Assembly: GCF_029688845.1 (NCBI RefSeq)
Contig: NZ_JARUKW010000008.1
Span: forward strand, 124,001 to 188,000
Direction: 5' to 3'
Origin: Natronococcus sp. A-GB1
GTDB lineage: Archaea > Halobacteriota > Halobacteria > Halobacteriales > Natrialbaceae
Length of the DNA: 64,000 nt
The translations under genes were made by a program, and so were the position numbers. This document shows, in pieces, positions 1 to 64,000 of this stretch; position 1 is the stretch's first letter, and each line of letters begins with the position of its first letter. The notes under the pieces were generated by a model. It was not told the DNA's origin. It was given only the letters and a program-made list of their open reading frames with translations, and searched no databases.

Positions 1-21
1 GACGACTCACGAGCCGCCGCG

Positions 22-1068
22 GTGAGTGAGAACGTTACGGACGAGTCGAGCGCGCCGTCGGCGAATCAGCTCGCCGACCCCGATGCATTCGAGGCGGAGA
101 AGGCGACGGTTTTCGGCGAGTACTGGGTGTATGCCGGCCACGCGAACAGCATCGCCGAACCGGGGCAGTTCTTCACCCGAACCGTCGGCGACCGACAGCT
201 GATCGTCGTCCGCGGCCACGACGGCGAGCTCAAAGCGTTCGACAACGTCTGTGCCCACCGCGGCTCCAAGATGGTCGAGGACACGCCGATGACCGACCCC
301 GGCGGCGGCAACCGGATCCAGTGTCCCTACCACCTCTGGACGTACGATCTCGACGGCGAGCTCCGCAGTACGCCCAAGAGTTTCGAGGACGCGAGCCTGA
401 ACCCCGATCTCGAGAACGAAGACGTCCAGGAGTTCGACTGCGAGACCAACGGCCTGAACGACGTCCACGTCGACAGCGTCGGCCCGCTGCTATTCGTGAA
501 CCTGAGCGACGAGCCGCCGGCGCTGTCCGAGCAGGTCGGCGCACTGGAGGAGCGACTCGAGTCACTGTCCCTCGAGGCGTCCGACCACGAGCGTCGAGTC
601 GTCGAGGAGGTCGAGTGCAACTGGAAGACGGTCGCCGGCAGCCTCCTGGACGCGGTCGGCCGTCGGGATCGGCTTCCGGGCGCCGAGTCCGAGGAGACCA
701 ACCTCGAAACCGACGACCACTGCTGGTCGCTCAGTTCGACCGACGACGATGAGACAGCACAGGTTCACTACTGCTGGCCGAACGTCACGATCGAGGTGGA
801 CGGCGACGACGGGTACGCGACGTGTATCGTCGACCCGGTCGACGCCGGCCGCTGTCAGCTGATCGTAGACTACTATGTTCGGGACGGCGACGGCACCGAA
901 GCGGAACGGGAGTTCGTCCGCACGAGCCGCCAGCGTCGGGCCGAAGCGATCGAACTGGCCGAACGCCGCCGCGACACGGACGGAGTCAGCACCCTCGAGC
1001 GGACGCTCGGACCGAACGAACACACCGTCGACGACCTCCACGGGCTCGCACAGGAGTCCGATTCGTAA
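22..1068 (+). CDS. Rieske-type ring-hydroxylating oxygenase alpha-like subunit, Rieske half only
   Basis: The protein has the layout of a Rieske non-heme iron oxygenase alpha subunit, which would hydroxylate or demethylate an organic substrate using electrons from a reductase. A complete [2Fe-2S] Rieske motif is visible: C77, H79, C101 and H104 (CAH and CPYH). The C-terminal catalytic half is still alignable, with ECNWK followed by a PNVTIEV beta region and a TLGPNEHTV tail. However, the two iron-binding histidines after NWK are absent and the usual late Asp is Ala309. The mononuclear iron site is therefore lost. The paralogue at 1794-2804 shows the reverse. A small gene follows 8 bp downstream. 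The start given is a GTG. The frame stays open to base 1, so translation may begin upstream of the window. Confidence 0.85.
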   Translation: MSENVTDESSAPSANQLADPDAFEAEKATVFGEYWVYAGHANSIAEPGQFFTRTVGDRQLIVVRGHDGELKAFDNVCAHRGSKMVEDTPMTDPGGGNRIQCPYHLWTYDLDGELRSTPKSFEDASLNPDLENEDVQEFDCETNGLNDVHVDSVGPLLFVNLSDEPPALSEQVGALEERLESLSLEASDHERRVVEEVECNWKTVAGSLLDAVGRRDRLPGAESEETNLETDDHCWSLSSTDDDETAQVHYCWPNVTIEVDGDDGYATCIVDPVDAGRCQLIVDYYVRDGDGTEAEREFVRTSRQRRAEAIELAERRRDTDGVSTLERTLGPNEHTVDDLHGLAQESDS

Positions 1069-1075
1069 TCGATAC

Positions 1076-1456
1076 ATGAGCACACAACAGCAACACCCAA
1101 CGTATGCCGCGAGTTGTCCCGACTGCGACGTCGATCTGCACAGCGACGACCCGAACGAGATCGTCGAGTTCTACCGCCGCCACTCGAGCGTCACGGGCCA
1201 CGACGTGGAGTTTACCCGAATCGGACCCGACCTCGTGGACGCGGTGACCGAGGACGACCTCAAGGAGGTCTACACGCTCAAAGACGTCGTGACCCAGCTC
1301 GAGGCGGAGTACGAGAACGGGGCTCCGATCGGCGCCGTTGCAGCGGCGATGAGCGAGCAGGGACTGTCGATCGGCGAGACGCTCGAGAAGATCCACGAGA
1401 TCCGAATGGGCGGCGGACTGTACGAACCGCAAGACGACCACCTACGCGCGTTCTGA
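1076..1456 (+). CDS. small conserved protein with CPDC knuckle, between the two oxygenase halves
   Basis: This is a 126-residue acidic protein starting MSTQQQHPTY. It has one CPDC pair near residue 16, then a mixed helical region and a C-terminal amphipathic segment (QGLSIGETLEKIHEIRMGGG). I do not recognise a named family. Only one Cys pair is present, so if it binds metal it would need a partner protein or a second molecule. It begins 8 bp after the Rieske-only gene and is very likely co-transcribed with it. That context suggests an accessory or coupling role for the oxygenase, but this is inference only. Confidence 0.75.
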   Translation: MSTQQQHPTYAASCPDCDVDLHSDDPNEIVEFYRRHSSVTGHDVEFTRIGPDLVDAVTEDDLKEVYTLKDVVTQLEAEYENGAPIGAVAAAMSEQGLSIGETLEKIHEIRMGGGLYEPQDDHLRAF

Positions 1457-1793
1457 TCGAGGAACCCCCGCAGTTGGCGGTGCGTCGGCTTCCGGCTCGT
1501 TCTGCTGTCGATGCACGACTGCCCCACACCGCGACGGCGACTGCATGGACGGTCTCTTCTTGATCGCGGCCACGGCTGGTACCCCGGTATCCGCTGTGAT
1601 CGGCGGGCGGTCGGTGGATTTCGAACTCGAGTCGTTTCGACGTCGCCTTCGTCCGTCGAGCCGGTATCGTCGGTGGCGTTGCGACTCGAGGCCGGGAAGC
1701 CCCCATGGGGGTCGCCGAGAACCACCCTGTATATAAATGGGCGCTATATACCTAGTTAACTTCTTTCATGAACTCGATCATCATAGAGAGTGT
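1457..1793 (+). promoter_or_regulatory. intergenic region with promoter of the iron-only oxygenase gene
   Basis: No convincing gene lies in this 337-bp stretch. Near its end are two TATA-like motifs: tatataaa at 1731-1738 and ctatata at 1743-1749. They lie about 45-60 bases before the ATG at 1794, a reasonable distance for an archaeal core promoter with a short leader. This suggests that the second oxygenase gene has its own promoter, in addition to any read-through from the two genes upstream. Confidence 0.5.
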
Positions 1794-2804
1794 ATGACAC
1801 AGTGGGAGCACGCTCAGACGAAGCCAGTTAGCCCGGATATCACGGAGAAGTCGAACGCGCTGCCGGCGAAGTACTTCACGGAGCCCGAGACCTTCGAGAT
1901 GGAGAAGGACAAGATCTTCGGGCGGTACTGGGTGTATGCCGGCCACGCCAGCTGTATCACCGAGCCGGGACAGTTCTTCACCCGGAACGTCGGCGGTCGC
2001 GACCTCGTCGTCGTCCGCGGAACGGACGGCGACGTCGAGGTCTTCGAGAACTTCTCGGCACGAACCGGCTCGCCGGTGGTCGACGAGACGCCGATGACCG
2101 ACCCCGGTCGCGTCGACCTCGCCGACTTCGAGCACGCCGAGCCGGTCCGCGTCGACAGCATTGGGCCGCTTTACTTCGTCAACCTGGGCGACGAGCCGAT
2201 GTCGCTATCCGAGCAGGCCGGCGTACTGGAGGAGCGACTCGAATCGCTGCCCCTCGAGGAGTACGAGCACGGCTGTCGGGTCGTCTCGGAGGTCGAGTGC
2301 AACTGGAAGGTGTTCGCGGGTAACTACTCCGAGTGCGACCACTGCCAGGCCAACCACCAGGACTGGATCAAGGGGATCGAGCTCGCCGACTCCGAACTCG
2401 AGGTCAACGACTACCACTGGGTGCTCCACTACACCCACGACGAGGACGTCGAGGACGAGCTCCGGATTCACGACGAGCGTGAGGCCCAGTTCCACTACTT
2501 CTGGCCGAACTTCACGATCAACATGTACGGCACCGCCGACGGCTACGGCACCTACATCATCGATCCAATCGACACCGGCCGCTTCCGGCTCATCGCGGAC
2601 TACTACTTCCGTGATGGCGACATCTCGGAGGAGGAACGAGAGTTCGTCCGCACGAGCCGTCAGCTCCAGGAGGAGGACTTCGAACTCGTCGAACGCCAGT
2701 GGGCGGGGCTGCGGACCGGCGCGCTCGCACAGGCTCAGCTCGGACCGAACGAACACACCGTTCACAAGCTCCACCGCCTCGCTCAGGAAGCGTACGACGC
2801 CTGA
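1794..2804 (+). CDS. Rieske-type oxygenase alpha-like subunit, mononuclear-iron half only
   Basis: This 336-residue paralogue of the product at 22-1068 shares the N-terminal YWVYAGHA..ITEPGQFF block and the C-terminal LGPNEHTVHKLH block. Its catalytic half keeps the iron facial triad expected of the family: H183 and H188 in ECDHCQANH, and D295 in LQEEDFEL. Its Rieske half is destroyed. The first ligand pair CAH has become SAR (residues 88-90), and the segment carrying CPYH is missing, so MTDPG runs into a shortened loop. Alone it has no route for electrons to its iron. The ATG at 1794 is preferred over an upstream in-frame ATG at 1737, because 1794 follows the TATA boxes and aligns with the paralogue's start. 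Substrate is unknown; the catalytic motif resembles quaternary-amine monooxygenases, which is family knowledge and not proof. Confidence 0.85.
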   Translation: MTQWEHAQTKPVSPDITEKSNALPAKYFTEPETFEMEKDKIFGRYWVYAGHASCITEPGQFFTRNVGGRDLVVVRGTDGDVEVFENFSARTGSPVVDETPMTDPGRVDLADFEHAEPVRVDSIGPLYFVNLGDEPMSLSEQAGVLEERLESLPLEEYEHGCRVVSEVECNWKVFAGNYSECDHCQANHQDWIKGIELADSELEVNDYHWVLHYTHDEDVEDELRIHDEREAQFHYFWPNFTINMYGTADGYGTYIIDPIDTGRFRLIADYYFRDGDISEEEREFVRTSRQLQEEDFELVERQWAGLRTGALAQAQLGPNEHTVHKLHRLAQEAYDA

Positions 2805-2825
2805 TTCTCGAGCGGACGACCCCAC

Positions 2826-4109
2826 TTACGCCTCGATGGCGTCGGCTCGACGGTGAAGCCAGACCGCACAGGCGATCGTCACGAGCCCCGCGACGGCGGC
2901 GATTCCGAAGGCGACCCGGTACCCCGTCACCGTGTAGACGCGGACGCCGCCGACGAACTCCCCGGTCCAGTAGGCGTCGAGCACCCACCCCATCGCCGTC
3001 GGAAAGACGGCGGCGCCGAAGAACGAGGCCCCGTTGATCGCGCCCAGCGAGATCCCGCTCGCCCGGCTCGAGTGGCGCTCCTTGACCAGGGGGTAGGTGA
3101 GGACGAACGTCCCCAGCAGCGCGCCGGCCACGAAGAAGACGGCTCCGACGACCACGAGCGGCGGATCGCCGACGATCGCAAGCAGCGCGAGCGCGCCGGT
3201 GTAGAGGAGTCCGCCGCCGACGATGAACTCGGTTCGACGCTCGAGGCGGTCGGAGAGCCAGCCGAACGCGGGCGGGCCGACGGCGCTCCCGACGCCGCCG
3301 AGCAGCGTACACAGCGATGCCACGGTCACCGAGGTGTCGTACACCTGGACGACGTAGGGGATCCCCCAGAGGCCGAACAGCGTGAGGTTCACCCCGCCGG
3401 TACAGAACAGCAGGACGCTGACGACCCACGTCCACCGATCACGCAGGACGGTGGCGCCGTGGGTTCGGATCTCCCCCAGCGTGAGCCGGGACTGCTCAGG
3501 AACCCCCTCGATCGGTTCGAACCCCGCGCGCTCCGGTGAGTCCCGGACGACGAGCGCCGTCACGGCGGCGGCGACCAGTCCAACGGCCGCGAGCATCGAC
3601 AGCGAGGTTCGCCAGCCGGTCGCGTCCACCAGCACGGCCAACGGTGTCGTCGCGAGCACGCCACCGACGCCGCCGACGGCGAAGCTCAGCCCGTTCATCG
3701 TACCGAACTCGTCGACGCGGTACCAGCTGGCACAGAACCGCAGCATACAGACGAAGATCACGCTGCCGCCGAGTCCGATCACCAGCCGACCACCCAGTGC
3801 AGACGGGTACCCCTCCGCGAGCGCAAACCAGAGCGCGCCGGCGTTCATCGTCACCGCGCCGATCGCCGCCGTTCGACGGATACCGATTCGGTCGACGAGG
3901 ATGCCCGTCGGCAACTGCATCAGGGCGTAGACGAGGAAGAAAACGGCGTGGAGCGTGCCGAGTTGCCCGCCGGTCGTCCGAAACGCCGCCATCAGGTCGT
4001 CGGCGAGTACGGCGGTCGAGAGCCGGTAGACGTTGACCAGCAGGAAGGAGACAGCCAGAATCCCCCACAGCAGCCAGCGACGGTTCCTCGGCGACGACCA
4101 GTAGTCCAT
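2826..4109 (-). CDS. MFS transporter
   Basis: This 427-residue polytopic membrane protein has about 12 hydrophobic segments. The loop between TM2 and TM3 carries the MFS motif (VDRIGIRRT), repeated in the second half as WLSDRLERRTE. It would be a proton- or ion-coupled carrier for a small solute; the substrate cannot be read from the sequence. It is convergent with the oxygenase gene, whose stop lies 21 bp away, so it may import or export that pathway's substrate. A TATA-like AT-rich patch (about 4140-4152, minus strand) sits some 30 bp before the ATG. Confidence 0.85.
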   Translation of the reverse strand: MDYWSSPRNRRWLLWGILAVSFLLVNVYRLSTAVLADDLMAAFRTTGGQLGTLHAVFFLVYALMQLPTGILVDRIGIRRTAAIGAVTMNAGALWFALAEGYPSALGGRLVIGLGGSVIFVCMLRFCASWYRVDEFGTMNGLSFAVGGVGGVLATTPLAVLVDATGWRTSLSMLAAVGLVAAAVTALVVRDSPERAGFEPIEGVPEQSRLTLGEIRTHGATVLRDRWTWVVSVLLFCTGGVNLTLFGLWGIPYVVQVYDTSVTVASLCTLLGGVGSAVGPPAFGWLSDRLERRTEFIVGGGLLYTGALALLAIVGDPPLVVVGAVFFVAGALLGTFVLTYPLVKERHSSRASGISLGAINGASFFGAAVFPTAMGWVLDAYWTGEFVGGVRVYTVTGYRVAFGIAAVAGLVTIACAVWLHRRADAIEA

Positions 4110-4427
4110 ACGGGGGGTCTCGAGTACGACGACAAAGCGTTTGATATTATGAACGCGAACGGGGGTGTGCCGGGAACCTGTCGGCGGGCGGCGACTCGAG
4201 GCGTCGGTCGCCTCCCCGACATCGTCCCATCATCTGTTGGATTTCGTATAGGTCGTGTTTCCCGAAGTACCGCTCGGTCAGGTGTTTACAGTCATATGTA
4301 TGTATAGAGTTGCTCCTTGGCGGGTGGCCGGATCGTCGTCCGACGGTCCGAGAATCGCTCGACGGCTCGCTCGAGCCCGCGCGACGTCGCTCGAGGCAAC
4401 GGCGAGGTTTCTCGAGCAGCGGCGACC
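4110..4427. other. intergenic region, promoter of the MFS gene
   Basis: No gene is supported here. The stretch holds the presumed minus-strand promoter of the MFS gene near 4140-4152 (ataatatcaaa read on the minus strand). An AT-rich patch at 4250-4315 has no coding signal. Open frames across this region are GC-rich antisense shadows. Confidence 0.4.
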
Positions 4428-5081
4428 CTACCCCGGCCGAGCCGACTCGACTGCGGCGACGAACTCGGCGGCGGTCTCGCGGACCCGATCCATGTCGCCG
4501 TCCGCGATCGCGTCGTCGTCGACGATCGCGCTGCCGACGCCGACGGCGAACGCTCCCGCGTCGAAAAACGACGCGACGTTGTCGACGGCGACGCCGCCGG
4601 TCGGCACGACGCGAACGTCTCCAAGCGGACCCTGCAGCGCGCCGACGTGGTCGGGACCGACGGTCGCCGCCGGAAACAGTTTCAGGATGTCGGCACCGGC
4701 CTCGATCGCCGTCACGGCCTCCGTCGGCGTCGTGACGCCGGGGATCGAGACGACGCCGTGACGGTTGCACGCTCGGATCACGTCGGGGTTGCAGTCGGGG
4801 GCGAGGACGAACGTCGCCCCGGCGTCGACGACCGACGCCGCCGTCGCGGCGTCGCGGACGGTCCCCGCACCGACGACGGTGTCGGTATCGCGCAGTTCGC
4901 GGTCGACGGCCGCGACCTTCTCGCGGACGCGAGTTCCGTCCGCGGTCACTTCGATCGCGCCGACTCCGGCGTCGTGGATCGCTCGAGCGACGGGGGCGAT
5001 TCGGTCTTCGCCGACCCCGCGAAGCACTGCGACGACGCCGCTGTCGCCGATTCGTCGTTCGACGGCGTTCGGTTCGGACAT
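4428..5081 (-). CDS. eda: 2-dehydro-3-deoxy-phosphogluconate (KDPG/KHG) class I aldolase
   Basis: This cytoplasmic aldolase would cleave 2-keto-3-deoxy-6-phosphogluconate (or a related 2-keto-3-deoxy sugar acid) to pyruvate and an aldehyde. Family landmarks are clear: VVAVLRG at the N-terminus, IEVT with the general-acid/base E44, GAGTV, IPGVTTPTE, the Schiff-base lysine K134 in LKLFPA, and PTGGV for phosphate binding. The 217-residue length is typical. An in-frame upstream start at 5126 exists, but the ATG at 5081 begins directly before the conserved domain and is preferred. In haloarchaea this enzyme serves semi-phosphorylative Entner-Doudoroff sugar degradation. No sugar dehydrogenase, dehydratase or kinase is adjacent, so the physiological substrate stays open. 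Confidence 0.88.
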   Translation of the reverse strand: MSEPNAVERRIGDSGVVAVLRGVGEDRIAPVARAIHDAGVGAIEVTADGTRVREKVAAVDRELRDTDTVVGAGTVRDAATAASVVDAGATFVLAPDCNPDVIRACNRHGVVSIPGVTTPTEAVTAIEAGADILKLFPAATVGPDHVGALQGPLGDVRVVPTGGVAVDNVASFFDAGAFAVGVGSAIVDDDAIADGDMDRVRETAAEFVAAVESARPG

Positions 5082-5603
5082 ACGCACCCTTTCCCGATCG
5101 CGGGCTTGAACGTAGCGGTTCGTCACTCGGTCGAGGGTTCGTTCCCGCTCATATAACCAACGCGGGAACGAGGTGAGATCGCCGGCCGTTCGACGATCCG
5201 ATTCTCCTTGATTCTATCGTTCCAATATATTTTTTACCAGACACTTCTATCGAACCATCGATTAATTTCCTATTCCATCGCGGGACGTTCGATACCGATT
5301 CGGTTTGCCTCGCCGGTTCCGTCAAGCACCGTTTCGAGATCGAGCTGTCTGACCACTCGCGTGTATACCGGGATTACCGGTCAGTCTGCGGACGATACGT
5401 GCTGACGAACCGACCGGTGACAGTAGAGGCGCGAGCACCGATAGCCGTTCTATACTTTATCGACTATAAACTAGAACCAGAGAGATTCGGCCGTCCCGAA
5501 CCGGCGGCCGCTTGGGGTCGAATGGCACTCAGGCCGATCGGCGTAATCCGACTCGCCGTCGGCGGCGAAAACACTCATATCGGTTCGTGCTGTATTTACT
5601 GGT
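5082..5603. other. AT-rich intergenic region
   Basis: A 522-bp gap lies between divergent genes. It includes an unusually AT-rich block at about 5205-5280 and another at 5450-5475 (actttatcgactataaact). These are plausible promoter elements for the aldolase (minus) and the small membrane protein (plus). I see no open frame with haloarchaeal coding character. Confidence 0.4.
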
Positions 5604-5789
5604 ATGACGCGTCCGCTACGGATCGTCGGCCTCGCCCTCGCCGGCATCGTCGTTCTCTGGCTCGTTCTCGAGCTTATCGCGCTCGTGTTCGGGCTCGTGA
5701 CGTGGATCGTGAGCACGATCGTCTCGCTGGCCGTGCTCGGGCTCCTCGTCTACGTCGGATACCTGCTCGTCTCCTCGATAGTCACCTAA
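5604..5789 (+). CDS. small two-helix membrane protein
   Basis: This 61-residue protein is almost entirely hydrophobic after the short basic start MTRPLR. Two membrane segments can be drawn (about residues 7-30 and 34-57) with almost no loop between them. Nothing catalytic is visible. Such tiny Leu/Val-rich membrane proteins are common in haloarchaea and mostly uncharacterised. It lies alone, tail-to-tail with the methyltransferase on the other strand. Strong hydrophobicity and a clean ATG support it; function is unknown. Confidence 0.65.
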   Translation: MTRPLRIVGLALAGIVVLWLVLELIALVFGLVTWIVSTIVSLAVLGLLVYVGYLLVSSIVT

Positions 5790-5848
5790 TTCTCAATAGC
5801 TGCAATAGGTAGATCTTTTACGGCAACTATACTTTCCACACACTGCAG

Positions 5849-6625
5849 CTATTCCTTCGAGAGAGGGTCCGCAACCGCGACGAAGCGAAGCCGCCGGTAG
5901 TCGGCGACCCACGAGCCGTCGCGGAACAGCGCCGGGCGAAGTCGATCCTCGACCCCCTCGACGATCGTGTCACGCTCGGCGTCGGGAACCCCTTCGAAGA
6001 ACTCGTCGCCGAACATCCCGATCCAGTTCGCGAGACCGTCCGCGCCGTTCTCGAGTTCCGTCGGTCGGTCGAACAGCGCCGCCGAGTGCACCTCGAACCC
6101 GTGGGCCTCGATCCGGGGCGCGTACTCGCCGATCGAGGGGAAGTACCAGGAGTGATCGCCATCGTACCCCCGGTCTGCGAGTTCGGCCGCGAGCGCGTCG
6201 ACGATCGCTCGGACGTTGCCCGTTCCGCCCAGTTCGGCGACGAAGCGACCGCCCGGCCGAAGCGCGTCTCGAACGGTCTCGAGGACGGCGTCCTGGTCGT
6301 CGATCCAGTGTAAGGCCGCGTTCGAGAGCACGGCGTCGAACGGTTCCTCGGCAGCGAACGTCGTCGCGTCGGCGTGAACGAACGAACAATCGGGGTGGGC
6401 CTCGCGAGCCGTCGCGATCATCTCGGCGGAGCTGTCGAGTCCAACGGCGGTCGCGCCCGCGTCGCTCACCGCCGCCGTCAGCTCCCCCGTTCCACAGCCG
6501 AGATCGAGTACACGCTCGTCCGCGGTCGGCTCGAGGAGCTCGAGTAGGTCGGCTCCGTACTCGTAGACGAACGAGTGGTCGTCGTCGTAGGCGGTCGCGT
6601 CCCAGTCGTCCCGTGGGCGTGTCAT
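5849..6625 (-). CDS. class I SAM-dependent methyltransferase
   Basis: This 258-residue cytoplasmic enzyme has the Rossmann-fold S-adenosylmethionine site: motif I VLDLGCGTGELTAA at about residues 39-52, the acidic end of the second strand at VGLDSS, HADATTF for adenine contact, and FDAVLSNAALHWI as motif IV. The last signature and the overall length resemble trans-aconitate 2-methyltransferases and related small-molecule methyltransferases, so a carboxylic-acid or metabolite substrate is likelier than RNA or protein. The ATG at 6625 is used; a TTG one codon upstream is less likely. Neighbours give no clue. Confidence 0.82.
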   Translation of the reverse strand: MTRPRDDWDATAYDDDHSFVYEYGADLLELLEPTADERVLDLGCGTGELTAAVSDAGATAVGLDSSAEMIATAREAHPDCSFVHADATTFAAEEPFDAVLSNAALHWIDDQDAVLETVRDALRPGGRFVAELGGTGNVRAIVDALAAELADRGYDGDHSWYFPSIGEYAPRIEAHGFEVHSAALFDRPTELENGADGLANWIGMFGDEFFEGVPDAERDTIVEGVEDRLRPALFRDGSWVADYRRLRFVAVADPLSKE

Positions 6626-6806
6626 CAACTAGTGGCTACGTCGGCGGGTTGCCTATCCGTTTGGGTTACAGCTGGAAATCCATCCACGCTCGTCTCCACG
6701 GCCGAGTTAGTCGGGTGGCCGACTTATACGGATTGCTGTAACGATGTACCGGCGCAACCGCCGCACGGGTCGCGGTTACGCCGGTAATAACTTACAGTAA
6801 ACCGTA

Positions 6807-7943
6807 TTAGACCGGGAGCGGCATCGGCGTGAACTCGGCGGCGAGCAGGTACGCCAGCGCGAGGGCGACCTTGCCGGCGATCACCAGCAGCCCGACGAGG
6901 GCGTAGGACGCCGTCGCAGTGGTTCTCGAGATCACGTCGCGGCGCTGGCCGACGACCGCTCCGACCGACAGCAGGATCGGCACGATCAGCCCGGTGATCA
7001 CGACGACGCCGACGAACAGCGTCGCGTGAGTGGTCAGCAGGTTCTGTACCGCCGGCTCGGCCGCGGGAACCTGCTCCGGTAGCAGGAAGACGGTCGCGAG
7101 CACCGCCACCAGCGTCGCCGCCAGCAGTCCGGCGGCGCCGAGCGCGTAGTTCTGGATCGTCCTGCTGACGGATCGGTCGGCGACCGCCGTCAGCCCGACG
7201 GCGGCGGCCAGCCCTGCACCGAGCCCGCCGAAAATCTGGACCGGAACCAGGAACGTCTTGTCCCACAGCGCAACCCGTTCGGTCGCTCCGGAGCCGTACG
7301 CCATCGCCGAGTAGACGAGGACGCCGGCGGCGAAGATCGCAAAGACACCTCCGAGTGCGAGGCGGATCGGCTCCGAGGGGCGGGTGTAGTCGGCGAGCGA
7401 GTCGAGCCGGTCTATGAGTCCGATCCGATTGAGGATGCCACGGATCCCGCCGGTCGTCCCACCCGTTGCAGCCCTGGCGGGGCCGTCCTCGGCTCCGCCG
7501 TCGGAGGCGACGTCCCGTCCACCGTCGGCCGCGAGCGTTCCCTCCTCCCCCTCGGCGACGGTCGGGGAGTGCGGTCGGCTCGCCCCGAACGTGACCCAGA
7601 CGAACATCAGGAACGAGCCCAGGCCGAATCCGAGCAACATGTACGCCCCGATGGCCATCCACGAGCCGAGGTTCGTCATCGTCAGCGGGATCAACATCGC
7701 CCGGAACGGCGTCGCGAGGTGCGACAGCAAAACGGGCGGGCCGATCGCCAGTCCGAGCAGTCCGACGAGGTAGCCGTACTTGGCGATCCGACCGTGCTCG
7801 CTCGCGTTGCCCCTCGCCGAGAGGAGGTCCGCGACGTAGCCGGTCAGGTACGCCCCGCCGGCGATCCCAATCATGGCGATGTAGACGCCGATTCGCCAGT
7901 TCCACTCCGTGTACGGAAGTTCGAACGCGATTTCTGTTGCCAT
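6807..7943 (-). CDS. NrfD/PsrC-type membrane subunit of molybdopterin oxidoreductase
   Basis: This 378-residue integral membrane protein has about nine hydrophobic segments and the family start (ELPYTEWNWRIGVYIAMIG). NrfD/PsrC subunits anchor exported molybdoenzymes and pass electrons between an iron-sulfur subunit and the quinone pool. A long charged, Gly/Ala/Asp-rich loop at about residues 125-170 interrupts the middle and is probably a haloarchaeal insertion. It is the last gene of a tight minus-strand operon: the iron-sulfur gene ends only 6 bp upstream of its start. Together with 7950-8552 and 8562-11531 it would make a membrane-bound formate-dehydrogenase-like complex facing outward. 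Confidence 0.85.
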   Translation of the reverse strand: MATEIAFELPYTEWNWRIGVYIAMIGIAGGAYLTGYVADLLSARGNASEHGRIAKYGYLVGLLGLAIGPPVLLSHLATPFRAMLIPLTMTNLGSWMAIGAYMLLGFGLGSFLMFVWVTFGASRPHSPTVAEGEEGTLAADGGRDVASDGGAEDGPARAATGGTTGGIRGILNRIGLIDRLDSLADYTRPSEPIRLALGGVFAIFAAGVLVYSAMAYGSGATERVALWDKTFLVPVQIFGGLGAGLAAAVGLTAVADRSVSRTIQNYALGAAGLLAATLVAVLATVFLLPEQVPAAEPAVQNLLTTHATLFVGVVVITGLIVPILLSVGAVVGQRRDVISRTTATASYALVGLLVIAGKVALALAYLLAAEFTPMPLPV

Positions 7944-7949
7944 CGTGTA

Positions 7950-8552
7950 TCACTCCCCCACGATTTCGTCCGCGTCGTCTCCGAAGACGATCCGTGCAGC
8001 CTCGTCGGAGAACGGCGTCGAGACGTGGTCTTCCTCGAGCTTCTCGGAGAGTTCGTCGGGCGTGCCGAACAGCAACGCGTCGGTCGGACACTCCGAGGAG
8101 CAGGCTGGCTCGAGGCCCTGCTCTTGGCGTGGCTCACAGGTCGTGCATTTGTCCATCAGGCCGTTCCCGCGGGCGCCCAGCGGCGACGCTTCCTCGGCCT
8201 CGGGGATCTCGGCGTCGGGGTACTGGGGGGCGCCGAACGGACAGCCGACGCCGCAGTAGTGACAGCCGATGCACATCCCCGCGTCCACCCGGACGGTGCC
8301 GTTGTCTCGAAACCGAAGCGCGTCGGTTGGGCAGACCTCGACGCAGGGCGCTTCGGCGCAGTTGTAACACTGCATCGGCTTGTTCGTCTCGTCCTCCGTG
8401 CCGTGGGCGAGCGCGACGACCTGAATCCGGTCGCTTTCGGGCGGCAGGTCCCACGTTCGCTGACACGCGACCTCGCAGGCGCCGCAGTCGATACAGGACT
8501 CCCAGTTCGGGATCACCCGGGCCGTTCCTCCGTCTGATTGGTGTGTGCTCAT
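7950..8552 (-). CDS. four-cluster [4Fe-4S] electron-transfer subunit
   Basis: This 200-residue DmsB/NrfC/FdhB-like subunit has four Cys groups for four [4Fe-4S] clusters: CIDCGACEVAC, CYNCAEAPCVEVCP, CIGCHYCGVGCP, and a last split set CTTC plus CSSECP. It would wire the catalytic molybdoprotein at 8562 to the membrane subunit at 6807. It has no signal of its own and is probably co-exported with the Tat-bearing catalytic partner, as is usual for the family. The ATG at 8552 lies 10 bp after the catalytic gene's stop. A GTG at 8561 would overlap that stop and is the alternative start. Confidence 0.9.
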   Translation of the reverse strand: MSTHQSDGGTARVIPNWESCIDCGACEVACQRTWDLPPESDRIQVVALAHGTEDETNKPMQCYNCAEAPCVEVCPTDALRFRDNGTVRVDAGMCIGCHYCGVGCPFGAPQYPDAEIPEAEEASPLGARGNGLMDKCTTCEPRQEQGLEPACSSECPTDALLFGTPDELSEKLEEDHVSTPFSDEAARIVFGDDADEIVGE

Positions 8553-8561
8553 CGGTTTCAC

Positions 8562-11531
8562 CTATCGCTTGTGGCGGTTCATGCGCTGTTCTTGCCACCG
8601 GTGCTGCCGATCCGACAGCTCCGGAATCTCGCCGTCGTCGGCCACCCGGACGCGACACAGCGTCACCTTCGTCTCCTGCATCTGGGTCTCGCGGTCGTAG
8701 GCCGGCGCGGTCCCGGCGTTGATCGACTCGCCGATCACGAGCGGCCCCAGCCCCTCGGGGACCGTCTCCAGCATACGCTCCCCCTCGAGGATGCCGCTCC
8801 AGTGGTAGGGGGCGAACGCGTGATCGGGGGCGACACGCTCGGTGACGTTGGCCTGGACGATCATCTCGGCGTGGGGCGTCTCGACGACGATCCACTCGCC
8901 GTCCTCGACGCCGAGGTCGCCGCCAACGTCGGGGTGGATCTCGAGGTACATCATCGGCGACCGCGAGGCCGTGCCGAGCGTGCTGCGGGTCTGTGCGGCG
9001 GCGCCCTGGTGTTCGACCTGCCGGCCTGACGTGAGGACCAGATCGTACTCCTCGTGGGCGTCGATGTTGTCCTGCTGGACCCGTTCGTTGTCGAGCTCGA
9101 CGCGCCAGTGGTCCTCGACGCGCTCGTTACAGGGGTAGTCCTCGACGAGATCCGCGCGCGGCGTGACCGCGGGCTCGCGATGGACCGGAATCTGGTCCTC
9201 GAGGTTCCAGGCTTTCATCCGGGCTCGGCCGCGACCCCACGGGGCGTCGGGCTGTGGGTTGTCGAACGCCGCGTAGCGCTCGAGGTCGACGTCGTACCCC
9301 TCGTCGGCAAGCGCCTCAGCGGTGTCGGCGACCGACTGGGACTCGTCCTCGGCGTACTCCACCGGGAGCGTCGCCGCGGCCGGGATCTCGGGGTCGGGCA
9401 GCACGGTCGAGAACAGCGGATACTGCGGGACCCCCTCGAGTTCGCCGTCCCACCACTCCGGCTCGAACGGCTCCCGGAGTTGGTCCTCGGGCTCGACCTC
9501 AGGGTCGTCCTCGTCGACCGCCGCGTCCCACCAGTTCGCACGGAAGTCCATGCCGCCTTCCGCGGGGTGGAGCGACGCGTCGTAGAGGATCGGCGTCCCG
9601 GGGTGGTCCTCGTGCCAGGACGGCCACGGCAGGCCGTAGTAGTCGCCGTCGAGTTCGTCGTACAGCTCGTGGTCCTCCTCGAGGTCGGCCCGGAGATCCT
9701 CGACGCTGAACAGCTCCGCGTGCTCCTGGTGGAGCTTGAGCCGTTCGGGCGTCTGGCCGACGTAGCCGATCGAGCGCGTACCCAGGTTGATCTCCCGCAG
9801 GATCGCCTCGGGCTCGTCGTAGTCGAAGTGCTCGCCGAAGCCGAGATGCTCGGCGAAGTCACACAGCAGCTCCCAGTCCGTCCGGGAGTTGTGTCGCGGG
9901 GTGATCGCCTGGTTTCGCCACTGGAGCTGCCGCCCGGTGTTGGTGGCGCTGCCGGCCTCCTCCATGTTGGTCGCCGCCGGCAGCATGTAGACGTCGGTGT
10001 CGCTGTCGGCGAGCTCGGCGACCTGGTTGGGGTAGACGTCGACGTTGACGATGAACTCGAGTTCGTTGACCGCCTCCCGAACCCGCTTGTACTCGCTGAG
10101 CGAGCCGAGGCCGTGTCCCCAGAAGACCGCCGCCCGGAGCGAATCGGGCTGGTAGATCTCCCACTCGTCGTCGAGGACGCCCTCGAACCAGCGGGCCACG
10201 GTGAACCCGTTTTTCTCCATCAGCTCGGTCGAGTGGAACCGATCGACCAGTTCGTCGTAGCTGATCTCGCCGGAGGTGCTCTCGGTTTCGGTCCAGACGT
10301 TCGTCCAGTGTTCCCAGGCGTCCGGATCGAGCCCGTAGTAGCCCGGCGTGTTCCCGGAGTCGACGCCGAGGTCGGTCGCGCCCTGGACGTTGTCGTGGCC
10401 CCGATAGATGGGCGTGCCGCCGCCGGACTGGGCGGCGTGGCCGAGCGTCAGGTTCAACATCGCGTAGGCGCGGACGTTGCCCGTCGCGTTGTTGTGCTGG
10501 GTTCCGCCCATCGCCCACTCGACGCAGCTCACGTCGGCGTCGGCGAGCGTCTCGGCGAGTTCGGCGAGGTCGTCCTCGGACGTCCCGGTGATATCCGAGA
10601 CCGTCTCGAGGTCGTACTCGGGAAGGACGTCGTCGCGGAACTCCTCCCAGGTCGGGACCATCACGCGGCTCTCGATGAACGCCTCGTCGTGGAGGTCGTT
10701 CTCGACGATGTGGTAGATCAGGCCGTAGATGAACGCGACGTCGGTCCCCGATCGGAACTGGTAGTAGTCGTCGGCGGCGGCGGCCGTCTTCGTGTACCGC
10801 GGTTCGGCGACGATGTGTCTGCCGCCTCGACGCTGGGCCTCCTGGAAGTGCTGCCAGGCGACGGGGTGGCTCTCGAGCGGGTTGTGCCCGATGATGAGGT
10901 TGACGTCGACGTTTCGCATGTCGTTGTTGTTGTTGGTCATCGCGCCGACGCCCCACGTGTTCGCGATCCCGGTCACCGTCGTCGAGTGACAGATCCGCGC
11001 CTGGTGGTCGATGTTGTTCGTCCCGTAGAACGCGGCTAGCTTCCGAATCAGGTACGCACACTCGTTCGTGTGTTTGGCCGAGCCGACCCACATCGTTGCG
11101 TGGGGCCCGGTCTCCTCGCGGACGTCGTTCAGTCGACCCGTGATTTCCTCGAGGATCGCGTCCCACTCCATCTGGGTCCACTCGCCGTCCTCGAGTTTCA
11201 GCGGCTCCTTCAGCCGTTTGTCGGAGTTGACCGACTGCGCGAGCGACGCCCCCTTCGAGCAGAGCCCGCCCCGGTTGATCGGGTTGTCGTCCCACGTCTC
11301 CTGACCGACGAGCGCGTCGTCCTCGACGGCCATCTGTACGCCGCAGCCGACCGAACAGTGCGTACAGACCGTCTTGACCAGCTCGTCGGCCGCGTCGGGA
11401 TCGACGGTGTCGTCGTCCTGTGCCTCCCCCCGTTCGAGGAGCGTTCGCCCCCCGACCGCCGTCGCGAGCGTCCCGGCAGCACCGGCCTTGAGGAACCCCC
11501 GACGATCGAGATCGAGCGTCGATCGTGACAT
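8562..11531 (-). CDS. Tat-exported formate-dehydrogenase-like molybdopterin oxidoreductase
   Basis: This is a 989-residue catalytic subunit. A Tat signal opens the protein (DRRGFLKAGAAGT at residues 9-21). A [4Fe-4S] site follows at C56, C59, C63 and C91, then molybdopterin-binding domains and a C-terminal beta-barrel cap (about 840-960, EIHPDVGGDLGV). The active-site segment is QARICHSTTVTG: C181 takes the selenocysteine/cysteine metal-ligand position and is followed by H182, the Cys-His pair of formate dehydrogenases. This argues for formate oxidation, or CO2 reduction, with Mo or W bis-MGD, rather than DMSO or nitrate reduction. It is the first gene of a three-gene operon. The divergent upstream region (11532-11783) is AT-rich and promoter-like. 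Substrate assignment still needs a tree or an assay. Confidence 0.85.
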   Translation of the reverse strand: MSRSTLDLDRRGFLKAGAAGTLATAVGGRTLLERGEAQDDDTVDPDAADELVKTVCTHCSVGCGVQMAVEDDALVGQETWDDNPINRGGLCSKGASLAQSVNSDKRLKEPLKLEDGEWTQMEWDAILEEITGRLNDVREETGPHATMWVGSAKHTNECAYLIRKLAAFYGTNNIDHQARICHSTTVTGIANTWGVGAMTNNNNDMRNVDVNLIIGHNPLESHPVAWQHFQEAQRRGGRHIVAEPRYTKTAAAADDYYQFRSGTDVAFIYGLIYHIVENDLHDEAFIESRVMVPTWEEFRDDVLPEYDLETVSDITGTSEDDLAELAETLADADVSCVEWAMGGTQHNNATGNVRAYAMLNLTLGHAAQSGGGTPIYRGHDNVQGATDLGVDSGNTPGYYGLDPDAWEHWTNVWTETESTSGEISYDELVDRFHSTELMEKNGFTVARWFEGVLDDEWEIYQPDSLRAAVFWGHGLGSLSEYKRVREAVNELEFIVNVDVYPNQVAELADSDTDVYMLPAATNMEEAGSATNTGRQLQWRNQAITPRHNSRTDWELLCDFAEHLGFGEHFDYDEPEAILREINLGTRSIGYVGQTPERLKLHQEHAELFSVEDLRADLEEDHELYDELDGDYYGLPWPSWHEDHPGTPILYDASLHPAEGGMDFRANWWDAAVDEDDPEVEPEDQLREPFEPEWWDGELEGVPQYPLFSTVLPDPEIPAAATLPVEYAEDESQSVADTAEALADEGYDVDLERYAAFDNPQPDAPWGRGRARMKAWNLEDQIPVHREPAVTPRADLVEDYPCNERVEDHWRVELDNERVQQDNIDAHEEYDLVLTSGRQVEHQGAAAQTRSTLGTASRSPMMYLEIHPDVGGDLGVEDGEWIVVETPHAEMIVQANVTERVAPDHAFAPYHWSGILEGERMLETVPEGLGPLVIGESINAGTAPAYDRETQMQETKVTLCRVRVADDGEIPELSDRQHRWQEQRMNRHKR

Positions 11532-11783
11532 ACAATGACAAACATGGAGGTCGGTAATAAATATGGCCGGTACCCATACATTCTTTTGATAGTTATTTTT
11601 GCTGCGTTTATACTCACCGGCAAAACGCAGTTCGCTCGCTACCGCACACTCGTCGGCAAACGGACGCTGTCGCGGCTGACGCTTTTCCCCGCTGTCGGCG
11701 TCGAGAGCCTACTTCGGAACGGCGAGATGAAACGCTCGCTGAACGTGGACACAGACATGGTACCTCATAGCATACTTCGAACC

Positions 11784-11945
11784 ATGCGTGTACGATGTAC
11801 CCTCTGCAGACGGACCATCCCGGATCGGTCCCTGCAGCGCGTCTGCGAGTGCGGCTGGTGTATGGACCCGAACTGCCGGCGGAACCACGAGTCGTTCTGC
11901 CCGGTCCACGGCGAGGATCGGTGGCTCGGCGCCGTCGAGATCTAA
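11784..11945 (+). CDS. 53-residue zinc-finger mini-protein
   Basis: This very small protein carries CTLC near its start, then CECGWC, a further Cys and His, and CPVHGE. That is enough Cys/His ligands for one or two zinc sites. The ATG at 11784 directly precedes the first Cys pair; longer upstream starts only add low-complexity residues. It sits between the divergent formate-dehydrogenase operon and the beta-lactamase-fold gene. Function is unknown; haloarchaea encode many such zinc micro-proteins. Confidence 0.7.
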   Translation: MRVRCTLCRRTIPDRSLQRVCECGWCMDPNCRRNHESFCPVHGEDRWLGAVEI

Positions 11946-11997
11946 TTGCCAGCGGAGCGACCCGTACTGTTTTTTCGACGGCCGGCGTTCTGGGGCT

Positions 11998-13992
11998 ATG
12001 GCTCGAGGGGCGACACTGACGGCACTTGTTTGTCTGCTTCTGGTAAGCGGGCTCGTTGGCCCGCTCGCCGGAACGGCGATGGCCCATTCGGACGGTGTCA
12101 CGGGAGATCAACTCGACGACGCGGCCCACGCCTCACCGTCGGCCGACGACACTGCCGGGTCGGCCGCGGGCGATCAGGTTGTCGGTACCGAGGTCGACCA
12201 GTTGATCGAGAGCGTGATGGCCGAACACGACATCGCGGGCGCGTCTGCTGCGGTCGTCGAGGGTGACGAACTCGTCCACGTCGAGGGGTACGGCGACGCC
12301 GACGCCGCGAACGGAACTTCGGTCGACCCGAACGAGACGTCGTTCATGGTCGGCTCGGTCGGCAAGCTGACCGTCTGGACCGCGGTGATGCAGGGTGTCG
12401 AGAACGGCGACCTCGAGCTCGACGAACCCGTCGGCACCTACCTCGAGAACTACTCCGTCGAGGGCGAGGACGAGGTCACCCTCGAGCATCTCGGGACCCA
12501 CACGCCGGGGTACGAGGATCGCCTCCAGGGGCTGTTCGTCGACGACTACGCGGAGGCCGCCAACTGGGAGCCGAAACTCGAGCGGGAGCTGCCCGCCCAG
12601 GTCAGACCGCCGGACGAGACGGTCGCCTACTCTAACCACGGCACCGGGCTCGCGGCGCTGGTCGTCCAGGAGGCCGTCGGCGAGCCGTTCGAGGAGTACG
12701 TCGACCGCGAAATCTTCGAGCCGCTGGCGATGGAGGGGGCGACGATCGAGCAGCCCGTTCCCGACGACCGAGAGCCGGTCTCGCAAGGCCACGTTCCGAC
12801 CGAGGACAGGTTCGAGACGGACGACCCCGTCATCATCGGCGTTCCGCCCGCGGGCTCGATGAGCGCCACCGCGACCGATATGGGGAACTTCGCGATCGCG
12901 GCGCTGCAGGACGGCGCGTTCGGGGACGACCGCGTCCTCGAGCCCGAGTCGGCCGAGGCGATGCTCGAGCAGCGGGCGACGAACCACCCCGACGTCGGCG
13001 GCGTCGGCTACGGCTACATGCTCGGCGAGCGCGGCGGCGAGGCCCTCGCCTGGCACACCGGCGGCACCGAGTACTTCAACACGCTGTTCGTCCTGTTTCC
13101 CGACCACGACGTCGCGCTCTACGTGAGCTTCAACACGGCCGGCAGCGGCGCCGCGCTGGCCGATGTTCTCGACGGCTTCATCGAGCAGCGTTTCGACGGC
13201 GAGGCGAGCGAGGAACTCGAGCCCGATCCGGCCACTGCCGACCGCGCCGACGCGTACGAGGGCGAGTACCGGAGCACCGGGTTTCAGACGACCCCCGAGA
13301 AGATCGTCGGGCTCGCCGACGCCCACCACGTCTCCGTGACCGACGAGGGGTACCTCGAGCTGGGATCACCCCTGCTCGGCGGCGAGACGCGCTGGGTCGA
13401 GCTCGAGCCCGGCGTCTTCGCGCCCGACCCCGACGAGGACGACGCGATGTTGACCTCGAGAGTGGTCATCGAGGACGGGGCCCTCTACACGGACGCGCCC
13501 GCGGCTCCGTACGAGGCGGTGTCGTGGTACGAAACGGCGACGGTTCAGCTCGGCCTTGCGGTCGTCGCCCTCGGTGCGGTGCTCTCGACGCTTCTGGTCT
13601 GGCCGATCAGCGCCTATCGGAGCCGCGGGTGGGGACGGATGCGGACCCACCTCACTCGCCCGCGGCTGGCGATCCTCGCCGGTGCCGGCCTCCTCGCCGC
13701 GTTCGTCGTCGGTCTGCTCGCGAACGGCATAGGCGACCCGAATCAGTTCGTGTACGGCTACACGCCGTGGCTGCGGCTCACCCTCGCGTTCTTGCTCGGG
13801 GTTCCGCTCGCGGCCCTGGTCGCGCTAGCGTTGGTCGGCCTCGAGTGGTACCGGGTGGCCACGGCGCGAGATCTCGAGGCGAGTTCGACGACTCCGCTGG
13901 GTCTGGCGTACCTGACCGCGCTGACAGTCGCCCTGCTCGTCTTCGCCTGGCAGCTGTGGTACTGGAATCTGCTGACGGCGGTATGGTTTTGA
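11998..13992 (+). CDS. exported serine beta-lactamase/PBP-fold hydrolase with C-terminal membrane domain
   Basis: This 664-residue protein has an N-terminal secretory segment (residues 6-29, ending in TAMAHS). An S12-type beta-lactamase/esterase domain follows, with the catalytic tetrad motif SVGK (S120, K123), the YSN motif (Y211-N213) and HTGG in place of KTG. After a beta-rich linker, about four hydrophobic helices span residues 500-664 (including a segment ending in WYWNLLTAVWF). The catalytic domain would sit outside the cell, anchored by its tail. Archaea lack murein, so a D-aminopeptidase, esterase or peptidase role is likelier than antibiotic hydrolysis. ATG 11998 is chosen because it starts the signal segment. 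Confidence 0.85.
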   Translation: MARGATLTALVCLLLVSGLVGPLAGTAMAHSDGVTGDQLDDAAHASPSADDTAGSAAGDQVVGTEVDQLIESVMAEHDIAGASAAVVEGDELVHVEGYGDADAANGTSVDPNETSFMVGSVGKLTVWTAVMQGVENGDLELDEPVGTYLENYSVEGEDEVTLEHLGTHTPGYEDRLQGLFVDDYAEAANWEPKLERELPAQVRPPDETVAYSNHGTGLAALVVQEAVGEPFEEYVDREIFEPLAMEGATIEQPVPDDREPVSQGHVPTEDRFETDDPVIIGVPPAGSMSATATDMGNFAIAALQDGAFGDDRVLEPESAEAMLEQRATNHPDVGGVGYGYMLGERGGEALAWHTGGTEYFNTLFVLFPDHDVALYVSFNTAGSGAALADVLDGFIEQRFDGEASEELEPDPATADRADAYEGEYRSTGFQTTPEKIVGLADAHHVSVTDEGYLELGSPLLGGETRWVELEPGVFAPDPDEDDAMLTSRVVIEDGALYTDAPAAPYEAVSWYETATVQLGLAVVALGAVLSTLLVWPISAYRSRGWGRMRTHLTRPRLAILAGAGLLAAFVVGLLANGIGDPNQFVYGYTPWLRLTLAFLLGVPLAALVALALVGLEWYRVATARDLEASSTTPLGLAYLTALTVALLVFAWQLWYWNLLTAVWF

Positions 13993-14737
13993 CACTTTCG
14001 CCGACATGCGTGCGTGGAGTGCGGCTCATCATCCGGGATCCGTTGCTGGTGTGTCGATGACCCGTCGACTATCGCAATAAATAACACATATATAAAACAA
14101 ATATGATAGGAGTCTGCTGTTATGGCGCACTATCGCAGCAAGGTGGACGCCAGTCCGAGGGAGACAAATAATCGATTTTCGACCGTCCAGGGGTCTGAAT
14201 TCGTTCGGCTAAAGCCGAACCTCTCGTTCGGTTCCCGATCGATTCCTTCTAGCGGACTCCATCGGTAGAGTCGCGACTTCAATGGCTCTACAATCCGCTT
14301 AGACGAGAGAAAACCTACTCACGAGCGGTCGTCCTCGCTCCGGAGTTAGTCGGTGCAATGAAGTGTCAGCCCACAAATAGTAGGCCGGAAGCATATGGAA
14401 AATTATATTCAAACCTATTATCGAAACTGACTCCACGAAAAATATGAGTTCTGATAGTTCATGTTTCGTCGGCCCTGCGCTGTCGACCGGGACCGTATTC
14501 GGTATGGTCGTGCCTCGTATTACGATAGTATGACTGTAATACAACCACCGAACGTCTCGGTTTCGGTCGGTCGTTCCCCGTTTCGTTTCGCACATCGAAA
14601 GCGACAGTGGAATCGGAGTGCGTTTCGGTCTCGCCCGGCTTTCTTCGGCGCGTTTCGGCGAAGCGGATGCGAGACGGACACGATACAGTTTTCGCAGTCG
14701 TGAAATGGTTAAGTAGCCCGATGCTCTCTACTGACCT
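13993..14737. other. 745-bp AT-rich intergenic region
   Basis: No gene is supported. The stretch contains long AT-rich runs (14075-14110, 14380-14460), a perfect 18-bp palindrome at 14203-14220 (separate entry), and the promoter of the IclR gene just before 14738. A 98-codon frame on the minus strand (14299-14595) lacks any recognisable motif and is not accepted. The mixed composition suggests old mobile-element debris. Confidence 0.4.
14203..14220. repeat. perfect palindrome, possible solo IS200/IS605-type end hairpin
   Basis: GTTCGGCT-AA-AGCCGAAC is a perfect 8-bp stem with a 2-base loop. It has the same design as the terminal hairpins of the two IS1341-type elements in this window (stems of 8-9 bp with a 2-base loop), and is followed by cctctcgtt, resembling the flank of the hairpin at 26172-26189. 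It may be the relic of an excised or decayed element. No transposase remains beside it. Confidence 0.45.
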
Positions 14738-15538
14738 ATGTCACGAGATACCCCGGAACATACGCTCGAAACCACCGAACGTTCGATCGAACTTCTCGAG
14801 ACGATCGAACGGTTGAATGGTGCGACGGTATCTGAACTCGCAAGCGAATGCTCGCTCGCTCCGAGTACCGTGTACAAACATCTCGTCACGCTGCAGTCGA
14901 ACGGGTACCTCAACGAGCGGGAGAACACGTACTACGTCGGCTTCCGGTTTCTCAACCTCGGGGAACACGCTCGAAGTCGAATCGACGGACTCCAGATTAT
15001 CGAGGATGCGGTTCAGGAACTGACCGCCAAAACCGACGAGGAGGTCGATTTCACCGTTGAGGATCACGGACGCGTGATGACGATCCTGGAGTCGTACCAC
15101 AAGTGGGTCAAGTACGGTGACGATGGTGGCGCCGAACGGTATCGTGCACGAACCGGATCGTACTACCACATGCACGCGACGGCGACCGGGAAGGCGATCC
15201 TTGCTTCTTACCCACGCGAGCGTGTCGATGCAATCGTGGACAGGTGGAGTTTGCCCGCACGAACGGAGCAAACTATCACCGACCGAACCGAACTGTTCGC
15301 CGAACTCGAGCGAATCGCCGAGCGCGGGTACGCGATCGACGACCAAGAGTACGCCGACGGACTGCGCAGCGTTGGCGTAAGTGTCACGGGTCCTGATGGC
15401 GGCGTCGTTGGCGCGATCAGCGTCTCCGGCCCTAGCTACCGTCTTCAGGGGGACGTCCTCCGAACGACGATTCCCGAGGCAATACGAACTGTACGAGCCG
15501 ACCTCCAGCGCGAACTGGTCGAGGCAAACACTGGATAG
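14738..15538 (+). CDS. IclR-family transcriptional regulator
   Basis: This 266-residue cytoplasmic regulator has an N-terminal winged helix-turn-helix (about residues 12-70, with TVSELASECSLAPSTVYKHL as the helix-turn-helix) and a C-terminal IclR effector domain (about 80-260, including HMHATATGKAILA and GYAIDDQEYADGL). IclR proteins usually control neighbouring catabolic operons in response to a small metabolite. It lies 199 bp upstream of the alcohol dehydrogenase, aldehyde dehydrogenase and BCCT genes on the same strand, which makes it the likely local regulator. Confidence 0.88.
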   Translation: MSRDTPEHTLETTERSIELLETIERLNGATVSELASECSLAPSTVYKHLVTLQSNGYLNERENTYYVGFRFLNLGEHARSRIDGLQIIEDAVQELTAKTDEEVDFTVEDHGRVMTILESYHKWVKYGDDGGAERYRARTGSYYHMHATATGKAILASYPRERVDAIVDRWSLPARTEQTITDRTELFAELERIAERGYAIDDQEYADGLRSVGVSVTGPDGGVVGAISVSGPSYRLQGDVLRTTIPEAIRTVRADLQRELVEANTG

Positions 15539-15726
15539 GCGCTCTCGAACCGAGCTATTTTCGCAGAGCGAAAGCAATTGAACTTCGGCTTTTCGGGCTC
15601 GAATCGGCCTGTTCGACTAGTTTTATGTACCCCTTCGGCGTACACCTGCACCGTATGGTATTGTCCACCATGATTGCGGATCATGCGACAGCAACGGCAT
15701 CGAGTACCCGATCGACCACAAAACGA

Positions 15727-15733
15727 GGAGGGG
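15727..15733 (+). promoter_or_regulatory. Shine-Dalgarno site before the iron alcohol dehydrogenase
   Basis: The purine block ggagggg lies a few bases before the ATG at 15738. Most genes in this window lack such a site, so this one helps fix the start of the dehydrogenase at 15738. A TATA-like tttatgt lies further up at about 15620-15627. Confidence 0.5.
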
Positions 15734-15737
15734 TCCG

Positions 15738-16937
15738 ATGACGCTTCAGGAGTACACGCTCACGTTTCCGATCTGGGTCGAGTTCGGGACCGACTCGACC
15801 GAAAATCTCGGAAATCTCGTCGCCTCACAGGACTGGGAGAAACCGCTTATCGTTACCGATCAGGGAATCATCGACGCCGGTCTACTCGAGGACGTGACGG
15901 CGTCGCTGACGGCCGCCGGAATCGACTACGCGACCTACGACGGTGTCGAACCGAATCCGACCACTGGGATGGTCAACGAGGCGACGGCGGCGATCGAGGC
16001 CGAGGACTGCGACGCGGTCGTCGCAGTCGGTGGCGGCAGTTCGATCGACGTGGGAAAGGGTGCTTCCTTGATGGCGACCAACCCCGGTTCGGTCGCCGAC
16101 TACGAGGTGACCTCCGCGGCGGACGTAAGCGAGGCACCGATCGAGAACCACCCGCTTCCGCTCGCAACGGTGCCGACGACCGCTGGAACCGGCAGCGAGG
16201 TCGATTACTGGGCCGTCATCACCGACGAGGACCGCGAGTTCAAGATGGCTCTCGGTCAGTCGCCCCAGTACCCCGGCGGTCCCTATCTCGGGGCCGAACT
16301 CTCGGTCGTCGACCCCGCCCTGACGGAGTCACTGCCGCCGAGACAGACGGCGGCGACCGGGTTCGACGCATTCTCCCACGCTCTCGAGAACCACGTCTCG
16401 GCGGCGTGTCCGCCGATCGTCAAGCCGATGACCGAACACGTTCTCGGGCTCGTGCCGGAGGCTCTCCCCCGAGCCTACGAGGACGGAGCTCTGGACGCTC
16501 GCGAGCAAATGCTGTTCGGCTCACACGTCGCAGGCTTTTGCGAGAACTTCGCCGGATTCGGCGCGATCCACTCGCTGGCCGAGACGACCGGCGGGATGTA
16601 TCCATCGATCCCCCACGGGGAGGCGATCGCCGCCTACACGCCCGACGTGATGCGGTACAACATCGAGGCGGTCCCCGAGCGGTACGCCGAGGTCGCCGCG
16701 GCGATGGGCGTCGACACTACGGAGTGTTCGACGCGAGAGGCCGCGCTTGCGTCGGTTGATGCCGTCGAACGGCTCATCGATCGCGTCGATCTGCCGTCCA
16801 GTCTCCGGGAACTGGGCGTGGCGGAGTCGGACCTTCCGGAGATCGCAACGAAGTCACTCGACACGATCGAGATCCACGACAACCCCCGTCCCGCGGACGC
16901 GGACGATCTCCTCGAGATCGCAACCGACGCCTACTGA
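15738..16937 (+). CDS. iron-containing (group III) alcohol dehydrogenase
   Basis: This 399-residue NAD(P)-dependent dehydrogenase belongs to the Fe-ADH/GldA fold. The dinucleotide-binding loop GGGSSID is at 98-104 and TTAGTGSE at 147-154. The metal ligands are all present: D210, H214, H278 and H293 (GFDAFSHALE, AIHSLAE, IPHGEA). It would oxidise a primary alcohol to an aldehyde, which the adjacent aldehyde dehydrogenase at 17041 can finish to an acid. With the BCCT carrier two genes downstream, the alcohol may be choline-like, but the usual choline dehydrogenase is a flavoprotein, so this would be an unorthodox route. Start is set by the Shine-Dalgarno site. Confidence 0.9.
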   Translation: MTLQEYTLTFPIWVEFGTDSTENLGNLVASQDWEKPLIVTDQGIIDAGLLEDVTASLTAAGIDYATYDGVEPNPTTGMVNEATAAIEAEDCDAVVAVGGGSSIDVGKGASLMATNPGSVADYEVTSAADVSEAPIENHPLPLATVPTTAGTGSEVDYWAVITDEDREFKMALGQSPQYPGGPYLGAELSVVDPALTESLPPRQTAATGFDAFSHALENHVSAACPPIVKPMTEHVLGLVPEALPRAYEDGALDAREQMLFGSHVAGFCENFAGFGAIHSLAETTGGMYPSIPHGEAIAAYTPDVMRYNIEAVPERYAEVAAAMGVDTTECSTREAALASVDAVERLIDRVDLPSSLRELGVAESDLPEIATKSLDTIEIHDNPRPADADDLLEIATDAY

Positions 16938-17040
16938 CGGATCGTGTCCAACGCCCCGTTCCCGGGCCGATAGCGCCGTCTTTAGCGTGTCACCCTCTCC
17001 CAAAGAGATAAGAACGACGGCACTAAACCAACTGACGCTA

Positions 17041-18552
17041 ATGGCAGACACGTTCAGCGGAGAGCTACGGGAGGCCCACGCGGCCGCCCGAGAAGAGGTA
17101 CGCGAACTGAGCGACTGGAACGCGTGGATCGACGGCACCGCCGTCGCGGGCGACGGCTCGCTCGAGACGATCGATCCCGCGGTGAACGAACCGATCACGA
17201 CGGTCACACGGTGTGGGGCTTCCGACGTCGAGACCGCCGTCGAAACCGCCCAGCGAACGTTCGACGCTCGGTGGTCCGAGTCGACACCACGCGAGCGGTC
17301 CCGACTATTGTTCGAGTGGACCGATCGACTCCACGATCACGTCGAGGAACTCACGCTGATCGAGTGTCTCGACACGGGCAAGCCTCGCTCGCAGGCTCGC
17401 GGCGAGGTCGAGGGTGCGATCGATACGCTCGAGTACTACGCCTCGCTGTGTCGAGTCCAGGACGGCCGACAGATCGCGACCGACGACGATCTGCACCTGT
17501 ACACACGAACGGAGCCGTACGGCGTCGTCGGCCAGATCGTCCCGTGGAACTTCCCGATCTGGGCGGCCGCCTGGAAGCTCGGCCCCGCGCTCGCGACTGG
17601 AAACACCGTCGTCCTCAAGCCCTCGACGGACTGTCCGCTCTCGACGATCCGGATCGCTGAACTCTCCGCGGGTATTTTACCCGACGGCGTGCTCAACGTC
17701 GTCCCCGGCACGGGATCGACGGTCGGCGCTGCGATCACCGATCACGAGGACATCCGGAAGCTCTCCTTTACCGGAAGCGTCGGTGTCGGGACCGAGGTCA
17801 TGAAATCTGCCGCCGACACCCTGACGCCGGTGACCCTGGAACTTGGCGGCAAATCGCCGTTCCTGGTCTTTCCGGACGCCGATCTCGACATGGCAGTCGA
17901 AGCGGTCGCAAACGGGATCTTCTACAGCACGGGCGAGATCTGCGACGCTTTCTCCCGCGCGCTGGTCCACGAGGACGTCCACGCAGAGTTCGTCGACCGA
18001 TTCGTCGAGATGGCCGAGTCGTACGTCCTCGGCGACCCCCTCGACGAGGAGACGACGATGGGGCCGCTGACCTCGCAGGGACAGTACGAGACAGTCACCG
18101 ACTACGTCGAGCACGGCGTCGACGAGGGGGCGACGCTGCTGACCGGTGGCGGACCGCCGGATGACGAGACGCTTCGGGACGGCTGGTTCTTCGAGCCGAC
18201 CGTCTTCGGTGACGTCGACAACGACATGACGATCGCTCAGGAGGAGATCTTCGGCCCAGTCCAGACTCTCAACACGTTCTCGACCTACGAGGAAGCGATC
18301 GAACTCGCAAATGACACTCAGTTCGGACTGGCGGCCGGGATCGCCACCGAGCGAACCGACCTCGCCCACGGCGCTGCGGCCGATCTCGAGGCCGGAGTCG
18401 TCTACGTCAACGAGTACGGCCCGATCCTGCCGGAGGCGCCATACGGCGGGTTCAAGGCCTCTGGAATCGGGAAGGATCTCGGGACGGACGTCCTCGAGCA
18501 CTATCAGCGCACGAAATCGGTCTACGTCAACCTCGACGAACCGAGCTGCTGA
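17041..18552 (+). CDS. NAD(P)-dependent aldehyde dehydrogenase (betaine-aldehyde-dehydrogenase-like)
   Basis: This 503-residue member of the ALDH superfamily has the expected active-site residues: N170 in VPWNFP, K193 in VLKPS, the general base E267 in LELGGKSP, and the nucleophile C301 in STGEICDAFSR. It oxidises an aldehyde to its acid in the cytoplasm. It lies 103 bp after the iron alcohol dehydrogenase and before a BCCT-family carrier, so betaine aldehyde or a related amino-aldehyde is a reasonable guess; family resemblance alone does not settle substrate. ATG 17041 aligns with the domain start; upstream in-frame sequence overlaps the previous gene and is rejected. Confidence 0.9.
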   Translation: MADTFSGELREAHAAAREEVRELSDWNAWIDGTAVAGDGSLETIDPAVNEPITTVTRCGASDVETAVETAQRTFDARWSESTPRERSRLLFEWTDRLHDHVEELTLIECLDTGKPRSQARGEVEGAIDTLEYYASLCRVQDGRQIATDDDLHLYTRTEPYGVVGQIVPWNFPIWAAAWKLGPALATGNTVVLKPSTDCPLSTIRIAELSAGILPDGVLNVVPGTGSTVGAAITDHEDIRKLSFTGSVGVGTEVMKSAADTLTPVTLELGGKSPFLVFPDADLDMAVEAVANGIFYSTGEICDAFSRALVHEDVHAEFVDRFVEMAESYVLGDPLDEETTMGPLTSQGQYETVTDYVEHGVDEGATLLTGGGPPDDETLRDGWFFEPTVFGDVDNDMTIAQEEIFGPVQTLNTFSTYEEAIELANDTQFGLAAGIATERTDLAHGAAADLEAGVVYVNEYGPILPEAPYGGFKASGIGKDLGTDVLEHYQRTKSVYVNLDEPSC

Positions 18553-18716
18553 GGTCGGTGAGAGCATCCGGTTCGGAAGGCTTGGGACCGAACCGAATCT
18601 CCGTCGAAAAATATAAGTCATCGGTACCGCTCTATTTGATCCATAGTGCACGATACCATGGAACACATAGGAGCTCGTTCGTCGACAGAGACACCGATGT
18701 TCGCTCGTCCGCAACC

Positions 18717-20300
18717 ATGAACCCCTGGTACCTCTTCGGACTGGAGGACGCCAGGCGCGGAGAACGCGGGCTTTTCATTATCACTGCGGCGTCGCTTGCA
18801 GTACTGGGCGGTGTCGGATTGTGGAACCCACACGGCCTCAACGAAACGATGAACGCGGCTTTCGAGTGGGTGCTGAACTACTTCGGCTGGTGGTTCATGC
18901 TGCTCGGAGTCGTGTTGCTCGTCTTCTCGACGTTCATGGTGTTCTCGAAGTATGGTCACATTCGGATCGGCGGACAGGACGCCGAACCCGAGTTCGGACT
19001 GTTCTCGTGGCTTGCGATGGTCTTCACCGTCGGATACAGCGGGTCGATCATTATCTGGGGTGTCGGCGAACCCATCTCCATCGTCGCGGATCCGCCACCG
19101 GACCCGGGGCCGGTCGCGGGAGCGCCGATCGAGTCGCTGGCGCTGGCGTTCATGTACATCCACGAGGTCTTTCCCGGCCTCGCCATGTGGTATCCCCCGT
19201 TCGCGCTGGCGTTCGGACTGATCATCTACACGCGGGGTACCGACGAGTACAAGTTCAGCGCGATGCTCAAGGTGGTACTCGGCGAGGGCCACCGCGGGCT
19301 CTACTGGATCGTCGATCTGGCCGCACTGATCGCGATCGTCGGCGGCGTCGCCGCGGCGATCGGGTTCTCCGCGCAGGTGTTCTCGGCACTCCTCGGTTCA
19401 GTGTTCGGCCTCCCCGCAACGGCGTTTACCTACGGCCTGTTCGCGATCCTTGGGTTCGTCTTTTTGGCCGACGTCTGGCTTGGGCTCCATAAGGGGATCC
19501 AGAACGCCGCGCGGGCAACGATCGTCCTGATGCTCGTCTCGTTCGCGTTTCTGTTCGTCGTCGGGCCGACGCTGTTTATTCTCAACATCGGGCTCGATGC
19601 GGCCGGCGTCTGGCTCGACAACATGTTCCGGCTCTCGCTGTACACCGCGCCGACCGCCGACGGCAACTGGCCCCAGAGCTGGACCAGCTTCTGGTGGGCG
19701 TGGTGGGCCGCCTGGGGGCTGTTCGTCGGGAGCTTCGTGGCTCGCGTCTCGAAGGGTCGCACGATCCGAGAGACGTTCGTCAGTCTGGTGTTTATTCCGG
19801 CCGGGCTCCTCTGGATCCAGCACTCGATCATCGGTGGCTGGGTCCTCGCACCCGGCTACATCGAGCCCGTGACGGATGCGCTGAACAACGGTGGGATTCC
19901 AGCTGCGATCGCGACCGCCGTGACGATCACGCCGTACGGCGCGGTGGTGGGCGTACTGTTCATCCTCGTCATCGCGGGGTACGTGCTTACCTCGCTGGAC
20001 TCGGCAGTGTACATCCTCTCGTCGATCACCCTCGGCGACGAAACGCCCAACGCCCGCAACCGCGCGTGGTGGGGCGTGTTGCTCTCCTTCCTCGGCGTGA
20101 TGACGCTCGAGCTACCCGTCTTCGACGCGATGCAAGCGTTCCCGACGGTCCTCGCGCTCCCGTTTACGCTGTTTTTGGTCGCACTCGCGTACGCGAGTTA
20201 CGTCGCCGCGAAGGAGTACTATTACGGCGTGTTGGACCACGAACGCGGGGACACCTTCATCACGAACTACGATTCGGAGGCGTCGGACGATGATAACTGA
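18717..20300 (+). CDS. BCCT-family betaine/carnitine/choline transporter
   Basis: This 527-residue membrane carrier has twelve predicted helices. The BCCT signature is plain in TM8 and after: FWWAWWAAWGLFVGSFVARV then SKGRTIRET, which includes the Trp-rich substrate box. The YSGSIIIWGVGEP segment in TM3 also matches the family. It would import a quaternary-ammonium compound such as choline, betaine or carnitine, coupled to sodium or protons. The N- and C-terminal tails are short, without the long osmosensory extension of BetP, which favours a nutrient-uptake role. It ends the IclR/ADH/ALDH/BCCT cluster. The ATG at 18717 follows an AT-rich promoter-like patch (about 18608-18635), so it may also be transcribed separately. 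Confidence 0.9.
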   Translation: MNPWYLFGLEDARRGERGLFIITAASLAVLGGVGLWNPHGLNETMNAAFEWVLNYFGWWFMLLGVVLLVFSTFMVFSKYGHIRIGGQDAEPEFGLFSWLAMVFTVGYSGSIIIWGVGEPISIVADPPPDPGPVAGAPIESLALAFMYIHEVFPGLAMWYPPFALAFGLIIYTRGTDEYKFSAMLKVVLGEGHRGLYWIVDLAALIAIVGGVAAAIGFSAQVFSALLGSVFGLPATAFTYGLFAILGFVFLADVWLGLHKGIQNAARATIVLMLVSFAFLFVVGPTLFILNIGLDAAGVWLDNMFRLSLYTAPTADGNWPQSWTSFWWAWWAAWGLFVGSFVARVSKGRTIRETFVSLVFIPAGLLWIQHSIIGGWVLAPGYIEPVTDALNNGGIPAAIATAVTITPYGAVVGVLFILVIAGYVLTSLDSAVYILSSITLGDETPNARNRAWWGVLLSFLGVMTLELPVFDAMQAFPTVLALPFTLFLVALAYASYVAAKEYYYGVLDHERGDTFITNYDSEASDDDN

Positions 20301-20997
20301 GCGACCTCCGAAACCGGTTGTACACCCTCCGTACTCGTTGAACACCCCGGTGAACGGGCGGAAAACGGACGTTCCAGATCGGAACCTACCTAGTTTGAGA
20401 AGGTCTGTAACATCCCCCAGTAGTGTGATCAAAATACTATTCCAAAACAGATGTACGTACAAATGGGATATCCAAGCACTATATCTGTGAAGCGAAATCG
20501 ACTGCTACCCGGCATCTAGCACTCGCTAATGCGCTTCAGGCTGTACTCTTCTCCCTCAGCTAAATCCGAACCTCGAGGCCTCCTCTTCAACCCGTACAGA
20601 GACGTACTTGTGCATATATCGGATAGTAGTCCACGAGATGGATGATCAAATATATAACAATACTGCTCGCCAAAAGAATTCTACTTTGCATATGTGTTCG
20701 AGAAAATCAATAGCTGGTGACAGATTCTGCTTTCGCCGTCTCCGGGCCGGACTCGACGTCTCGAGGGGCGACAACACGACGGTCAGCGGCTTCGTCGGTG
20801 CCATCGAGCGCGTCACGTAGCGCGACTCGAGTACTCCAGCAAGGGCCGCCGATCCGGTCGCCGAGATGCGATCGAACCGACTGCGTCCTCGACGAGGGCG
20901 ATCCGCCGACCTACGCGCTATAGTCGACGAGCCGACACGTGCTCGGACGTACTCGTTCGGGTTACCCAGAGAATAATTACACCGCGGAGGCACGCGC
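20301..20997. other. 697-bp intergenic region, no supported gene
   Basis: The stretch is AT-rich at 20400-20720 and GC-rich afterwards. A minus-strand start near 20620 (MHKYVSVRVEEEA) looks like the beginning of a ribbon-helix-helix antitoxin but stops after 19 codons. A 68-codon plus-strand frame at 20717-20923 has no recognisable motif. I see only possible gene debris. Confidence 0.35.
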
Positions 20998-21441
20998 TCA
21001 GAGAGGGCCACCGATTACCGCGCCGGCGACCAGCAGCGCGGGGATCGTTGCCGTCGCCAGCGCCACGAGGTGCGGCGCGGGCGTCTCGTCGACGGCAGTC
21101 CGCGCGTTCGCCGCGGCCGCGGCCGTGAACGTCGCGCTGGCGGCGAGGAAGAGCACGATCGACCAGAAGATGCTCTCGTTGTACCGGGCGCGGACCGCCG
21201 GCCGATCGAGCGTGTAGTGGAACGCGAACAGGTCGGCCCACTGGGAGTTGTGGAACGCGTAGAGTTTGGTCTCGTACACCGGCGCGATATGATGAATATC
21301 GGGAAACAGCCCCCAGAGCCCGCCGACGGCGACGAGCCACAGCGGCAGCCACGCCGGAAGTCGGTACCGGAGCGCCAGCGGTGTGACGAGCAGGAGGACG
21401 AGCGCTGCGCCGACCAGAAAGTGGACGATTGCGGGAGCCAT
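20998..21441 (-). CDS. small integral membrane protein with FPDIHHIAP motif
   Basis: This 147-residue membrane protein has about four hydrophobic segments. Between the second and third lies the conserved-looking polar stretch GLFPDIHHIAPVY, with Asp and His that could bind metal, followed by ADLFAFHYTLDRP. The pattern recalls the membrane metal-hydrolase-like proteins (YdjM/DUF457 relatives), but the match is weak and I do not assign a family. It is transcribed divergently from the MFS gene at 21747. Confidence 0.65.
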   Translation of the reverse strand: MAPAIVHFLVGAALVLLLVTPLALRYRLPAWLPLWLVAVGGLWGLFPDIHHIAPVYETKLYAFHNSQWADLFAFHYTLDRPAVRARYNESIFWSIVLFLAASATFTAAAAANARTAVDETPAPHLVALATATIPALLVAGAVIGGPL

Positions 21442-21746
21442 TGGAACGGACCGGCGGGGACCCGGTCGAAAGATCGGATTCGACGGTCTCGAGCTTCAGT
21501 AACCGGTAGGTACACGGACTCGGACGAACGGCGGCCGACGAGTACTGACCGATTTCCGGCTCGACGCGTCGGGAGCGACGCCGAGAGGCGTTTCTCGAGC
21601 GCCGTACCGAGCGTCCCCTCGATCAGCGCGGGACTACCGGGACACCGGTGTCGGAACGGCCGACGCCGGTAATTCGGCGTTGCCTCGAGCCGGTCGAGAT
21701 TCAGCGGGCTTATGCGTTCGCCGGAGAAGTGATCGACGTCCCCATC

Positions 21747-22919
21747 ATGCGCTGGCGGTATCGAACGACGGTCCTCGCGCTCTGTCTGCTCGCCTTCTTC
21801 GTGACGTACTTCGCGCGGATGGCGATCAGTCCGGTAATCCCCTTTATCGCCGCGGACTTCGACGTCTCGAACACCCAGATCGGGTTCGCGCTCTCGGGAA
21901 TGTGGCTCGCCTACGGGCTCTCGCAGTTCCCCAGCGGCGTCCTCGGCGACCGATACGGCGAGAAGCCGGTGATCCTCGTCGCCGTCGGCGGCACGGCGCT
22001 GGCCAGCCTCCTGCTCGCGTTCGCGCCAGCGTTTCCGGCGTTCGTCCTGTTCGCCGTGATCCTCGGGCTGGTCGCGGGGCTGCATTACGCCGTCGCGACG
22101 ACGCTGCTGTCGCGGACGTACGACGAACTGGGCCGCGCGGTCGGCATCCACTCGATCGGCGGCCCGCTCGCGGGGCTGGTCGCCCCCGTCGCGGCGGCCT
22201 GGGTCGGCACCCGGTACGGCTGGCGCCCGGCCGTCGCGCTCGCGTTGCTCGTCGGCCTCCCCGTGTTCGCCCTCTTCGCCCTCCGAGTGCGCTCAACCGA
22301 GCCGCGCCGGCCCGACCAGCCGATGCGCGACCGGTTCGAGCTCGCGGCGCTTCGCGAGCTGGTGACGCGGCCGGCGATCGCTTTCACGCTCGGCATCGCT
22401 ATGCTCGGCACCTTCATCGTCCAGGGGCTGCTCACCTTCCTTCCGACCTTCCTGATCGACTACCACGCCTACTCCGCGACGCTGGCCGGCGTCGCCTTCT
22501 CGGCGTTTTTCGTCGTTCGAACCGTCGGCCAGTCGATCCTCGGCGAGTTCTCCGACCGGTACGGACGCGACCTCGCGATCGGCATCGCGATGCTCGCGGG
22601 GACCGTCGGCGTCCTCGGGATGGTCGTCGGCCCGGGGCTCGTCACGGTCGGGATCGCCGTGTTGCTGACGGGGCTCGGCTCGAGTTTCTTCGCCGCGCTC
22701 GACCCGCGCTTTCTCGATCAGTTCGGCGACACCGAACGCGGGGCGGGCTTCGGGCTCGTGCGTACGGTCTACACCGTCGTCGGCTCCGCCGGTTCGGTCG
22801 GCGTCGGCCTGCTTGCGGACCTGTTCGGCTGGGGCGTCTCCTTTCTCGTCCTCGCCGTCCTGTTCGCGCTGACGTTTGCCGCGCTCGCGGCGAACTGGGC
22901 GCTCGAGCTGGGCTACTGA
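21747..22919 (+). CDS. MFS transporter
   Basis: This 390-residue carrier has 12 predicted membrane helices. MFS motif A appears after TM2 as LGDRYGEKPV and in the second half as EFSDRYGRDLA, an almost perfect internal repeat typical of the superfamily. Substrate is unknown. The ATG at 21747 begins MRWRYRTTV just before TM1; an ATG 33 codons upstream adds an Arg-rich leader that does not look like protein and is rejected. Confidence 0.85.
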   Translation: MRWRYRTTVLALCLLAFFVTYFARMAISPVIPFIAADFDVSNTQIGFALSGMWLAYGLSQFPSGVLGDRYGEKPVILVAVGGTALASLLLAFAPAFPAFVLFAVILGLVAGLHYAVATTLLSRTYDELGRAVGIHSIGGPLAGLVAPVAAAWVGTRYGWRPAVALALLVGLPVFALFALRVRSTEPRRPDQPMRDRFELAALRELVTRPAIAFTLGIAMLGTFIVQGLLTFLPTFLIDYHAYSATLAGVAFSAFFVVRTVGQSILGEFSDRYGRDLAIGIAMLAGTVGVLGMVVGPGLVTVGIAVLLTGLGSSFFAALDPRFLDQFGDTERGAGFGLVRTVYTVVGSAGSVGVGLLADLFGWGVSFLVLAVLFALTFAALAANWALELGY

Positions 22920-23184
22920 GTTCGGACCGACCCGAGGCCGCTGCGGCTTCGACGTGGCTTGGGCTGCTCGGAGGCGCTGTGTCGACTCGAGCGCGACCTC
23001 TTCCGGGAGCTACGGGGGGGGTAGTGGCTGTATTGAGCTGACTGAACTCACTGCTTTCGTACGCCCGTCGCCAGCGTTTCAGCACCGCTCGAGACACGAA
23101 CTGTGATTCCTCGACCTCGATAGATGACGGAGTAGTAGTCTCGAAGTCAGCGTCGGATGGGTACCCGACGATTGTGACGATAAC

Positions 23185-23280
23185 ATGGGTTACGCCCAGG
23201 CGATCCGCATCGATCCCGAGACGGGATACCTCGAGGGCGGCGCCGACCCCTGCGGCGACGGCTCCGCACAGGGGTTCTGA
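23185..23280 (+). pseudogene. remnant of gamma-glutamyltransferase C-terminus
   Basis: The 31-codon frame MGYAQAIRIDPETGYLEGGA plus DPCGDGSAQGF matches the closing residues of gamma-glutamyltransferases, where a GGADPRGDG signature is characteristic. Nothing upstream in this or other frames restores the rest of the enzyme, so this is a deleted gene's tail. The rest of the 22920-23306 gap holds a second relic-like minus-strand frame around 23030-23170 (with DFETTTPSSIEVEE) that I cannot name. Confidence 0.6.
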
Positions 23281-23306
23281 GACCGTCCGACCGCGAGATG
23301 GGCGTG

Positions 23307-23756
23307 CTACCCGTTCGTTTGGGGCCCCTGCCCGCCCGGGGGTTCGAGGCGTAGCGATTCGCCGTGCCACTCGATCTCGAGCTTTCCGCGTGAGAGGTAC
23401 GGTGAGAGGGAGTCTGCCGACAGCAGTCCACAGTACCTTCCGTCGTTGACGACGGGAAGGTGTCTGACGCCCGCGGCCTGCATCGTCTCCGTCGCCGCTT
23501 TCAGCGTCGCCGTCGGTTCGATCGTCGTCACCGGCGTCGACATGATCTCGCCGACGGTCGGCTGTTCGGCCGTTTCCGCGACCATCGCGACGATATCTGA
23601 TTCGGTGACGATACCGGTGACGACATCGTCGAGACAGACTACAAGAGCCGGAACCGCAGGACGGCGAAGGTGCTGTGCCGCCTCCGCCGCAGCCAGATCG
23701 GGCGACACGGTCGGCGGGGCCTGCACCCCGAGGCTGTTGACTGTCATCTCGATCAT
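23307..23756 (-). CDS. tandem CBS-domain protein
   Basis: This 149-residue cytoplasmic protein consists of two CBS motifs, the adenosine-nucleotide-sensing modules. The first runs about residues 8-62 (VVTGIVTESDIVAMV), the second about 68-123 (EIMSTPVTTIEPTAT, HLPVVNDGRYCGLLSADSL). It ends in a short non-conserved tail. Stand-alone CBS pairs usually bind AMP, ATP or SAM and act on partner enzymes or channels. No partner is obvious here. Confidence 0.85.
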   Translation of the reverse strand: MIEMTVNSLGVQAPPTVSPDLAAAEAAQHLRRPAVPALVVCLDDVVTGIVTESDIVAMVAETAEQPTVGEIMSTPVTTIEPTATLKAATETMQAAGVRHLPVVNDGRYCGLLSADSLSPYLSRGKLEIEWHGESLRLEPPGGQGPQTNG

Positions 23757-24090
23757 AACTGGCTAGAGTTAGCATACATCAGTACATAGCATTACTGGAC
23801 ATATGGGGCCAATATGCTAGAATTGCTAGTAGTATTAACCCACTATTCGGCCGATTTGTGTGACTGTGAACAGCCTACATTCAGTGGGCGACCAGCGACA
23901 CCTCGCTTGCCGATCGTGCGCGGCCGCGACTGCCCGGACGAATAGCCGTCTGAGAACCTGTCCCGCACGGTGACGTCGGTACCTCCCTCGAGACTAGCGA
24001 TCACGGAAGCTCGAGGCCCAGCCCGGTGTGTGTTCGAACGCGGACATCGTCGACGGGTCGAAACGCCCCACGACGCGGATTCGGCGGCAC
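23757..24090. other. intergenic region
   Basis: The left 80 bp is AT-rich, with repeated gctag/tagca words (23763-23840), and probably holds the minus-strand promoter of the CBS gene. The right part is GC-rich without a supported gene. Confidence 0.35.
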
Positions 24091-24447
24091 CTACCGGCTC
24101 CGATAGGGGTATCCCAGGGAGTCGTCCGGCGGCCAGCACTCGAGTTCCTCGGAGAGCCCGAACACCTGGTCGGTGCGCTCCCCGTCCGCCAGTGAGACCG
24201 ACTCCTCCCAGTTCGAATCGATGATACCCTCCTCGGCAAGTTTCGGCAGGTGCGTGTGTCGGAGTCGATATCGGGCGTGTTCGATCTCCCGACCGTCGAG
24301 GTTCTCTGGCGGTATCTGGTGTCGGCGGGCAGCCACGCTCCGTGAGAGACCCTCGAGTGTCACCGTTTGGTCCCGTTCGACCAGTTCGTGCAGGACGAGC
24401 TGGCGGTCGGCGCTGGCGAGCACCGCGAGTGCCTCCGTCCGGTTCAT
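24091..24447 (-). CDS. haloarchaeal winged-helix protein (DUF7344-like)
   Basis: This 118-residue protein opens MNRTEALAVLASADRQLVLH, the usual start of small haloarchaeal winged-helix regulators. A conserved middle follows: IEHARYRLRHTHLPKLAEEG then IIDSN. The fold would bind DNA; its targets are unknown. The frame extends further upstream, but that extension runs through the hairpin end of the adjacent transposon, so ATG 24447 is chosen. The IS1341-type element begins about 120 bp upstream of its start and may affect its promoter. Confidence 0.75.
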   Translation of the reverse strand: MNRTEALAVLASADRQLVLHELVERDQTVTLEGLSRSVAARRHQIPPENLDGREIEHARYRLRHTHLPKLAEEGIIDSNWEESVSLADGERTDQVFGLSEELECWPPDDSLGYPYRSR

Positions 24448-24570
24448 CTCTGAGAAGAGTTCCGGGATCGGGTGCAAAAACGGCTCGGTCAAATCACGTT
24501 GGGAGCGCTCGAGACAGCAGCCTGGAACTCGCCCGTCGGCTCTCGAGGACGGTTGCAACAATGACATCCT

Positions 24571-24590
24571 CCCCGGCGTGAACGCCGGGG
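24571..24590. repeat. right-end hairpin of IS1341-type element
   Basis: A perfect 9-bp stem (CCCCGGCGT / ACGCCGGGG) with a 2-base loop lies about 60 bp beyond the tnpB stop. In this family the 3-prime end of tnpB and the right end encode the guide (omega) RNA, so the hairpin could be both the transposition end and part of that RNA. Confidence 0.7.
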
Positions 24591-24652
24591 TTTCCTCGCG
24601 CTGGGAGTCTCGACTACGCCGAGTTGGTTCGAGAGAGCAAGCTCTCTTGTCA

Positions 24653-25951
24653 TCACGAGACGACTTCGTCGTCTCGAACGACCACGGAGGCAACTTGCGG
24701 GTTCGTGTGCTCCTCGTTGGGACGGGGAGAGCGTGGTGACTCCAACCAGTCGTGGCTGTCCCACTTGAGGCACACGGGCCGTTCCATCGGCCTTGCTACC
24801 GTTTCGTGCCGTCTCAGGAACGTCTCACTTGCCGCGAGGTCCGCGTGGCCCTCGAAGCCGCAGTGACAGGTCAGCGTGTCCTGATGCCGCGTCGTGTCCT
24901 CGGTCGAACCGCAGTTCGGACACGTCTGCGAGGTCCACGCTTCCGTTCGCACTTCGACGGTGATACCGAACTCCTCGGCGGTATCGGCGAGCCGCCCAAC
25001 GAACCGCCGGAAGGTCCAGAAGTTGTGCAGCTTGGCGTTCGTCCGAACCGACCAGTGCGTTTCGAGGATGTCCGTGAGGTCGCCGACATACACCGTCGAG
25101 ACACCTTCGTCGTACAGCCGTTCGATCAAGTCGCGTACAAGCGCGTCCATCGCATGGTTGCGCCGTCGCGTCCGGCGTCGGTACAGCGATTCGATTTGCT
25201 TCGAGCTGTACCGGCCGTCCTCGAGTTTCGACTGAAGTTCGGCAATCCGTTGCGTGGTTTCGCGGAACCGTTTGAACAGGTCACGCCCCTCGTACAGATA
25301 CTGCTCGCCGGTTGTGGTCGTACAGGCGACGATGTTGTTTGCGCCAATATCCAGAGCGGCGGTTTCGTCCGCCAGTGGTTGTGCCAGTCGAGAATTGCTG
25401 ATTGTGACTGGCTGAAAGGCCCTGAATGTCTCGCTCACGTCGTCGTAATATAGTTCCAACCGACCCTGCTTGTCGTACTCGTTCCAGTTGGGTTCACCCC
25501 GGACCTCGAGCCGGAGTCGTTCTCGATATCCAAGACCGTACTCCTTTTTCAGGTCTTGGCCGACAAGAATTTCGAGTCGGGAGTATTCGCCCCACTTGAC
25601 CGAGTACGAGGTGTTCCGGATGTACGTCCGAAGATCGCGGCCCTCGTCTTGGTTGCCCCAGAAGCCGGGCTTGCTGTTGGCTTCGCCCTTCTCTCGGAGT
25701 GCAAAGAACGAGCGCCACGCTTCGCGGTTCTTGCGTTCGATCTGTTGAACTGTCGAAGCACCGAGCGTACCGCCGTACCGACCGCGGTACTCGTCGATCT
25801 CCCAAACGTCGCCGTCTGGATCTTCGAAGTTGGTTCGGCGCTGGTAATTGATCTCGTTCCAGAGGGCGGCTGAAGCGTCCAAGAGTCGGCGAAGCAACTC
25901 CTCGTCTGCGTCGGACTTCGGAACTACTTCGAACTCGTTGGTTCGCTTCAT
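24653..25951 (-). CDS. tnpB: TnpB / IS605 OrfB-type protein with altered RuvC site
   Basis: TnpB is an RNA-guided DNA endonuclease carried by IS200/IS605 elements. This 432-residue copy is full length: an N-terminal WED/REC-like region, RuvC-I with D201 in ALDIGANN, a zinc ribbon with C344, C347, C362 and C364 (CPNC, CHC), and RuvC-III with D371 in GHADLAAS. In RuvC-II, where family members read IEDL, this protein reads VGDL (G290-D291), so the catalytic Glu appears to be Gly. It may therefore be nuclease-deficient, or use D291 in a shifted geometry. ATG 25951 (MKRTNEFEV) is preferred to the upstream GTG at 25963. Confidence 0.88.
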
Positions 25952-25992
25952 TCGCCGTAACACTCAACATGTCCTTACGTCTATTAAGTCTT

Positions 25993-26136
25993 ATGCGTCC
26001 AAACATAGACCTCTCCCACGCAACGCATGGTCGTGTGAAAGACTTTGCCGAAGAACGAGATATTACGCTCACCGAGGCATACGAACAACTCTTGAACGCT
26101 GGACTCGACGCCGTGGAGACTCCAGATAGGGAATAA
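25993..26136 (+). CDS. 47-residue ribbon-helix-helix protein carried by the element
   Basis: This short gene begins MRPNIDLSHATHGRVKDFAE and continues with ITLTEAYEQLLNAGLDA. It shows the short beta-strand plus two helices of CopG/Arc-type ribbon-helix-helix DNA-binding proteins, which dimerise and bind operators. It is divergent from tnpB, with only 41 bp between the two ATGs, and lies inside the left hairpin, so it travels with the element. A role in repressing tnpB from the shared promoter is a plausible inference. Confidence 0.75.
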   Translation: MRPNIDLSHATHGRVKDFAEERDITLTEAYEQLLNAGLDAVETPDRE

Positions 26137-26171
26137 CCGGTGCTTTGTGTAGCCGAGTGACGCGATTCACG

Positions 26172-26189
26172 CCCGCCGTAAACGGCGGG
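26172..26189. repeat. left-end hairpin of IS1341-type element
   Basis: A perfect 8-bp stem (CCCGCCGT / ACGGCGGG) with a 2-base loop. It is followed by ctctctcgctgtttaaag, the kind of AT-containing flank beside which IS200/IS605 left ends insert. It lies 36 bp beyond the ribbon-helix-helix gene's stop. Confidence 0.7.
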
Positions 26190-26374
26190 ACTCTCTCGCT
26201 GTTTAAAGATAGGCTTCAGAGCCGACCGAGCGCCGGGAGCGCAGTGGTGACGACGCAAACGCTCGGAGCCGGGCGTCGGCACGAATTTTCTGCTGGCATA
26301 TAACCATTAGTAGAATCTCTCGAGCTACGAAAGTAGCCAATAGAACAAAAGCCTAGAAGTTCCATTACAAAAAC

Positions 26375-26698
26375 ATGGTGGGGACATTCACCGTCGACCT
26401 GCGAGATGGACGGAGCGTTCCGTTCGACGAAATCGTGGTGCTGGAGCGGAAGAACGGCATGTGGATCCGCTGTATCAGGGACGAGCCCAGCCGGCGCGAG
26501 CAGCTTCCGGAGACGACGAAGTATTATCGCCTCGAGACCGACGTCGAGCGCATCGTTATCGAGCCCAATGGCGAGTCGTACGAAACCTCACTCTCGCCGG
26601 GGGCAGAGACGGACGCGCCGGACGGAGCTGTCGCCCTGCTCGAGGAGGCCGACGGGGAGCTCGCCGACGACGAGACGGTTCGGCGGCTGCTCGAGTAG
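26375..26698 (+). CDS. hypothetical haloarchaeal protein
   Basis: This 107-residue acidic protein has a beta-rich first half (MVGTFTVDLRDGRSVPFDEI, YYRLETDVERIVIEPNGESY) and an Asp/Glu/Ala-rich tail (LLEEADGELADDETVRRLLE). Coding character is strong, but I recognise no family. It follows the transposon's left end by about 185 bp on the opposite strand to tnpB and probably predates the insertion. Confidence 0.65.
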   Translation: MVGTFTVDLRDGRSVPFDEIVVLERKNGMWIRCIRDEPSRREQLPETTKYYRLETDVERIVIEPNGESYETSLSPGAETDAPDGAVALLEEADGELADDETVRRLLE

Positions 26699-26778
26699 TG
26701 ACGACGGAGCCGCCCCTCGGCGTGCGACCGTCCGCTCGCCCGGCGCCTGGCTGTCGTGGGTACGGATAGCCCATCGAC

Positions 26779-26958
26779 CTACTCTTCTCGACGGGCGGCG
26801 TCGGTCGACTCTCTGACCACCTCGAACTCGCTCGAGCCGCAGCGACAGCCGTCCCTCGAGCCGATCGGCTGTACCGCTCCGTCTGATGCAATCCTGGCAG
26901 CGTAGGCCGATCCACACTTCGTACAGACCGCCATTCTTCGTTCCTCCTCCTCACCCAT
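26779..26958 (-). CDS. 59-residue zinc-ribbon mini-protein
   Basis: The minus-strand frame opens MGEEEERRMAVCTKCGSAYA and later has DGCRCGSSEFEVV. It thus offers a CxxC pair (residues 12-15) and a CxC pair (38-40), a typical four-Cys zinc ribbon. Start and stop are clean and residue usage is haloarchaeal. Function is unknown. It lies convergent to the 26375 gene. Confidence 0.7.
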   Translation of the reverse strand: MGEEEERRMAVCTKCGSAYAARIASDGAVQPIGSRDGCRCGSSEFEVVRESTDAARREE

Positions 26959-27134
26959 GCACTATCACACGACACGGTGTGTGATTATTTTATTGATACT
27001 TCTCACGATTCCTCGTTCGGGTGAGTCCGACGTCCTCGCGGTCGCATTCGGCTCGCTCGTCCGTTCCCGAGTTCGTCGGTGTACTTTTCGGCCGCGACTC
27101 ACCATCGACTCGGCGGTTCGTTCTCCGACTCGAG

Positions 27135-28331
27135 TCACGCGTGTGACGGCCGAGCGGTGCCGACGGCGGTCGACCAGAGCCCGACGAGAACCGCGGCGAA
27201 GGTGAGAGCGATCGCGATCGTGAAGCTCCCGGTGTAGGCGACGCTCGCGGTCCCCAGCGGGGGCATCGCCAGCGCGGTTACGCCGATCGCGATGTTGAAC
27301 ACGCCGACGATGGCGGTGTCCTTCTCGGGGGAGTAGATCGTCATCACCAGCGGGATGTACAGCGTCGCGGAGCCGCCGAGTCCGAGCCCGATCAGGAAGA
27401 TCGCGATCGGGAGCATCGAGTCGGTCGAGGCGAACAGCAGGCCGATGCCGGCGGCCGCGGCGGTGAGCGAGGCGAGGAAGGCCCGCCGGGAGCCGACGAC
27501 GTCGGCGAGGTAGCCGCTGCCGATCCGCGAGATGATGCTCACGCCGCCGATCAGTCCGAACGCGGCCGACGCGCCCGCCTCGGTGAGTCCACGGGAGGCG
27601 AACAGATCGACGGCGTAGGCGGCGAGTAGCTGGTACCACGCGAACGAGAGCGCGATCCCGACGAACAGCAGCTGGAACGTTCGCGTTCCGCCGAGCCGAG
27701 CGAGCCACTCGAGGAGTTCGCCCGCGGTCGCGGTCGACTGCTCGGCCCACTGCGGACGCCGACAGACCAGTCCGGCCAGCAGGAACGCGACCGCAGTCAC
27801 CGACATCACGAGGAGAAATCCCGGGCGGACGCCGAGCTCCGCGAGGACGAGCTGCCAGATCGGCGGCAGGACGGTCAGCCCGAGCCCGTTGCCGACGAAG
27901 ATCAGCCCCGTCGCGGCGCCGCGGCGGCGATCGAACCAGCGCGGGACGACCGACGCGAGCAGGACGAACGCCGTCCCCAGCGCGAGTCCGAGGAACGCGA
28001 AGACGACCGCCAGTCCGGCGATCGACTCCACGAGGTACAGCGCGGGCGCCAGCAGCCCCGTCACGAGCGAACAGGCGAGTAACACGAGCCGAGAGTCCAG
28101 GCGGGTGCCGAAGACGCCGACGAGTCCGGAGCCGATAAAGAAGGTAAACAGCATGACGGCGAACACGCCCGACAGCGCGAGCGGCGAGACCCCGAAAGCG
28201 TCGCTGAACGGCGCGCGGAAGATGCCGTACGACAGCGGCGTGCCGAAGGTAAAGACCATCGCGACGGCGCCGACGATCGCCACCAGCCAGCTGCGGCGAC
28301 CGTCGGGACGTTCCTGGTCGTCGGTGCGCAC
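27135..28331 (-). CDS. MFS transporter, monocarboxylate/oxalate-like
   Basis: This 398-residue carrier has 12 predicted helices. The arrangement FTFGTPLSYGIFRAPF at TM1 and RWFDRRRGAATGLIFVGNG at TM4-5 resembles the monocarboxylate/oxalate-formate (OFA/MCT) branch of the MFS. It would move an organic acid across the cell membrane, but the precise substrate is unknown. The start codon is GTG at 28331; no upstream ATG improves it. Confidence 0.85.
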   Translation of the reverse strand: MRTDDQERPDGRRSWLVAIVGAVAMVFTFGTPLSYGIFRAPFSDAFGVSPLALSGVFAVMLFTFFIGSGLVGVFGTRLDSRLVLLACSLVTGLLAPALYLVESIAGLAVVFAFLGLALGTAFVLLASVVPRWFDRRRGAATGLIFVGNGLGLTVLPPIWQLVLAELGVRPGFLLVMSVTAVAFLLAGLVCRRPQWAEQSTATAGELLEWLARLGGTRTFQLLFVGIALSFAWYQLLAAYAVDLFASRGLTEAGASAAFGLIGGVSIISRIGSGYLADVVGSRRAFLASLTAAAAGIGLLFASTDSMLPIAIFLIGLGLGGSATLYIPLVMTIYSPEKDTAIVGVFNIAIGVTALAMPPLGTASVAYTGSFTIAIALTFAAVLVGLWSTAVGTARPSHA

Positions 28332-28567
28332 GGCACTGTCTCGAGCGCGCTCGGTCGAAAGGATTCTGATCCTCCAGTACCGTTGCCGAGATCGCCTCGA
28401 GTCGCCGCGGCGACGGCCACCGCGAAGCTACTTGCCCCTGTACGGTGCAGGACCCTCGAGCGGACGGACGGCCGTCCGCCAGCATCCATGGCCGACTACC
28501 AGTCGCGATTCGCGCTTCGAACGCCACAGCAGGAGCCGACGACCGAACGGGCGAGGAAAGTCGACCG

Positions 28568-28690
28568 ATGACGCCGCTCGAGCCGATGCTCGCGGTCGTT
28601 TTCGGGCTCTCCGTAACGTACCTGCTGGCCTGGTGGTACTGGTGGGACGTCCTCACCGACGAGGGGATCGAACTCGAGTACGCCGAGTGA
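28568..28690 (+). CDS. 40-residue single-span membrane protein
   Basis: ATG 28568 opens MTPLEPMLAVVFGLSVTYLL and continues with AWWYWWDVLTDEGIELEYAE. A single transmembrane helix covers about residues 6-28 with an acidic cytoplasmic or external tail. The size and Trp-rich end resemble small subunits of transporters, but none is adjacent; the nearest partner is the divergent MFS gene. Support is modest because of its length. Confidence 0.55.
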   Translation: MTPLEPMLAVVFGLSVTYLLAWWYWWDVLTDEGIELEYAE

Positions 28691-28816
28691 CGGGTTCTCG
28701 AGGTTGGCGTCCGACTGCGCTGCGTGTCTTAGCTATGCGGTCGACCACTACCGCATGAGGGTCGGTCCCACGGGTTTATCGGCTCCGACGAAGAGTTCGT
28801 AGCTGGGTCGACACCA

Positions 28817-29230
28817 ATGAGCAAACTGACGCTGGATACGGCAAAAGAGATCGTGGACGCGGCCGAACGGCGGGCGGCGGAGATCGACGTCCCAATGTGT
28901 ATCGCGGTGGCCGATGAGGGCGGAAACCTCGTCGCGTTCCACCGCATGGACGGCGCGCTGCTCGCGAGCATCGACATCGCGCGGAACAAAGCCTACTCGT
29001 CGGTGGCGCTGGAGATGGAGACGCAGACCATCCAGGAGGTGTCACAGCCGGGCGAGTCGCTGTACGGGCTGGGAACCACGAACGACGGCCGGATCGTCAC
29101 CTTCGGTGGCGGACTTCCCCTCGAGGACGACGACGGGACCGTCGTCGGCGGCGTCGGCGTCTCCGGCGGGAGCGCGGACGAGGACGTCGACGTCGCGGAA
29201 GCCGGTGTCGACGCGTTCGACCGCAGCTAG
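28817..29230 (+). CDS. GlcG/HbpS-family (DUF336) heme- or cofactor-binding protein
   Basis: This 137-residue single-domain protein has the family hallmarks: LTLDTAKEIVDAAERRAAEI at the N-terminus, VADEGGNLVAFHRMDGALL in the middle, and the glycine-rich GGGLPLED and VGGVGVSGGS near the end. HbpS/GlcG relatives bind heme or cobalamin-related ligands and act in sensing or cofactor handling. The C-terminal motif is intact. The neighbouring UspA gene begins 63 bp later and may share the transcript. Confidence 0.85.
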   Translation: MSKLTLDTAKEIVDAAERRAAEIDVPMCIAVADEGGNLVAFHRMDGALLASIDIARNKAYSSVALEMETQTIQEVSQPGESLYGLGTTNDGRIVTFGGGLPLEDDDGTVVGGVGVSGGSADEDVDVAEAGVDAFDRS

Positions 29231-29293
29231 CGTGGTCCGACTACCGTGGGGATACGTCGGACGCGCCCTCGCGGCGCGTCCCGTCGGGCAGCG

Positions 29294-29722
29294 ATGAGCG
29301 ACGGAATCGTCGCGGTCGTGAGCGGTACCACCGTCCCCGAACGCGTGCTCTTCGAGGCCGCGCGCCGGGCCGACGACTCCGGCGCGACCGTCCACGTCCT
29401 CTACGTGCTCGGCCTCGAGTGGTACGCGAGCGCGGAGCTCTGGCTGGCCGAACGACTGCGGATTCCGACCGGTACCGACACGATACGGGAGATCTGTGAA
29501 CGCAAGGCCGATCGACTCGCCGCGCCCGCACTCGAGCGCTACGAGACTGCCGGACGGATCGGACACCCGCTCGACGAGATCGTCGAATACGCCACGGAGG
29601 TCGAGGCCGACACCGTCGTCGTCGACAGCGACCTGCAGTCGGGGACCGGTGCCTGGCGCCGAGTTTCGGACCCGCTTGAGGCGTTTCGCGAGCGGGAGCT
29701 GTCGGTCGTTCCGGTGTACTGA
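29294..29722 (+). CDS. UspA-like universal stress protein
   Basis: This 142-residue protein has the UspA alpha/beta fold: an N-terminal strand (GIVAVVSGTTVPERVLFEAA), ATVHVLYVLG as the second strand, and EADTVVVDSD as the fourth. The ATP-binding G-x2-G-x9-G-S/T signature of classic UspA is degenerate, so ATP binding is doubtful. The ATG at 29294 is preferred to a longer Arg-rich upstream extension. A second UspA gene lies at 30247, separated from this one by a MITE and a zinc-ribbon gene. Confidence 0.78.
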   Translation: MSDGIVAVVSGTTVPERVLFEAARRADDSGATVHVLYVLGLEWYASAELWLAERLRIPTGTDTIREICERKADRLAAPALERYETAGRIGHPLDEIVEYATEVEADTVVVDSDLQSGTGAWRRVSDPLEAFRERELSVVPVY

Positions 29723-29796
29723 AAGGGTGATGTAGCAGAACCTCAGGGGGGTCACTCGAGGACATCGTTGACAAGTTCCGGGCTTCGACCGGCGGA

Positions 29797-29882
29797 CTAT
29801 AGTAGCAACTGAAACTGTTTGCACATCGATCGCACAGTTGTCGTGCGATCGAGTGCGCACTGACTGTCAGTGGTTACTATAG
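29797..29882. mobile_element. 86-bp MITE, copy 1
   Basis: The element has imperfect 18-bp terminal inverted repeats beginning CTATAGTA and an internal hairpin around cgatcgcac/gtgcgatcg (29827-29851). A second copy of exactly the same length is at 57846-57931; by eye they differ at 9 of 86 positions. It has no coding capacity. It ends one base before the stop codon of the zinc-ribbon gene at 29884, so it sits in that gene's 3-prime flank. No clear target duplication is seen here. Confidence 0.75.
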
Positions 29883-29883
29883 G

Positions 29884-30036
29884 TTAGTTGAACCACTCGC
29901 CATACTCCTCGCAGGCGCCACACGTCGCGTGTGTCACCCACGCGTCGCCGTGGTCGTGTTCGGTCGGCGCAACCCGGGAGAGCTGGAGGTTCGTGGATCC
30001 GCACTCGGGACACTGCGGGGGGATCGCCTCGTTCAT
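29884..30036 (-). CDS. 50-residue zinc-ribbon mini-protein, paralogue A
   Basis: The minus-strand frame opens MNEAIPPQCPECGSTNLQLS and ends CGACEEYGEWFN. The two CxxC pairs (residues 9-12 and 39-42) make a zinc ribbon. The protein at 38646-38798 has the same length, the same Cys spacing and many identical residues, so they are paralogues. This small family with its EHDH/DHDR acidic-His middle is common in haloarchaea; function is not known. The stop lies against a MITE. Confidence 0.78.
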   Translation of the reverse strand: MNEAIPPQCPECGSTNLQLSRVAPTEHDHGDAWVTHATCGACEEYGEWFN

Positions 30037-30246
30037 TATAACACATAACTCAATCCGTGATATTAAAACTTGTCAGTGATTTCTTGTTTTCGAATCGCGC
30101 CTGACGCACCCGGCCCGAGGCGTAGGGTGCAGACTCCCTCGGTTCCTTCGAGCAACGGGACACCCGTCTCATACCGTCTGCCGACCGATTCTCTCGAAAC
30201 AGGAACGACTGATAGTACTATCGCCGCTCGAGCGGGATGTTCTCGT

Positions 30247-30675
30247 ATGAGGTATCTCATCGCAACCGACGGTTCCGAGGTCAGCGACACCGCGGTCGAG
30301 CGCGCGGCGCGCGACGCGAGCGCGCTGGAGGCCTCCCTCGAGATCGTCCACGTGCTGACACCCGAAACGGAGTTCGTGGACGGAGCGCTCGTGTTGCCCG
30401 GCGAGGAGCGCGCCGTCGAGTACGGCGAGCGGACGCTCCGCCAGGCGACGGAGCTGGCGACCGAAACCGTCGCCGAGGGAGCCGATCTCGAGATCACGAC
30501 CGAGCTGCTGGCGGGGCGGCCCGCGGCGGCGATCGCCGACTACGCCGCCGAGGCCGATGTCGACGGGATCTACGTCGGCCACCGCGGGCTCTCGACGGAA
30601 CACGAACGGGTTGTCGGCAGTGTCGCCAAGGCGGTCGTCGACAAGTCGACCGTTCCCGTGACGATCGTCAAGTGA
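30247..30675 (+). CDS. UspA-family universal stress protein
   Basis: This 142-residue protein has a classic start (MRYLIATDGSEVSDTAVERA) with the first strand and nucleotide-binding Asp, LEIVHVLTP as strand two, and DVDGIYVGHRGLSTEHERVV. It ends VVDKSTVPVTIVK, the usual UspA close. The GHRG..VVGSVAK..V stretch fits the ATP-binding G-x2-G-x9-G form. UspA proteins modulate stress responses and transport. The ATG at 30247 aligns with the family; the longer upstream frame has no coding character. Confidence 0.85.
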   Translation: MRYLIATDGSEVSDTAVERAARDASALEASLEIVHVLTPETEFVDGALVLPGEERAVEYGERTLRQATELATETVAEGADLEITTELLAGRPAAAIADYAAEADVDGIYVGHRGLSTEHERVVGSVAKAVVDKSTVPVTIVK

Positions 30676-31352
30676 CGAGGATCGACCCCTCGCTCTCGTC
30701 GCCGACGGAATCGGGTCGTCCGTCTTCGAACAACCCGGCGGCGCGGCGGCAACGGCGTTCTCGGTTTTATCTCGGATCAGTCCGAACGAGGCGGGACCGC
30801 CGTCGTCGGCTCCTGCTGTTGCCGATTGGCAATTTCTCTTCCCTTTCGCCCGGTCCGAAGTATGTGTATTAAACCTATTGGGGATGATTGAGAACATAGC
30901 CAAAACTTCACTCCAGACCTTGGTGTGCTTGCGCCATTAGAAGGATTTATTACTGGACGATCTATACACCAACCACGGTGGTGATGCCAACGAATACCAT
31001 CCAATTCGTCAGTCGATGTGCCTGTGGCAACCGAGGTCGTGACTCGATCCTCTGAGATCAGATGCCGGAGACGCCTCGTCCGCTGCCTCCTGTCATGCTT
31101 CCACCTTTGCGACCCGGTTTTTCGTTCGCTTCGACCGATCGTCTTCAGCGGTGAGCAATTTAGCTGGGCACCGTCCGTCGCTTCCGAGTGAGCCGCTCGC
31201 TCGTGAGAGTACCTGTCGATCGATTGCTTGGATAGACCTTCTTCCGATATTCACATAGATCACACTTAGTGTCAATTATTAAATATGATATTATCAGGAA
31301 TTTAAATTAGTAACAACCTTTATTGTATCCATTAGTGGATGGCAGATGTACC
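30676..31352. other. 677-bp intergenic region, no supported gene
   Basis: Two AT-rich blocks (30860-30970 and 31230-31335) frame a GC-richer middle. Short frames occur on both strands but none has a motif or clean start. The right AT-rich block is a plausible promoter for the M14 pseudogene at 31353. Confidence 0.35.
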
Positions 31353-32361
31353 ATGCGACGTCGGACCACACTCAAACTGCTCGGCAGTGTTGCGGGAGCG
31401 AGCGCGATCGGCGCGACGACGGTCAGCGCGGATGATTCGTGGGCTCGCGAGGAAACGCGTCGGTTCTACACCTACGAAGAGGTCCAAGAGTTGCTCGGGG
31501 GCTTCGAGCAACGGGCGCGACGACCGTTCGAACTCGAGAAGATCAGCGAGAGCCTCGAAGGCCGCGACCTGACCGTCGCCCGCGTCGGCAGCGGCGACAC
31601 GGACGTCTTCTTCGTCTCCGAACAACACGGCGACGAGCCCACCGGGACGAACGCGATCCTCGCGGAGCTCCGCGAACTCGCGACTTCCGGGAGCCCCTTC
31701 GCGCTCGGTTACGGACGAGCTAACCGTCCATGTCCTGCCGATGCAGAACCCGGACGGAGCGATGCGTAACCAGCGCGAAAACGCCGACAACGTCGACCCG
31801 AACCGCCAGCACGACTACGAGGTCGGGTCCGACGACAACCCGTCGCCGGAGACGCAGGCGATGATCGACTACGTCGTCCCGCTGGAACCGCTGTGGGTTG
31901 CCGATCTGCACACCCAGGGCGGAATGTACTACGACGAGAACGAAAATCCCGGTGACATGTTCCACTCGTCGAATTTCTGGCCAAACGCAAGCGGGGTCGA
32001 CCCGGAGGCGATCGAACTCTCCCAACAGCTCAACGTCGCGATGTACGATCACGCCGAAGGGAAGGCAAACGCCCAACTCTCGGTCTATCCGGGTGGCGAC
32101 ACGGTCAACATCGCCCGCAACGCCTACGGTGCCCGTGGTTTCGGGAGCATCCTCAACGAGATGACCGGCCAGATGGGCGATCGTGGCTCCCGAATGGAGG
32201 GACAGATGGTCCGCATCATGCGCAACGAGAACCGCGCCATCCTCGAGGAGACCGCTGAGGGCACGCTCCGAGATCGCGACTCCGGACGCGTCGACGAGAT
32301 TCCGGACCGTCCGGATTTCGGTGAGGGCGGCGACTGGCCGTGGGAGGCCAGCACCGAGTAG
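31353..32361 (+). pseudogene. Tat-exported M14 zinc carboxypeptidase, frameshifted
   Basis: The first frame (31353-31769) encodes a Tat signal (MRRRTTLKLLGSVAG) and the first M14 zinc motif, EQHGDEPTGTNA (His and Glu ligands). The second frame, shifted by +1, continues from about 31705 with LTVHVLPMQNPDGA, VDPNR and the third zinc ligand in DLHTQGG, and ends at 32361. The reading frame breaks near 31700-31712. All catalytic elements are otherwise present, so decay is recent, or a base was miscalled. The intact enzyme would remove C-terminal residues from peptides or cleave amides outside the cell. Confidence 0.75.
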
Positions 32362-32517
32362 GTAACTCCGAGCGTCAGCGGTTCGTTTTTGTCACTGGTT
32401 ATCGTTCGTCGACGGTCGTGGGGAGATTCGGTAGCCGACCGCTACAGTCCTAGGTAGCCTCGGATGAACGGCTGCACCGGGCGATTACCCATATCGCCCG
32501 CGGGAGACGGTGACACG

Positions 32518-33027
32518 ATGATGGGTCGCACAGGGGAAGGCGCATCGCCGGTCGAGAACCCCTTCGCCGCGGGGTCGACGGCCGAACGGCTGTACGAACT
32601 GCTCGCCCGGACGGACGGGGAACAGTCCGTCGCCGAGCTGGCGGCGCGAGCCGACTGCGACCGCGTCGCGGTTCGGGAGACACTCGAGTCGTTCGCCGAA
32701 CTCGGGATCGTCACCGAACGGAGGGGGTCGCCCTCGACTTACGAACGAAACGACAGGCGGTTTCCCCGGAGCGAGGACGGGGCGGCGGTGCTCGCACGGG
32801 AGCGGTCGCTCGAGGAGCTCGAGGCGCGGATGGACGTACTGGTCGATCGGGTGTGGCGCTACCAGTGCCGCTACGACGCCGAGACGCCCCTCGGTGTCGA
32901 CGGCCGAACCGTCGACATCACGCCGGCGGCGCTGGCCGACTGGGAGACCGCCCGGGCGGAGCTGCAACGGTGCGAGCGCGCGCGGCGGCTCCGACTACGT
33001 GAGGTGGTGTCCGAAGAACGGATCTGA
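32518..33027 (+). CDS. winged-helix transcriptional regulator (DUF7342-like)
   Basis: This 169-residue protein has an N-terminal winged helix (about residues 15-75, with SVAELAARADCDRVAVRETL then FAELGIVTERRG) followed by a helical C-terminal half (EELEARMDVLVDRVWRYQCR, ETARAELQRCERARRLRLRE). The layout matches the haloarchaeal regulator at 51417, which is paired with a TumE-like toxin. Here no toxin gene follows. Two adjacent ATGs (32518 and 32521) are possible starts. A solitary regulator or orphan antitoxin are both possible. Confidence 0.72.
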   Translation: MMGRTGEGASPVENPFAAGSTAERLYELLARTDGEQSVAELAARADCDRVAVRETLESFAELGIVTERRGSPSTYERNDRRFPRSEDGAAVLARERSLEELEARMDVLVDRVWRYQCRYDAETPLGVDGRTVDITPAALADWETARAELQRCERARRLRLREVVSEERI

Positions 33028-33092
33028 CGGGGTCGCGGCTCGAGATAGCCGGGCCATTGAGGGCTCTCACTCGAAGCCTGCCGGGCTCGCGG

Positions 33093-34304
33093 TCACCTCG
33101 CGAGTGCTTCCTCGGCAGGCCGGAGGCGGACCGAAAACGTCGCGCCTTCCCCGGGCTCGGAGTCGACCTCGAGGGTGCCGTCGTGGCGCTCGGCGATGCG
33201 CTGACAGAGCGCCAGGCCGATCCCCGTTCCCTCGTGGTCGGCCTGGGTGTGGAGGCGGTCGAACACCTCGAAGATCCGCTCCTGGTCCTCGGGATCGATC
33301 CCGATCCCCTCGTCGCGAACCGCGATCTCCCACCGGTCGCCGACCCGTTCGGCGGAGACGTGGATGCGAGGCGGCTCGTCGCCGCTGTACTCGAGGGCGT
33401 TCGAGACGAGATTCTGAAAGAGCTGGCGCAGCTGGCTTCGGTCGCCCGCGACGCGGGGCAGTTCCTCGACGATGATCTCGGCGTCAGTCTCCTCGATTCG
33501 AACCCCCAGATCGGTCAGCGCGTTCTCGAGGACGGCGTCGAGGTCGACGGGCTCGAACGGGTCGCCCCGCGTCTCCACCCGGGAGTACTCCAGGAGGTCG
33601 TCGACCATCACCTGCATTCGGTCGGCGCCGTCGACGGCAAACTCGATGAACTCCTCGGCGTCCTCGTCGAGCTCGTCGCCGTAGCGCTCCTCGAGCAGCC
33701 GGAGGTAACTCGAGATCATCCGCAGGGGCTCCTGGAGGTCGTGACTGGCGGCGGAGGCGAACTGCTCCAAGCGCTCGTTGGAGGCCTCGAGCTCCCGGAC
33801 GGTCGCCTCGAGTTCCTGCTGTGTCTCCCGCAGCTCGTCGTTGCGCTCTTCGAGTCGGGCCTGAACCCGCTCGAGGGCGTCGTTTCGCCGCTCGATCTCC
33901 CGCTCCCGGGAGATCGCGCGCGACTCGTGGATCCCGATTCCGAGGCCGGCGACCGACCCGATCGCCAGCGCGACGGCTCGCGTGCCGAAGGTGAACTCGG
34001 TCGGGATCCCGGGGTGGAGCGCCCGGAGGACGAGGAAGGCGAGCATGACGCCGACGCCGGCGAGGCTCCACGTCGCGATCCGCCGGTAGAGGTCGGGTTC
34101 GATCTCGGACTCCGAGAGCCAGCTTCCGACGTACAGAAACAGCGCGCCCGTCAGCCCGAGCAACACGAAATCGATGAAGGCCTCGACGCTCGAGCCGCCG
34201 CCGGTGACCTTGAGCAGCGACTGGGTGGCGGCGACCGCGATAATACCCAGGCCGAGACCGTGGACGTACCGGGACCGACGAACCATCTCCCTCCAGTACC
34301 CCAT
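33093..34304 (-). CDS. membrane sensor histidine kinase
   Basis: This 403-residue kinase has four predicted N-terminal membrane helices (about residues 13-33, 43-62, 76-96 and 108-126), a coiled coil (about 130-180), a HisKA dimerisation domain with the phospho-acceptor H188 in SAASHDLQEPLRM, and a HATPase domain with the N box NLVSNALEYSG, the G1 box DEGIGIDPEDQERIFEVF and the G2 box GTGIGLALCQRI. It would sense a membrane or small-molecule signal and phosphorylate a response regulator. No regulator gene is adjacent, so it is an orphan kinase, a common situation in haloarchaea. Confidence 0.9.
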   Translation of the reverse strand: MGYWREMVRRSRYVHGLGLGIIAVAATQSLLKVTGGGSSVEAFIDFVLLGLTGALFLYVGSWLSESEIEPDLYRRIATWSLAGVGVMLAFLVLRALHPGIPTEFTFGTRAVALAIGSVAGLGIGIHESRAISREREIERRNDALERVQARLEERNDELRETQQELEATVRELEASNERLEQFASAASHDLQEPLRMISSYLRLLEERYGDELDEDAEEFIEFAVDGADRMQVMVDDLLEYSRVETRGDPFEPVDLDAVLENALTDLGVRIEETDAEIIVEELPRVAGDRSQLRQLFQNLVSNALEYSGDEPPRIHVSAERVGDRWEIAVRDEGIGIDPEDQERIFEVFDRLHTQADHEGTGIGLALCQRIAERHDGTLEVDSEPGEGATFSVRLRPAEEALAR

Positions 34305-34441
34305 GCGTTGGCATGAGGGTTGCTGTGGGAGGCCGTATGAGTGGGTGGTCGTTCAATCGTTTCTCGAGTTTGAACGGTGGTGAATTCGTATACATTCGCC
34401 TTCGAGAACCCACCCTCGGCGGTTCGCGGCGAGGTCGGCAC

Positions 34442-34993
34442 TCAGCGACGCGAGCGAACGTAGTCGAGCCCGGGGCAGCCGTCGAGATACCAGAGCGCGA
34501 GTCCGGCGGCGAACAGCGGGATCTCGAGCAGGAAGAAGATCCCCGAATGGGTGAACGGAGTGACGACGAACTCGACGATCGCCGGCGGCTCGAACAGGCG
34601 CTCGTGGTAGGTAAACGTCGGGTGGGAGAGAAACGGCCAGAACAGGAACTCGGTGTCGTTGGGGTAGCCGAGGTAGGCTCGCGGCGGGATATCCGCGACG
34701 AGGTGAGAGAGGTGTGCGAGGACGAACGCCGTCGCCGTCTCGAGGCGATCGAGGGCGATCGCCGAGGCGTAGACGACGAGGATCACGATACCGGTCGCGA
34801 GCAGGGAGTGGGCGAGGAATCGGCCGTGGGGAAACACGCCGAGCCAGCCGAGCGGTTTGTCGATCAGATCGGCGAACTGCGAGCCGAAGATGGCCGCGAG
34901 GGCGGGCTCGGGTCGGGGAGATCGTCCGAACCGACCGCGCGAGTACAGCGAGTAGACGATGTACGCGACGCCGAAGTGTCCCCAGGGCCACAT
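34442..34993 (-). CDS. membrane-bound metal-dependent hydrolase-like protein (YdjM/DUF457 type)
   Basis: This 183-residue protein has about four membrane helices. Conserved-looking polar positions lie at the membrane edge: MWPWGHFG at the start (His), SQFADLIDKPLGW, GRFLAHSLLAT and LAHLSHLVADIPP. The His/Asp pattern resembles the YdjM/DUF457 family of predicted membrane-associated metal hydrolases. Substrate is unknown. It lies 137 bp upstream of the kinase gene on the same strand and may be co-transcribed with it. Confidence 0.75.
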   Translation of the reverse strand: MWPWGHFGVAYIVYSLYSRGRFGRSPRPEPALAAIFGSQFADLIDKPLGWLGVFPHGRFLAHSLLATGIVILVVYASAIALDRLETATAFVLAHLSHLVADIPPRAYLGYPNDTEFLFWPFLSHPTFTYHERLFEPPAIVEFVVTPFTHSGIFFLLEIPLFAAGLALWYLDGCPGLDYVRSRR

Positions 34994-35195
34994 GGATTAG
35001 CCACGTCTATCTACGCCTATACCTTTGTCTAAATCGGCCGAGGGGAATCGGGTATCCCTCAAGTGCGGTGGCCTCTCGAAGGAGCCGAACCAGTTGGACA
35101 GATTCCGCCGCTCGAGTCCGGAACTGCCGTCTAGTTAGCGATCGGACGGGTCGTGATGAAAACGCTTTTACAGTTGACCGGCCAGTGCTCAGAGG

Positions 35196-35402
35196 ATGGA
35201 ACCGCTCGTCTTCCCCATCGTCGCCGCACTCGTCCTGCTGCAGATTCCTATCTCTATATTCGTTCATTTTGATGCGAAACGGAGAAGTTTAAAGAATCCG
35301 GACACCTACGAGTTCGGCGTTCTCGTACCGCTCTGTGGGCTGGTGGTTACGGTAGTTTACCTGTACAACCGACGGCGGCGGTCCGGGAAGGCCCTCGGTT
35401 GA
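35196..35402 (+). CDS. small two-span membrane protein
   Basis: This 68-residue protein has two hydrophobic segments (about residues 4-24 and 40-58) separated by a basic loop FDAKRRSLKNPDTYEFGVL, and a basic tail YNRRRRSGKALG. Positive charges place both ends and the loop for a defined topology. It resembles small conserved haloarchaeal membrane proteins of unknown role. It is followed by the lipoprotein gene at 35555. Confidence 0.7.
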   Translation: MEPLVFPIVAALVLLQIPISIFVHFDAKRRSLKNPDTYEFGVLVPLCGLVVTVVYLYNRRRRSGKALG

Positions 35403-35554
35403 GGCATCTCGGCCTGGTGGGGGCGACAAACGACGATTTTCGTGCGGCAGCGGGTTTTCTGCGGATTCGATGCAATATAAAACGTTATGCACTCGAGAAC
35501 CCTCTCTGTAGCAGAGATGTACTGGCACGAGATCGGGGATCGACGGGGGACGGT

Positions 35555-36514
35555 ATGGAGCTGAAGCGTCGCGAGTTCGCCGTCATCACGGGCGTCTCGC
35601 TGTCGGGGGTGCTGGCGGGCTGTGCCGACACCGAGGAGGAAGAGGGGGGAGACGACTCCGGGTCGGAGACCGACGAGGCCGACGACTCGGCGGCCGACGG
35701 AGCCGAGGACGGGGAGAGCGACGATTCGGAGGCCGACGAGACCGAAAGCGACGACGCCAGGAACGAGAACGGGGATGACGGCTCCGGAGACGACATCGCC
35801 AACGAGGACGCAAACGAGAACGAGGAGCCGGCCGACAGCGAGTCGGGAGAGGCAAACGAGTCCGACGAGGACGACGGCGACGACGAGGAGGTCTACGAGG
35901 ACGAGGCGATCGACGGGGAGGTCGTGCTGTCGGAGGCGGCCGAGCGCCACCTCGAGGTCGAGCGACACACCTTCACCTGGGGTGACGAGCCGCCCAGCGA
36001 GCTGTGTCAGGTGCACATGATGCTCGCGAACGCGAGCGGAGCGGAGCTCGCCGTCAGCATGACCGCTCGCGTGTACGACGCCGACGGGAACGAGCTCTCC
36101 TCGACCACGAAGGCCGCTACCGAGGGGCCGGAGCCGGGCGCCGACGACGCCGTTTACTCGTTCGAACTGAACAACTGCGCGGAGACCGCGGCGTACGAAC
36201 TCGAGGTCACGGACGTCGAGGCGGCCGGGGAAACCGAGGAGGTCGAGGAGGCGCCGGACCGACACCTGCTGCGCGTCCTCGTTCAGGACGGCGTCGGCGA
36301 GCCGATCGATGACGCGACCGTCAGCGTCGAGGAACAGGGACTCGGCGGCTGGGGTGACACTCAAGCGGTCGACGACCACGGCCGGACGGAGTTCGAGTTC
36401 CAGGCGGGCGAGTACCTGGTGATCGTCGAGGCGGAGGGGTACCCGACGCTCGAGGAGTCGCTCGAGCTCACCGGAAACGTGGAGTACACGGCAACCCTTC
36501 GGGGGAGCGACTGA
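35555..36514 (+). CDS. acidic lipoprotein with C-terminal carboxypeptidase-regulatory-like domain
   Basis: This 319-residue protein has a twin-arginine-like start (MELKRREFAVITGVSLSGVL) followed by the lipobox LAGC, so it should be lipid-anchored outside the cell. A very acidic linker (about residues 27-115, mostly Asp, Glu, Ser) leads to a beta-sandwich region and a last domain around VLVQDGVGEPIDDATVSVEE, like the carboxypeptidase regulatory/PEGA domains. It probably binds something on the cell surface. ATG 35555 begins the signal; the longer frame is rejected. Confidence 0.75.
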   Translation: MELKRREFAVITGVSLSGVLAGCADTEEEEGGDDSGSETDEADDSAADGAEDGESDDSEADETESDDARNENGDDGSGDDIANEDANENEEPADSESGEANESDEDDGDDEEVYEDEAIDGEVVLSEAAERHLEVERHTFTWGDEPPSELCQVHMMLANASGAELAVSMTARVYDADGNELSSTTKAATEGPEPGADDAVYSFELNNCAETAAYELEVTDVEAAGETEEVEEAPDRHLLRVLVQDGVGEPIDDATVSVEEQGLGGWGDTQAVDDHGRTEFEFQAGEYLVIVEAEGYPTLEESLELTGNVEYTATLRGSD

Positions 36515-36605
36515 GACCCGCGGCGGTTCGGCGTTGGGAGCGAATCGTTGCAGTGTCGGAACGCTCGAGCAAGGTTTTTTCTCGTCACAGGGGATACTAT
36601 GCTAT

Positions 36606-36788
36606 ATGCCAACAGCCCTCAACCGGCTTCGACGGCGGTACGAGACGACCGACAAGAAGTGTCCGGCGTGTGGCTACGTCGATACGGAGCGAAACTGGGA
36701 GAGCCGAACCGACGGGAAGCGAGTCGTGTACCGCCACGTCTGTCCGAGCTGCGATGCGAGCCGCGAGCACACCTTCCGGCTAACCTGA
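36606..36788 (+). CDS. 60-residue zinc-finger protein (HVO_0649-like)
   Basis: ATG 36606 opens MPTALNRLRRRYETTDKKCP. Two Cys pairs, CPAC and CPSC, are separated by a basic-aromatic stretch (NWESRTDGKRVVYRHV) and the protein ends REHTFRLT. The pattern matches a conserved haloarchaeal zinc micro-protein family that I know as HVO_0649-like; the name is from memory and should be checked. Its basic residues would allow nucleic-acid binding. Confidence 0.75.
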   Translation: MPTALNRLRRRYETTDKKCPACGYVDTERNWESRTDGKRVVYRHVCPSCDASREHTFRLT

Positions 36789-36986
36789 TCGGAGACTCCG
36801 AACGGGAGGACTACCGCGATTCAGGCGCCGAGTATCCACGACAACGATTTAGAGCCCTTCGTAGAACTCCGGGCCACGGCTCGCCCGTCCTCGCCCGGCG
36901 ATCCGTCCTCCCGTCGCTCCGACCCAACCGAACCGACCGCCGCGGATCCCCTCCGATCGGGGCCGACATCTCGACACCACCTCGCC

Positions 36987-37604
36987 GTGACCGCAGAACT
37001 CGGTCTCTCCGGGGCGATCGCGGGCTGTGTCTCCCTCAGTTCGGTGGAGGTCGCGGCCCACTCCGATCGGCTGGTTCCGTTCTGTTCGATCGATCCGCGA
37101 ACGCTGGTCTACGGCGACGAGATCGTCGCGGAGGTCCTCGAGGGGTACCTCGAACGGGGCGCCCGCGGCTTCGGCGAGCTGAAAGTCGGAATGGCGATCG
37201 ACGACGAACGCCTCGAGGGCGTGCTCGCCTCGTATCCGGAGGTCGACTTCGTCGCACACGCCCACGGCTGGTGGCCACACATGGCCGCGGACGTAGAGTC
37301 GGGGGATCTCGGCGGACTCCCCGAGGGGTCGGTCGACGCCCGCGGGCGCGTCTGGGACCTGGTCGCGGAGTACGATAACGTCTACGGCGATCTCTCGACA
37401 CGCGCGGGCTGGAACGCGCTGACGCGAGATCTCGGGGTTGGGCAGACCTTTCTCGGGACCCACCACGAGCAGCTCGTGTTCGGGACCGACTACCACTATC
37501 CCGGCCAGGAGGTCCCCCAGTTCGAGCTATTCGAGCGCTTCGACCTCGAACGCGAGGCGTGGCCGGATCCTCCGGACGGACCGACGACGTTCTTCGACGG
37601 TTAA
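36987..37604 (+). CDS. amidohydrolase-family protein, N-terminally truncated
   Basis: The 205-residue product matches the middle and end of small TIM-barrel amidohydrolases (ACMSD-like). It has strand DRLVPFCSIDPR, the strand-four Lys region GFGELKVGM, His pair VDFVAHAHGWWPHM, and the late metal-binding Asp in LVFGTDYHYP. The usual first-strand HxH metal motif is missing: the 200 bp upstream contain no frame that supplies it. Either this is a decaying gene or the start lies in unrecognised sequence. The start codon used is GTG at 36987. Activity is doubtful. Confidence 0.6.
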   Translation: MTAELGLSGAIAGCVSLSSVEVAAHSDRLVPFCSIDPRTLVYGDEIVAEVLEGYLERGARGFGELKVGMAIDDERLEGVLASYPEVDFVAHAHGWWPHMAADVESGDLGGLPEGSVDARGRVWDLVAEYDNVYGDLSTRAGWNALTRDLGVGQTFLGTHHEQLVFGTDYHYPGQEVPQFELFERFDLEREAWPDPPDGPTTFFDG

Positions 37605-37669
37605 TAATACACTGGCACGAAGTTATTATTACAGAAAACAGCTAAGTAACCGCCCGCGAACTCTCGAGT

Positions 37670-38626
37670 ATGAACGCCGTTGGAGTCGTCGATGTCGGCA
37701 GCACGAACGTCCGTTACGCCGCGGCGACGCCGGCCGGCGAGTTCCTGACGGCCGTGGAGTCCGAGCCGACACGGCCCTACGAGTTGTGCACACAGCTTGG
37801 ACGAGTAGTCGAGACGCTGACAGCGGCAGCTTCTCTCGACGCGGTTTCGATCGTCGTTCCGGGACTGGTCGACGCCGATGGGGGCAGCGTTCGGCGGTTC
37901 GACACCGCCGACGGCGACGTGATCGAGCGCACCGAGATCGCATCGCCGCTTCGGGACCGCTGTGGGCTCCCGGTGTTCCTCGAGAACGACTGCACCGCGT
38001 CGGCGCTGGGGGAGTGGCGGTTCGGAGCGCGCGAGGACCAGACATGCGTGATTCAGCTCACCGTCGGCACGGGGATCGGCGGCGGCGTCGTCGAACGCGG
38101 TCGGCTGCTCCGGGGCGAGACCGGCGGTGCGGGCGAGTTCGGGCTCATCCCGGTCGCTCCCGACAGCATTCTCGAGAGCGCCGGCGTCACCGGCGCCTGG
38201 GAGGCGTTCTGCTCGGGTCGGGGGATCCCGTCGTACGTTCGCCACCGGTATCGCGTCGACGAGGTATGGGACGAAAACGCAGCCGGCGAGTTCCGCGAGA
38301 CGCTCGCGGCCGGCGAGGAGTTCGCCGCGCCGGCCGTCTTCGACGCGGCCGCCGCGGGCGATCCGTTCGCCCAGACCTGTCTGGACCGGATCAACCGGTA
38401 CAACGCCGTTGGGCTCGCCGCGCTGTGTAACGCGTACGAGCCCGGCCTCGTAACGGTCGGGGGCAGCGTCGCGCTCAACAACGCCGACCGGTTCCTCGAG
38501 GGGGTCGATCGCTACCTCGAGGAGTATCTGTTCGTCGACCGACCGACGATCCGGGAGAGTCCGCTGGGCGAGGCACTCGGACTGTACGGGGCGTTGAGTG
38601 TCGCACTCGATCGGGCGGCGCGGTAG
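37670..38626 (+). CDS. ROK-family sugar kinase-like protein
   Basis: This 318-residue protein has the actin-like ATPase fold of ROK kinases: a phosphate-1 loop VGVVDVGSTNVRYAAAT, VPGLVDADGG, ENDCTASALGEW carrying the catalytic Asp, and VTVGTGIGGGVV for adenosine binding. The zinc-binding CxCGxxGCxE motif that marks most ROK enzymes is not present; the region reads GAGEFGLIPVAP then WEAFCSGRG. It could phosphorylate glucose or another hexose, or have a regulatory role. It begins 66 bp after the truncated amidohydrolase. Confidence 0.85.
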   Translation: MNAVGVVDVGSTNVRYAAATPAGEFLTAVESEPTRPYELCTQLGRVVETLTAAASLDAVSIVVPGLVDADGGSVRRFDTADGDVIERTEIASPLRDRCGLPVFLENDCTASALGEWRFGAREDQTCVIQLTVGTGIGGGVVERGRLLRGETGGAGEFGLIPVAPDSILESAGVTGAWEAFCSGRGIPSYVRHRYRVDEVWDENAAGEFRETLAAGEEFAAPAVFDAAAAGDPFAQTCLDRINRYNAVGLAALCNAYEPGLVTVGGSVALNNADRFLEGVDRYLEEYLFVDRPTIRESPLGEALGLYGALSVALDRAAR

Positions 38627-38645
38627 CCACACCGTGGGGTGGGTC

Positions 38646-38798
38646 TCAGCGAAACCAGTCGGTGTACGCGTCGCAGTCGTCGCACTCGACCCGAGTCGCC
38701 CACTCCTCGCTTCGGTCGTGGTCGTCCGGAGACACTCGCGTGATGCGGACGTTCAGCGATCGACACTCCGGACACTGCGACGGGATCTGCTGGCTCAT
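38646..38798 (-). CDS. 50-residue zinc-ribbon mini-protein, paralogue B
   Basis: The minus-strand frame opens MSQQIPSQCPECRSLNVRIT and ends CDDCDAYTDWFR. The CxxC pairs sit at residues 9-12 and 39-42, exactly as in the paralogue at 29884-30036. The middle (RVSPDDHDRSEEWATRVE) is also shared in pattern. ATG 38798 gives the same start as the paralogue; a longer frame exists but is not supported. It is convergent with the ROK gene, with stops 19 bp apart. Confidence 0.78.
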   Translation of the reverse strand: MSQQIPSQCPECRSLNVRITRVSPDDHDRSEEWATRVECDDCDAYTDWFR

Positions 38799-38988
38799 TC
38801 CGACCGCTCGTACGACGCCATGTTTGGTAACTGTTACCATGAAACACTTCCTCGTGTCGTAGCTCTCACTCGAGCCGACGTCGGCCCGGTCATCTCCCGT
38901 TTCCCACCAGTCACGGCGGCAGATAGTCGCCACGACAGTGAGGAGAGCTTATGCCACTAGCTACCGAATGACTAGGGGGTGGTCAACG

Positions 38989-39102
38989 ATGCATCATGCC
39001 CCAGTTCACGAGGTGGACGAGGACCTCGAGTGCCCCAACTGTCGCCGGGAGATCCCCACGCGATCGATGGTGTGTCCGTACTGCGAGATCTCGTTGCACT
39101 GA
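38989..39102 (+). CDS. 37-residue zinc-ribbon micro-protein
   Basis: The frame reads MHHAPVHEVDEDLECPNCRR and then EIPTRSMVCPYCEISLH. Two CxxC pairs, twelve residues apart, make a minimal zinc ribbon. An alternative ATG at 38968 would add seven residues. The protein is very short, but the paired Cys, the clean stop and resemblance to other haloarchaeal micro-proteins support it. Confidence 0.6.
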   Translation: MHHAPVHEVDEDLECPNCRREIPTRSMVCPYCEISLH

Positions 39103-39454
39103 CCGCCTTTTTTGCTGTGGATCGGCGATCGGTCGCTGTGAGCGAGTCCGGCGCTCGCGTGGTGAGGACCCATCCGATCGACTCGAACGGGCCCGGTGTA
39201 GGCACCGCCTCACCTCGAGCGGGCTCGGCTAACAGAGTATTTACCAGATTCGTTCGCGGTAGTCAGGTGTTACCACGTCAGCGACGGTGGGTGTCCCGGT
39301 GGCTAGCCGCCCATTATCCTTCCGGAGAGTGAGTTGTGAACCTGAACAATTCGATCAAAATATACTCCGCTCGTTCTCATATCTATCTAATTCGCCCCAA
39401 TACACTGTTACTTCGACAGAAAGCACTAAGTTCTCCTGTTCTCTCGTCAGGTGT

Positions 39455-39751
39455 ATGGCACGCGACGCTGCGATCCTGAACGAAGACGCCCCGAACGGTG
39501 CCCCTGCCCTCCCCAACTGCGTAACGATCGTCGGACACGGCGCTCCCGCAAGCTTCGAGATCACAGTCAACGGAGCGATCGAGGCCGCCGACGGCGCCGG
39601 AACGGCCGTCGTCTCGGAACACGCCGCCGAAGGCGCGATCGAGGCCGGCACCACCCGGTTCCGGTTCTCTGGCGACATGGCCAACGCACACGTCCTCGAT
39701 CGAACCGGGTCCCAGTCGCCGACGATCCACGTCGAGTACGGAGCCCACTGA
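39455..39751 (+). CDS. hypothetical haloarchaeal protein upstream of HalOD1 gene
   Basis: This 98-residue protein is Ala/Gly-rich with a beta-strand pattern (NCVTIVGHGAPASFEITVNG, GTTRFRFSGDMANAHVLD, PTIHVEYGAH). I recognise no domain. Its TGA is directly followed by the ATG of the HalOD1-domain gene, so the two are certainly co-transcribed and probably act together. An AT-rich promoter patch (about 39350-39405) precedes it. The ATG at 39455 is preferred to a longer frame. Confidence 0.7.
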   Translation: MARDAAILNEDAPNGAPALPNCVTIVGHGAPASFEITVNGAIEAADGAGTAVVSEHAAEGAIEAGTTRFRFSGDMANAHVLDRTGSQSPTIHVEYGAH

Positions 39752-40054
39752 ATGGCTGCCAGCGACAGCGATCCCGACGCGACCGGAGCGCCCAGCATCG
39801 AACGCGAGTACGGCCCCGACACCGCGCCGACCGTCGCCGTCCTCGAGGCGATCGCCGCCCTCGAGGGGGCCGACGCGACCGCACTCGGCGACGAGTTCGG
39901 GCTCGTCCTCTACGACCACCTCGATCCGCAGGCGCTCGACGCGCTGTTTGCAAGCGAGTCCGCAGCCGCGAGCGTAACGGTCGCGTTCGAGGCTGACGCG
40001 ACCTACACCGCGACGGTCACGCCCGATCGCGTGACGGTTACGCGCGACTCGTAG
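39752..40054 (+). CDS. HalOD1-domain (halobacterial output domain) protein
   Basis: This 100-residue protein consists of one HalOD1 domain: TVAVLEAIAALEGADATALG, VLYDHLDPQALDALFAS, then two closing strands (ASVTVAFEADATYTATVTPD). HalOD1 units usually sit as output modules in haloarchaeal signalling; stand-alone copies are also common. It directly abuts the preceding gene, so the two form a small operon. Confidence 0.82.
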   Translation: MAASDSDPDATGAPSIEREYGPDTAPTVAVLEAIAALEGADATALGDEFGLVLYDHLDPQALDALFASESAAASVTVAFEADATYTATVTPDRVTVTRDS

Positions 40055-40370
40055 ACACGCGTCCCGACGGCGACGCGTTCGACAGCCGTTGAACGACTCG
40101 CGCACGCCTCATCGTGCGCTCGACCGAGCTTTTCTGCGGAGCGATCTCGTGGCTCGAGCCGTCGCTCCTCGTCGCCGTTTTTGATAGCGCCCGCGGTGTT
40201 TCGGTTCGCCCGACAGCGACGGGCAGGTCCGTCGAGCGTTCGAGGAACCGGCCCGTCCGTCACGCCAGTCAGCGGTGAACGCCGGCAGTTCTGTTTCGTC
40301 CAGAGTTATTTCATATAACTCCGATTGGCTAATTTTATATAGCAAGCGTATTGTTGTTACAGAAGAGAAA
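40055..40370. promoter_or_regulatory. intergenic region with promoter of the M14-like gene
   Basis: Most of the 316 bp is GC-rich with no supported gene. The last 60 bases turn AT-rich and include ttttatata at about 40333-40341, some 30 bases before the ATG at 40371, consistent with a TATA box and an almost leaderless transcript. Confidence 0.45.
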
Positions 40371-41219
40371 ATGGCAGATGGAAATCCATCCGCTCGGTCG
40401 GCGTCACCACGAGGTACAGTCACGCGACGGTCCCTGCTGCTCGGGGTAGCGGCGGCGACGGTAGGCGGCGGCCTCGTCGGCACGCGGTCGGGACGCGCTG
40501 CCGAATCAGCGGCGATCGCCGAGGAGACGCGAACGCTGCGTTCGGGAACGAAGTACGAAACGCCGGCGTACGTCCGCGATGCGCCGGACGACGGCGAAAC
40601 CGTGGTCGTCCTCGGCGGCGTCCACGGCAGCGAGATCGCCGGCGTCGACGCCGCCCACAGCGTTCGTGAGTGGACGTTCGACCGCGGCACGCTCGTCGTG
40701 ATTCCGGAAGCCAACGCCCCCGCGGTCAGAGACAAAACCTACAGCGGCCCCGACGGCGACCTCAACCAGCAGTTCCCGTCGGGTCGCTCGCCGACGACGC
40801 CGATCGCCGAGGCGATCTGGTCGTTCATCACCGAGATGGAGCCGGCGGCCGTGATCGACATGCACAGCTCGATGGGGATCTGGGGCTCCTCGCGCGGCCC
40901 CAGCGGGTTCGGCCAGGCGATCTTCCCCACCGAGGCCGGCAACGCCCGGCGGGTCGCCGCCCGCGCGAACGACTCGCTCAACGAGCGCGAGATTCGGCCC
41001 TCGAGCCGGTACGACGGCGCCTACGAGTTTACCCGCGGGAACACGCTCGACGGCTCCCACCCGCGACTGATCCACAAGGTCTCGGCCGACCTCGGGGCGG
41101 CGGGCTACCTGACGGAGGTCACGCGCCACGACACCGCCCTCGAGACGCGAACCGAGTGGTCCGAGGCGGTCGCCGCGACGCTGCTCGCACACCACGGGAT
41201 CGACGTCGTACGCGAGTGA
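40371..41219 (+). CDS. Tat-exported succinylglutamate desuccinylase/aspartoacylase-like M14 hydrolase
   Basis: This 282-residue exported protein has a Tat signal (TRRSLLLGVAAATVGGGLVG). The catalytic domain keeps the M14-type zinc site: GGVHGSEIAG supplies His and Glu, and VIDMHSSMG the third His. DLNQQFP stands where the family has an N-R pair, so the substrate-binding Arg appears replaced by Gln. It would cleave an amide or peptide outside the cell. It is one of three M14-type genes in the window, the others being 31353 (broken) and 58110. Confidence 0.8.
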   Translation: MADGNPSARSASPRGTVTRRSLLLGVAAATVGGGLVGTRSGRAAESAAIAEETRTLRSGTKYETPAYVRDAPDDGETVVVLGGVHGSEIAGVDAAHSVREWTFDRGTLVVIPEANAPAVRDKTYSGPDGDLNQQFPSGRSPTTPIAEAIWSFITEMEPAAVIDMHSSMGIWGSSRGPSGFGQAIFPTEAGNARRVAARANDSLNEREIRPSSRYDGAYEFTRGNTLDGSHPRLIHKVSADLGAAGYLTEVTRHDTALETRTEWSEAVAATLLAHHGIDVVRE

Positions 41220-41497
41220 GTGCGAGCCGCGGTTTGCTTGCGGGTTCACGGCGACCCAACCTGCTTTGGAGGAATCGTTTTTATCGTGTCGGCGGTAGAG
41301 TGTGCTGGCGGAATACCGCCTCCCCACCCCTACCCGGGTCGTCGCCGCGCTGCCGGCCACCCCACTCGGCACCGCGGCGCGACCACCACCCCACCCTTTC
41401 AGAACGTTGCGCTCGTAGCGGCGGCGTTTTTGAGTGACTCACGAACGGTTTTCTCTCACCCCCGAGGCCGGCGTGGCGCTCTTGTGGCCGACGATCC

Positions 41498-41674
41498 CTA
41501 GCGTAGCGGCTCGTCCACGTTGTCCCACTCGCGTTTGAGCCGGCGGAGTTCGGCGATTTCGCCGGCGTACCCCGGCAGGATCACGCCCCGCTCGCACCAC
41601 AGCTTCCAGGCCAGCAGGAGCTCCGGATCGTCCGCGGCCGCCAGCCGATCGGCCAGATCTCGGTCCGGGGTCAT
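41498..41674 (-). CDS. 58-residue hypothetical protein
   Basis: The frame opens MTPDRDLADRLAAADDPELL and ends LRRLKREWDNVDEPLR. It is a helical, highly charged protein without Cys or membrane segments. A GTG two codons upstream is an alternative start. I do not recognise a family; coding character and the clean ATG support a real gene. Confidence 0.6.
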   Translation of the reverse strand: MTPDRDLADRLAAADDPELLLAWKLWCERGVILPGYAGEIAELRRLKREWDNVDEPLR

Positions 41675-41886
41675 TGGCACGTCTAGGAACGCCCCGAACT
41701 AGTGTCCTTCGCCGTTTCAGGGCTCGAGACTGTCCGTTGCGGGTTGCTTTTGTCGGTCACTCGGTGGGCTCGAGGACCGCCATCGACACGTTCGGGTCGG
41801 CCGTGGGACGAACCCGTCGTCGACTGTTATCGGATGACAGCGCCTTCGGCCACAATTACTATTCGAACTGCAGACAGTCAGATAAT

Positions 41887-42021
41887 ATGAGGGAACGACT
41901 TCGATGGGTGTTCCTGCTGATCGGGGTCGGCTACGGGCTGGTGGCGTTCGTCCTCGTTCGCGAGGTCGTTCGGGCGGTCGTCGATCCCCCCGTTTTCGTC
42001 CCGCAACTCTGGTTTATATGA
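41887..42021 (+). pseudogene. 5-prime part of small membrane-protein gene split by an IS1341-type element
   Basis: The 44-codon frame starts MRERLRWVFLLIGVGYGLVA with one membrane helix and ends in the sequence that abuts the transposon's left end (QLWF followed by element-derived codons and a stop). A second in-frame-looking hydrophobic segment resumes just beyond the element at 43392 and ends with a normal stop at 43499. Joined, they give a two-helix protein of about 78 residues, the likely original gene. Confidence 0.65.
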
Positions 42022-42025
42022 AATA

Positions 42026-42078
<53 letters not shown>

Positions 42079-42141
42079 GACCACGCTACAGTGGCAGGCC
42101 GACTCCCCAGCGTTTAAGAATGTCAGCTCCACATATGAGAT

Positions 42142-43391
<1,250 letters not shown>

Positions 43392-43499
43392 CTCAAGGGC
43401 ATCGTCGTCAACCTCCTCGGACTGCTGCTCGTCCTGTTGCTCATCGGTGGGACAAACCGACTGCTCATCAAGCGCCTCGACCTCCACAAGATGGGGTAG
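43392..43499 (+). pseudogene. 3-prime part of the split small membrane-protein gene
   Basis: Immediately after the element an open frame reads LKGIVVNLLGLLLVLLLIGG then TNRLLIKRLDLHKMG and a stop at 43497-43499. It has no start codon of its own. Strong hydrophobicity and a basic tail make it the natural second membrane helix for the fragment at 41887-42021. Confidence 0.62.
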
Positions 43500-43877
43500 C
43501 GGTCGAAGCAGCCGCTCCTCACACGGCGCGCTCGGCGATCGGGACCGTCTCGAGTCGGGCCCGAAACCGCCGACGAACGTTCGACCCGGCGCGTGGTCTG
43601 TCGATTGTGCGGATCGGCAGAACTCGCCCGCAAGCCGCCCACTTATGCAACTGTGCGCTAGTATCCGGGTGTCCGAGCGACCGAATGGTCGCTTTGGACC
43701 ACCACCACCACCTACCGTGACGGAGGGCGATTCGCCCTCTTTCGGGTAGACCAGTTTGGATCTCGACGGACGAGCCGTGCGGTCGGACGATTCCTGCACG
43801 GATGGTTCGATACTCGGGTCGCGGAGCGATCGCCTCGAGTTCGGTTCGGCTCCCTTTGTCCGTGCTCCGGCGACCGA
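43500..43877. other. intergenic region
   Basis: No supported gene. A hairpin (agggcgattcgccct, 43724-43738) followed by ttt could act as a terminator. A 25-codon Pro-rich frame ending at 43749 is not accepted. Confidence 0.35.
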
Positions 43878-45650
43878 TTAGCAGTCGTCTTCGGCCGCGA
43901 TCCCAACCTCGTAGTCGGGGTTCGGGACCGCGGGCGCCTCGGCGGGAAGCGGACCGAAACAGTCGGGTGTCTCGCGCGGGTCGGCCGCCTGCTCGTAGGC
44001 GTAGGCCGCCCCGATGAGCGTCGGCTCGTCGAACTCGAAGCCCAGCATTTCCACGCCGACCGGAAGCCGTTCGTCCTCGGTGTAGCCGGCGGGAACCGCG
44101 ATCGCCGGGAGCTGCGAATTCGCGCTCAGCGAGCAGTTCGAACCGGGCTGGCTCTCGCCGATCTCGGCGGGCGGGTGCGACAGCGTCGGGTAGGCCAGCA
44201 CGTCGACGCCTCGCTCGAGCATCAGTCCCTCGACCGCATCGCGGAGTTCGATCTTCCCCGCTACCGAGCGGGTGTACTCGTCGGTCTCGCGGACGTCCGG
44301 ATCGTCCTCCTCGTCCGACGTCCGGAGGGAGTCGGCCTTCCCACAGGAGTACAGGTCCGACTCGACGATCTCCGCGAGCGTCTCGTACTCGTTGTCCACC
44401 CCCTCGAGGTAGGCGTCGAGATCCGCTTTGAAGACCGAGGGCTCGCTCGCGGCCTCCTGAAGGTCGTCGTAGTTCGGGATCGCCTCGATCTCGACGATTT
44501 CGGCGCCCTGTCGCTCCATCTCCTCGAGGGCCGATTCGACGACGGCCGTCACCTGTTCGGCCTCGGCTTCGGCCTGTGCAACGGAGTCCTCGTCCTCGTC
44601 GTTACACGAACAGTCCTGGTCCTCCTCGTCGATATCGGGTCCGAAGAAGTCCCTGAGGACGCCGATACACAGCCCGTCCAGTGCGTCCTCGTCGAGGTAG
44701 TCGGTGTAGCTGTCGCCGGCGATCCGATCGCTGTTCGCGGGGATCTCGTTTGCACCCCGGGAGGTGGGCGGGTCCGCGGGGTCGTAGCCAACCATGGCGT
44801 CGAGCATCACCGCCATATCCGTGACCGTTCGCGCCATCGGCCCCGCGGTGTCGCGCTCGAGGCTCAACGGGATGATCCCGTCCCGGCTGATCAACCCGAT
44901 CGTCGGGCGGAGGCCCGCGAGGCTCCCGAACGCCGACGGGTTACGGGTCGAGCCACAGGTGTCGGTCCCGGTTCCCAGGACGGCCAAATTCGCCGCGAGC
45001 GCCGCCCCGGTTCCGGCACTCGACCCGCTCGGATTGCGGCCGAGAGCGTAGGGATTCCGGGTCTGTCCGCCCAGCGAGCTGTCGGCAGTGATGCCTCGAG
45101 CGAACTCGTCCAGGTTTGCCTTCGCGACGACGACACAGCCCGCCTCGCGGAGCTGCCGGACGATGAACGCGTCGTCCTCGGGCTGGGAGTGTTCCATCGA
45201 GAGCGAGCCGTTCGTCGTCGGCACATCGCCGGTGTCGTTGTTGTCCTTCAGGATCAGGGGAACGCCGTGGAGCGGCCCGACCGGTCCCGACTCCGCGTAC
45301 GCCTCGTCGAGTTCGGCGGCTCGCTCCATCGCGTGCTCGTTGACCGAAATGATCGAGTTGATCGCCTCGTCGTACACCTCGATCCGCTCGAGGTAGCCCT
45401 CGACGATATCGCGGGCCGTGGCCTCGCCGCTCTCGATCGCGTCGTGGACGTCCGCGACGGTCGCTTCGACCAGATCGAACCCATCGTCGCCCGTACTCGC
45501 GGTGGCGGACGACGCCCCGACGCCGACGAGTCCCGCGGCGCCGATCCCCTTCATCACGGTCCGTCTGTCCATCCGTCCGAACAGCGACTCCGTTCCGTCG
45601 TTCGTCCCTCGAGTTCCGTTCTTCTCTCTTCTCTCGCTTTCCTTCGACAT
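43878..45650 (-). CDS. Tat-exported amidase-signature hydrolase
   Basis: This 590-residue protein has a Tat signal (MDRRTVMKGIGAAGLVGVGA) after a polar N-terminal extension. The amidase-signature core follows: the catalytic Lys in VPLILKDNNDT, the Gly/Ser-rich stretch NPSGSSAGTGAALAANL with the cis-Ser, and the nucleophile Ser in DTCGSTRNPSAFG. The Ser-cisSer-Lys triad is thus complete. An acidic, Cys-containing insertion (about residues 330-350, DIDEEDQDCSCNDEDEDS) is unusual. The enzyme would hydrolyse amides outside the cell. ATG 45650 is chosen over a TTG two codons upstream. It lies alone. Confidence 0.87.
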   Translation of the reverse strand: MSKESERREKNGTRGTNDGTESLFGRMDRRTVMKGIGAAGLVGVGASSATASTGDDGFDLVEATVADVHDAIESGEATARDIVEGYLERIEVYDEAINSIISVNEHAMERAAELDEAYAESGPVGPLHGVPLILKDNNDTGDVPTTNGSLSMEHSQPEDDAFIVRQLREAGCVVVAKANLDEFARGITADSSLGGQTRNPYALGRNPSGSSAGTGAALAANLAVLGTGTDTCGSTRNPSAFGSLAGLRPTIGLISRDGIIPLSLERDTAGPMARTVTDMAVMLDAMVGYDPADPPTSRGANEIPANSDRIAGDSYTDYLDEDALDGLCIGVLRDFFGPDIDEEDQDCSCNDEDEDSVAQAEAEAEQVTAVVESALEEMERQGAEIVEIEAIPNYDDLQEAASEPSVFKADLDAYLEGVDNEYETLAEIVESDLYSCGKADSLRTSDEEDDPDVRETDEYTRSVAGKIELRDAVEGLMLERGVDVLAYPTLSHPPAEIGESQPGSNCSLSANSQLPAIAVPAGYTEDERLPVGVEMLGFEFDEPTLIGAAYAYEQAADPRETPDCFGPLPAEAPAVPNPDYEVGIAAEDDC

Positions 45651-46075
45651 TTGCAACCGTCGAGTAGGATAAGTTGTACAAATAACTTCCCAGAAAGGTA
45701 TGAATATCTGCCTGTTCGATTTTACTTCGCTAGAAGAGCCTTAGCTATTCCAGAACCTAAACCTACCCTCTACGTCGCCCTACACATCTTACAGAGGCTT
45801 TCAGTAAGATCCGTCGGCTATTGGGCTCGAGAACTCGGCTTTCGGTTTCGGTTCCTCGTTGCTCGCTCGAGGGCGAGTCGTGGCGTCACCGATCGGCCTC
45901 CGAGTCGGATCACTCATCGGGATGATAACGCCGTATTTACTAGTTAGGTAAGTTATATATTATCCAAAAGTCAGACTGTACAAGAAAATAATCGTAGTAC
46001 TGGACCGCCTTATCGAGAACATATAGAATTTCGTGATCAAGTAGAGTTATGATAATTGAGTGCTAACGGTTGCCT
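45651..46075. other. AT-rich intergenic region
   Basis: The stretch between divergent genes is AT-rich at 45935-46060 (for instance ttaggtaagttatatattatcc near 45943). It is a likely double promoter for the amidase and the zinc-finger gene. No coding frame is supported. Confidence 0.4.
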
Positions 46076-46306
46076 ATGCAGCTCTACTGGCCCCGACCGA
46101 CCGCACCCGGCGTTCCCAACGACTGCTACCAGTGCGGTGCGACGATCGACGGCGACACACGCACCGGCGTCTGGCTCGAGCGCGAGCAGTGGCAGGGCCC
46201 GAACCGCCACGAACTCACCTGCCTCGATTGCTGTCCCGAGGAGTCAAACGAGGCCGCCGTTGGCGACGACGCGGTCGAAGAGATCGACCAGCCGCTGTAT
46301 CCCTAA
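46076..46306 (+). CDS. 76-residue Cys-rich zinc-binding protein
   Basis: ATG 46076 opens MQLYWPRPTAPGVPNDCYQC. Cys pairs CYQC and CLDC (followed by a further Cys) flank a middle with EREQWQGPNRHEL. This makes a four-Cys zinc ribbon with an acidic tail (EESNEAAVGDDAVEEIDQPL). The protein is one of eight small proteins with CxxC knuckles in this window. Function is unknown. A TTG two codons upstream is a less likely start. Confidence 0.7.
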   Translation: MQLYWPRPTAPGVPNDCYQCGATIDGDTRTGVWLEREQWQGPNRHELTCLDCCPEESNEAAVGDDAVEEIDQPLYP

Positions 46307-46812
46307 ATCGGGACGATAGTCCTTCTAGCTCGCGCAGGATGGTCCGACACCGACCACTGCAACGATGATGCCGCGCGGACCGAATTACCGATCGGATATC
46401 CGGAGTTCCGACAAGTGCAACCGTCGCGTTCTGGTTTCAGGATCGGCCATGTGGCTAGCCGCTGTAGGGACGATGTTGATAGTCGGCCTCGAGTCCACTC
46501 ACCGCGGCGCCCGACGGGACTTTTCGTCCCGAGTATGGGTCCCGATGTCTCCCGAACGAGCGATCGTCGCGAACTGAAATCGGCAGAGAAACCCATCGCT
46601 TCTGCACTATCATAGCGTATTACTTATTACGACTCCGTCAGCTATTTATCGCCAGTGCAAAAACGTTTACGCGACTTGACTATCAGCGGAGCCGGCACAT
46701 ACAGTGCGACAAATCATGACCGACCAACCAATAACTCGGAGTTACGAGTACCTCTCATGAAACGACCCTCCATCCGACCGACAAGACGAGCCTCCCGCTC
46801 GAGGGGGGATAT
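46307..46812. other. 506-bp intergenic region upstream of the sugar dehydrogenase
   Basis: No supported gene. An AT-rich block at 46605-46665 probably holds the promoter; the following 150 bp up to the ATG at 46813 would be an unusually long leader for a haloarchaeon, unless a promoter lies closer. Gene debris is possible in the left half. Confidence 0.35.
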
Positions 46813-48123
46813 ATGACCGAGTACCAGTACGAAGATCCCGTCCAGTCACCCGCCAGCGTCTGCGTCGTCGGCCTCGGCTACGTCGGCCTCCCACTGGCCG
46901 CAGCGCTCGACGCGGCGGGCAACAGCGTCACGGGATTCGACGTCGACCCCGAGAAGGTCGACACCCTCGAGTCCGGGACCGACCCCACCGGCGACGTCGG
47001 CGACGCGGCGATCGCCGACGGTGAGATCGAGTTCACGACGAACAGCGCGGACATCGCGAACGCGGAGTTCGTCATCGTTGCGGTGCCGACCCCCGTCGAC
47101 GACAACGAGAAGCCGAACCTCGGGATCGTCGAGGGCGCCGCCAGGACGGTCGGCGAGAACATGACCGAAGGAACCACTGTTGTCCTCGAGTCGACGGTGT
47201 ACCCGGGTGCGACCCGGGAGGTGTTCGTCACGGCCCTCGAGGAGGCCTCGGGCATGACCGCCGGCGAGGAGTTCGGTGTGGGGTACTCGCCCGAACGCAT
47301 GGTGCCGGGCGACACCGAACACGGCCTCGCAAACGTCGTCAAGATCGTCAGTGGTCTCACCGACGAGACTCGCGATGACCTGGTCGAGCTGTACGGCTCG
47401 GTGGTCGACGCGGGGCTTCACGAGGCACCCTCGATCGAGACTGCCGAGGCCGCAAAGTGCGTCGAGAACACCCAGCGCGACCTGAACATCGCCCTGATGA
47501 ACGAGCTCGCGATGCTCTGTGACGAGCTCGGGCTCGACACCGAGGCGGTTCTCGATGCCGCGGGCACGAAGTGGAACTTCCACGAGTACGAGCCGGGACT
47601 GGTCGGCGGTCACTGTATTCCCGTCGACCCCTTCTATCTGCTGTACGAAAGCGAGCGTCAGGGATTCGACCCCGAACTCATTCGAACGGGTCGGGAAGTC
47701 AACGAGTCGGTGTCGGACCACATCGCGGAGCTGACGATCCGAGCGCTCAACGAGGGCGGGAAGGTGCTCAGGAACAGCCGCGTCCTCGTGGCCGGGCTGG
47801 CGTACAAACCGGACGTCGAGGACATCCGTACCTCGAAGATCGGCCAGGTGATCGAGGAACTGCAGAGCTACGGCATCGAGGTCGTCGGCTACGATCCCCA
47901 CGCCGCCGACGACGCCATGCGCGACGAGTTCGGCATTGAGGTTCAGTCGGCGCTGTCGGTCGCCGACTTCGACGCGCTCGTCCTCGGTACCCCTCACAGC
48001 GAGTTCCGCGACCTGCCCCTCGCCACCCTCGCGGCTGACATGGCCGACGACCCCGTCCTCGTGGACATCGACGGTCTGTTCGACAAGGACGCGGCCGGCG
48101 ACTTCGTCTACCGCTCGCTTTGA
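46813..48123 (+). CDS. UDP-sugar 6-dehydrogenase (UDP-glucose/ManNAc dehydrogenase family)
   Basis: This 436-residue enzyme oxidises the C6 hydroxyl of a nucleotide sugar to a uronic acid, using NAD. The Rossmann motif VVGLGYVGLPLAAALDAAG opens the protein. The middle has STVYPGATREV and YSPERMVPGD. The catalytic Cys is in GLVGGHCIPVDPFYL, a sequence that fits the WecC-like N-acetyl-mannosamine/galactosamine branch as well as AglM-type UDP-glucose dehydrogenases. In haloarchaea such enzymes make hexuronic acids for S-layer or archaellin glycans. A glycosyltransferase lies downstream at 48666. Confidence 0.88.
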   Translation: MTEYQYEDPVQSPASVCVVGLGYVGLPLAAALDAAGNSVTGFDVDPEKVDTLESGTDPTGDVGDAAIADGEIEFTTNSADIANAEFVIVAVPTPVDDNEKPNLGIVEGAARTVGENMTEGTTVVLESTVYPGATREVFVTALEEASGMTAGEEFGVGYSPERMVPGDTEHGLANVVKIVSGLTDETRDDLVELYGSVVDAGLHEAPSIETAEAAKCVENTQRDLNIALMNELAMLCDELGLDTEAVLDAAGTKWNFHEYEPGLVGGHCIPVDPFYLLYESERQGFDPELIRTGREVNESVSDHIAELTIRALNEGGKVLRNSRVLVAGLAYKPDVEDIRTSKIGQVIEELQSYGIEVVGYDPHAADDAMRDEFGIEVQSALSVADFDALVLGTPHSEFRDLPLATLAADMADDPVLVDIDGLFDKDAAGDFVYRSL

Positions 48124-48665
48124 CGATCGTTGCACGGCTTCGGTCGCGCCAGTTCTCGCCGATGCGAACGTTTCCATCTCGAGATAGTTCACCAATCGGT
48201 GTTGGTTAGTAAAACACTCGCTTGTTGAGAAGTGAACCTTTCGCATAAGAAATACGTTGTTTCGAGCTGACTTTCCGTTCTCGAGCCACCCGAGTACTAT
48301 TTCTGGATACTCGAGCGTCAGCTGTTGACAATACCCTGTTACTGGGATCTCCGGATACAACGCGGGCGACGGTTTCGCGCGGTAGTACCGGGTTAACGTC
48401 TCCGGTCGGTGTCAGGTTTCAGTCCGGAAGCTTATTGCGGCTCGGGTCTCTGAGTCGGTATCAAGAGGGACTCGAGATGCACGATTCCGTCTCCCGATCA
48501 CAACCGCGATCGAGTCCCCGCGGCTCGAATCGACACTCGGTTCGATCCCGCGGCGTAACCTCGGCTTTCGGCGCCGGTTCGGTCGGCGTCGAACCGAGGG
48601 TTCGCGTCGCCGCGGGCGCCTCTCGAGGCGCGGTTCGGCCCGATACCCACACCTAGTACGCATCT
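48124..48665. other. 542-bp intergenic region, no supported gene
   Basis: The left half (48180-48320) is moderately AT-rich. The right half is GC-rich with Arg-heavy frames on both strands, which look like shadows of high GC rather than genes. The promoter of the glycosyltransferase gene presumably lies in the last 100 bp. Confidence 0.35.
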
Positions 48666-49736
48666 ATGTACCGAGAACACACCGTCGGCGTCGTTATTCC
48701 AGCATACAACGAGGAAGGGTTCATCGGTGACGTTATCCACGAGATGCCCCAGTACGTCGATCGAATCTTCGTTATCGACGACTGCTCGACCGACGACACC
48801 TGGAGCGAGATCCTCGAGGCCGCCCGGCAGGACGCCGACCGCGATGTCGAGGACGACCCGGCTCGAGCGACCGACTCGGCGAGCGACAGGCTCCACAGCG
48901 ACGGCGGCCGGTCGCTGCTGACCGAGCGCGCGACCGTTCACGAACCCGTCGGTCGGGTCGTTCCTGTCGAACACCGGGAGAACCTCGGGGCAGGCGGGGC
49001 GATCAAGACGGGCTACCTGGCCGCACACACGGACGGCGCCGACATCACCGTTACCGTCGACGGCGACGGCCAGATGGACCTCTCGCAGATGACGCGGCTG
49101 CTGGACCCGATCGTCGAGGACGAGGCCGACTACGCGAAGGGGAATCGATTACTGAACGCGGAGTACCGCGCGGAGATGCCGCAGTTTCGGCTCGTCGGGA
49201 ACTGGATGCTGACGGTGTTGACGAAGATCGCCAGCGGGTACTGGAAGACGATGGACCCCCAGAACGGGTATACCGCAATCTCGCTCGAGGCGCTGGAGGC
49301 CGTCTCGCTCGAGGAGGTCGCCGAGTACTACGGCTACTGTAACGATCTGCTGATCAAACTCAACATCGAAGGGATGCGCGTCGCCGACGTCGCGATGCCC
49401 GCCGTCTACGGCGAGGAGGAATCGAGCATCGAGTACTCGGAGTACATCCCGAAGGTTTCGTCGATGCTGCTTCGAGGCTTCCTCGGACGGTTGCAGACGA
49501 AGTACCTGATCCGGGACTTCCACCCCCTCGCGCTGTTTTACTACCTGGGCGCCGGCAGCGTCGGCCTCGGGCTGCTGGCGGGGCTGCGCTCGCTGTACGC
49601 GCGGGCGACGGACGCTGAGTCCGGCGGCGCCCTCGAGAGTTTCCAGGTCGTGCTCATGGGCTGTTTCTCGCTGCTGTCCGCGATGGTACTCGACCTGCGC
49701 GAGAACGAGGAGCTAGAAACCCAACTCGAGGAGTGA
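48666..49736 (+). CDS. family-2 glycosyltransferase (dolichol-phosphate-sugar synthase-like)
   Basis: This 356-residue enzyme has a GT-A domain: TVGVVIPAYNEEGFIGDVIH at the N-terminus, IDDCSTDDTW as the nucleotide-binding strand end, VTVDGDGQMDLSQM with the DxD metal motif near residue 132, and MDPQNGYTAISLEALEA for the acceptor site. About 40 acidic residues are inserted at 55-95 (RDVEDDPARATDSA). Two hydrophobic helices near the C-terminus (about 287-307 and 328-345) anchor it to the membrane. It would move a sugar to a lipid carrier or glycan. It probably works with the dehydrogenase at 46813. Confidence 0.87.
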   Translation: MYREHTVGVVIPAYNEEGFIGDVIHEMPQYVDRIFVIDDCSTDDTWSEILEAARQDADRDVEDDPARATDSASDRLHSDGGRSLLTERATVHEPVGRVVPVEHRENLGAGGAIKTGYLAAHTDGADITVTVDGDGQMDLSQMTRLLDPIVEDEADYAKGNRLLNAEYRAEMPQFRLVGNWMLTVLTKIASGYWKTMDPQNGYTAISLEALEAVSLEEVAEYYGYCNDLLIKLNIEGMRVADVAMPAVYGEEESSIEYSEYIPKVSSMLLRGFLGRLQTKYLIRDFHPLALFYYLGAGSVGLGLLAGLRSLYARATDAESGGALESFQVVLMGCFSLLSAMVLDLRENEELETQLEE

Positions 49737-50090
49737 GTCCGGGCATCGCTCGAGAAGTGATCAGGGGATCCGTTCGGACGTGTTTTCGGTATCGGCGTGG
49801 CCGGGGCTGCGATTCGCAGCTGGGAACTCAATCGTATCGGTAGGTATCCGTAGGGAAGCCCGCGGCCGGAGCAATACACCGTCGTCCGGCTCCGAAAGAG
49901 AGCCCACCGCTTCGAAATAATCCTAGCGTTTCCTACGGTTCCCGGATCGCTACAGAAGCGTCGCTTTCCGGCCCCTTACCGGCTTTCTTTATCGAGGGGT
50001 CCCCTCCCGGACCGACGCCAGTCGCTCGTTTCAACCCGAGTAATAAGCGGCGATAGATAGTGGTACTCCGGCCGAGTAGTACAACGTAGG
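49737..50090 (+). promoter_or_regulatory. intergenic region with candidate VapB operator
   Basis: No gene is supported. Just before the antitoxin ATG lie an imperfect inverted repeat (gtactc 50063-50068 / gagtagtac 50074-50082) and a direct repeat of agtagtaca (50075-50083 and 50097-50105), spaced 22 bp or about two helical turns. This is the place and form expected for an autoregulatory AbrB-type antitoxin operator. Confidence 0.4.
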
Positions 50091-50396
50091 ATGCCAAGTA
50101 GTACACGGGACCCGGAGATCGTCCGTATCTCGCAGAAAGGACAGGCGACGATTCCGAAATCGTTGCGCGAGAAGTACGGAATCGACACACCCGGAGCGGT
50201 GTTCATCTACGAGGAAGACGAACGCATCGTCGTCGAGCCCGTCCCGTCGCTTGAGGAACTGAACGGAATCCACTCATCCGACGACCGCGAACCGGGTGAC
50301 GTGATCGAAGACGTCCGGGAGATAAAACGCGAGGAACGCCGGCGCGAGCAAGAGCTCGCCGACCGCCTCCGGCCCGAGGACGCCGACGACGAATGA
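50091..50396 (+). CDS. vapB: AbrB/SpoVT-type antitoxin
   Basis: This 101-residue protein has an N-terminal swapped-hairpin AbrB domain (VRISQKGQATIPKSLREKYG, then GAVFIYEEDERIVVEPV) and a C-terminal acidic and basic helical tail (DVIEDVREIKREERRREQEL) that would neutralise a PIN toxin. It overlaps the toxin gene by 4 bp (ATGA), the classic vapBC arrangement. It should bind its own promoter as well as the toxin. The antitoxin is intact, although the toxin gene is frameshifted. Confidence 0.85.
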   Translation: MPSSTRDPEIVRISQKGQATIPKSLREKYGIDTPGAVFIYEEDERIVVEPVPSLEELNGIHSSDDREPGDVIEDVREIKREERRREQELADRLRPEDADDE

Positions 50397-50831
50397 CCGA
50401 GCGGTACGTCTTCGACACCGAGGCGATCATCGCGTATCTCTACGACGAGCCGGGCGGAGACGTCGTTGCCGAGTACCTTACCGACGTCCGGAACGGTGCT
50501 ACAGACGGGCTGCTGGCCGAAACGAACGCGGCCGAAGTGTTGTCTCTCGTCGCTCGGTTCGAAGGGATCGACGACAAACCGACCGCGGACTCGCTTCGGA
50601 CCGCCGACCGCGATCTCCGTGCGCTCGAGCGATGGAGGACTCCGGCTCGAGTCCGCCGACTGGCGGGTCGCCGCCGAGGTGAAAGCGGACGGCCACATTT
50701 CGCTGGCGGACGCCCACGCGGTGGCGCTCGCCGCCGAGACGGACGCCACTCTCGTCGTCGGCGCCGACGACGACTTCGACGAACTGCCGGTCGGCGTCGA
50801 CGTCACCCGGTTCCGCGACGAGGGCGTCTAG
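50393..50831 (+). pseudogene. vapC: VapC-type PIN-domain toxin, frameshifted
   Basis: PIN toxins are Mg-dependent ribonucleases. The first frame gives the N-terminal half, RYVFDTEAIIAYLYDEPGG with the first acidic residue and LLAETNAAEVLSLV with the Glu. It goes wrong after DLRALER (about 50630). The next frame continues correctly with GGLRLESADWRVAAEVKADG, ISLADAHAVALAAE and VVGADDDFDELP, supplying the last acidic residues, and ends at 50831. A shift of one base near 50625-50645 separates the two. The toxin is inactive as read, unless the shift is a sequencing error or programmed. Confidence 0.8.
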
Positions 50832-50939
50832 ATGCGTTCGGAATCGATACCGTCATTTCCGGTATAGTCACCGTCGGTCGTCCAGTCTGACGAGCGCACG
50901 TCAGCCAATCTCGGCATTTACTTTTCCTGTTTTCGACGT

Positions 50940-51113
50940 CGACTGCCAGTCATTCGTCTCGCACTCGATGAATACGACTGGGCCGCCAAACGCGACACCG
51001 TCCAGGTCTACCGAACAGGCCTTCGGTCGAGTCCTCGACGCGATGGTTACGCCCTCGAGCAATGGGTGTCGACCTGGCGCGACCGCGACGGCGTGTCCGC
51101 TGGCCATCCGTAG
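50940..51113 (+). pseudogene. C-terminal fragment of a DUF7342-like regulator gene
   Basis: The frame reads RLPVIRLALDEYDWAAKRDT, closely matching RLPVVRAALNEYDWATKRDT near the end of the intact regulator at 51417-51920, and then continues for about 37 further codons (YALEQWVSTWRDRDGV) to a stop at 51111-51113. It has no start codon or helix-turn-helix part. The extra tail suggests it came from a longer family member. Confidence 0.6.
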
Positions 51114-51356
51114 CACAGTCAAAACTGCTGCCTCGAGCGGCTACATCAGTTCGATCCGTTTTCGAGACTCCGCGATCAGCTCCGCTTCGGTCAGTTCGCC
51201 GTCTGCGTACTCGCGCAGTGTGTCACCGTCGAGCCTGGCGGTAGCGAGTTTCGCACCGGACGTGTGTGCGAGCGTGGCCTTGAACGTCTCGATCTGGCCG
51301 AAGAACCCCTCGGCGTCCTCGATTCCCTCCTCGAGGGCGGACGGGAGTTCGTCGAG
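51051..51356. repeat. direct repeat copy A (about 306 bp)
   Basis: This block is near-identical to 52481-52785 in the same orientation, both starting gccctcgagc and ending at gtcgag. Copy A lacks the rest of the lipoprotein gene. Small indels (for example near 51094-51100) keep the copies from being identical. Weaker similarity extends about 60 bp further left. Confidence 0.8.
51141..51356 (-). pseudogene. C-terminal fragment of the 52570 lipoprotein gene
   Basis: The minus-strand frame matches the last 72 codons of the lipoprotein at 52570-53118: LDELPSALEEGIEDAEGFFG through GDTLREYADGELTEAELIAE, and ends RIELM instead of QIELT. No signal peptide or start is present. A few substitutions are conservative, so the fragment diverged after being copied. 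Confidence 0.7.
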
Positions 51357-51416
51357 CGGTGTCTAACATATTTCCACTACCTTGGATATATATTCTAGTA
51401 GACCGTAGGCACAGCT

Positions 51417-51920
51417 ATGCCGGGTGACAGCCGACAATCGATGACCCGTGGGGAGCGTGTTCGTGCTGCAGCGCGAACACTGCGTACACCTCGCACTGCC
51501 CAGTGGGTTGCTGACGAAACGGACGTCTCGGTGAAAACCGCACAGAAGTACCTCGAGCAACTCGTGGAGGACGACGTTCTCCGAAAAGTCAAACAGGGAG
51601 GCCAGACGCTCTACGGCATCGATCAGCTCATGGCAACCTATCGTGAGGTGGCGACGCTCCAGCGGGAGCACGATCGAGAAGAGCTCACGGCTGCGCTCGA
51701 GTCGATGCGAACGCAAATCGCGGAGTGGAAAACCTCGTACGACGTCGAGACGCCGGGGGAACTTCGGGCAAGCATCGGCGACCTCGAAGACACCGACGAG
51801 ATGGAAGACCGCCGCGAGATCGCCGGCGAATGGGAACATCTCGCCGACAGATTGCCAGTCGTCCGCGCCGCGCTCAACGAATACGACTGGGCCACCAAAC
51901 GTGATACCCTCTCGGCGTGA
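51417..51920 (+). CDS. winged-helix protein, probable antitoxin of a TumE-type pair (DUF7342-like)
   Basis: This 167-residue protein has a winged helix near its N-terminus (PRTAQWVADETDVSVKTAQK then YLEQLVEDDVLRKV) followed by GGQTLYGIDQLMATYREVAT and a helical tail (WEHLADRLPVVRAALNEYDW). It lies 3 bp upstream of the TumE-like gene. In haloarchaea this regulator family often precedes such a gene, so it is the likely antitoxin and autorepressor. An internal ATG at 51441 is an alternative start. The protein resembles the stand-alone regulator at 32518. Confidence 0.78.
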   Translation: MPGDSRQSMTRGERVRAAARTLRTPRTAQWVADETDVSVKTAQKYLEQLVEDDVLRKVKQGGQTLYGIDQLMATYREVATLQREHDREELTAALESMRTQIAEWKTSYDVETPGELRASIGDLEDTDEMEDRREIAGEWEHLADRLPVVRAALNEYDWATKRDTLSA

Positions 51921-51923
51921 CGA

Positions 51924-52367
51924 ATGGGGCTTTCAGGAACGATCGATAGTGCGGTCTACGAGGGACTCAGGGACGTCTTGCAGCGGTATCCAGTCGTGGC
52001 GACTGTCGCGTATCAACCGGACAGTATCGTCAAAAAGTCCCTCCGGGCACGGATTGATCCCGCCCGTGTCGTCCCACCAACTGGTCCGGAGCAACCTCGG
52101 GTGGACGTCGAATGGCGGTTCGGTCGGAACGAGCAGTTCTACCGGATCCACTACGCCGACCCGAACACGGGGTTCAACTGTGGCTGGCACCGCGATGAGG
52201 ACCATCCTGAGCTAGGACCAGTCCACTTCCAATACGAGATTCCGGGAACCGATCAGAGTCAGCACGAACCTGCGAGCTTCGAGAAGGATGCCCCCACAGA
52301 AATACTCTGGAGTGCTCTCGATCGCTTGTTCGAAACACAAATTATTGAGCTGATGAGTGAGAGGTAA
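51924..52367 (+). CDS. TumE-like (DUF6516) putative toxin
   Basis: This 147-residue protein carries the compact His-rich core of the family: VEWRFGRNEQFYRIHYADPN then TGFNCGWHRDEDHPELGPVH. It has an N-terminal helical region (SGTIDSAVYEGLRDVLQRYP) and a C-terminal helix (TEILWSALDRLFETQIIELM). Family members are annotated as toxins of TumE/TumA-type toxin-antitoxin systems; the target is not read from this sequence. It follows the winged-helix gene by 3 bp, a tight two-gene operon. Confidence 0.75.
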   Translation: MGLSGTIDSAVYEGLRDVLQRYPVVATVAYQPDSIVKKSLRARIDPARVVPPTGPEQPRVDVEWRFGRNEQFYRIHYADPNTGFNCGWHRDEDHPELGPVHFQYEIPGTDQSQHEPASFEKDAPTEILWSALDRLFETQIIELMSER

Positions 52368-52480
52368 TACGAACAGCGAGACCAACGGGATCTATCCTCC
52401 CTCCGTAGTTAGTTACCCAACATCGGCTACACCGTCTTCCGAACGGTAGTGAGGTCGGGTCCTTCCTCGTTGACGGTCGC

Positions 52481-52785
52481 GCCCTCGAGCGGTGGGACGG
52501 TGGCCTAGTGCGACCGCGACGGCGTCCGCTGGCCGTCCGTAGCGCAGTCAAAACTGCTGCCTCGAGCGGCTACGTCAGTTCGATCTGTTCGCGAGATTCC
52601 GCGATCAGCTCCGCTTCGGTCAGTTCGCCGTCTGCGTACTCGCGCAGCGTGTCGCCCTCGAGCCGGGCGGTGGCGATTTTCGCTCCGGACGTGTGTGCGA
52701 GCGTGGCCTTGACCGTCTCGATCTGGCCGAAGAACCCCTCGGCGTCCTCGATCCCCTCCTCGAGGGCGGACGGGAGTTCGTCGAG
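52481..52785. repeat. direct repeat copy B (about 305 bp)
   Basis: This is the second copy of the block described at 51051-51356, here containing the C-terminal third of the intact lipoprotein gene and about 90 bp beyond its stop. The copies lie 1.4 kb apart in direct orientation and bracket the winged-helix/TumE operon, so recombination between them would delete it. Confidence 0.8.
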
Positions 52786-53118
52786 ATCGTTGCGGAGCCG
52801 CGCCAGATTCTTCGTTGTCGCCGCGAGCACGACCGTCAACGTTCGACCGCGGCGTCGGAACTCCTCGATGGAGACGACCGCGCCGCTCTCGAGTTTGACC
52901 TCCTCAGGGACGAAGTCGGGAACGCCGTTCGGGCCGCCCTGTCCCCGGCCCTGACCGGGATGGTCGTCGTTTCGGTTGCCCTGCCCGCCGCTGTTTCCGG
53001 GATTGTTGTCGGCCGCGCCACGTCCTGCGCTGGTCTCCGACTGGAGATCGCCGACACAGCCGGCAACGAGCGTCGTGAGCGCACCAGTACCACCGAGAAG
53101 GACTTTTCGTCTGTCCAT
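52570..53118 (-). CDS. lipoprotein with Gly/Asn-rich linker
   Basis: This 182-residue exported protein starts MDRRKVLLGGTGALTTLVAG followed by Cys, a Tat-like signal with lipobox, so it should be lipid-anchored. A disordered Gly/Asn/Gln linker (about residues 30-65) leads to a folded helical region (EVKLESGAVVSIEEFRRRGR, LRNDLDELPSALEEGIEDAE, LREYADGELTEAELIAESRE). I know no family for it. Its 3-prime third is duplicated at 51141-51356. Confidence 0.72.
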   Translation of the reverse strand: MDRRKVLLGGTGALTTLVAGCVGDLQSETSAGRGAADNNPGNSGGQGNRNDDHPGQGRGQGGPNGVPDFVPEEVKLESGAVVSIEEFRRRGRTLTVVLAATTKNLARLRNDLDELPSALEEGIEDAEGFFGQIETVKATLAHTSGAKIATARLEGDTLREYADGELTEAELIAESREQIELT

Positions 53119-53278
53119 GTCTGAAAATAATCCTCATCCACCCATTAATGCATTTCTACATCCACATCATTTAGTGATATAAAGTATAAGATGACGTGAA
53201 TTTATTCAGATAATAGAGAGATGATCGATCCCGTGTGAGAACGGGAGCCTTCTACTGGCTCGAGAGCGCGGTTCGGGT

Positions 53279-53905
53279 ATGGACGAGACGACGCGACGGA
53301 CGGCCGTCCTCAGTATCGGCAGCGCCCTGTTGCTCAGTGGCTGTTCGGACGCCGTCGATTCCGACGACGGGGACGGGGTAAACGGGACCGAGGGTGACGA
53401 CGGGAACGAGGCGGACGACGGGAACGACGCGTCGGGGGAGGAGCCGGAAGGCAACGAGAGCGATAGCGATGAGGATGTCGGCGAGACCGAGGACGTCGGC
53501 GACGACGGGGACACTGTCGAGGCGGACGCCGACGACAAGGATGAGACGACCGAAGACGATCGGATGTCGACCGACGAGTTCGTCACAGAGGTCGCGGCGG
53601 TCTACGACGGCGAGGTGGCTGCCTACGACGAGGACGAGACACACGGAAGCTTGACGCTCGTCGGCGACGCCGACGCCTCACAACTCGAGCTCGCGCGGGA
53701 CGTACAGGACCTGCTGGCGGTCTACAGCTCCTACGTGGAACGCGGCGACGCGCCCACCGAGCAGCTCGAGGGCGCGGTCGAAGCCGACGACGGTCAGGCG
53801 ATCGGTAACGTCACGGTCCGGACCGAGTGGGTCGAGGCGTACAACCGCGGCGACATCTCCGAGGGAGAGCTGCGCGACCGCGTCCTCGGGACGGTCGAAC
53901 CCTGA
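53279..53905 (+). CDS. acidic lipoprotein
   Basis: This 208-residue protein has the signal MDETTRRTAVLSIGSALLLS followed by GCSDA, a lipobox, and then a highly acidic linker of about 80 residues (mostly Asp, Glu, Gly, Asn). The folded C-terminal part starts near residue 100 (MSTDEFVTEVAAVYDGEVAA) and is short. No known domain was recognised. It is transcribed divergently from the lipoprotein at 52570. An AT-rich promoter patch lies at 53160-53220. Confidence 0.72.
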   Translation: MDETTRRTAVLSIGSALLLSGCSDAVDSDDGDGVNGTEGDDGNEADDGNDASGEEPEGNESDSDEDVGETEDVGDDGDTVEADADDKDETTEDDRMSTDEFVTEVAAVYDGEVAAYDEDETHGSLTLVGDADASQLELARDVQDLLAVYSSYVERGDAPTEQLEGAVEADDGQAIGNVTVRTEWVEAYNRGDISEGELRDRVLGTVEP

Positions 53906-53969
53906 GTCGGATACCGAACTCACCCCCCGGAAACGGTAGGGTCAATTATCGATCCCGTGAACGGGCCGT

Positions 53970-54806
53970 GTGAGCATCCCTACACGAACACTCCCGAGCG
54001 GCGACGAACTGCCCGCACTCGGCCTGGGCACGTACGGTCTCGACGACGAACAGACGGCCACCAGCGTTCGTACGGCGCTCGAGGCTGGCTACACCCACAT
54101 CGACACCGCCGAGGGGTACCACAACGAGGCCGTCATCGGCGACGTGCTCGCGGAGTACGACCGCGAGGACGTGTTTCTCCCGTCGAAGGTCCTCCCGAAG
54201 AACCTCGACTACGAGTCGCTGATCCGGGCGTGTGAGGCGTCGCTGGAGCGACTCGGGACCGAGTACCTCGATCTCTACCTTATCCACTGGCCCAACCCCG
54301 CGATCTCGCTCCGGGAGTCGCTGCAGGCGATGGCCCGACTCCACGATCGCGGGCTCGTTCGCAACGTGGGGGTCTCGAACTTCAGCGCGTATCAGCTGAG
54401 CTGTGCCCACCACATCACGGACGTTCCGATCGCGGTCAACCAGATCGAGTTCCATCCCTGGTTCCAGCGGCCCGACCTCGTCGACTACTGCCAGGAATCA
54501 GACACCGTGATCGAGGCGGCGGCGCCGTTCGGGCGGACGGACGTGTTCGACGACGAGGTCGTCCGCGAGCTCGCCGAGACGTACGAGAAGAGCCCCGCCC
54601 AGGTGACGCTTCGGTGGCTGCTCGACCGGGGCATGGTCGCGCTGCCGCGATCGGCGACCCCCGAGCACGTGCGGGCCAACGCCGATCTCGACTGGGCGCT
54701 GGACGAGGCCGACCGCCGACGGCTGGACGGGCGCGATCGCGACCGACCGGTGTACGACACCCCGACGCGCGACTGGACGCGCGAGGTGTACGGGATCGAG
54801 CGCTGA
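53970..54806 (+). CDS. aldo-keto reductase
   Basis: This 278-residue NADPH-dependent reductase has a TIM barrel. Family motifs: LGLGTYGL at strand one, YTHIDTAEGYHNEAVIGDVL with the catalytic Asp and Tyr, FLPSKVLPKN with the catalytic Lys, and DLYLIHWPNP with the catalytic His. The tetrad is complete. PRSATPEHVRANADLDWALD near the end binds the cofactor phosphate. Such enzymes reduce aldehydes and ketones (AKR5/AKR-like branch). Start is GTG at 53970, 11 codons before the conserved barrel. Confidence 0.9.
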   Translation: MSIPTRTLPSGDELPALGLGTYGLDDEQTATSVRTALEAGYTHIDTAEGYHNEAVIGDVLAEYDREDVFLPSKVLPKNLDYESLIRACEASLERLGTEYLDLYLIHWPNPAISLRESLQAMARLHDRGLVRNVGVSNFSAYQLSCAHHITDVPIAVNQIEFHPWFQRPDLVDYCQESDTVIEAAAPFGRTDVFDDEVVRELAETYEKSPAQVTLRWLLDRGMVALPRSATPEHVRANADLDWALDEADRRRLDGRDRDRPVYDTPTRDWTREVYGIER

Positions 54807-54904
54807 GGCGGGTCGCCGTCGCTGCATGTCGTCAGCGAGGACAGCCGGCTACCGTTCCCGAGCGAGAAACGAGGTCGATTTGGAAAACGAAATTGACGTC
54901 GAGC

Positions 54905-55399
54905 TTAGTCGTCGGCTGGCGGCGGGTTGATGGCGACGACGGCCTCACCGGCGATCACCGTGTTCTCGGCCTCGTCGACCGCGGTCGTCTCGAGGCGGTA
55001 CCGGTTCTCGCCGAGCGCCTCGACGATCTCGCAGGTGGCGGTCACCGTCTGGCCGATCTCGACCGGGTCGCGGAACTCCAGCTCCTGGGAGAGGTAGATC
55101 ACGACGCCGGGGAACTGGGCCAGCGCCGCCGAGATCGTGCCGGCGACCAGCCCGCCGTGGGCGATCCGGCCGTCGAACATCGTCCCCGCAGCGTACCCCT
55201 CCTCGAGGTGTAGGGGGTTCAGATCGCCGCTCGCGTCGGCGAACGACGAGACGTCGTCGTCGGTGATCGGTTTGGCGAAGCGAACGACGTCCCCTACACC
55301 GAGTTCGTCGTAGCGCTCGACGGATCGCTCGAGCGTCCAGTCGTCGGCAGTGCTCTCCGATACGCTCTCGACGGGGTCGGCGGCCGGTGAACTACTCAT
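54905..55399 (-). CDS. MaoC-like (R)-specific enoyl-CoA hydratase
   Basis: This 164-residue protein has a hot-dog fold. The hydratase signature is visible: VSSFADASGDLNPLHLEEGY, with the D-x5-H pair, and GRIAHGGLVAGTISAALAQF. It would hydrate trans-2-enoyl-CoA to (R)-3-hydroxyacyl-CoA, feeding beta-oxidation or polyhydroxyalkanoate synthesis. The first 40 residues are polar and probably disordered. No PHA genes are nearby. ATG 55399 is preferred over a longer frame. Confidence 0.88.
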   Translation of the reverse strand: MSSSPAADPVESVSESTADDWTLERSVERYDELGVGDVVRFAKPITDDDVSSFADASGDLNPLHLEEGYAAGTMFDGRIAHGGLVAGTISAALAQFPGVVIYLSQELEFRDPVEIGQTVTATCEIVEALGENRYRLETTAVDEAENTVIAGEAVVAINPPPADD

Positions 55400-55917
55400 C
55401 TCGGCCGAAATCGGGGCCGCCGACACTTGAGGGACCGGCCTTCTATGGCGTATGCTATCGAGAGACGCGCCCGAGCACTGTCGGCCGCGAGGCGATCCTC
55501 GAGCAGTCGTGAGGACGGCGTTCACCGCGGCGTCCTCGAGTTCGGACAGGCGTAGAAGAGCGGGAGCTCGATTCGCCGTTGCCGTGAGACGGCTCTGGGC
55601 GGCATGCGCGTTCGGGTTGGCGCGCCTGATCCCGAACTGCAGTTCGCCGCCACGAAGCTGGTATCGGGGTCAAACTCCGATACTGCTGTCGACGCCGATT
55701 CCCGTGTGGGGCTGAGCATCGGGCCGTCAATCCGCCGGAGGACGTACGCCCGGCTCGGGCCTACTCACGGGGTGGCCTTTGCTTGAGTAAACGGATGCTC
55801 TCCTGAAAGCAACATATAACTCTTCTCTTTTTTTCGATGATTGAATCAGTTACGTACAGATAACATTATTCGTCCGGTACCCTGAACGGTCTCGGCTTCG
55901 AGACCGAGCGAGACACC
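55400..55917. other. 518-bp intergenic region
   Basis: The left 380 bp are GC-rich without a supported gene. From about 55800 the sequence turns AT-rich (aacatataactc at 55811, then a T-rich run), which fits the promoter of the exported-protein gene at 55918. Confidence 0.4.
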
Positions 55918-57318
55918 ATGAGTGACACACCACGCCGGACGTTGCTGAAACGGATCGGAATCGCCGGGCTGACGACCGCCGCGCTCGGGACGGGTGCGGC
56001 GGCCGGACGCGGCCCGAACCATAATACGCCGAACACGCCTGACCAGGCGAACGCGCGGGTACGCGGCCGTACGGATCTGCTCGGACACGAACTGCCCGAA
56101 GGCGAGAAGCCCCGCTATACGTTCGGCACCACCAGCCCCGACGGGATGTGGGGCGGGGTCAGCAGCTTCCCCAGCAGCCACTTCTCGACCGGGAGCGACA
56201 GTAACGTCGTCGCGACGCTGTACGACCTCTCGGACCTCGAGAACCCGACGGTCGCCCACGAGCTCGAGTGGCCGGTCGAGAACCACCGGTCGAACCATAT
56301 GCGGTTCGACGGCACCCGCGACGGACTCTACTACGTCACCCACGAGATGGACGAGGGCGCAGAGGAGCCGCTGGGGATGTCGGTGGTCGACTTCGGCTGG
56401 GGCGAGGGCACTCCGGAGGAGCCCGAGGTGCTGGCGACGCTCGAGACGCCCAACACCGGCTCGCACACCAACGCCGAGCATCCCGAGGACACAGTGGTCT
56501 ACATGATCGACAAGGCCGACAGCGAGCCGGGCGTGATTCCCGTCGACGTCAGCGAGCCGGGCGATCCGGAGCAGACGGGTCCGTTCGGCCCCGACGGCTT
56601 CTGTCACGCCCTCGAGGTTGACCCGATCCGGGAGATCCTCCACTGTGCGTACATCGGCGGCGACTTCGTGGGCTACGTCATCCTCGACATCTCCGAGGAC
56701 CCGCTGCATCCCGAAGAGATCGGCCGGTTCGACTACGACGACCACCCCGACTACACCGAGGTCGGCGAGCCGGGGTTCGAGGACTGCCACCAGGCCCACT
56801 TCGATCCCAACCGGGACATCGCGATCGTCGGCGACGAGCTGTTCGGGGAGCTGCCCGGTGGGAAACACGTTTTCGACATCGGCTGGGGCGAGGGATCGCT
56901 CGAGGACCCACAGCCGATCAGCCACTTCTACTCGCCCGACGCCCGCGAGCAGGACGTCGGCGTCTGGACGACCCACTTCCACGACATCCTGCAGGACGGC
57001 GACGAGACGCTGCTGGTCGACGGCGGCTACTCGCAGGGCTTTTGGGTCGCCAACATCACCGACCCCGAAAACCCCGTGGCGACCGAGCGCTTCGCGACCG
57101 ACCTCGAACTGGACCGAGCCGACACGCGCCACTCGCCGGGAACGGCCCCCTACAACTGGTCGGCGGTGTGGAACGACGAACGGGAGTTCGCCTTCTCGAG
57201 TGATACCCTCACCGGCGCGTACACGTTCTCGGTCGACGCCCGCCCCGCCCGCGGGGAGGACGGCGGCGGTCCGGACTCGCACTACGACCTTGAGGCGATC
57301 CTCGAGCGATACAGCTGA
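55918..57318 (+). CDS. Tat-exported LVIVD-type beta-propeller protein
   Basis: This 466-residue protein starts MSDTPRRTLLKRIGIAGLTT, a Tat signal. The mature part has repeated short strand units typical of LVIVD/choice-of-anchor propellers: VVATLYDLSDLENPTVAHEL, VIPVDVSEPGDPEQTGPFGP, YVILDISEDPLHPEEIGRFD, FWVANITDPENPVATERFAT. About six or seven units make one propeller. Conserved His residues (NHRSNHMRF, FEDCHQAHFDP, TTHFHDI) might bind metal. A role as an extracellular binding protein is likely; no enzyme activity is visible. The last 23 bases are duplicated at 61137. Confidence 0.8.
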   Translation: MSDTPRRTLLKRIGIAGLTTAALGTGAAAGRGPNHNTPNTPDQANARVRGRTDLLGHELPEGEKPRYTFGTTSPDGMWGGVSSFPSSHFSTGSDSNVVATLYDLSDLENPTVAHELEWPVENHRSNHMRFDGTRDGLYYVTHEMDEGAEEPLGMSVVDFGWGEGTPEEPEVLATLETPNTGSHTNAEHPEDTVVYMIDKADSEPGVIPVDVSEPGDPEQTGPFGPDGFCHALEVDPIREILHCAYIGGDFVGYVILDISEDPLHPEEIGRFDYDDHPDYTEVGEPGFEDCHQAHFDPNRDIAIVGDELFGELPGGKHVFDIGWGEGSLEDPQPISHFYSPDAREQDVGVWTTHFHDILQDGDETLLVDGGYSQGFWVANITDPENPVATERFATDLELDRADTRHSPGTAPYNWSAVWNDEREFAFSSDTLTGAYTFSVDARPARGEDGGGPDSHYDLEAILERYS

Positions 57319-57324
57319 GCCGTC
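57296..57324. repeat. 29-bp direct repeat, left copy
   Basis: The last 20 coding bases plus stop of the propeller gene and 6 bases beyond are repeated without mismatch at 61137-61165, in the same orientation. The copies bracket about 3.8 kb with the M14 carboxypeptidase gene. This looks like an integration scar or a duplication at insertion. Confidence 0.8.
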
Positions 57325-57484
57325 CAGCCCTCTTTTCGATCGGTACTGACGGCCGCGAGTTCGGCATCTCTGCTTGGAGCTTGCGTCGTTGTACCGGAGC
57401 GGTGTTCACTCGAGTGTATCTTCGGTCAGTTTAGTGCTCTCGACCGTGCTGGTGATCGTTGGGATAGCCAGTTTGATTTCACCG

Positions 57485-57751
57485 TCAGTGCAGAACGAGA
57501 GGTAATTGGCTGGTGTCAACTGCCCCGCCCACGGTGGGGCGGGGAATCGGCCTTGGTTTTCTTTTGAACGAGCGAGTTAGTTGGCAGAAGTAGAGCCCGT
57601 GGGCGTTGTATTCCGGCCACGCTTTGTGAGCGGCAACGGCGAGGATGCGATCTTCGCAGCCGTTTCCGAGATTTTTCTCATAGAGGAAGCGAACGAGGCC
57701 TCGAAGAAGGACCGCCTCTCGTTCGATAGAGGCCTCGAGGGCTGTTCGGCG
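57485..57751 (-). pseudogene. degenerate open frame of unknown origin
   Basis: A minus-strand frame without a start codon runs through LLRGLVRFLYEKNLGNGCED and ILAVAAHKAWPEYNAHGLYF. The sequence looks protein-like, with mixed residues and no Arg-rich shadow bias, but I cannot assign a family. It runs into the hairpin at 57523-57544. It is probably the remnant of a gene carried or broken by mobile DNA. Confidence 0.35.
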
Positions 57752-57845
57752 CTACCGTGATTGCGTGCCAAGGTTGCTCTGCGGCATCGACACGCTGATC
57801 GAGCTTCGTTGGGCGGCTATGATCCGTCGTGAGGACGACGAGGTA

Positions 57846-57931
57846 CTATAGTAACAACTGAAACGGTTTGCACACCGATCGCACAGCCATCGTGCGATCG
57901 GGTGCGCACTGACTTTCAGTGGCTACTATAG
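57846..57931. mobile_element. 86-bp MITE, copy 2
   Basis: Same length and layout as copy 1 at 29797-29882: ends CTATAGTA / TACTATAG, internal hairpin cgatcgcac/gtgcgatcg. By eye the copies differ at 9 of 86 positions. A 3-bp sequence gta stands on both sides (57843-57845 and 57932-57934), consistent with a target duplication. The parent transposase is not in the window. Confidence 0.78.
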
Positions 57932-58109
57932 GTATCGCTTGCCTCGTGCCGGAGGTCAATCGGATTCAGACCTGCCCGATACTGCCGGGGACGATTCTGA
58001 TCCCACACGATCACGCTTCTATTGATTGCGTTCGGAACTAAGCTACAACAACCTGCGTTTAGCTCTCAAAAGGGCTATTTTACCTCTTCAAAAAGAAATT
58101 GGGGGTTGG

Positions 58110-60953
58110 TCAGTCAGTTGACCGCTCGCCACGAGGTTCACCGACGCTTGCGACTAATTCGCCGTCAACATAGCGGCGCTGCTCGCCTCCGATCGCGTTG
58201 CAAAGCACCGTATGGCCCATCGTGGAGACGGCGTGATCGGCCATGCCGAACTGATGGAGATATTCCTGGTTTGCTGGGGGGAGAACGGAGGCAATAACGT
58301 AGATCGTGCAGTCACCGACGGCCAGCGTCCCAAGCCCAACTCCGGATAGGTCCTCGGCTTCGTCGTCTCCAAACGTACCGATAGTAGTCCCACCGGCAGC
58401 TTCGAAGGCCTCTTCATCGACTGCATAGACGGGTTGGTCGTCTTCGTCCGGAGTGTATCCGACCTGTGGTGCCTTCCAGAGTTCGTGCTGGATGTCACGG
58501 ACTCCCTCGAGAAGCGGGTGGTCAAGATCGCGGTTATAGACATTGACGAAGGTGAGACCGAACGAGTCGATATCGCCCTCACTGATGTCTGCCGCGTCTC
58601 CGACATCGAGTGCAGCCAGCAAGCGCACACCAGCGTCGGTAAGCACCAGGTCTCCGCCCGACTCTACGAACGCTTCGACCGCACGAACGTACGATGGATC
58701 TTCACAGGCCATATCCCCAGAAACGACCAGTGTGCCGTACTGCCGATCTTTGCCGTCGAGAAGCTCCCTAGAGCGTACCTCGTCGACTGTTAGTCCGTCT
58801 ATCTCATCATCCGCAACGAACTCATCGAGTTCTGCGAAGAACTCCATCGGATTGGCCGAGTACTCTCGCTGGTAGAAACCCATGATCTCTTCGGGATCGA
58901 GGTGTTCGTCATCGCTGTCGATGATGACGACTTCGACGGTGACCTCTCCGTCGCCGTCGAACTTTATCACCCAGGTCCCCTCCGGAGGGTCAGAAATGTA
59001 GAACTCAGTGTTGCCGCTGTGGCAACACTCCGAGTGGCCCAGCTCATCGGTGTCGAGTTTCCGGACGACGTCTCCATCCGGATTCACGATTTCTACGACC
59101 CCGTCTGCGTCGTCAGCGGGCTCGACGTGCACCGAGAGACACCGGGTCTGTGGGTGTACGGTCTCTTCGATACGGCCGTCAAAGCCGGGCAGGACTTCGG
59201 CTTGCTCTCGCGTGATTTCGACCGGCGTTTCGTGACCGGGGCCCGCTTCGTGGCCCGGACTCTCATCGGTGTGAGTGAGGTCCGCCGACGATCGTGTAAG
59301 CTCGTCGGACGCGACGTAGGCCACATCCTGGCCGCCGGTGTCAAGCGTTGCGTCGACATCTGCAGCGGTCAGTTCGGCGAACACCTCCATCTGGATGCGA
59401 TAGGCCGTCTCGAGGTGGCGATGCATGTACGGGTACCACTCCTCGCCACCGCCAGCGAAGACCATTTCTGGGACGACGGCAATAGCGTCGAGTCCGCCGT
59501 CTTCACGCGGTTGTCCTGCCCAGTCGAGCAGTCCACCGGAAATGTTGTACCCCAGCGTGTCGTCGACAGTTCCGTAGTCGAACAGATTCTGTAGCTCTTG
59601 GTCGGGTTCGTCGAACCAGTCCTCTAAGGCGCGCTCGACGTCGGCCTCGAATCCATCACGCGCACCCAGTTCGGCCTCCATGCGTTCGCCGATTCGAACG
59701 TTACCCTCTTCGAGAAGGTGGACCCCCCGGTGATCTCGTTGTGCGTTGGCTTCGAGATTCCAGACGAAGTCGAACTCCTCTCGCGTTCCCATCTGGTGGT
59801 AATCGACGAGATACCGGACGTTTTCGTACTGGCGCAGGAACTCGACCGTCGCGATCGCGTCGGGAACGATATCGTAGTACTCTTCGGGTGCATCCGCAGG
59901 TTCGCCGGGGTAGTTGTTCGGATCGACCCACCCGATCGTGGGGTACTGGCGATTCGTGTCGTTACTCGAGGCGTTCCCTCGAGTGAACTCGAGATACTCC
60001 GGATCGACCAATTCCGGAAGCCGGCTGAAGTAGCCATCCGGATTGACGAACAGGAACAGGATCGCGATCTCATCGAGCAAGTCCGTTTGATCGGCGTTGC
60101 CGGTTACGAGATCCTCGATGTACCGTGTTCCCGTTTCCTCACCGGCTCGCTCGCGTCCGTGAATATTGACCTCGTAGATCGCCTTTTCTTTCGCTTCGAA
60201 CGACTCACGATCCTGAACGTCGTTGGTCACCTCGACGAGAAACACGTCTTGTGGATCGGTTTCATCACCAGTACGGACGTTCTCCCAGCCGGGACTTTGA
60301 CCCACTTCACGAACGTTGAGTCGATCGGGATACTGCTCTTGGAGATACGAGAGCCCGGCATACGACTCCGCGTTGTTCATATAATCGCGAGCGTCCTCGA
60401 CAGCCGGAAACACTCGGTCACTATACGTGTCATCTTCCGGCCAGTCATCGAGTTTCCAGAACGGATTGGCACCGATCGAATGATCGATGTGCTCGACACT
60501 GTCCGCGTCGACGACGTTCTCGAGGACAGTTTCGAGTTCCTGGGCAGTGAGGTAGGCGTGTGCCGCGGGAGTCGGTTCCTCGCGGACCACTGCTTTCGGG
60601 GGTGCGCTCTCCGTTTCGATGTCCCAGCCGGGCTCGCAGAACTCTCCTTCGAAGGCTGAGAGCGCGGTTGTATCTGTGAACTCGAGGACGAGATGGACCT
60701 CGTACTCTTCAGGAGTAGCATTGACAGCGAACTGCGCTTCGTCCGTCATGCTGTCGTGCGTTACGTCACCAGCAACGACACTCGGAAGTGCGAGTGCAGC
60801 GCCGGTCGCTGCTGCGACGCTGAGGAACGTTCGGCGGGTTACTCCCCCACCGGTGAAGGCATCCGGTTCGAGTTCTGTTGCCTCTTCGTAGGTGTATCGG
60901 TCCGACTCGTCGTACGATTCTCCCCGCTTGTTCTGTGACTTTCGGCTAGCCAT
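58110..60953 (-). CDS. large Tat-exported M14 zinc carboxypeptidase
   Basis: This 947-residue exported protein has a Tat signal with RR at 40-41 (GVTRRTFLSVAAATGAALAL) after a polar leader. The M14 catalytic domain (about 190-560) has zinc ligands H265 and E268 in NIHGRERAGEE and H386 in VDYHQMGT, and the carboxylate-binding N334-R335 in DTNRQYP. A beta-sandwich (about 600-710) and a ThuA/GATase-like alpha/beta region (about 740-900, TLVVSGDMACEDPSYVRAVE) follow. It would trim peptides outside the cell. Codon and base use look more AT-rich than neighbouring genes, and the gene sits between two 29-bp direct repeats, both suggesting transfer. Confidence 0.88.
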   Translation of the reverse strand: MASRKSQNKRGESYDESDRYTYEEATELEPDAFTGGGVTRRTFLSVAAATGAALALPSVVAGDVTHDSMTDEAQFAVNATPEEYEVHLVLEFTDTTALSAFEGEFCEPGWDIETESAPPKAVVREEPTPAAHAYLTAQELETVLENVVDADSVEHIDHSIGANPFWKLDDWPEDDTYSDRVFPAVEDARDYMNNAESYAGLSYLQEQYPDRLNVREVGQSPGWENVRTGDETDPQDVFLVEVTNDVQDRESFEAKEKAIYEVNIHGRERAGEETGTRYIEDLVTGNADQTDLLDEIAILFLFVNPDGYFSRLPELVDPEYLEFTRGNASSNDTNRQYPTIGWVDPNNYPGEPADAPEEYYDIVPDAIATVEFLRQYENVRYLVDYHQMGTREEFDFVWNLEANAQRDHRGVHLLEEGNVRIGERMEAELGARDGFEADVERALEDWFDEPDQELQNLFDYGTVDDTLGYNISGGLLDWAGQPREDGGLDAIAVVPEMVFAGGGEEWYPYMHRHLETAYRIQMEVFAELTAADVDATLDTGGQDVAYVASDELTRSSADLTHTDESPGHEAGPGHETPVEITREQAEVLPGFDGRIEETVHPQTRCLSVHVEPADDADGVVEIVNPDGDVVRKLDTDELGHSECCHSGNTEFYISDPPEGTWVIKFDGDGEVTVEVVIIDSDDEHLDPEEIMGFYQREYSANPMEFFAELDEFVADDEIDGLTVDEVRSRELLDGKDRQYGTLVVSGDMACEDPSYVRAVEAFVESGGDLVLTDAGVRLLAALDVGDAADISEGDIDSFGLTFVNVYNRDLDHPLLEGVRDIQHELWKAPQVGYTPDEDDQPVYAVDEEAFEAAGGTTIGTFGDDEAEDLSGVGLGTLAVGDCTIYVIASVLPPANQEYLHQFGMADHAVSTMGHTVLCNAIGGEQRRYVDGELVASVGEPRGERSTD

Positions 60954-61355
60954 GATGTATTACTCCCCATGTGCCTGGTATTGGCACACAAGAATTACGC
61001 CCACATGTTGCTATTTAGTCGCTGGCTTTCTATACGAAATTTCCGAGGTCTGAACCTTCAAGTAGCTATCAATCGTAGAAATTATTTCGTGTGTTCACCC
61101 TTGACCGCATACTTCTCAGACGATAGTTGATCGAGACGATCCTCGAGCGATACAGCTGAGCCGTCGATCGTCGTGCGTTCGGTGCCCTCCGAGAGCCAGC
61201 TGTGGCGTCCGATACTTCCGGACATCCTGCTCGAGCAGTTGGTTGCTCACCGTCCGTATCGTATTCCCGCTACGGCCGCGCTAAGCCCCTTGTCCACGCG
61301 AAAGCCCACCCTCACGAACGGGGTCGTCAGACCGAACGAAGTAGGGTGGAGAAGT
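60954..61355. other. 402-bp non-coding region with right repeat copy
   Basis: The left 130 bp are AT-rich and hold the minus-strand promoter of the carboxypeptidase gene. The 29-bp repeat follows at 61137-61165. A stem (ccaccct 61306-61312 / agggtgg 61343-61349) is visible further right. No gene is supported. Confidence 0.45.
61137..61165. repeat. 29-bp direct repeat, right copy
   Basis: An exact copy of 57296-57324, including the end and stop codon of the propeller gene, here standing alone in non-coding DNA. It marks the right edge of the inserted or duplicated segment. Confidence 0.8.
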
Positions 61356-61718
61356 TCACACCGACCACAGCTCTTCGATTCGCGTCTCGACTGCAGCAAG
61401 GACCGTCGAGTAGACGTCAAGCGGGTGCAGAGAAGGCAAGGAGAGATCGGTTACCTCGTCAGAAGTTGGTGGTTGGTGAACGTGCACGCGGGTGTTGTGC
61501 GAATTTGGATGGCGATCCCAGCGACACTCCCACCGAGCCCCGTCGAGCAGTTCTTCGACGTAGTGTACCGAGAAATCTCCGGTTGTGAAATCCGCCGTCA
61601 CGGCCGGTGTCTCACAGGCCAGCGCCTCGAGCACCGTTCGAAGACTCCCGTCCGCAAGACTCGGGAGCGCAAACAGGGTCGCCTCGCTGACGGGCTCTGC
61701 GTTTCGGAACGTCGCCAA
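61356..61718 (-). CDS. hypothetical protein with His-rich RWDRHPNSHN motif
   Basis: This protein of about 120 residues has LPSLADGSLRTVLEALACET at the N-terminus, a central FTTGDFSVHYVEELLDGARW then ECRWDRHPNSHNTRVHVHQP, and LSLPSLHPLDVYSTVLAAVE near the end. The charged His core resembles the TumE/DUF6516 toxin core at 51924 in style, but no family is claimed. No ATG opens the frame: TTG at 61718 is the best visible start, so the true N-terminus is uncertain and the gene may be truncated. It stands alone without a winged-helix partner. Confidence 0.55.
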   Translation of the reverse strand: MATFRNAEPVSEATLFALPSLADGSLRTVLEALACETPAVTADFTTGDFSVHYVEELLDGARWECRWDRHPNSHNTRVHVHQPPTSDEVTDLSLPSLHPLDVYSTVLAAVETRIEELWSV

Positions 61719-61835
61719 TACGGTTTTGCTCGACGCACCGCGGGCCGACGGCGGAGTCAGTTTCCCCTCGACAAGCCTTCGGCTCGAGAGTCAAAAGACA
61801 ACTCGTTCGCTCACGTCACTGAACGGGCGTCCCGT

Positions 61836-62567
61836 TCAGTCGGCAGTCGCCGGGATCGTCTCCTGGAGGCGCTGCTCGGCCTCCTCGCGGTCCTCGGGGT
61901 AGCCGACGTCGATCCGCCAGCCCTCGAGGCCGATCGCGTCGATCGTTCGGCCGGACTGGATGAGCAGATCGACGGCGTCGCTGATCTCGTACTCGCCCCG
62001 ATCGGAGGGCTGGACGAGGTGACAGGCGTGGAAGATGGCGGGCGTGAACGTGTAGAACCCGGTCATCACGAGATTCGATGGGGGATCGTCGGGTTTTTCG
62101 ACGACGTCGGTGATCTCGCCGTAGGCGTTGGTGTCACAGACGCCGTAGCGGGAGGCTTCCTCCCAGGGGACCTCCTCGACGAGGAACGCCGCGTCCGTGC
62201 GGTTTTCGCGCTGGCGGCGGACGACGTCCTCGAGGTTCGCCGCGAAGACGTTGTCGCCCAGGATCAGCATGAAGTCGTCGTCGATGTGGTCTTCGACACA
62301 GAGCAGGGCGTGGGCGAGTCCGTCCTGTTTGCGCTGGTGGGTGTAGGTGATCGGAACATCTCGATATTCGTCGCCGTAGTGGTCGATGATCTCCTCTTTG
62401 AGATAGCCGACGACGACGATCAGTTCGCTCGCGCCCAGCTCGACGAGCTGATCGAAGCAGTGGGTGAGGATCGGCTCCTCGTCGATCTCGACCATGCCCT
62501 TCGGTTTGTCTTCCGTGAGTGGCCGGAGTCGGGTTCCCTCTCCGGCGGCGAGTACGACAGCTTGCAT
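61836..62567 (-). CDS. sugar nucleotidyltransferase (glucose-1-phosphate UTP/dTTP transferase)
   Basis: This 243-residue enzyme joins a sugar-1-phosphate to a nucleotide. Its start MQAVVLAAGEGTRLRPLTED and KPKGMVEIDEEPILTH form the nucleotide- and phosphate-binding motif. ILGDNVFAANLED supplies the metal-binding Asp, and VEKPDDPPSNLVMTGFYTFT the sugar-binding site. AglF and RmlA relatives share these motifs. It would make the activated sugar for surface glycans. It lies upstream of the epimerase remnant at 62765. The ATG at 62567 directly begins the motif; longer frames are rejected. Confidence 0.9.
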   Translation of the reverse strand: MQAVVLAAGEGTRLRPLTEDKPKGMVEIDEEPILTHCFDQLVELGASELIVVVGYLKEEIIDHYGDEYRDVPITYTHQRKQDGLAHALLCVEDHIDDDFMLILGDNVFAANLEDVVRRQRENRTDAAFLVEEVPWEEASRYGVCDTNAYGEITDVVEKPDDPPSNLVMTGFYTFTPAIFHACHLVQPSDRGEYEISDAVDLLIQSGRTIDAIGLEGWRIDVGYPEDREEAEQRLQETIPATAD

Positions 62568-62764
62568 GATCCCGACGGATGTGTTCACGATATAATAGGT
62601 TTTTGGACTGATGAACGTTCCAGCAGCGGGACCGTCGGCGCCGATTCGGGCTCTCGGTTGCGTGGGTGCAACGTTCCGGGATCGGCGCCGACTTCCGGCG
62701 GGGACGGATCGCGGACGCGAGGCACGAACGGGTTCGGCTCGAGGGCGACCCGCTCGCGGTCGTC

Positions 62765-62932
62765 TCACTCGAGATCGTCCCAGTCGATGAACTCCCGGAC
62801 GCCCTCGCGGCTGTCCCGCGTCGGTTCATAGCCCAGTAGACGGTTGACTTTCGAGCTGTCGGCGTGGCTGTGTTCGACGTCGGCCTCGCGAGCCGCGGTG
62901 GACTCGAACTCGAGCGTTCGAGCGTAGCTCAT
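62765..62932 (-). pseudogene. C-terminal remnant of an NAD-dependent sugar epimerase
   Basis: A 55-codon minus-strand frame contains AREADVEHSHADSSKVNRLL and GYEPTRDSREGVREFIDWDD, the characteristic end of UDP-sugar epimerases/dehydratases of the short-chain family (PxRxGDxxxxxAD-kA..LLGY-P..s.eeGL pattern). The Rossmann half is absent upstream. It is a leftover of a sugar-nucleotide gene next to the nucleotidyltransferase, so the glycan locus has been cut here. Confidence 0.7.
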
Positions 62933-63226
62933 GGCTCCGAAGACGACCGACGAAAGGGAAAAGCGGTCCCCGCCGAGACCGTCCGGAGCCGTCGTCGCGA
63001 ACTCCGGTGGGTGACGTGGCTCCGGCGATCTCGATCACCGCCGCCGACCGAAACGTCCGCTACACCACTCGGATGGGACTCGACGAAACGACTAGCGGAT
63101 ATTACCAGGTGGGAGCGACGAGACGGCAGGGTTCAGCGCCTCCGATCGACGTGAAGCCGGGAGATCGAGGTCAGCGCTGGGGCCGCCGATTCCGAGGGGA
63201 CAGTCTCACGGAACAGAGTCGATCGG

Positions 63227-64000
63227 TCAGCAGGCGCAGTAGTACTCCCGTCCGGAAAACTCCGTCTCGAGCAGTTGCGCGGTCGGCCCCGGATCCGACG
63301 GCCGGTAGACGGCCGTCGTCAGTCCGCCCGCCGTTTCCTCGAACGCCCCCGAGACGAGTGCCCGCCAGTGGTCGCCCTCGAGGGCGGCCGGCGTCGTGTT
63401 GTCGGTCGCGACCAACGAGACGTAGTCCTTCAGGGAGACCCACAGCGCGTCCCGCGACGGGTCGGGCTCGTACGTGGCGTCGGTCACGGTGGCGTAGGCC
63501 GCCGCCGGCAGGTTCGCGCCCGCCGTGACCGGCATCTCGATCCACTTCCAGGGGCGGGTGTTGATGTCCAGCAGAACGTACTCGTCCCGGTCCGCATCGT
63601 AGACGAACTCCGCCTCGCTGATGCCGTGGTAGCTGGTCTCCGCGAGGACGTCGAACGCTCGCGTTTCGAGCGCCGGCCGGTCGACCCGCTCGACGACACA
63701 GGAGCTCCCGAACGAGCGCGGGTAGCGAAGGAGGGGGTTCCCGACGACCGACAGCGCGTCGTCGACGCCCTCGGGCGGGACGTAGGAGGCGACCGAACAG
63801 TCCTCCCCCGGGGCGACGTTCACCCGCTCCTGAGCCATGATTCGGACGTCGCTCTCCGCTGCGGCCGCGACGATCTCGGCGAACTCCTCGCCGTCGGCGA
63901 CCTCGACGACGTTGGTTCCGATCGCCTCCTCGAACTCGCGCTTGCGAGCGGGTTTGACCACGAGCGGGAATCCGAGACGGTCGGCGGCCTCCTCGGGATC
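63227..64000 (-). CDS. ATP-grasp enzyme, partial (5-prime end outside window)
   Basis: The frame runs off the right edge, upstream codons reading DPEEAADRLGFPLVVKPARK. ATP-grasp features: the ATP-binding Lys in LVVKPARKRE, MAQERVNVAPGEDCSVASYV, VERVDRPALETRAFDVLAET, and EAEFVYDADRDEYVLLDINT with RPWKWIE (metal-binding Glu/Asn). It would ligate a carboxylate to an amine or other nucleophile. With the neighbouring sugar genes it may build a modified surface sugar, or belong to a different pathway beyond the window. The C-terminus at 63227 is complete (GREYYCAC). Confidence 0.85.
   Translation of the reverse strand, partial: DPEEAADRLGFPLVVKPARKREFEEAIGTNVVEVADGEEFAEIVAAAAESDVRIMAQERVNVAPGEDCSVASYVPPEGVDDALSVVGNPLLRYPRSFGSSCVVERVDRPALETRAFDVLAETSYHGISEAEFVYDADRDEYVLLDINTRPWKWIEMPVTAGANLPAAAYATVTDATYEPDPSRDALWVSLKDYVSLVATDNTTPAALEGDHWRALVSGAFEETAGGLTTAVYRPSDPGPTAQLLETEFSGREYYCAC

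Follow-up and report, generated by a model that had tools for sequence, protein, structure and literature searches.

The M14 locus of Natronococcus sp. A-GB1

The window analyzed here is a 64,000-nucleotide stretch of the haloarchaeon Natronococcus sp. A-GB1 (contig NZ_JARUKW010000008.1, positions 124,001 to 188,000), in which an intact gene for a secreted beta-propeller-like protein is followed by a segment carrying a gene for a predicted exported M14 zinc carboxypeptidase (Table 1). The propeller protein has no match among the Pfam and NCBIfam profiles, and its orthologues are 94% identical in Natronococcus amylolyticus DSM 10524, which among named genomes is the closest at this locus, and 90% identical in Natronococcus sp. 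A-GB7. The peptidase belongs to the M14 family, since its match to PF00246 (E 4.4e-15) scores 56.5 bits against a curated cut-off of 21.6, and its C-terminus shows a weak DUF4350-like match. The segment, which measures 3.8 kb here and 3.4 kb in N. amylolyticus, is poorer in GC (57.3%) than the window (63.8%) and the propeller gene (67.5%).

Table 1. Features of the M14 locus and of comparable sites. Positions are those of the window unless a relative's locus is named.
Feature	Position	Strand	Remark
Tail copy in the second example, distal	51006..51356	-	354-bp direct repeat, 88% to 52434-52785
Inserted DUF7342 wHTH gene and partner (pair 1), second example	51365..52370	+
3' tail and downstream flank of secreted-protein gene 52570-53118, second example	52434..52785	-
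Tat-type secreted beta-propeller-like protein gene, intact, insertion target	55918..57318	+	ORF
R1, gene-tail copy of the 33-bp repeat	57292..57324	+	last propeller codons, TGA stop, 6 bp beyond
Inserted segment	57325..61132	.	present in N. amylolyticus, absent from A-GB7
Decayed pseudogene of a 333-aa protein	about 57410..57955	-	intact ORF in L126 831-1832
Palindromic hairpin element within the pseudogene	about 57510..57563	.	no counterpart in N. amylolyticus
MITE	57845..57933	.	second copy at 29796-29884, 90%; absent from N. amylolyticus
Predicted exported M14 zinc carboxypeptidase gene, 947 aa	58110..60953	-	PF00246
R2, distal copy of the propeller gene tail	61133..61165	+	repeat comparison
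R-type right flank	61166..61218	+	related to DNA directly after the A-GB7 propeller gene and to flanks of further R copies
Remnant of pair-2 partner gene (DUF7342 wHTH pair)	61354..61589	-	in N. amylolyticus and A-GB7 pair complete, then another R copy
N. amylolyticus R1; R2	L054 10889-10923; 14308-14342		34/37 identical
N. amylolyticus M14 gene	L054 11282-14128	-
N. amylolyticus DUF7342 wHTH gene and partner (pair 2)	L054 14538-15505	-
N. amylolyticus third R copy, R3	L054 15638
A-GB7 pair 2	L055 11707-12675		then extra genes, R3 at 14015
G002 AstE-like tail repeat	L167 10325-10659 / 12653-12989		340 bp, 86%
A-GB7 epimerase tail repeat	L068 9245-9491 / 11037-11290 (G006 C25)		254 bp, 81%

Besides the peptidase gene, the segment carries a decayed gene, whose intact counterpart is found in another Natronococcus genome (G002); neither the decayed frame nor the 333-residue protein matches a Pfam family. 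A MITE and a hairpin are also present, the latter appearing by inspection only to resemble a PATE or IS200-605 end. Both elements are later additions, and their absence from N. amylolyticus indicates that they are unconnected with the original insertion event. The two copies of the MITE in the window are 89 bp long and 90% identical, with the ends ACTATAGTAACAACTGAAA and TTTCAGTGGCTACTATAG.

The segment is bracketed by two direct copies (R1 and R2) of the end of the propeller gene, which agree at 32 of 33 bases (97%) and share a perfect core of 29 bp (57296-57324 and 61137-61165). When the window was shuffled 100 times with its dinucleotide frequencies preserved, the longest exact direct repeat to occur within 10 kb was 15.9 bp on average and 19 bp at most; thus, the length of R1/R2 is well above chance expectation. 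Moreover, R1 and R2 are the only sites of the 29-mer in the whole 4.5-Mb genome when up to three mismatches are allowed, and a reversed control pattern gave none. An earlier note, made from the sequence alone, had described a perfect 29-bp repeat around a segment with a more AT-rich M14 gene, a MITE, a hairpin, a decayed frame and no integrase. This description was confirmed, with the correction that the full repeat spans 33 bp and that its copies differ at one of them.

A consensus fold over six copies of R contains 18 pairs, none of which shows a compensatory change. As pairs with covariation were lacking and the stretch matched no Rfam family, the idea that R is a folded site of the attC kind or a non-coding RNA was rejected, as was a tRNA-associated site, the window containing no tRNA. 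To the right of the pair-2 remnant, a glycosyltransferase-like fragment (61590-61720) is fused directly to the truncated partner gene, a deletion junction that is absent from N. amylolyticus and A-GB7.

Occurrence of the insertion in related genomes

The locus could be compared with those of two relatives. In N. amylolyticus (L054, contig C34 of genome G001), the propeller gene is followed by R1, the M14 gene, R2, a DUF7342 wHTH gene with its partner (pair 2) and R3, so that three R copies stand in a row; this order looks like tandem accretion. The same occupied layout in a second species indicates that the insertion is real and inherited. In A-GB7 (L055, contig C56 of genome G006), a single propeller tail leads directly into an R-type flank and pair 2, with no M14 gene. 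This is the empty site, with one repeat copy, that is expected of a tyrosine-recombinase element or a cis-mobilizable element (CIME). Other propeller genes of Natronococcus also lack both an M14 gene and a second tail.

The flanking sequences were further compared among the R copies. R2, R3 and the A-GB7 R1 share about 50-100 bp of common flanking sequence, to which the DNA following R1 in the occupied genomes bears no relation: for N. amylolyticus, the flank after R1 gave z values of -0.2 to 1.7 against R-type flanks, and the R2 flank gave 3.4 against the A-GB7 R1 flank and 7.9 and 9.6 against the R3 copies. Such relations form the pattern to be expected if the segment entered precisely where the 33-bp tail ends on its right. 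In its near part, the R2 flank resembles R3 more than the A-GB7 R1, suggesting that exchange between R copies may blur the history.

These comparisons bear on the main proposal of the earlier note, that DNA had inserted at the end of a gene and duplicated it. The footprint is borne out by the occupied site in N. amylolyticus and by the empty site in A-GB7, where the tail occurs once and is directly followed by the type of flank that lies after R2. Relatives with the same gene order and no repeat, which the note had named as a refuting case, were not seen. The other case that it had named, similarity due to a duplicated gene tail, is correct in that R2 is a tail copy, but this copy is part of the insertion scar.

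Relatives of the M14 gene are also found at other loci. A third species (G003) has a homologue, 88% identical at the protein level, at an unrelated locus with arcS on one side, an NmrA-like gene on the other and no flanking tail repeat; the window resembles this copy between 58098 and 61089, limits that fall just inside R1 and R2. No M14 gene lies behind arcS in the other eight genomes. Among 17 Natronococcus relatives of the M14 gene (one of them at a contig end), none is bracketed by a gene-tail repeat, and three have duplicated protease neighbors instead of repeats.

Search for a recombinase and for other users of the border

No integrase, recombinase or transposase gene was found in the segment or its neighborhood, and all 13 tyrosine-recombinase matches in the genome lie on contigs other than that of the segment, in agreement with the observation in the earlier note that no integrase is present. 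In addition, none of the eight integrase genes in 1.2 Mb of the genome sampled by region is bracketed by similar near repeats.

The core of R (a 24-mer, at most three mismatches) was searched in 125 Natrialbaceae genomes, comprising the three Natronococcus genomes that bear the locus and 122 others. Hits occurred in seven genomes: two, three and four sites in A-GB1, N. amylolyticus and A-GB7, respectively, and a single three-mismatch site in each of the other four, which by estimate is about chance level. Nothing was found with the border in IMG/VR and phages, haloarchaeal plasmids gave no convincing match, and the weak hits of the plasmid search were all in bacteria. The border, which the earlier note had suggested looking for elsewhere, is thus confined to this locus family across the genome, the 122 other Natrialbaceae, IMG/VR, phages and plasmids. 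Neither an integrase inside the segment nor an integrase-bearing relative or related element with the same R border was found.

The earlier reading is therefore supported only in part: the insertion scar is borne out, whereas an integrative element or a cassette mobilized in trans is not supported, the border being confined to this locus family and no recombinase gene lying in or near the segment. An active small mobile cassette was rejected, there being no second copy in the genome and no other carrier in the collections searched. A DDE or composite transposon was also rejected, as no terminal inverted repeats pair the ends, the repeat is 33 bp long and the MITE is internal and younger. The same applies to an integron cassette array, since no integron integrase is near and R lacks compensatory pairs.

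Other gene-tail duplications in Natronococcus

Several further inserts bracketed by copies of a gene tail were identified. Within the window, pair 1, another DUF7342 wHTH gene with its partner, lies between two copies of the 3' tail and downstream flank of a secreted-protein gene (Table 1); at the corresponding site, N. amylolyticus (L054), A-GB7 (L055) and G003 (L168) have a single tail copy and no pair. In G002 (L167, contig C126), a pair and a secreted-protein gene are inserted behind an AstE-like gene (9605-10474), whose tail is repeated at the far end. On contig C25 of A-GB7, two further R copies (RA and RB) bracket a second DUF7342 pair of the pair-2 type, and the whole unit stands behind an epimerase gene whose own tail is repeated beyond it. 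In G000, an O-antigen-ligase-like gene on contig C14 has a 224-bp tail copy (79%) about 2 kb off. In every one of these other cases, the far copy is the gene tail. Around the O-antigen-ligase-like gene, an overlapping chain of direct repeats of 309, 224 and 399 bp was observed (C14 3284-9702 and 18187-18585, L240), and this region looks like a variable island.

A survey of local direct repeats in the same 1.2 Mb showed that, outside tandem paralogues, three loci (four repeat pairs) span a stop codon and one spans a start codon, these being small numbers. A tail-duplicating habit built into the DUF7342 pairs was rejected. Only one of 18 plasmid copies is clearly bracketed (L174, 109 bp, 75%; the 90th percentile of random controls was 41 bits), and the mostly unbracketed state of the plasmid pairs implies that the habit is not inherent to the pair.

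Possible origin of the insertion

Insertion of the M14-bearing segment at the 3' end of the propeller gene is well supported; we infer a recombinase as its causative engine, a circular intermediate and the polarity of the event (insertion versus loss). The reading placed first, tentatively and with a probability a little short of even, is a fossil, integrase-less att-type (CIME-like) islet, which would have been inserted within the 33-bp tail by a since-lost recombinase in an ancestor shared with N. amylolyticus. A segment of 3.4-3.8 kb with the M14 gene and the now-decayed gene would have integrated through recombination inside the stretch formed by the last codons, the stop and six bases beyond, which would have kept the propeller gene whole and left a spare tail copy at the far end; site-specific att-type recombination by a now-absent recombinase is the most likely route. 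The layouts of the relatives and the M14 gene at an unrelated locus in G003 suggest that the insertion preceded the split from N. amylolyticus. The target tail may earlier have accepted another module, the DUF7342 pair that N. amylolyticus and A-GB7 carry flanked by R copies. Tyrosine-recombinase elements have repeats of 8-60 bp and target 3' ends, which fits a 33-bp repeat over a gene end (PMC5704250), and archaeal elements also target the 3' parts of protein genes (PMC6563490). On the other hand, no engine and no convincing other user of the border emerged from the searches above, the eight integrase genes of the sampled 1.2 Mb are not bracketed by near repeats of this kind, the other tail copies (224-354 bp, 79-88%) exceed usual att cores and R has no covarying fold.

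Such considerations leave the att-type reading only slightly ahead of a homology- or repair-driven insertion, and the two remain close. According to the latter, which is a serious possibility, a circle or fragment from a relative in which a propeller tail adjoined M14 recombined at the resident tail by a single crossover or microhomology-guided repair, with no dedicated recombinase; the resident tail could serve as the landing site because every relative has a propeller tail. The longer tail copies around the other inserts (354 bp at 88%, 340 bp at 86%, 254 bp at 81% and 224 bp at 79%) are in its favor, and microhomology end joining is the main route of plasmid-break repair in Haloferax volcanii, although the homology left there was 3-5 bp (PMC2700283). 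A length of 33 bp is nevertheless short for homologous recombination, and no donor in which M14 adjoins the tail was found. Position 9 of the repeat is C in both copies here and T in both copies of N. amylolyticus, a hint that R1 and R2 later exchanged sequence, but this pattern involves one or two sites only. It is rather unlikely that the M14 islet, pair 1, the RA-pair 2-RB unit and the G002 and C14 cases all reflect one undescribed process, in which small modules are added without an integrase behind resident Natronococcus genes and the 3' tail is duplicated at the far end over a length of 33 to about 350 bp; the further inserts with tail copies of 224-354 bp in the window and its relatives suggest that the scar may stem from a process that has acted repeatedly.

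The empty site of A-GB7 could also reflect loss, the islet being ancestral in the clade and deleted through recombination between short direct repeats. Repeat-bounded indels that leave one copy are common in Haloquadratum walsbyi (PMC3119063), deletion could equally account for a single copy, and the locus is known in three genomes only. Yet the gene end and stop codon at R2 have no gene body attached to them, which means that the duplication necessarily came first, and the other propeller genes of the genus, without M14 or a second tail, also speak against loss; this explanation is unlikely. Less probable still, and very unlikely, is R2 as the last remnant of a duplicated and decayed propeller gene rather than a recombination scar. 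The genus has many propeller paralogues, and RA on contig C25 of A-GB7 resembles a decayed propeller tail. However, only 43 bp, with nothing propeller-like in them, part R2 from the upstream sequence of M14 that is shared with G003 (up to 61089), which argues that R2 is not a decayed second gene, and an identity of 97% across exactly 33 bp with none outside is unlike a decayed gene.

Comparison with known systems

The closest parallel to the att-type reading is offered by CIMEs, which are integrase-less remnants with attL and attR sites (PMC5704250). The M14 islet resembles them as a short insert between direct repeats, the 3' end of an intact protein gene forming one of the two, with stacked modules and no recombination genes, but it is archaeal, no integrase-bearing kin with the same border was found, and its origin from a larger element is a supposition. 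The indels of H. walsbyi, which have direct repeats of 4-20 bp and were read as deletions, are likewise strain-specific haloarchaeal segments that carry the repeat at each end, a relative having just one copy of it (PMC3119063); in the M14 islet, by contrast, the repeat is 33 bp long and tied to a stop codon, and further cases span hundreds of base pairs. The integrated elements of thaumarchaea, which are proviruses, casposons and similar elements, share the archaeal host, the 3'-distal target in a protein gene and verification by an empty site (PMC6563490), whereas the M14 islet comprises two genes, one of them decayed, and no integration gene. Integron cassette arrays, including those of archaea (PMC9668308), also consist of modules parted by a recurring repeat, as in the R1-M14-R2-pair 2-R3 order, but no integron integrase lies near the islet and R lacks a conserved attC-like fold.

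The scar of the M14 islet is ordinary in kind and cleanly bounded. It represents a precisely bounded case of haloarchaeal gene gain, dated by relatives, behind an unbroken gene and with no visible recombinase. What deserves to be followed is the possibility that several tail duplications share a mechanism; if they do, this mechanism would provide a simple and testable route for gene turnover behind variable surface and secretion loci of haloarchaea.

Additional observations

Other repeats and gene fragments were noted in the same regions. At the start of the window, long and diverged direct repeats (37-1055 and 1842-2788, 68-75%) are probably tandem paralogues. In N. amylolyticus, adjacent duplications of 89 and 136 bp, perfect or near-perfect, occur at L054 18291-18469 and 18972-19244, one of them with an undetermined residue in frame, and they are likely to be assembly joins in that contig. 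Finally, a C-terminal piece of a sugar epimerase is stranded beside a nucleotidyltransferase gene (window 62756-62915), and similar pieces are found in L068 and on C14.
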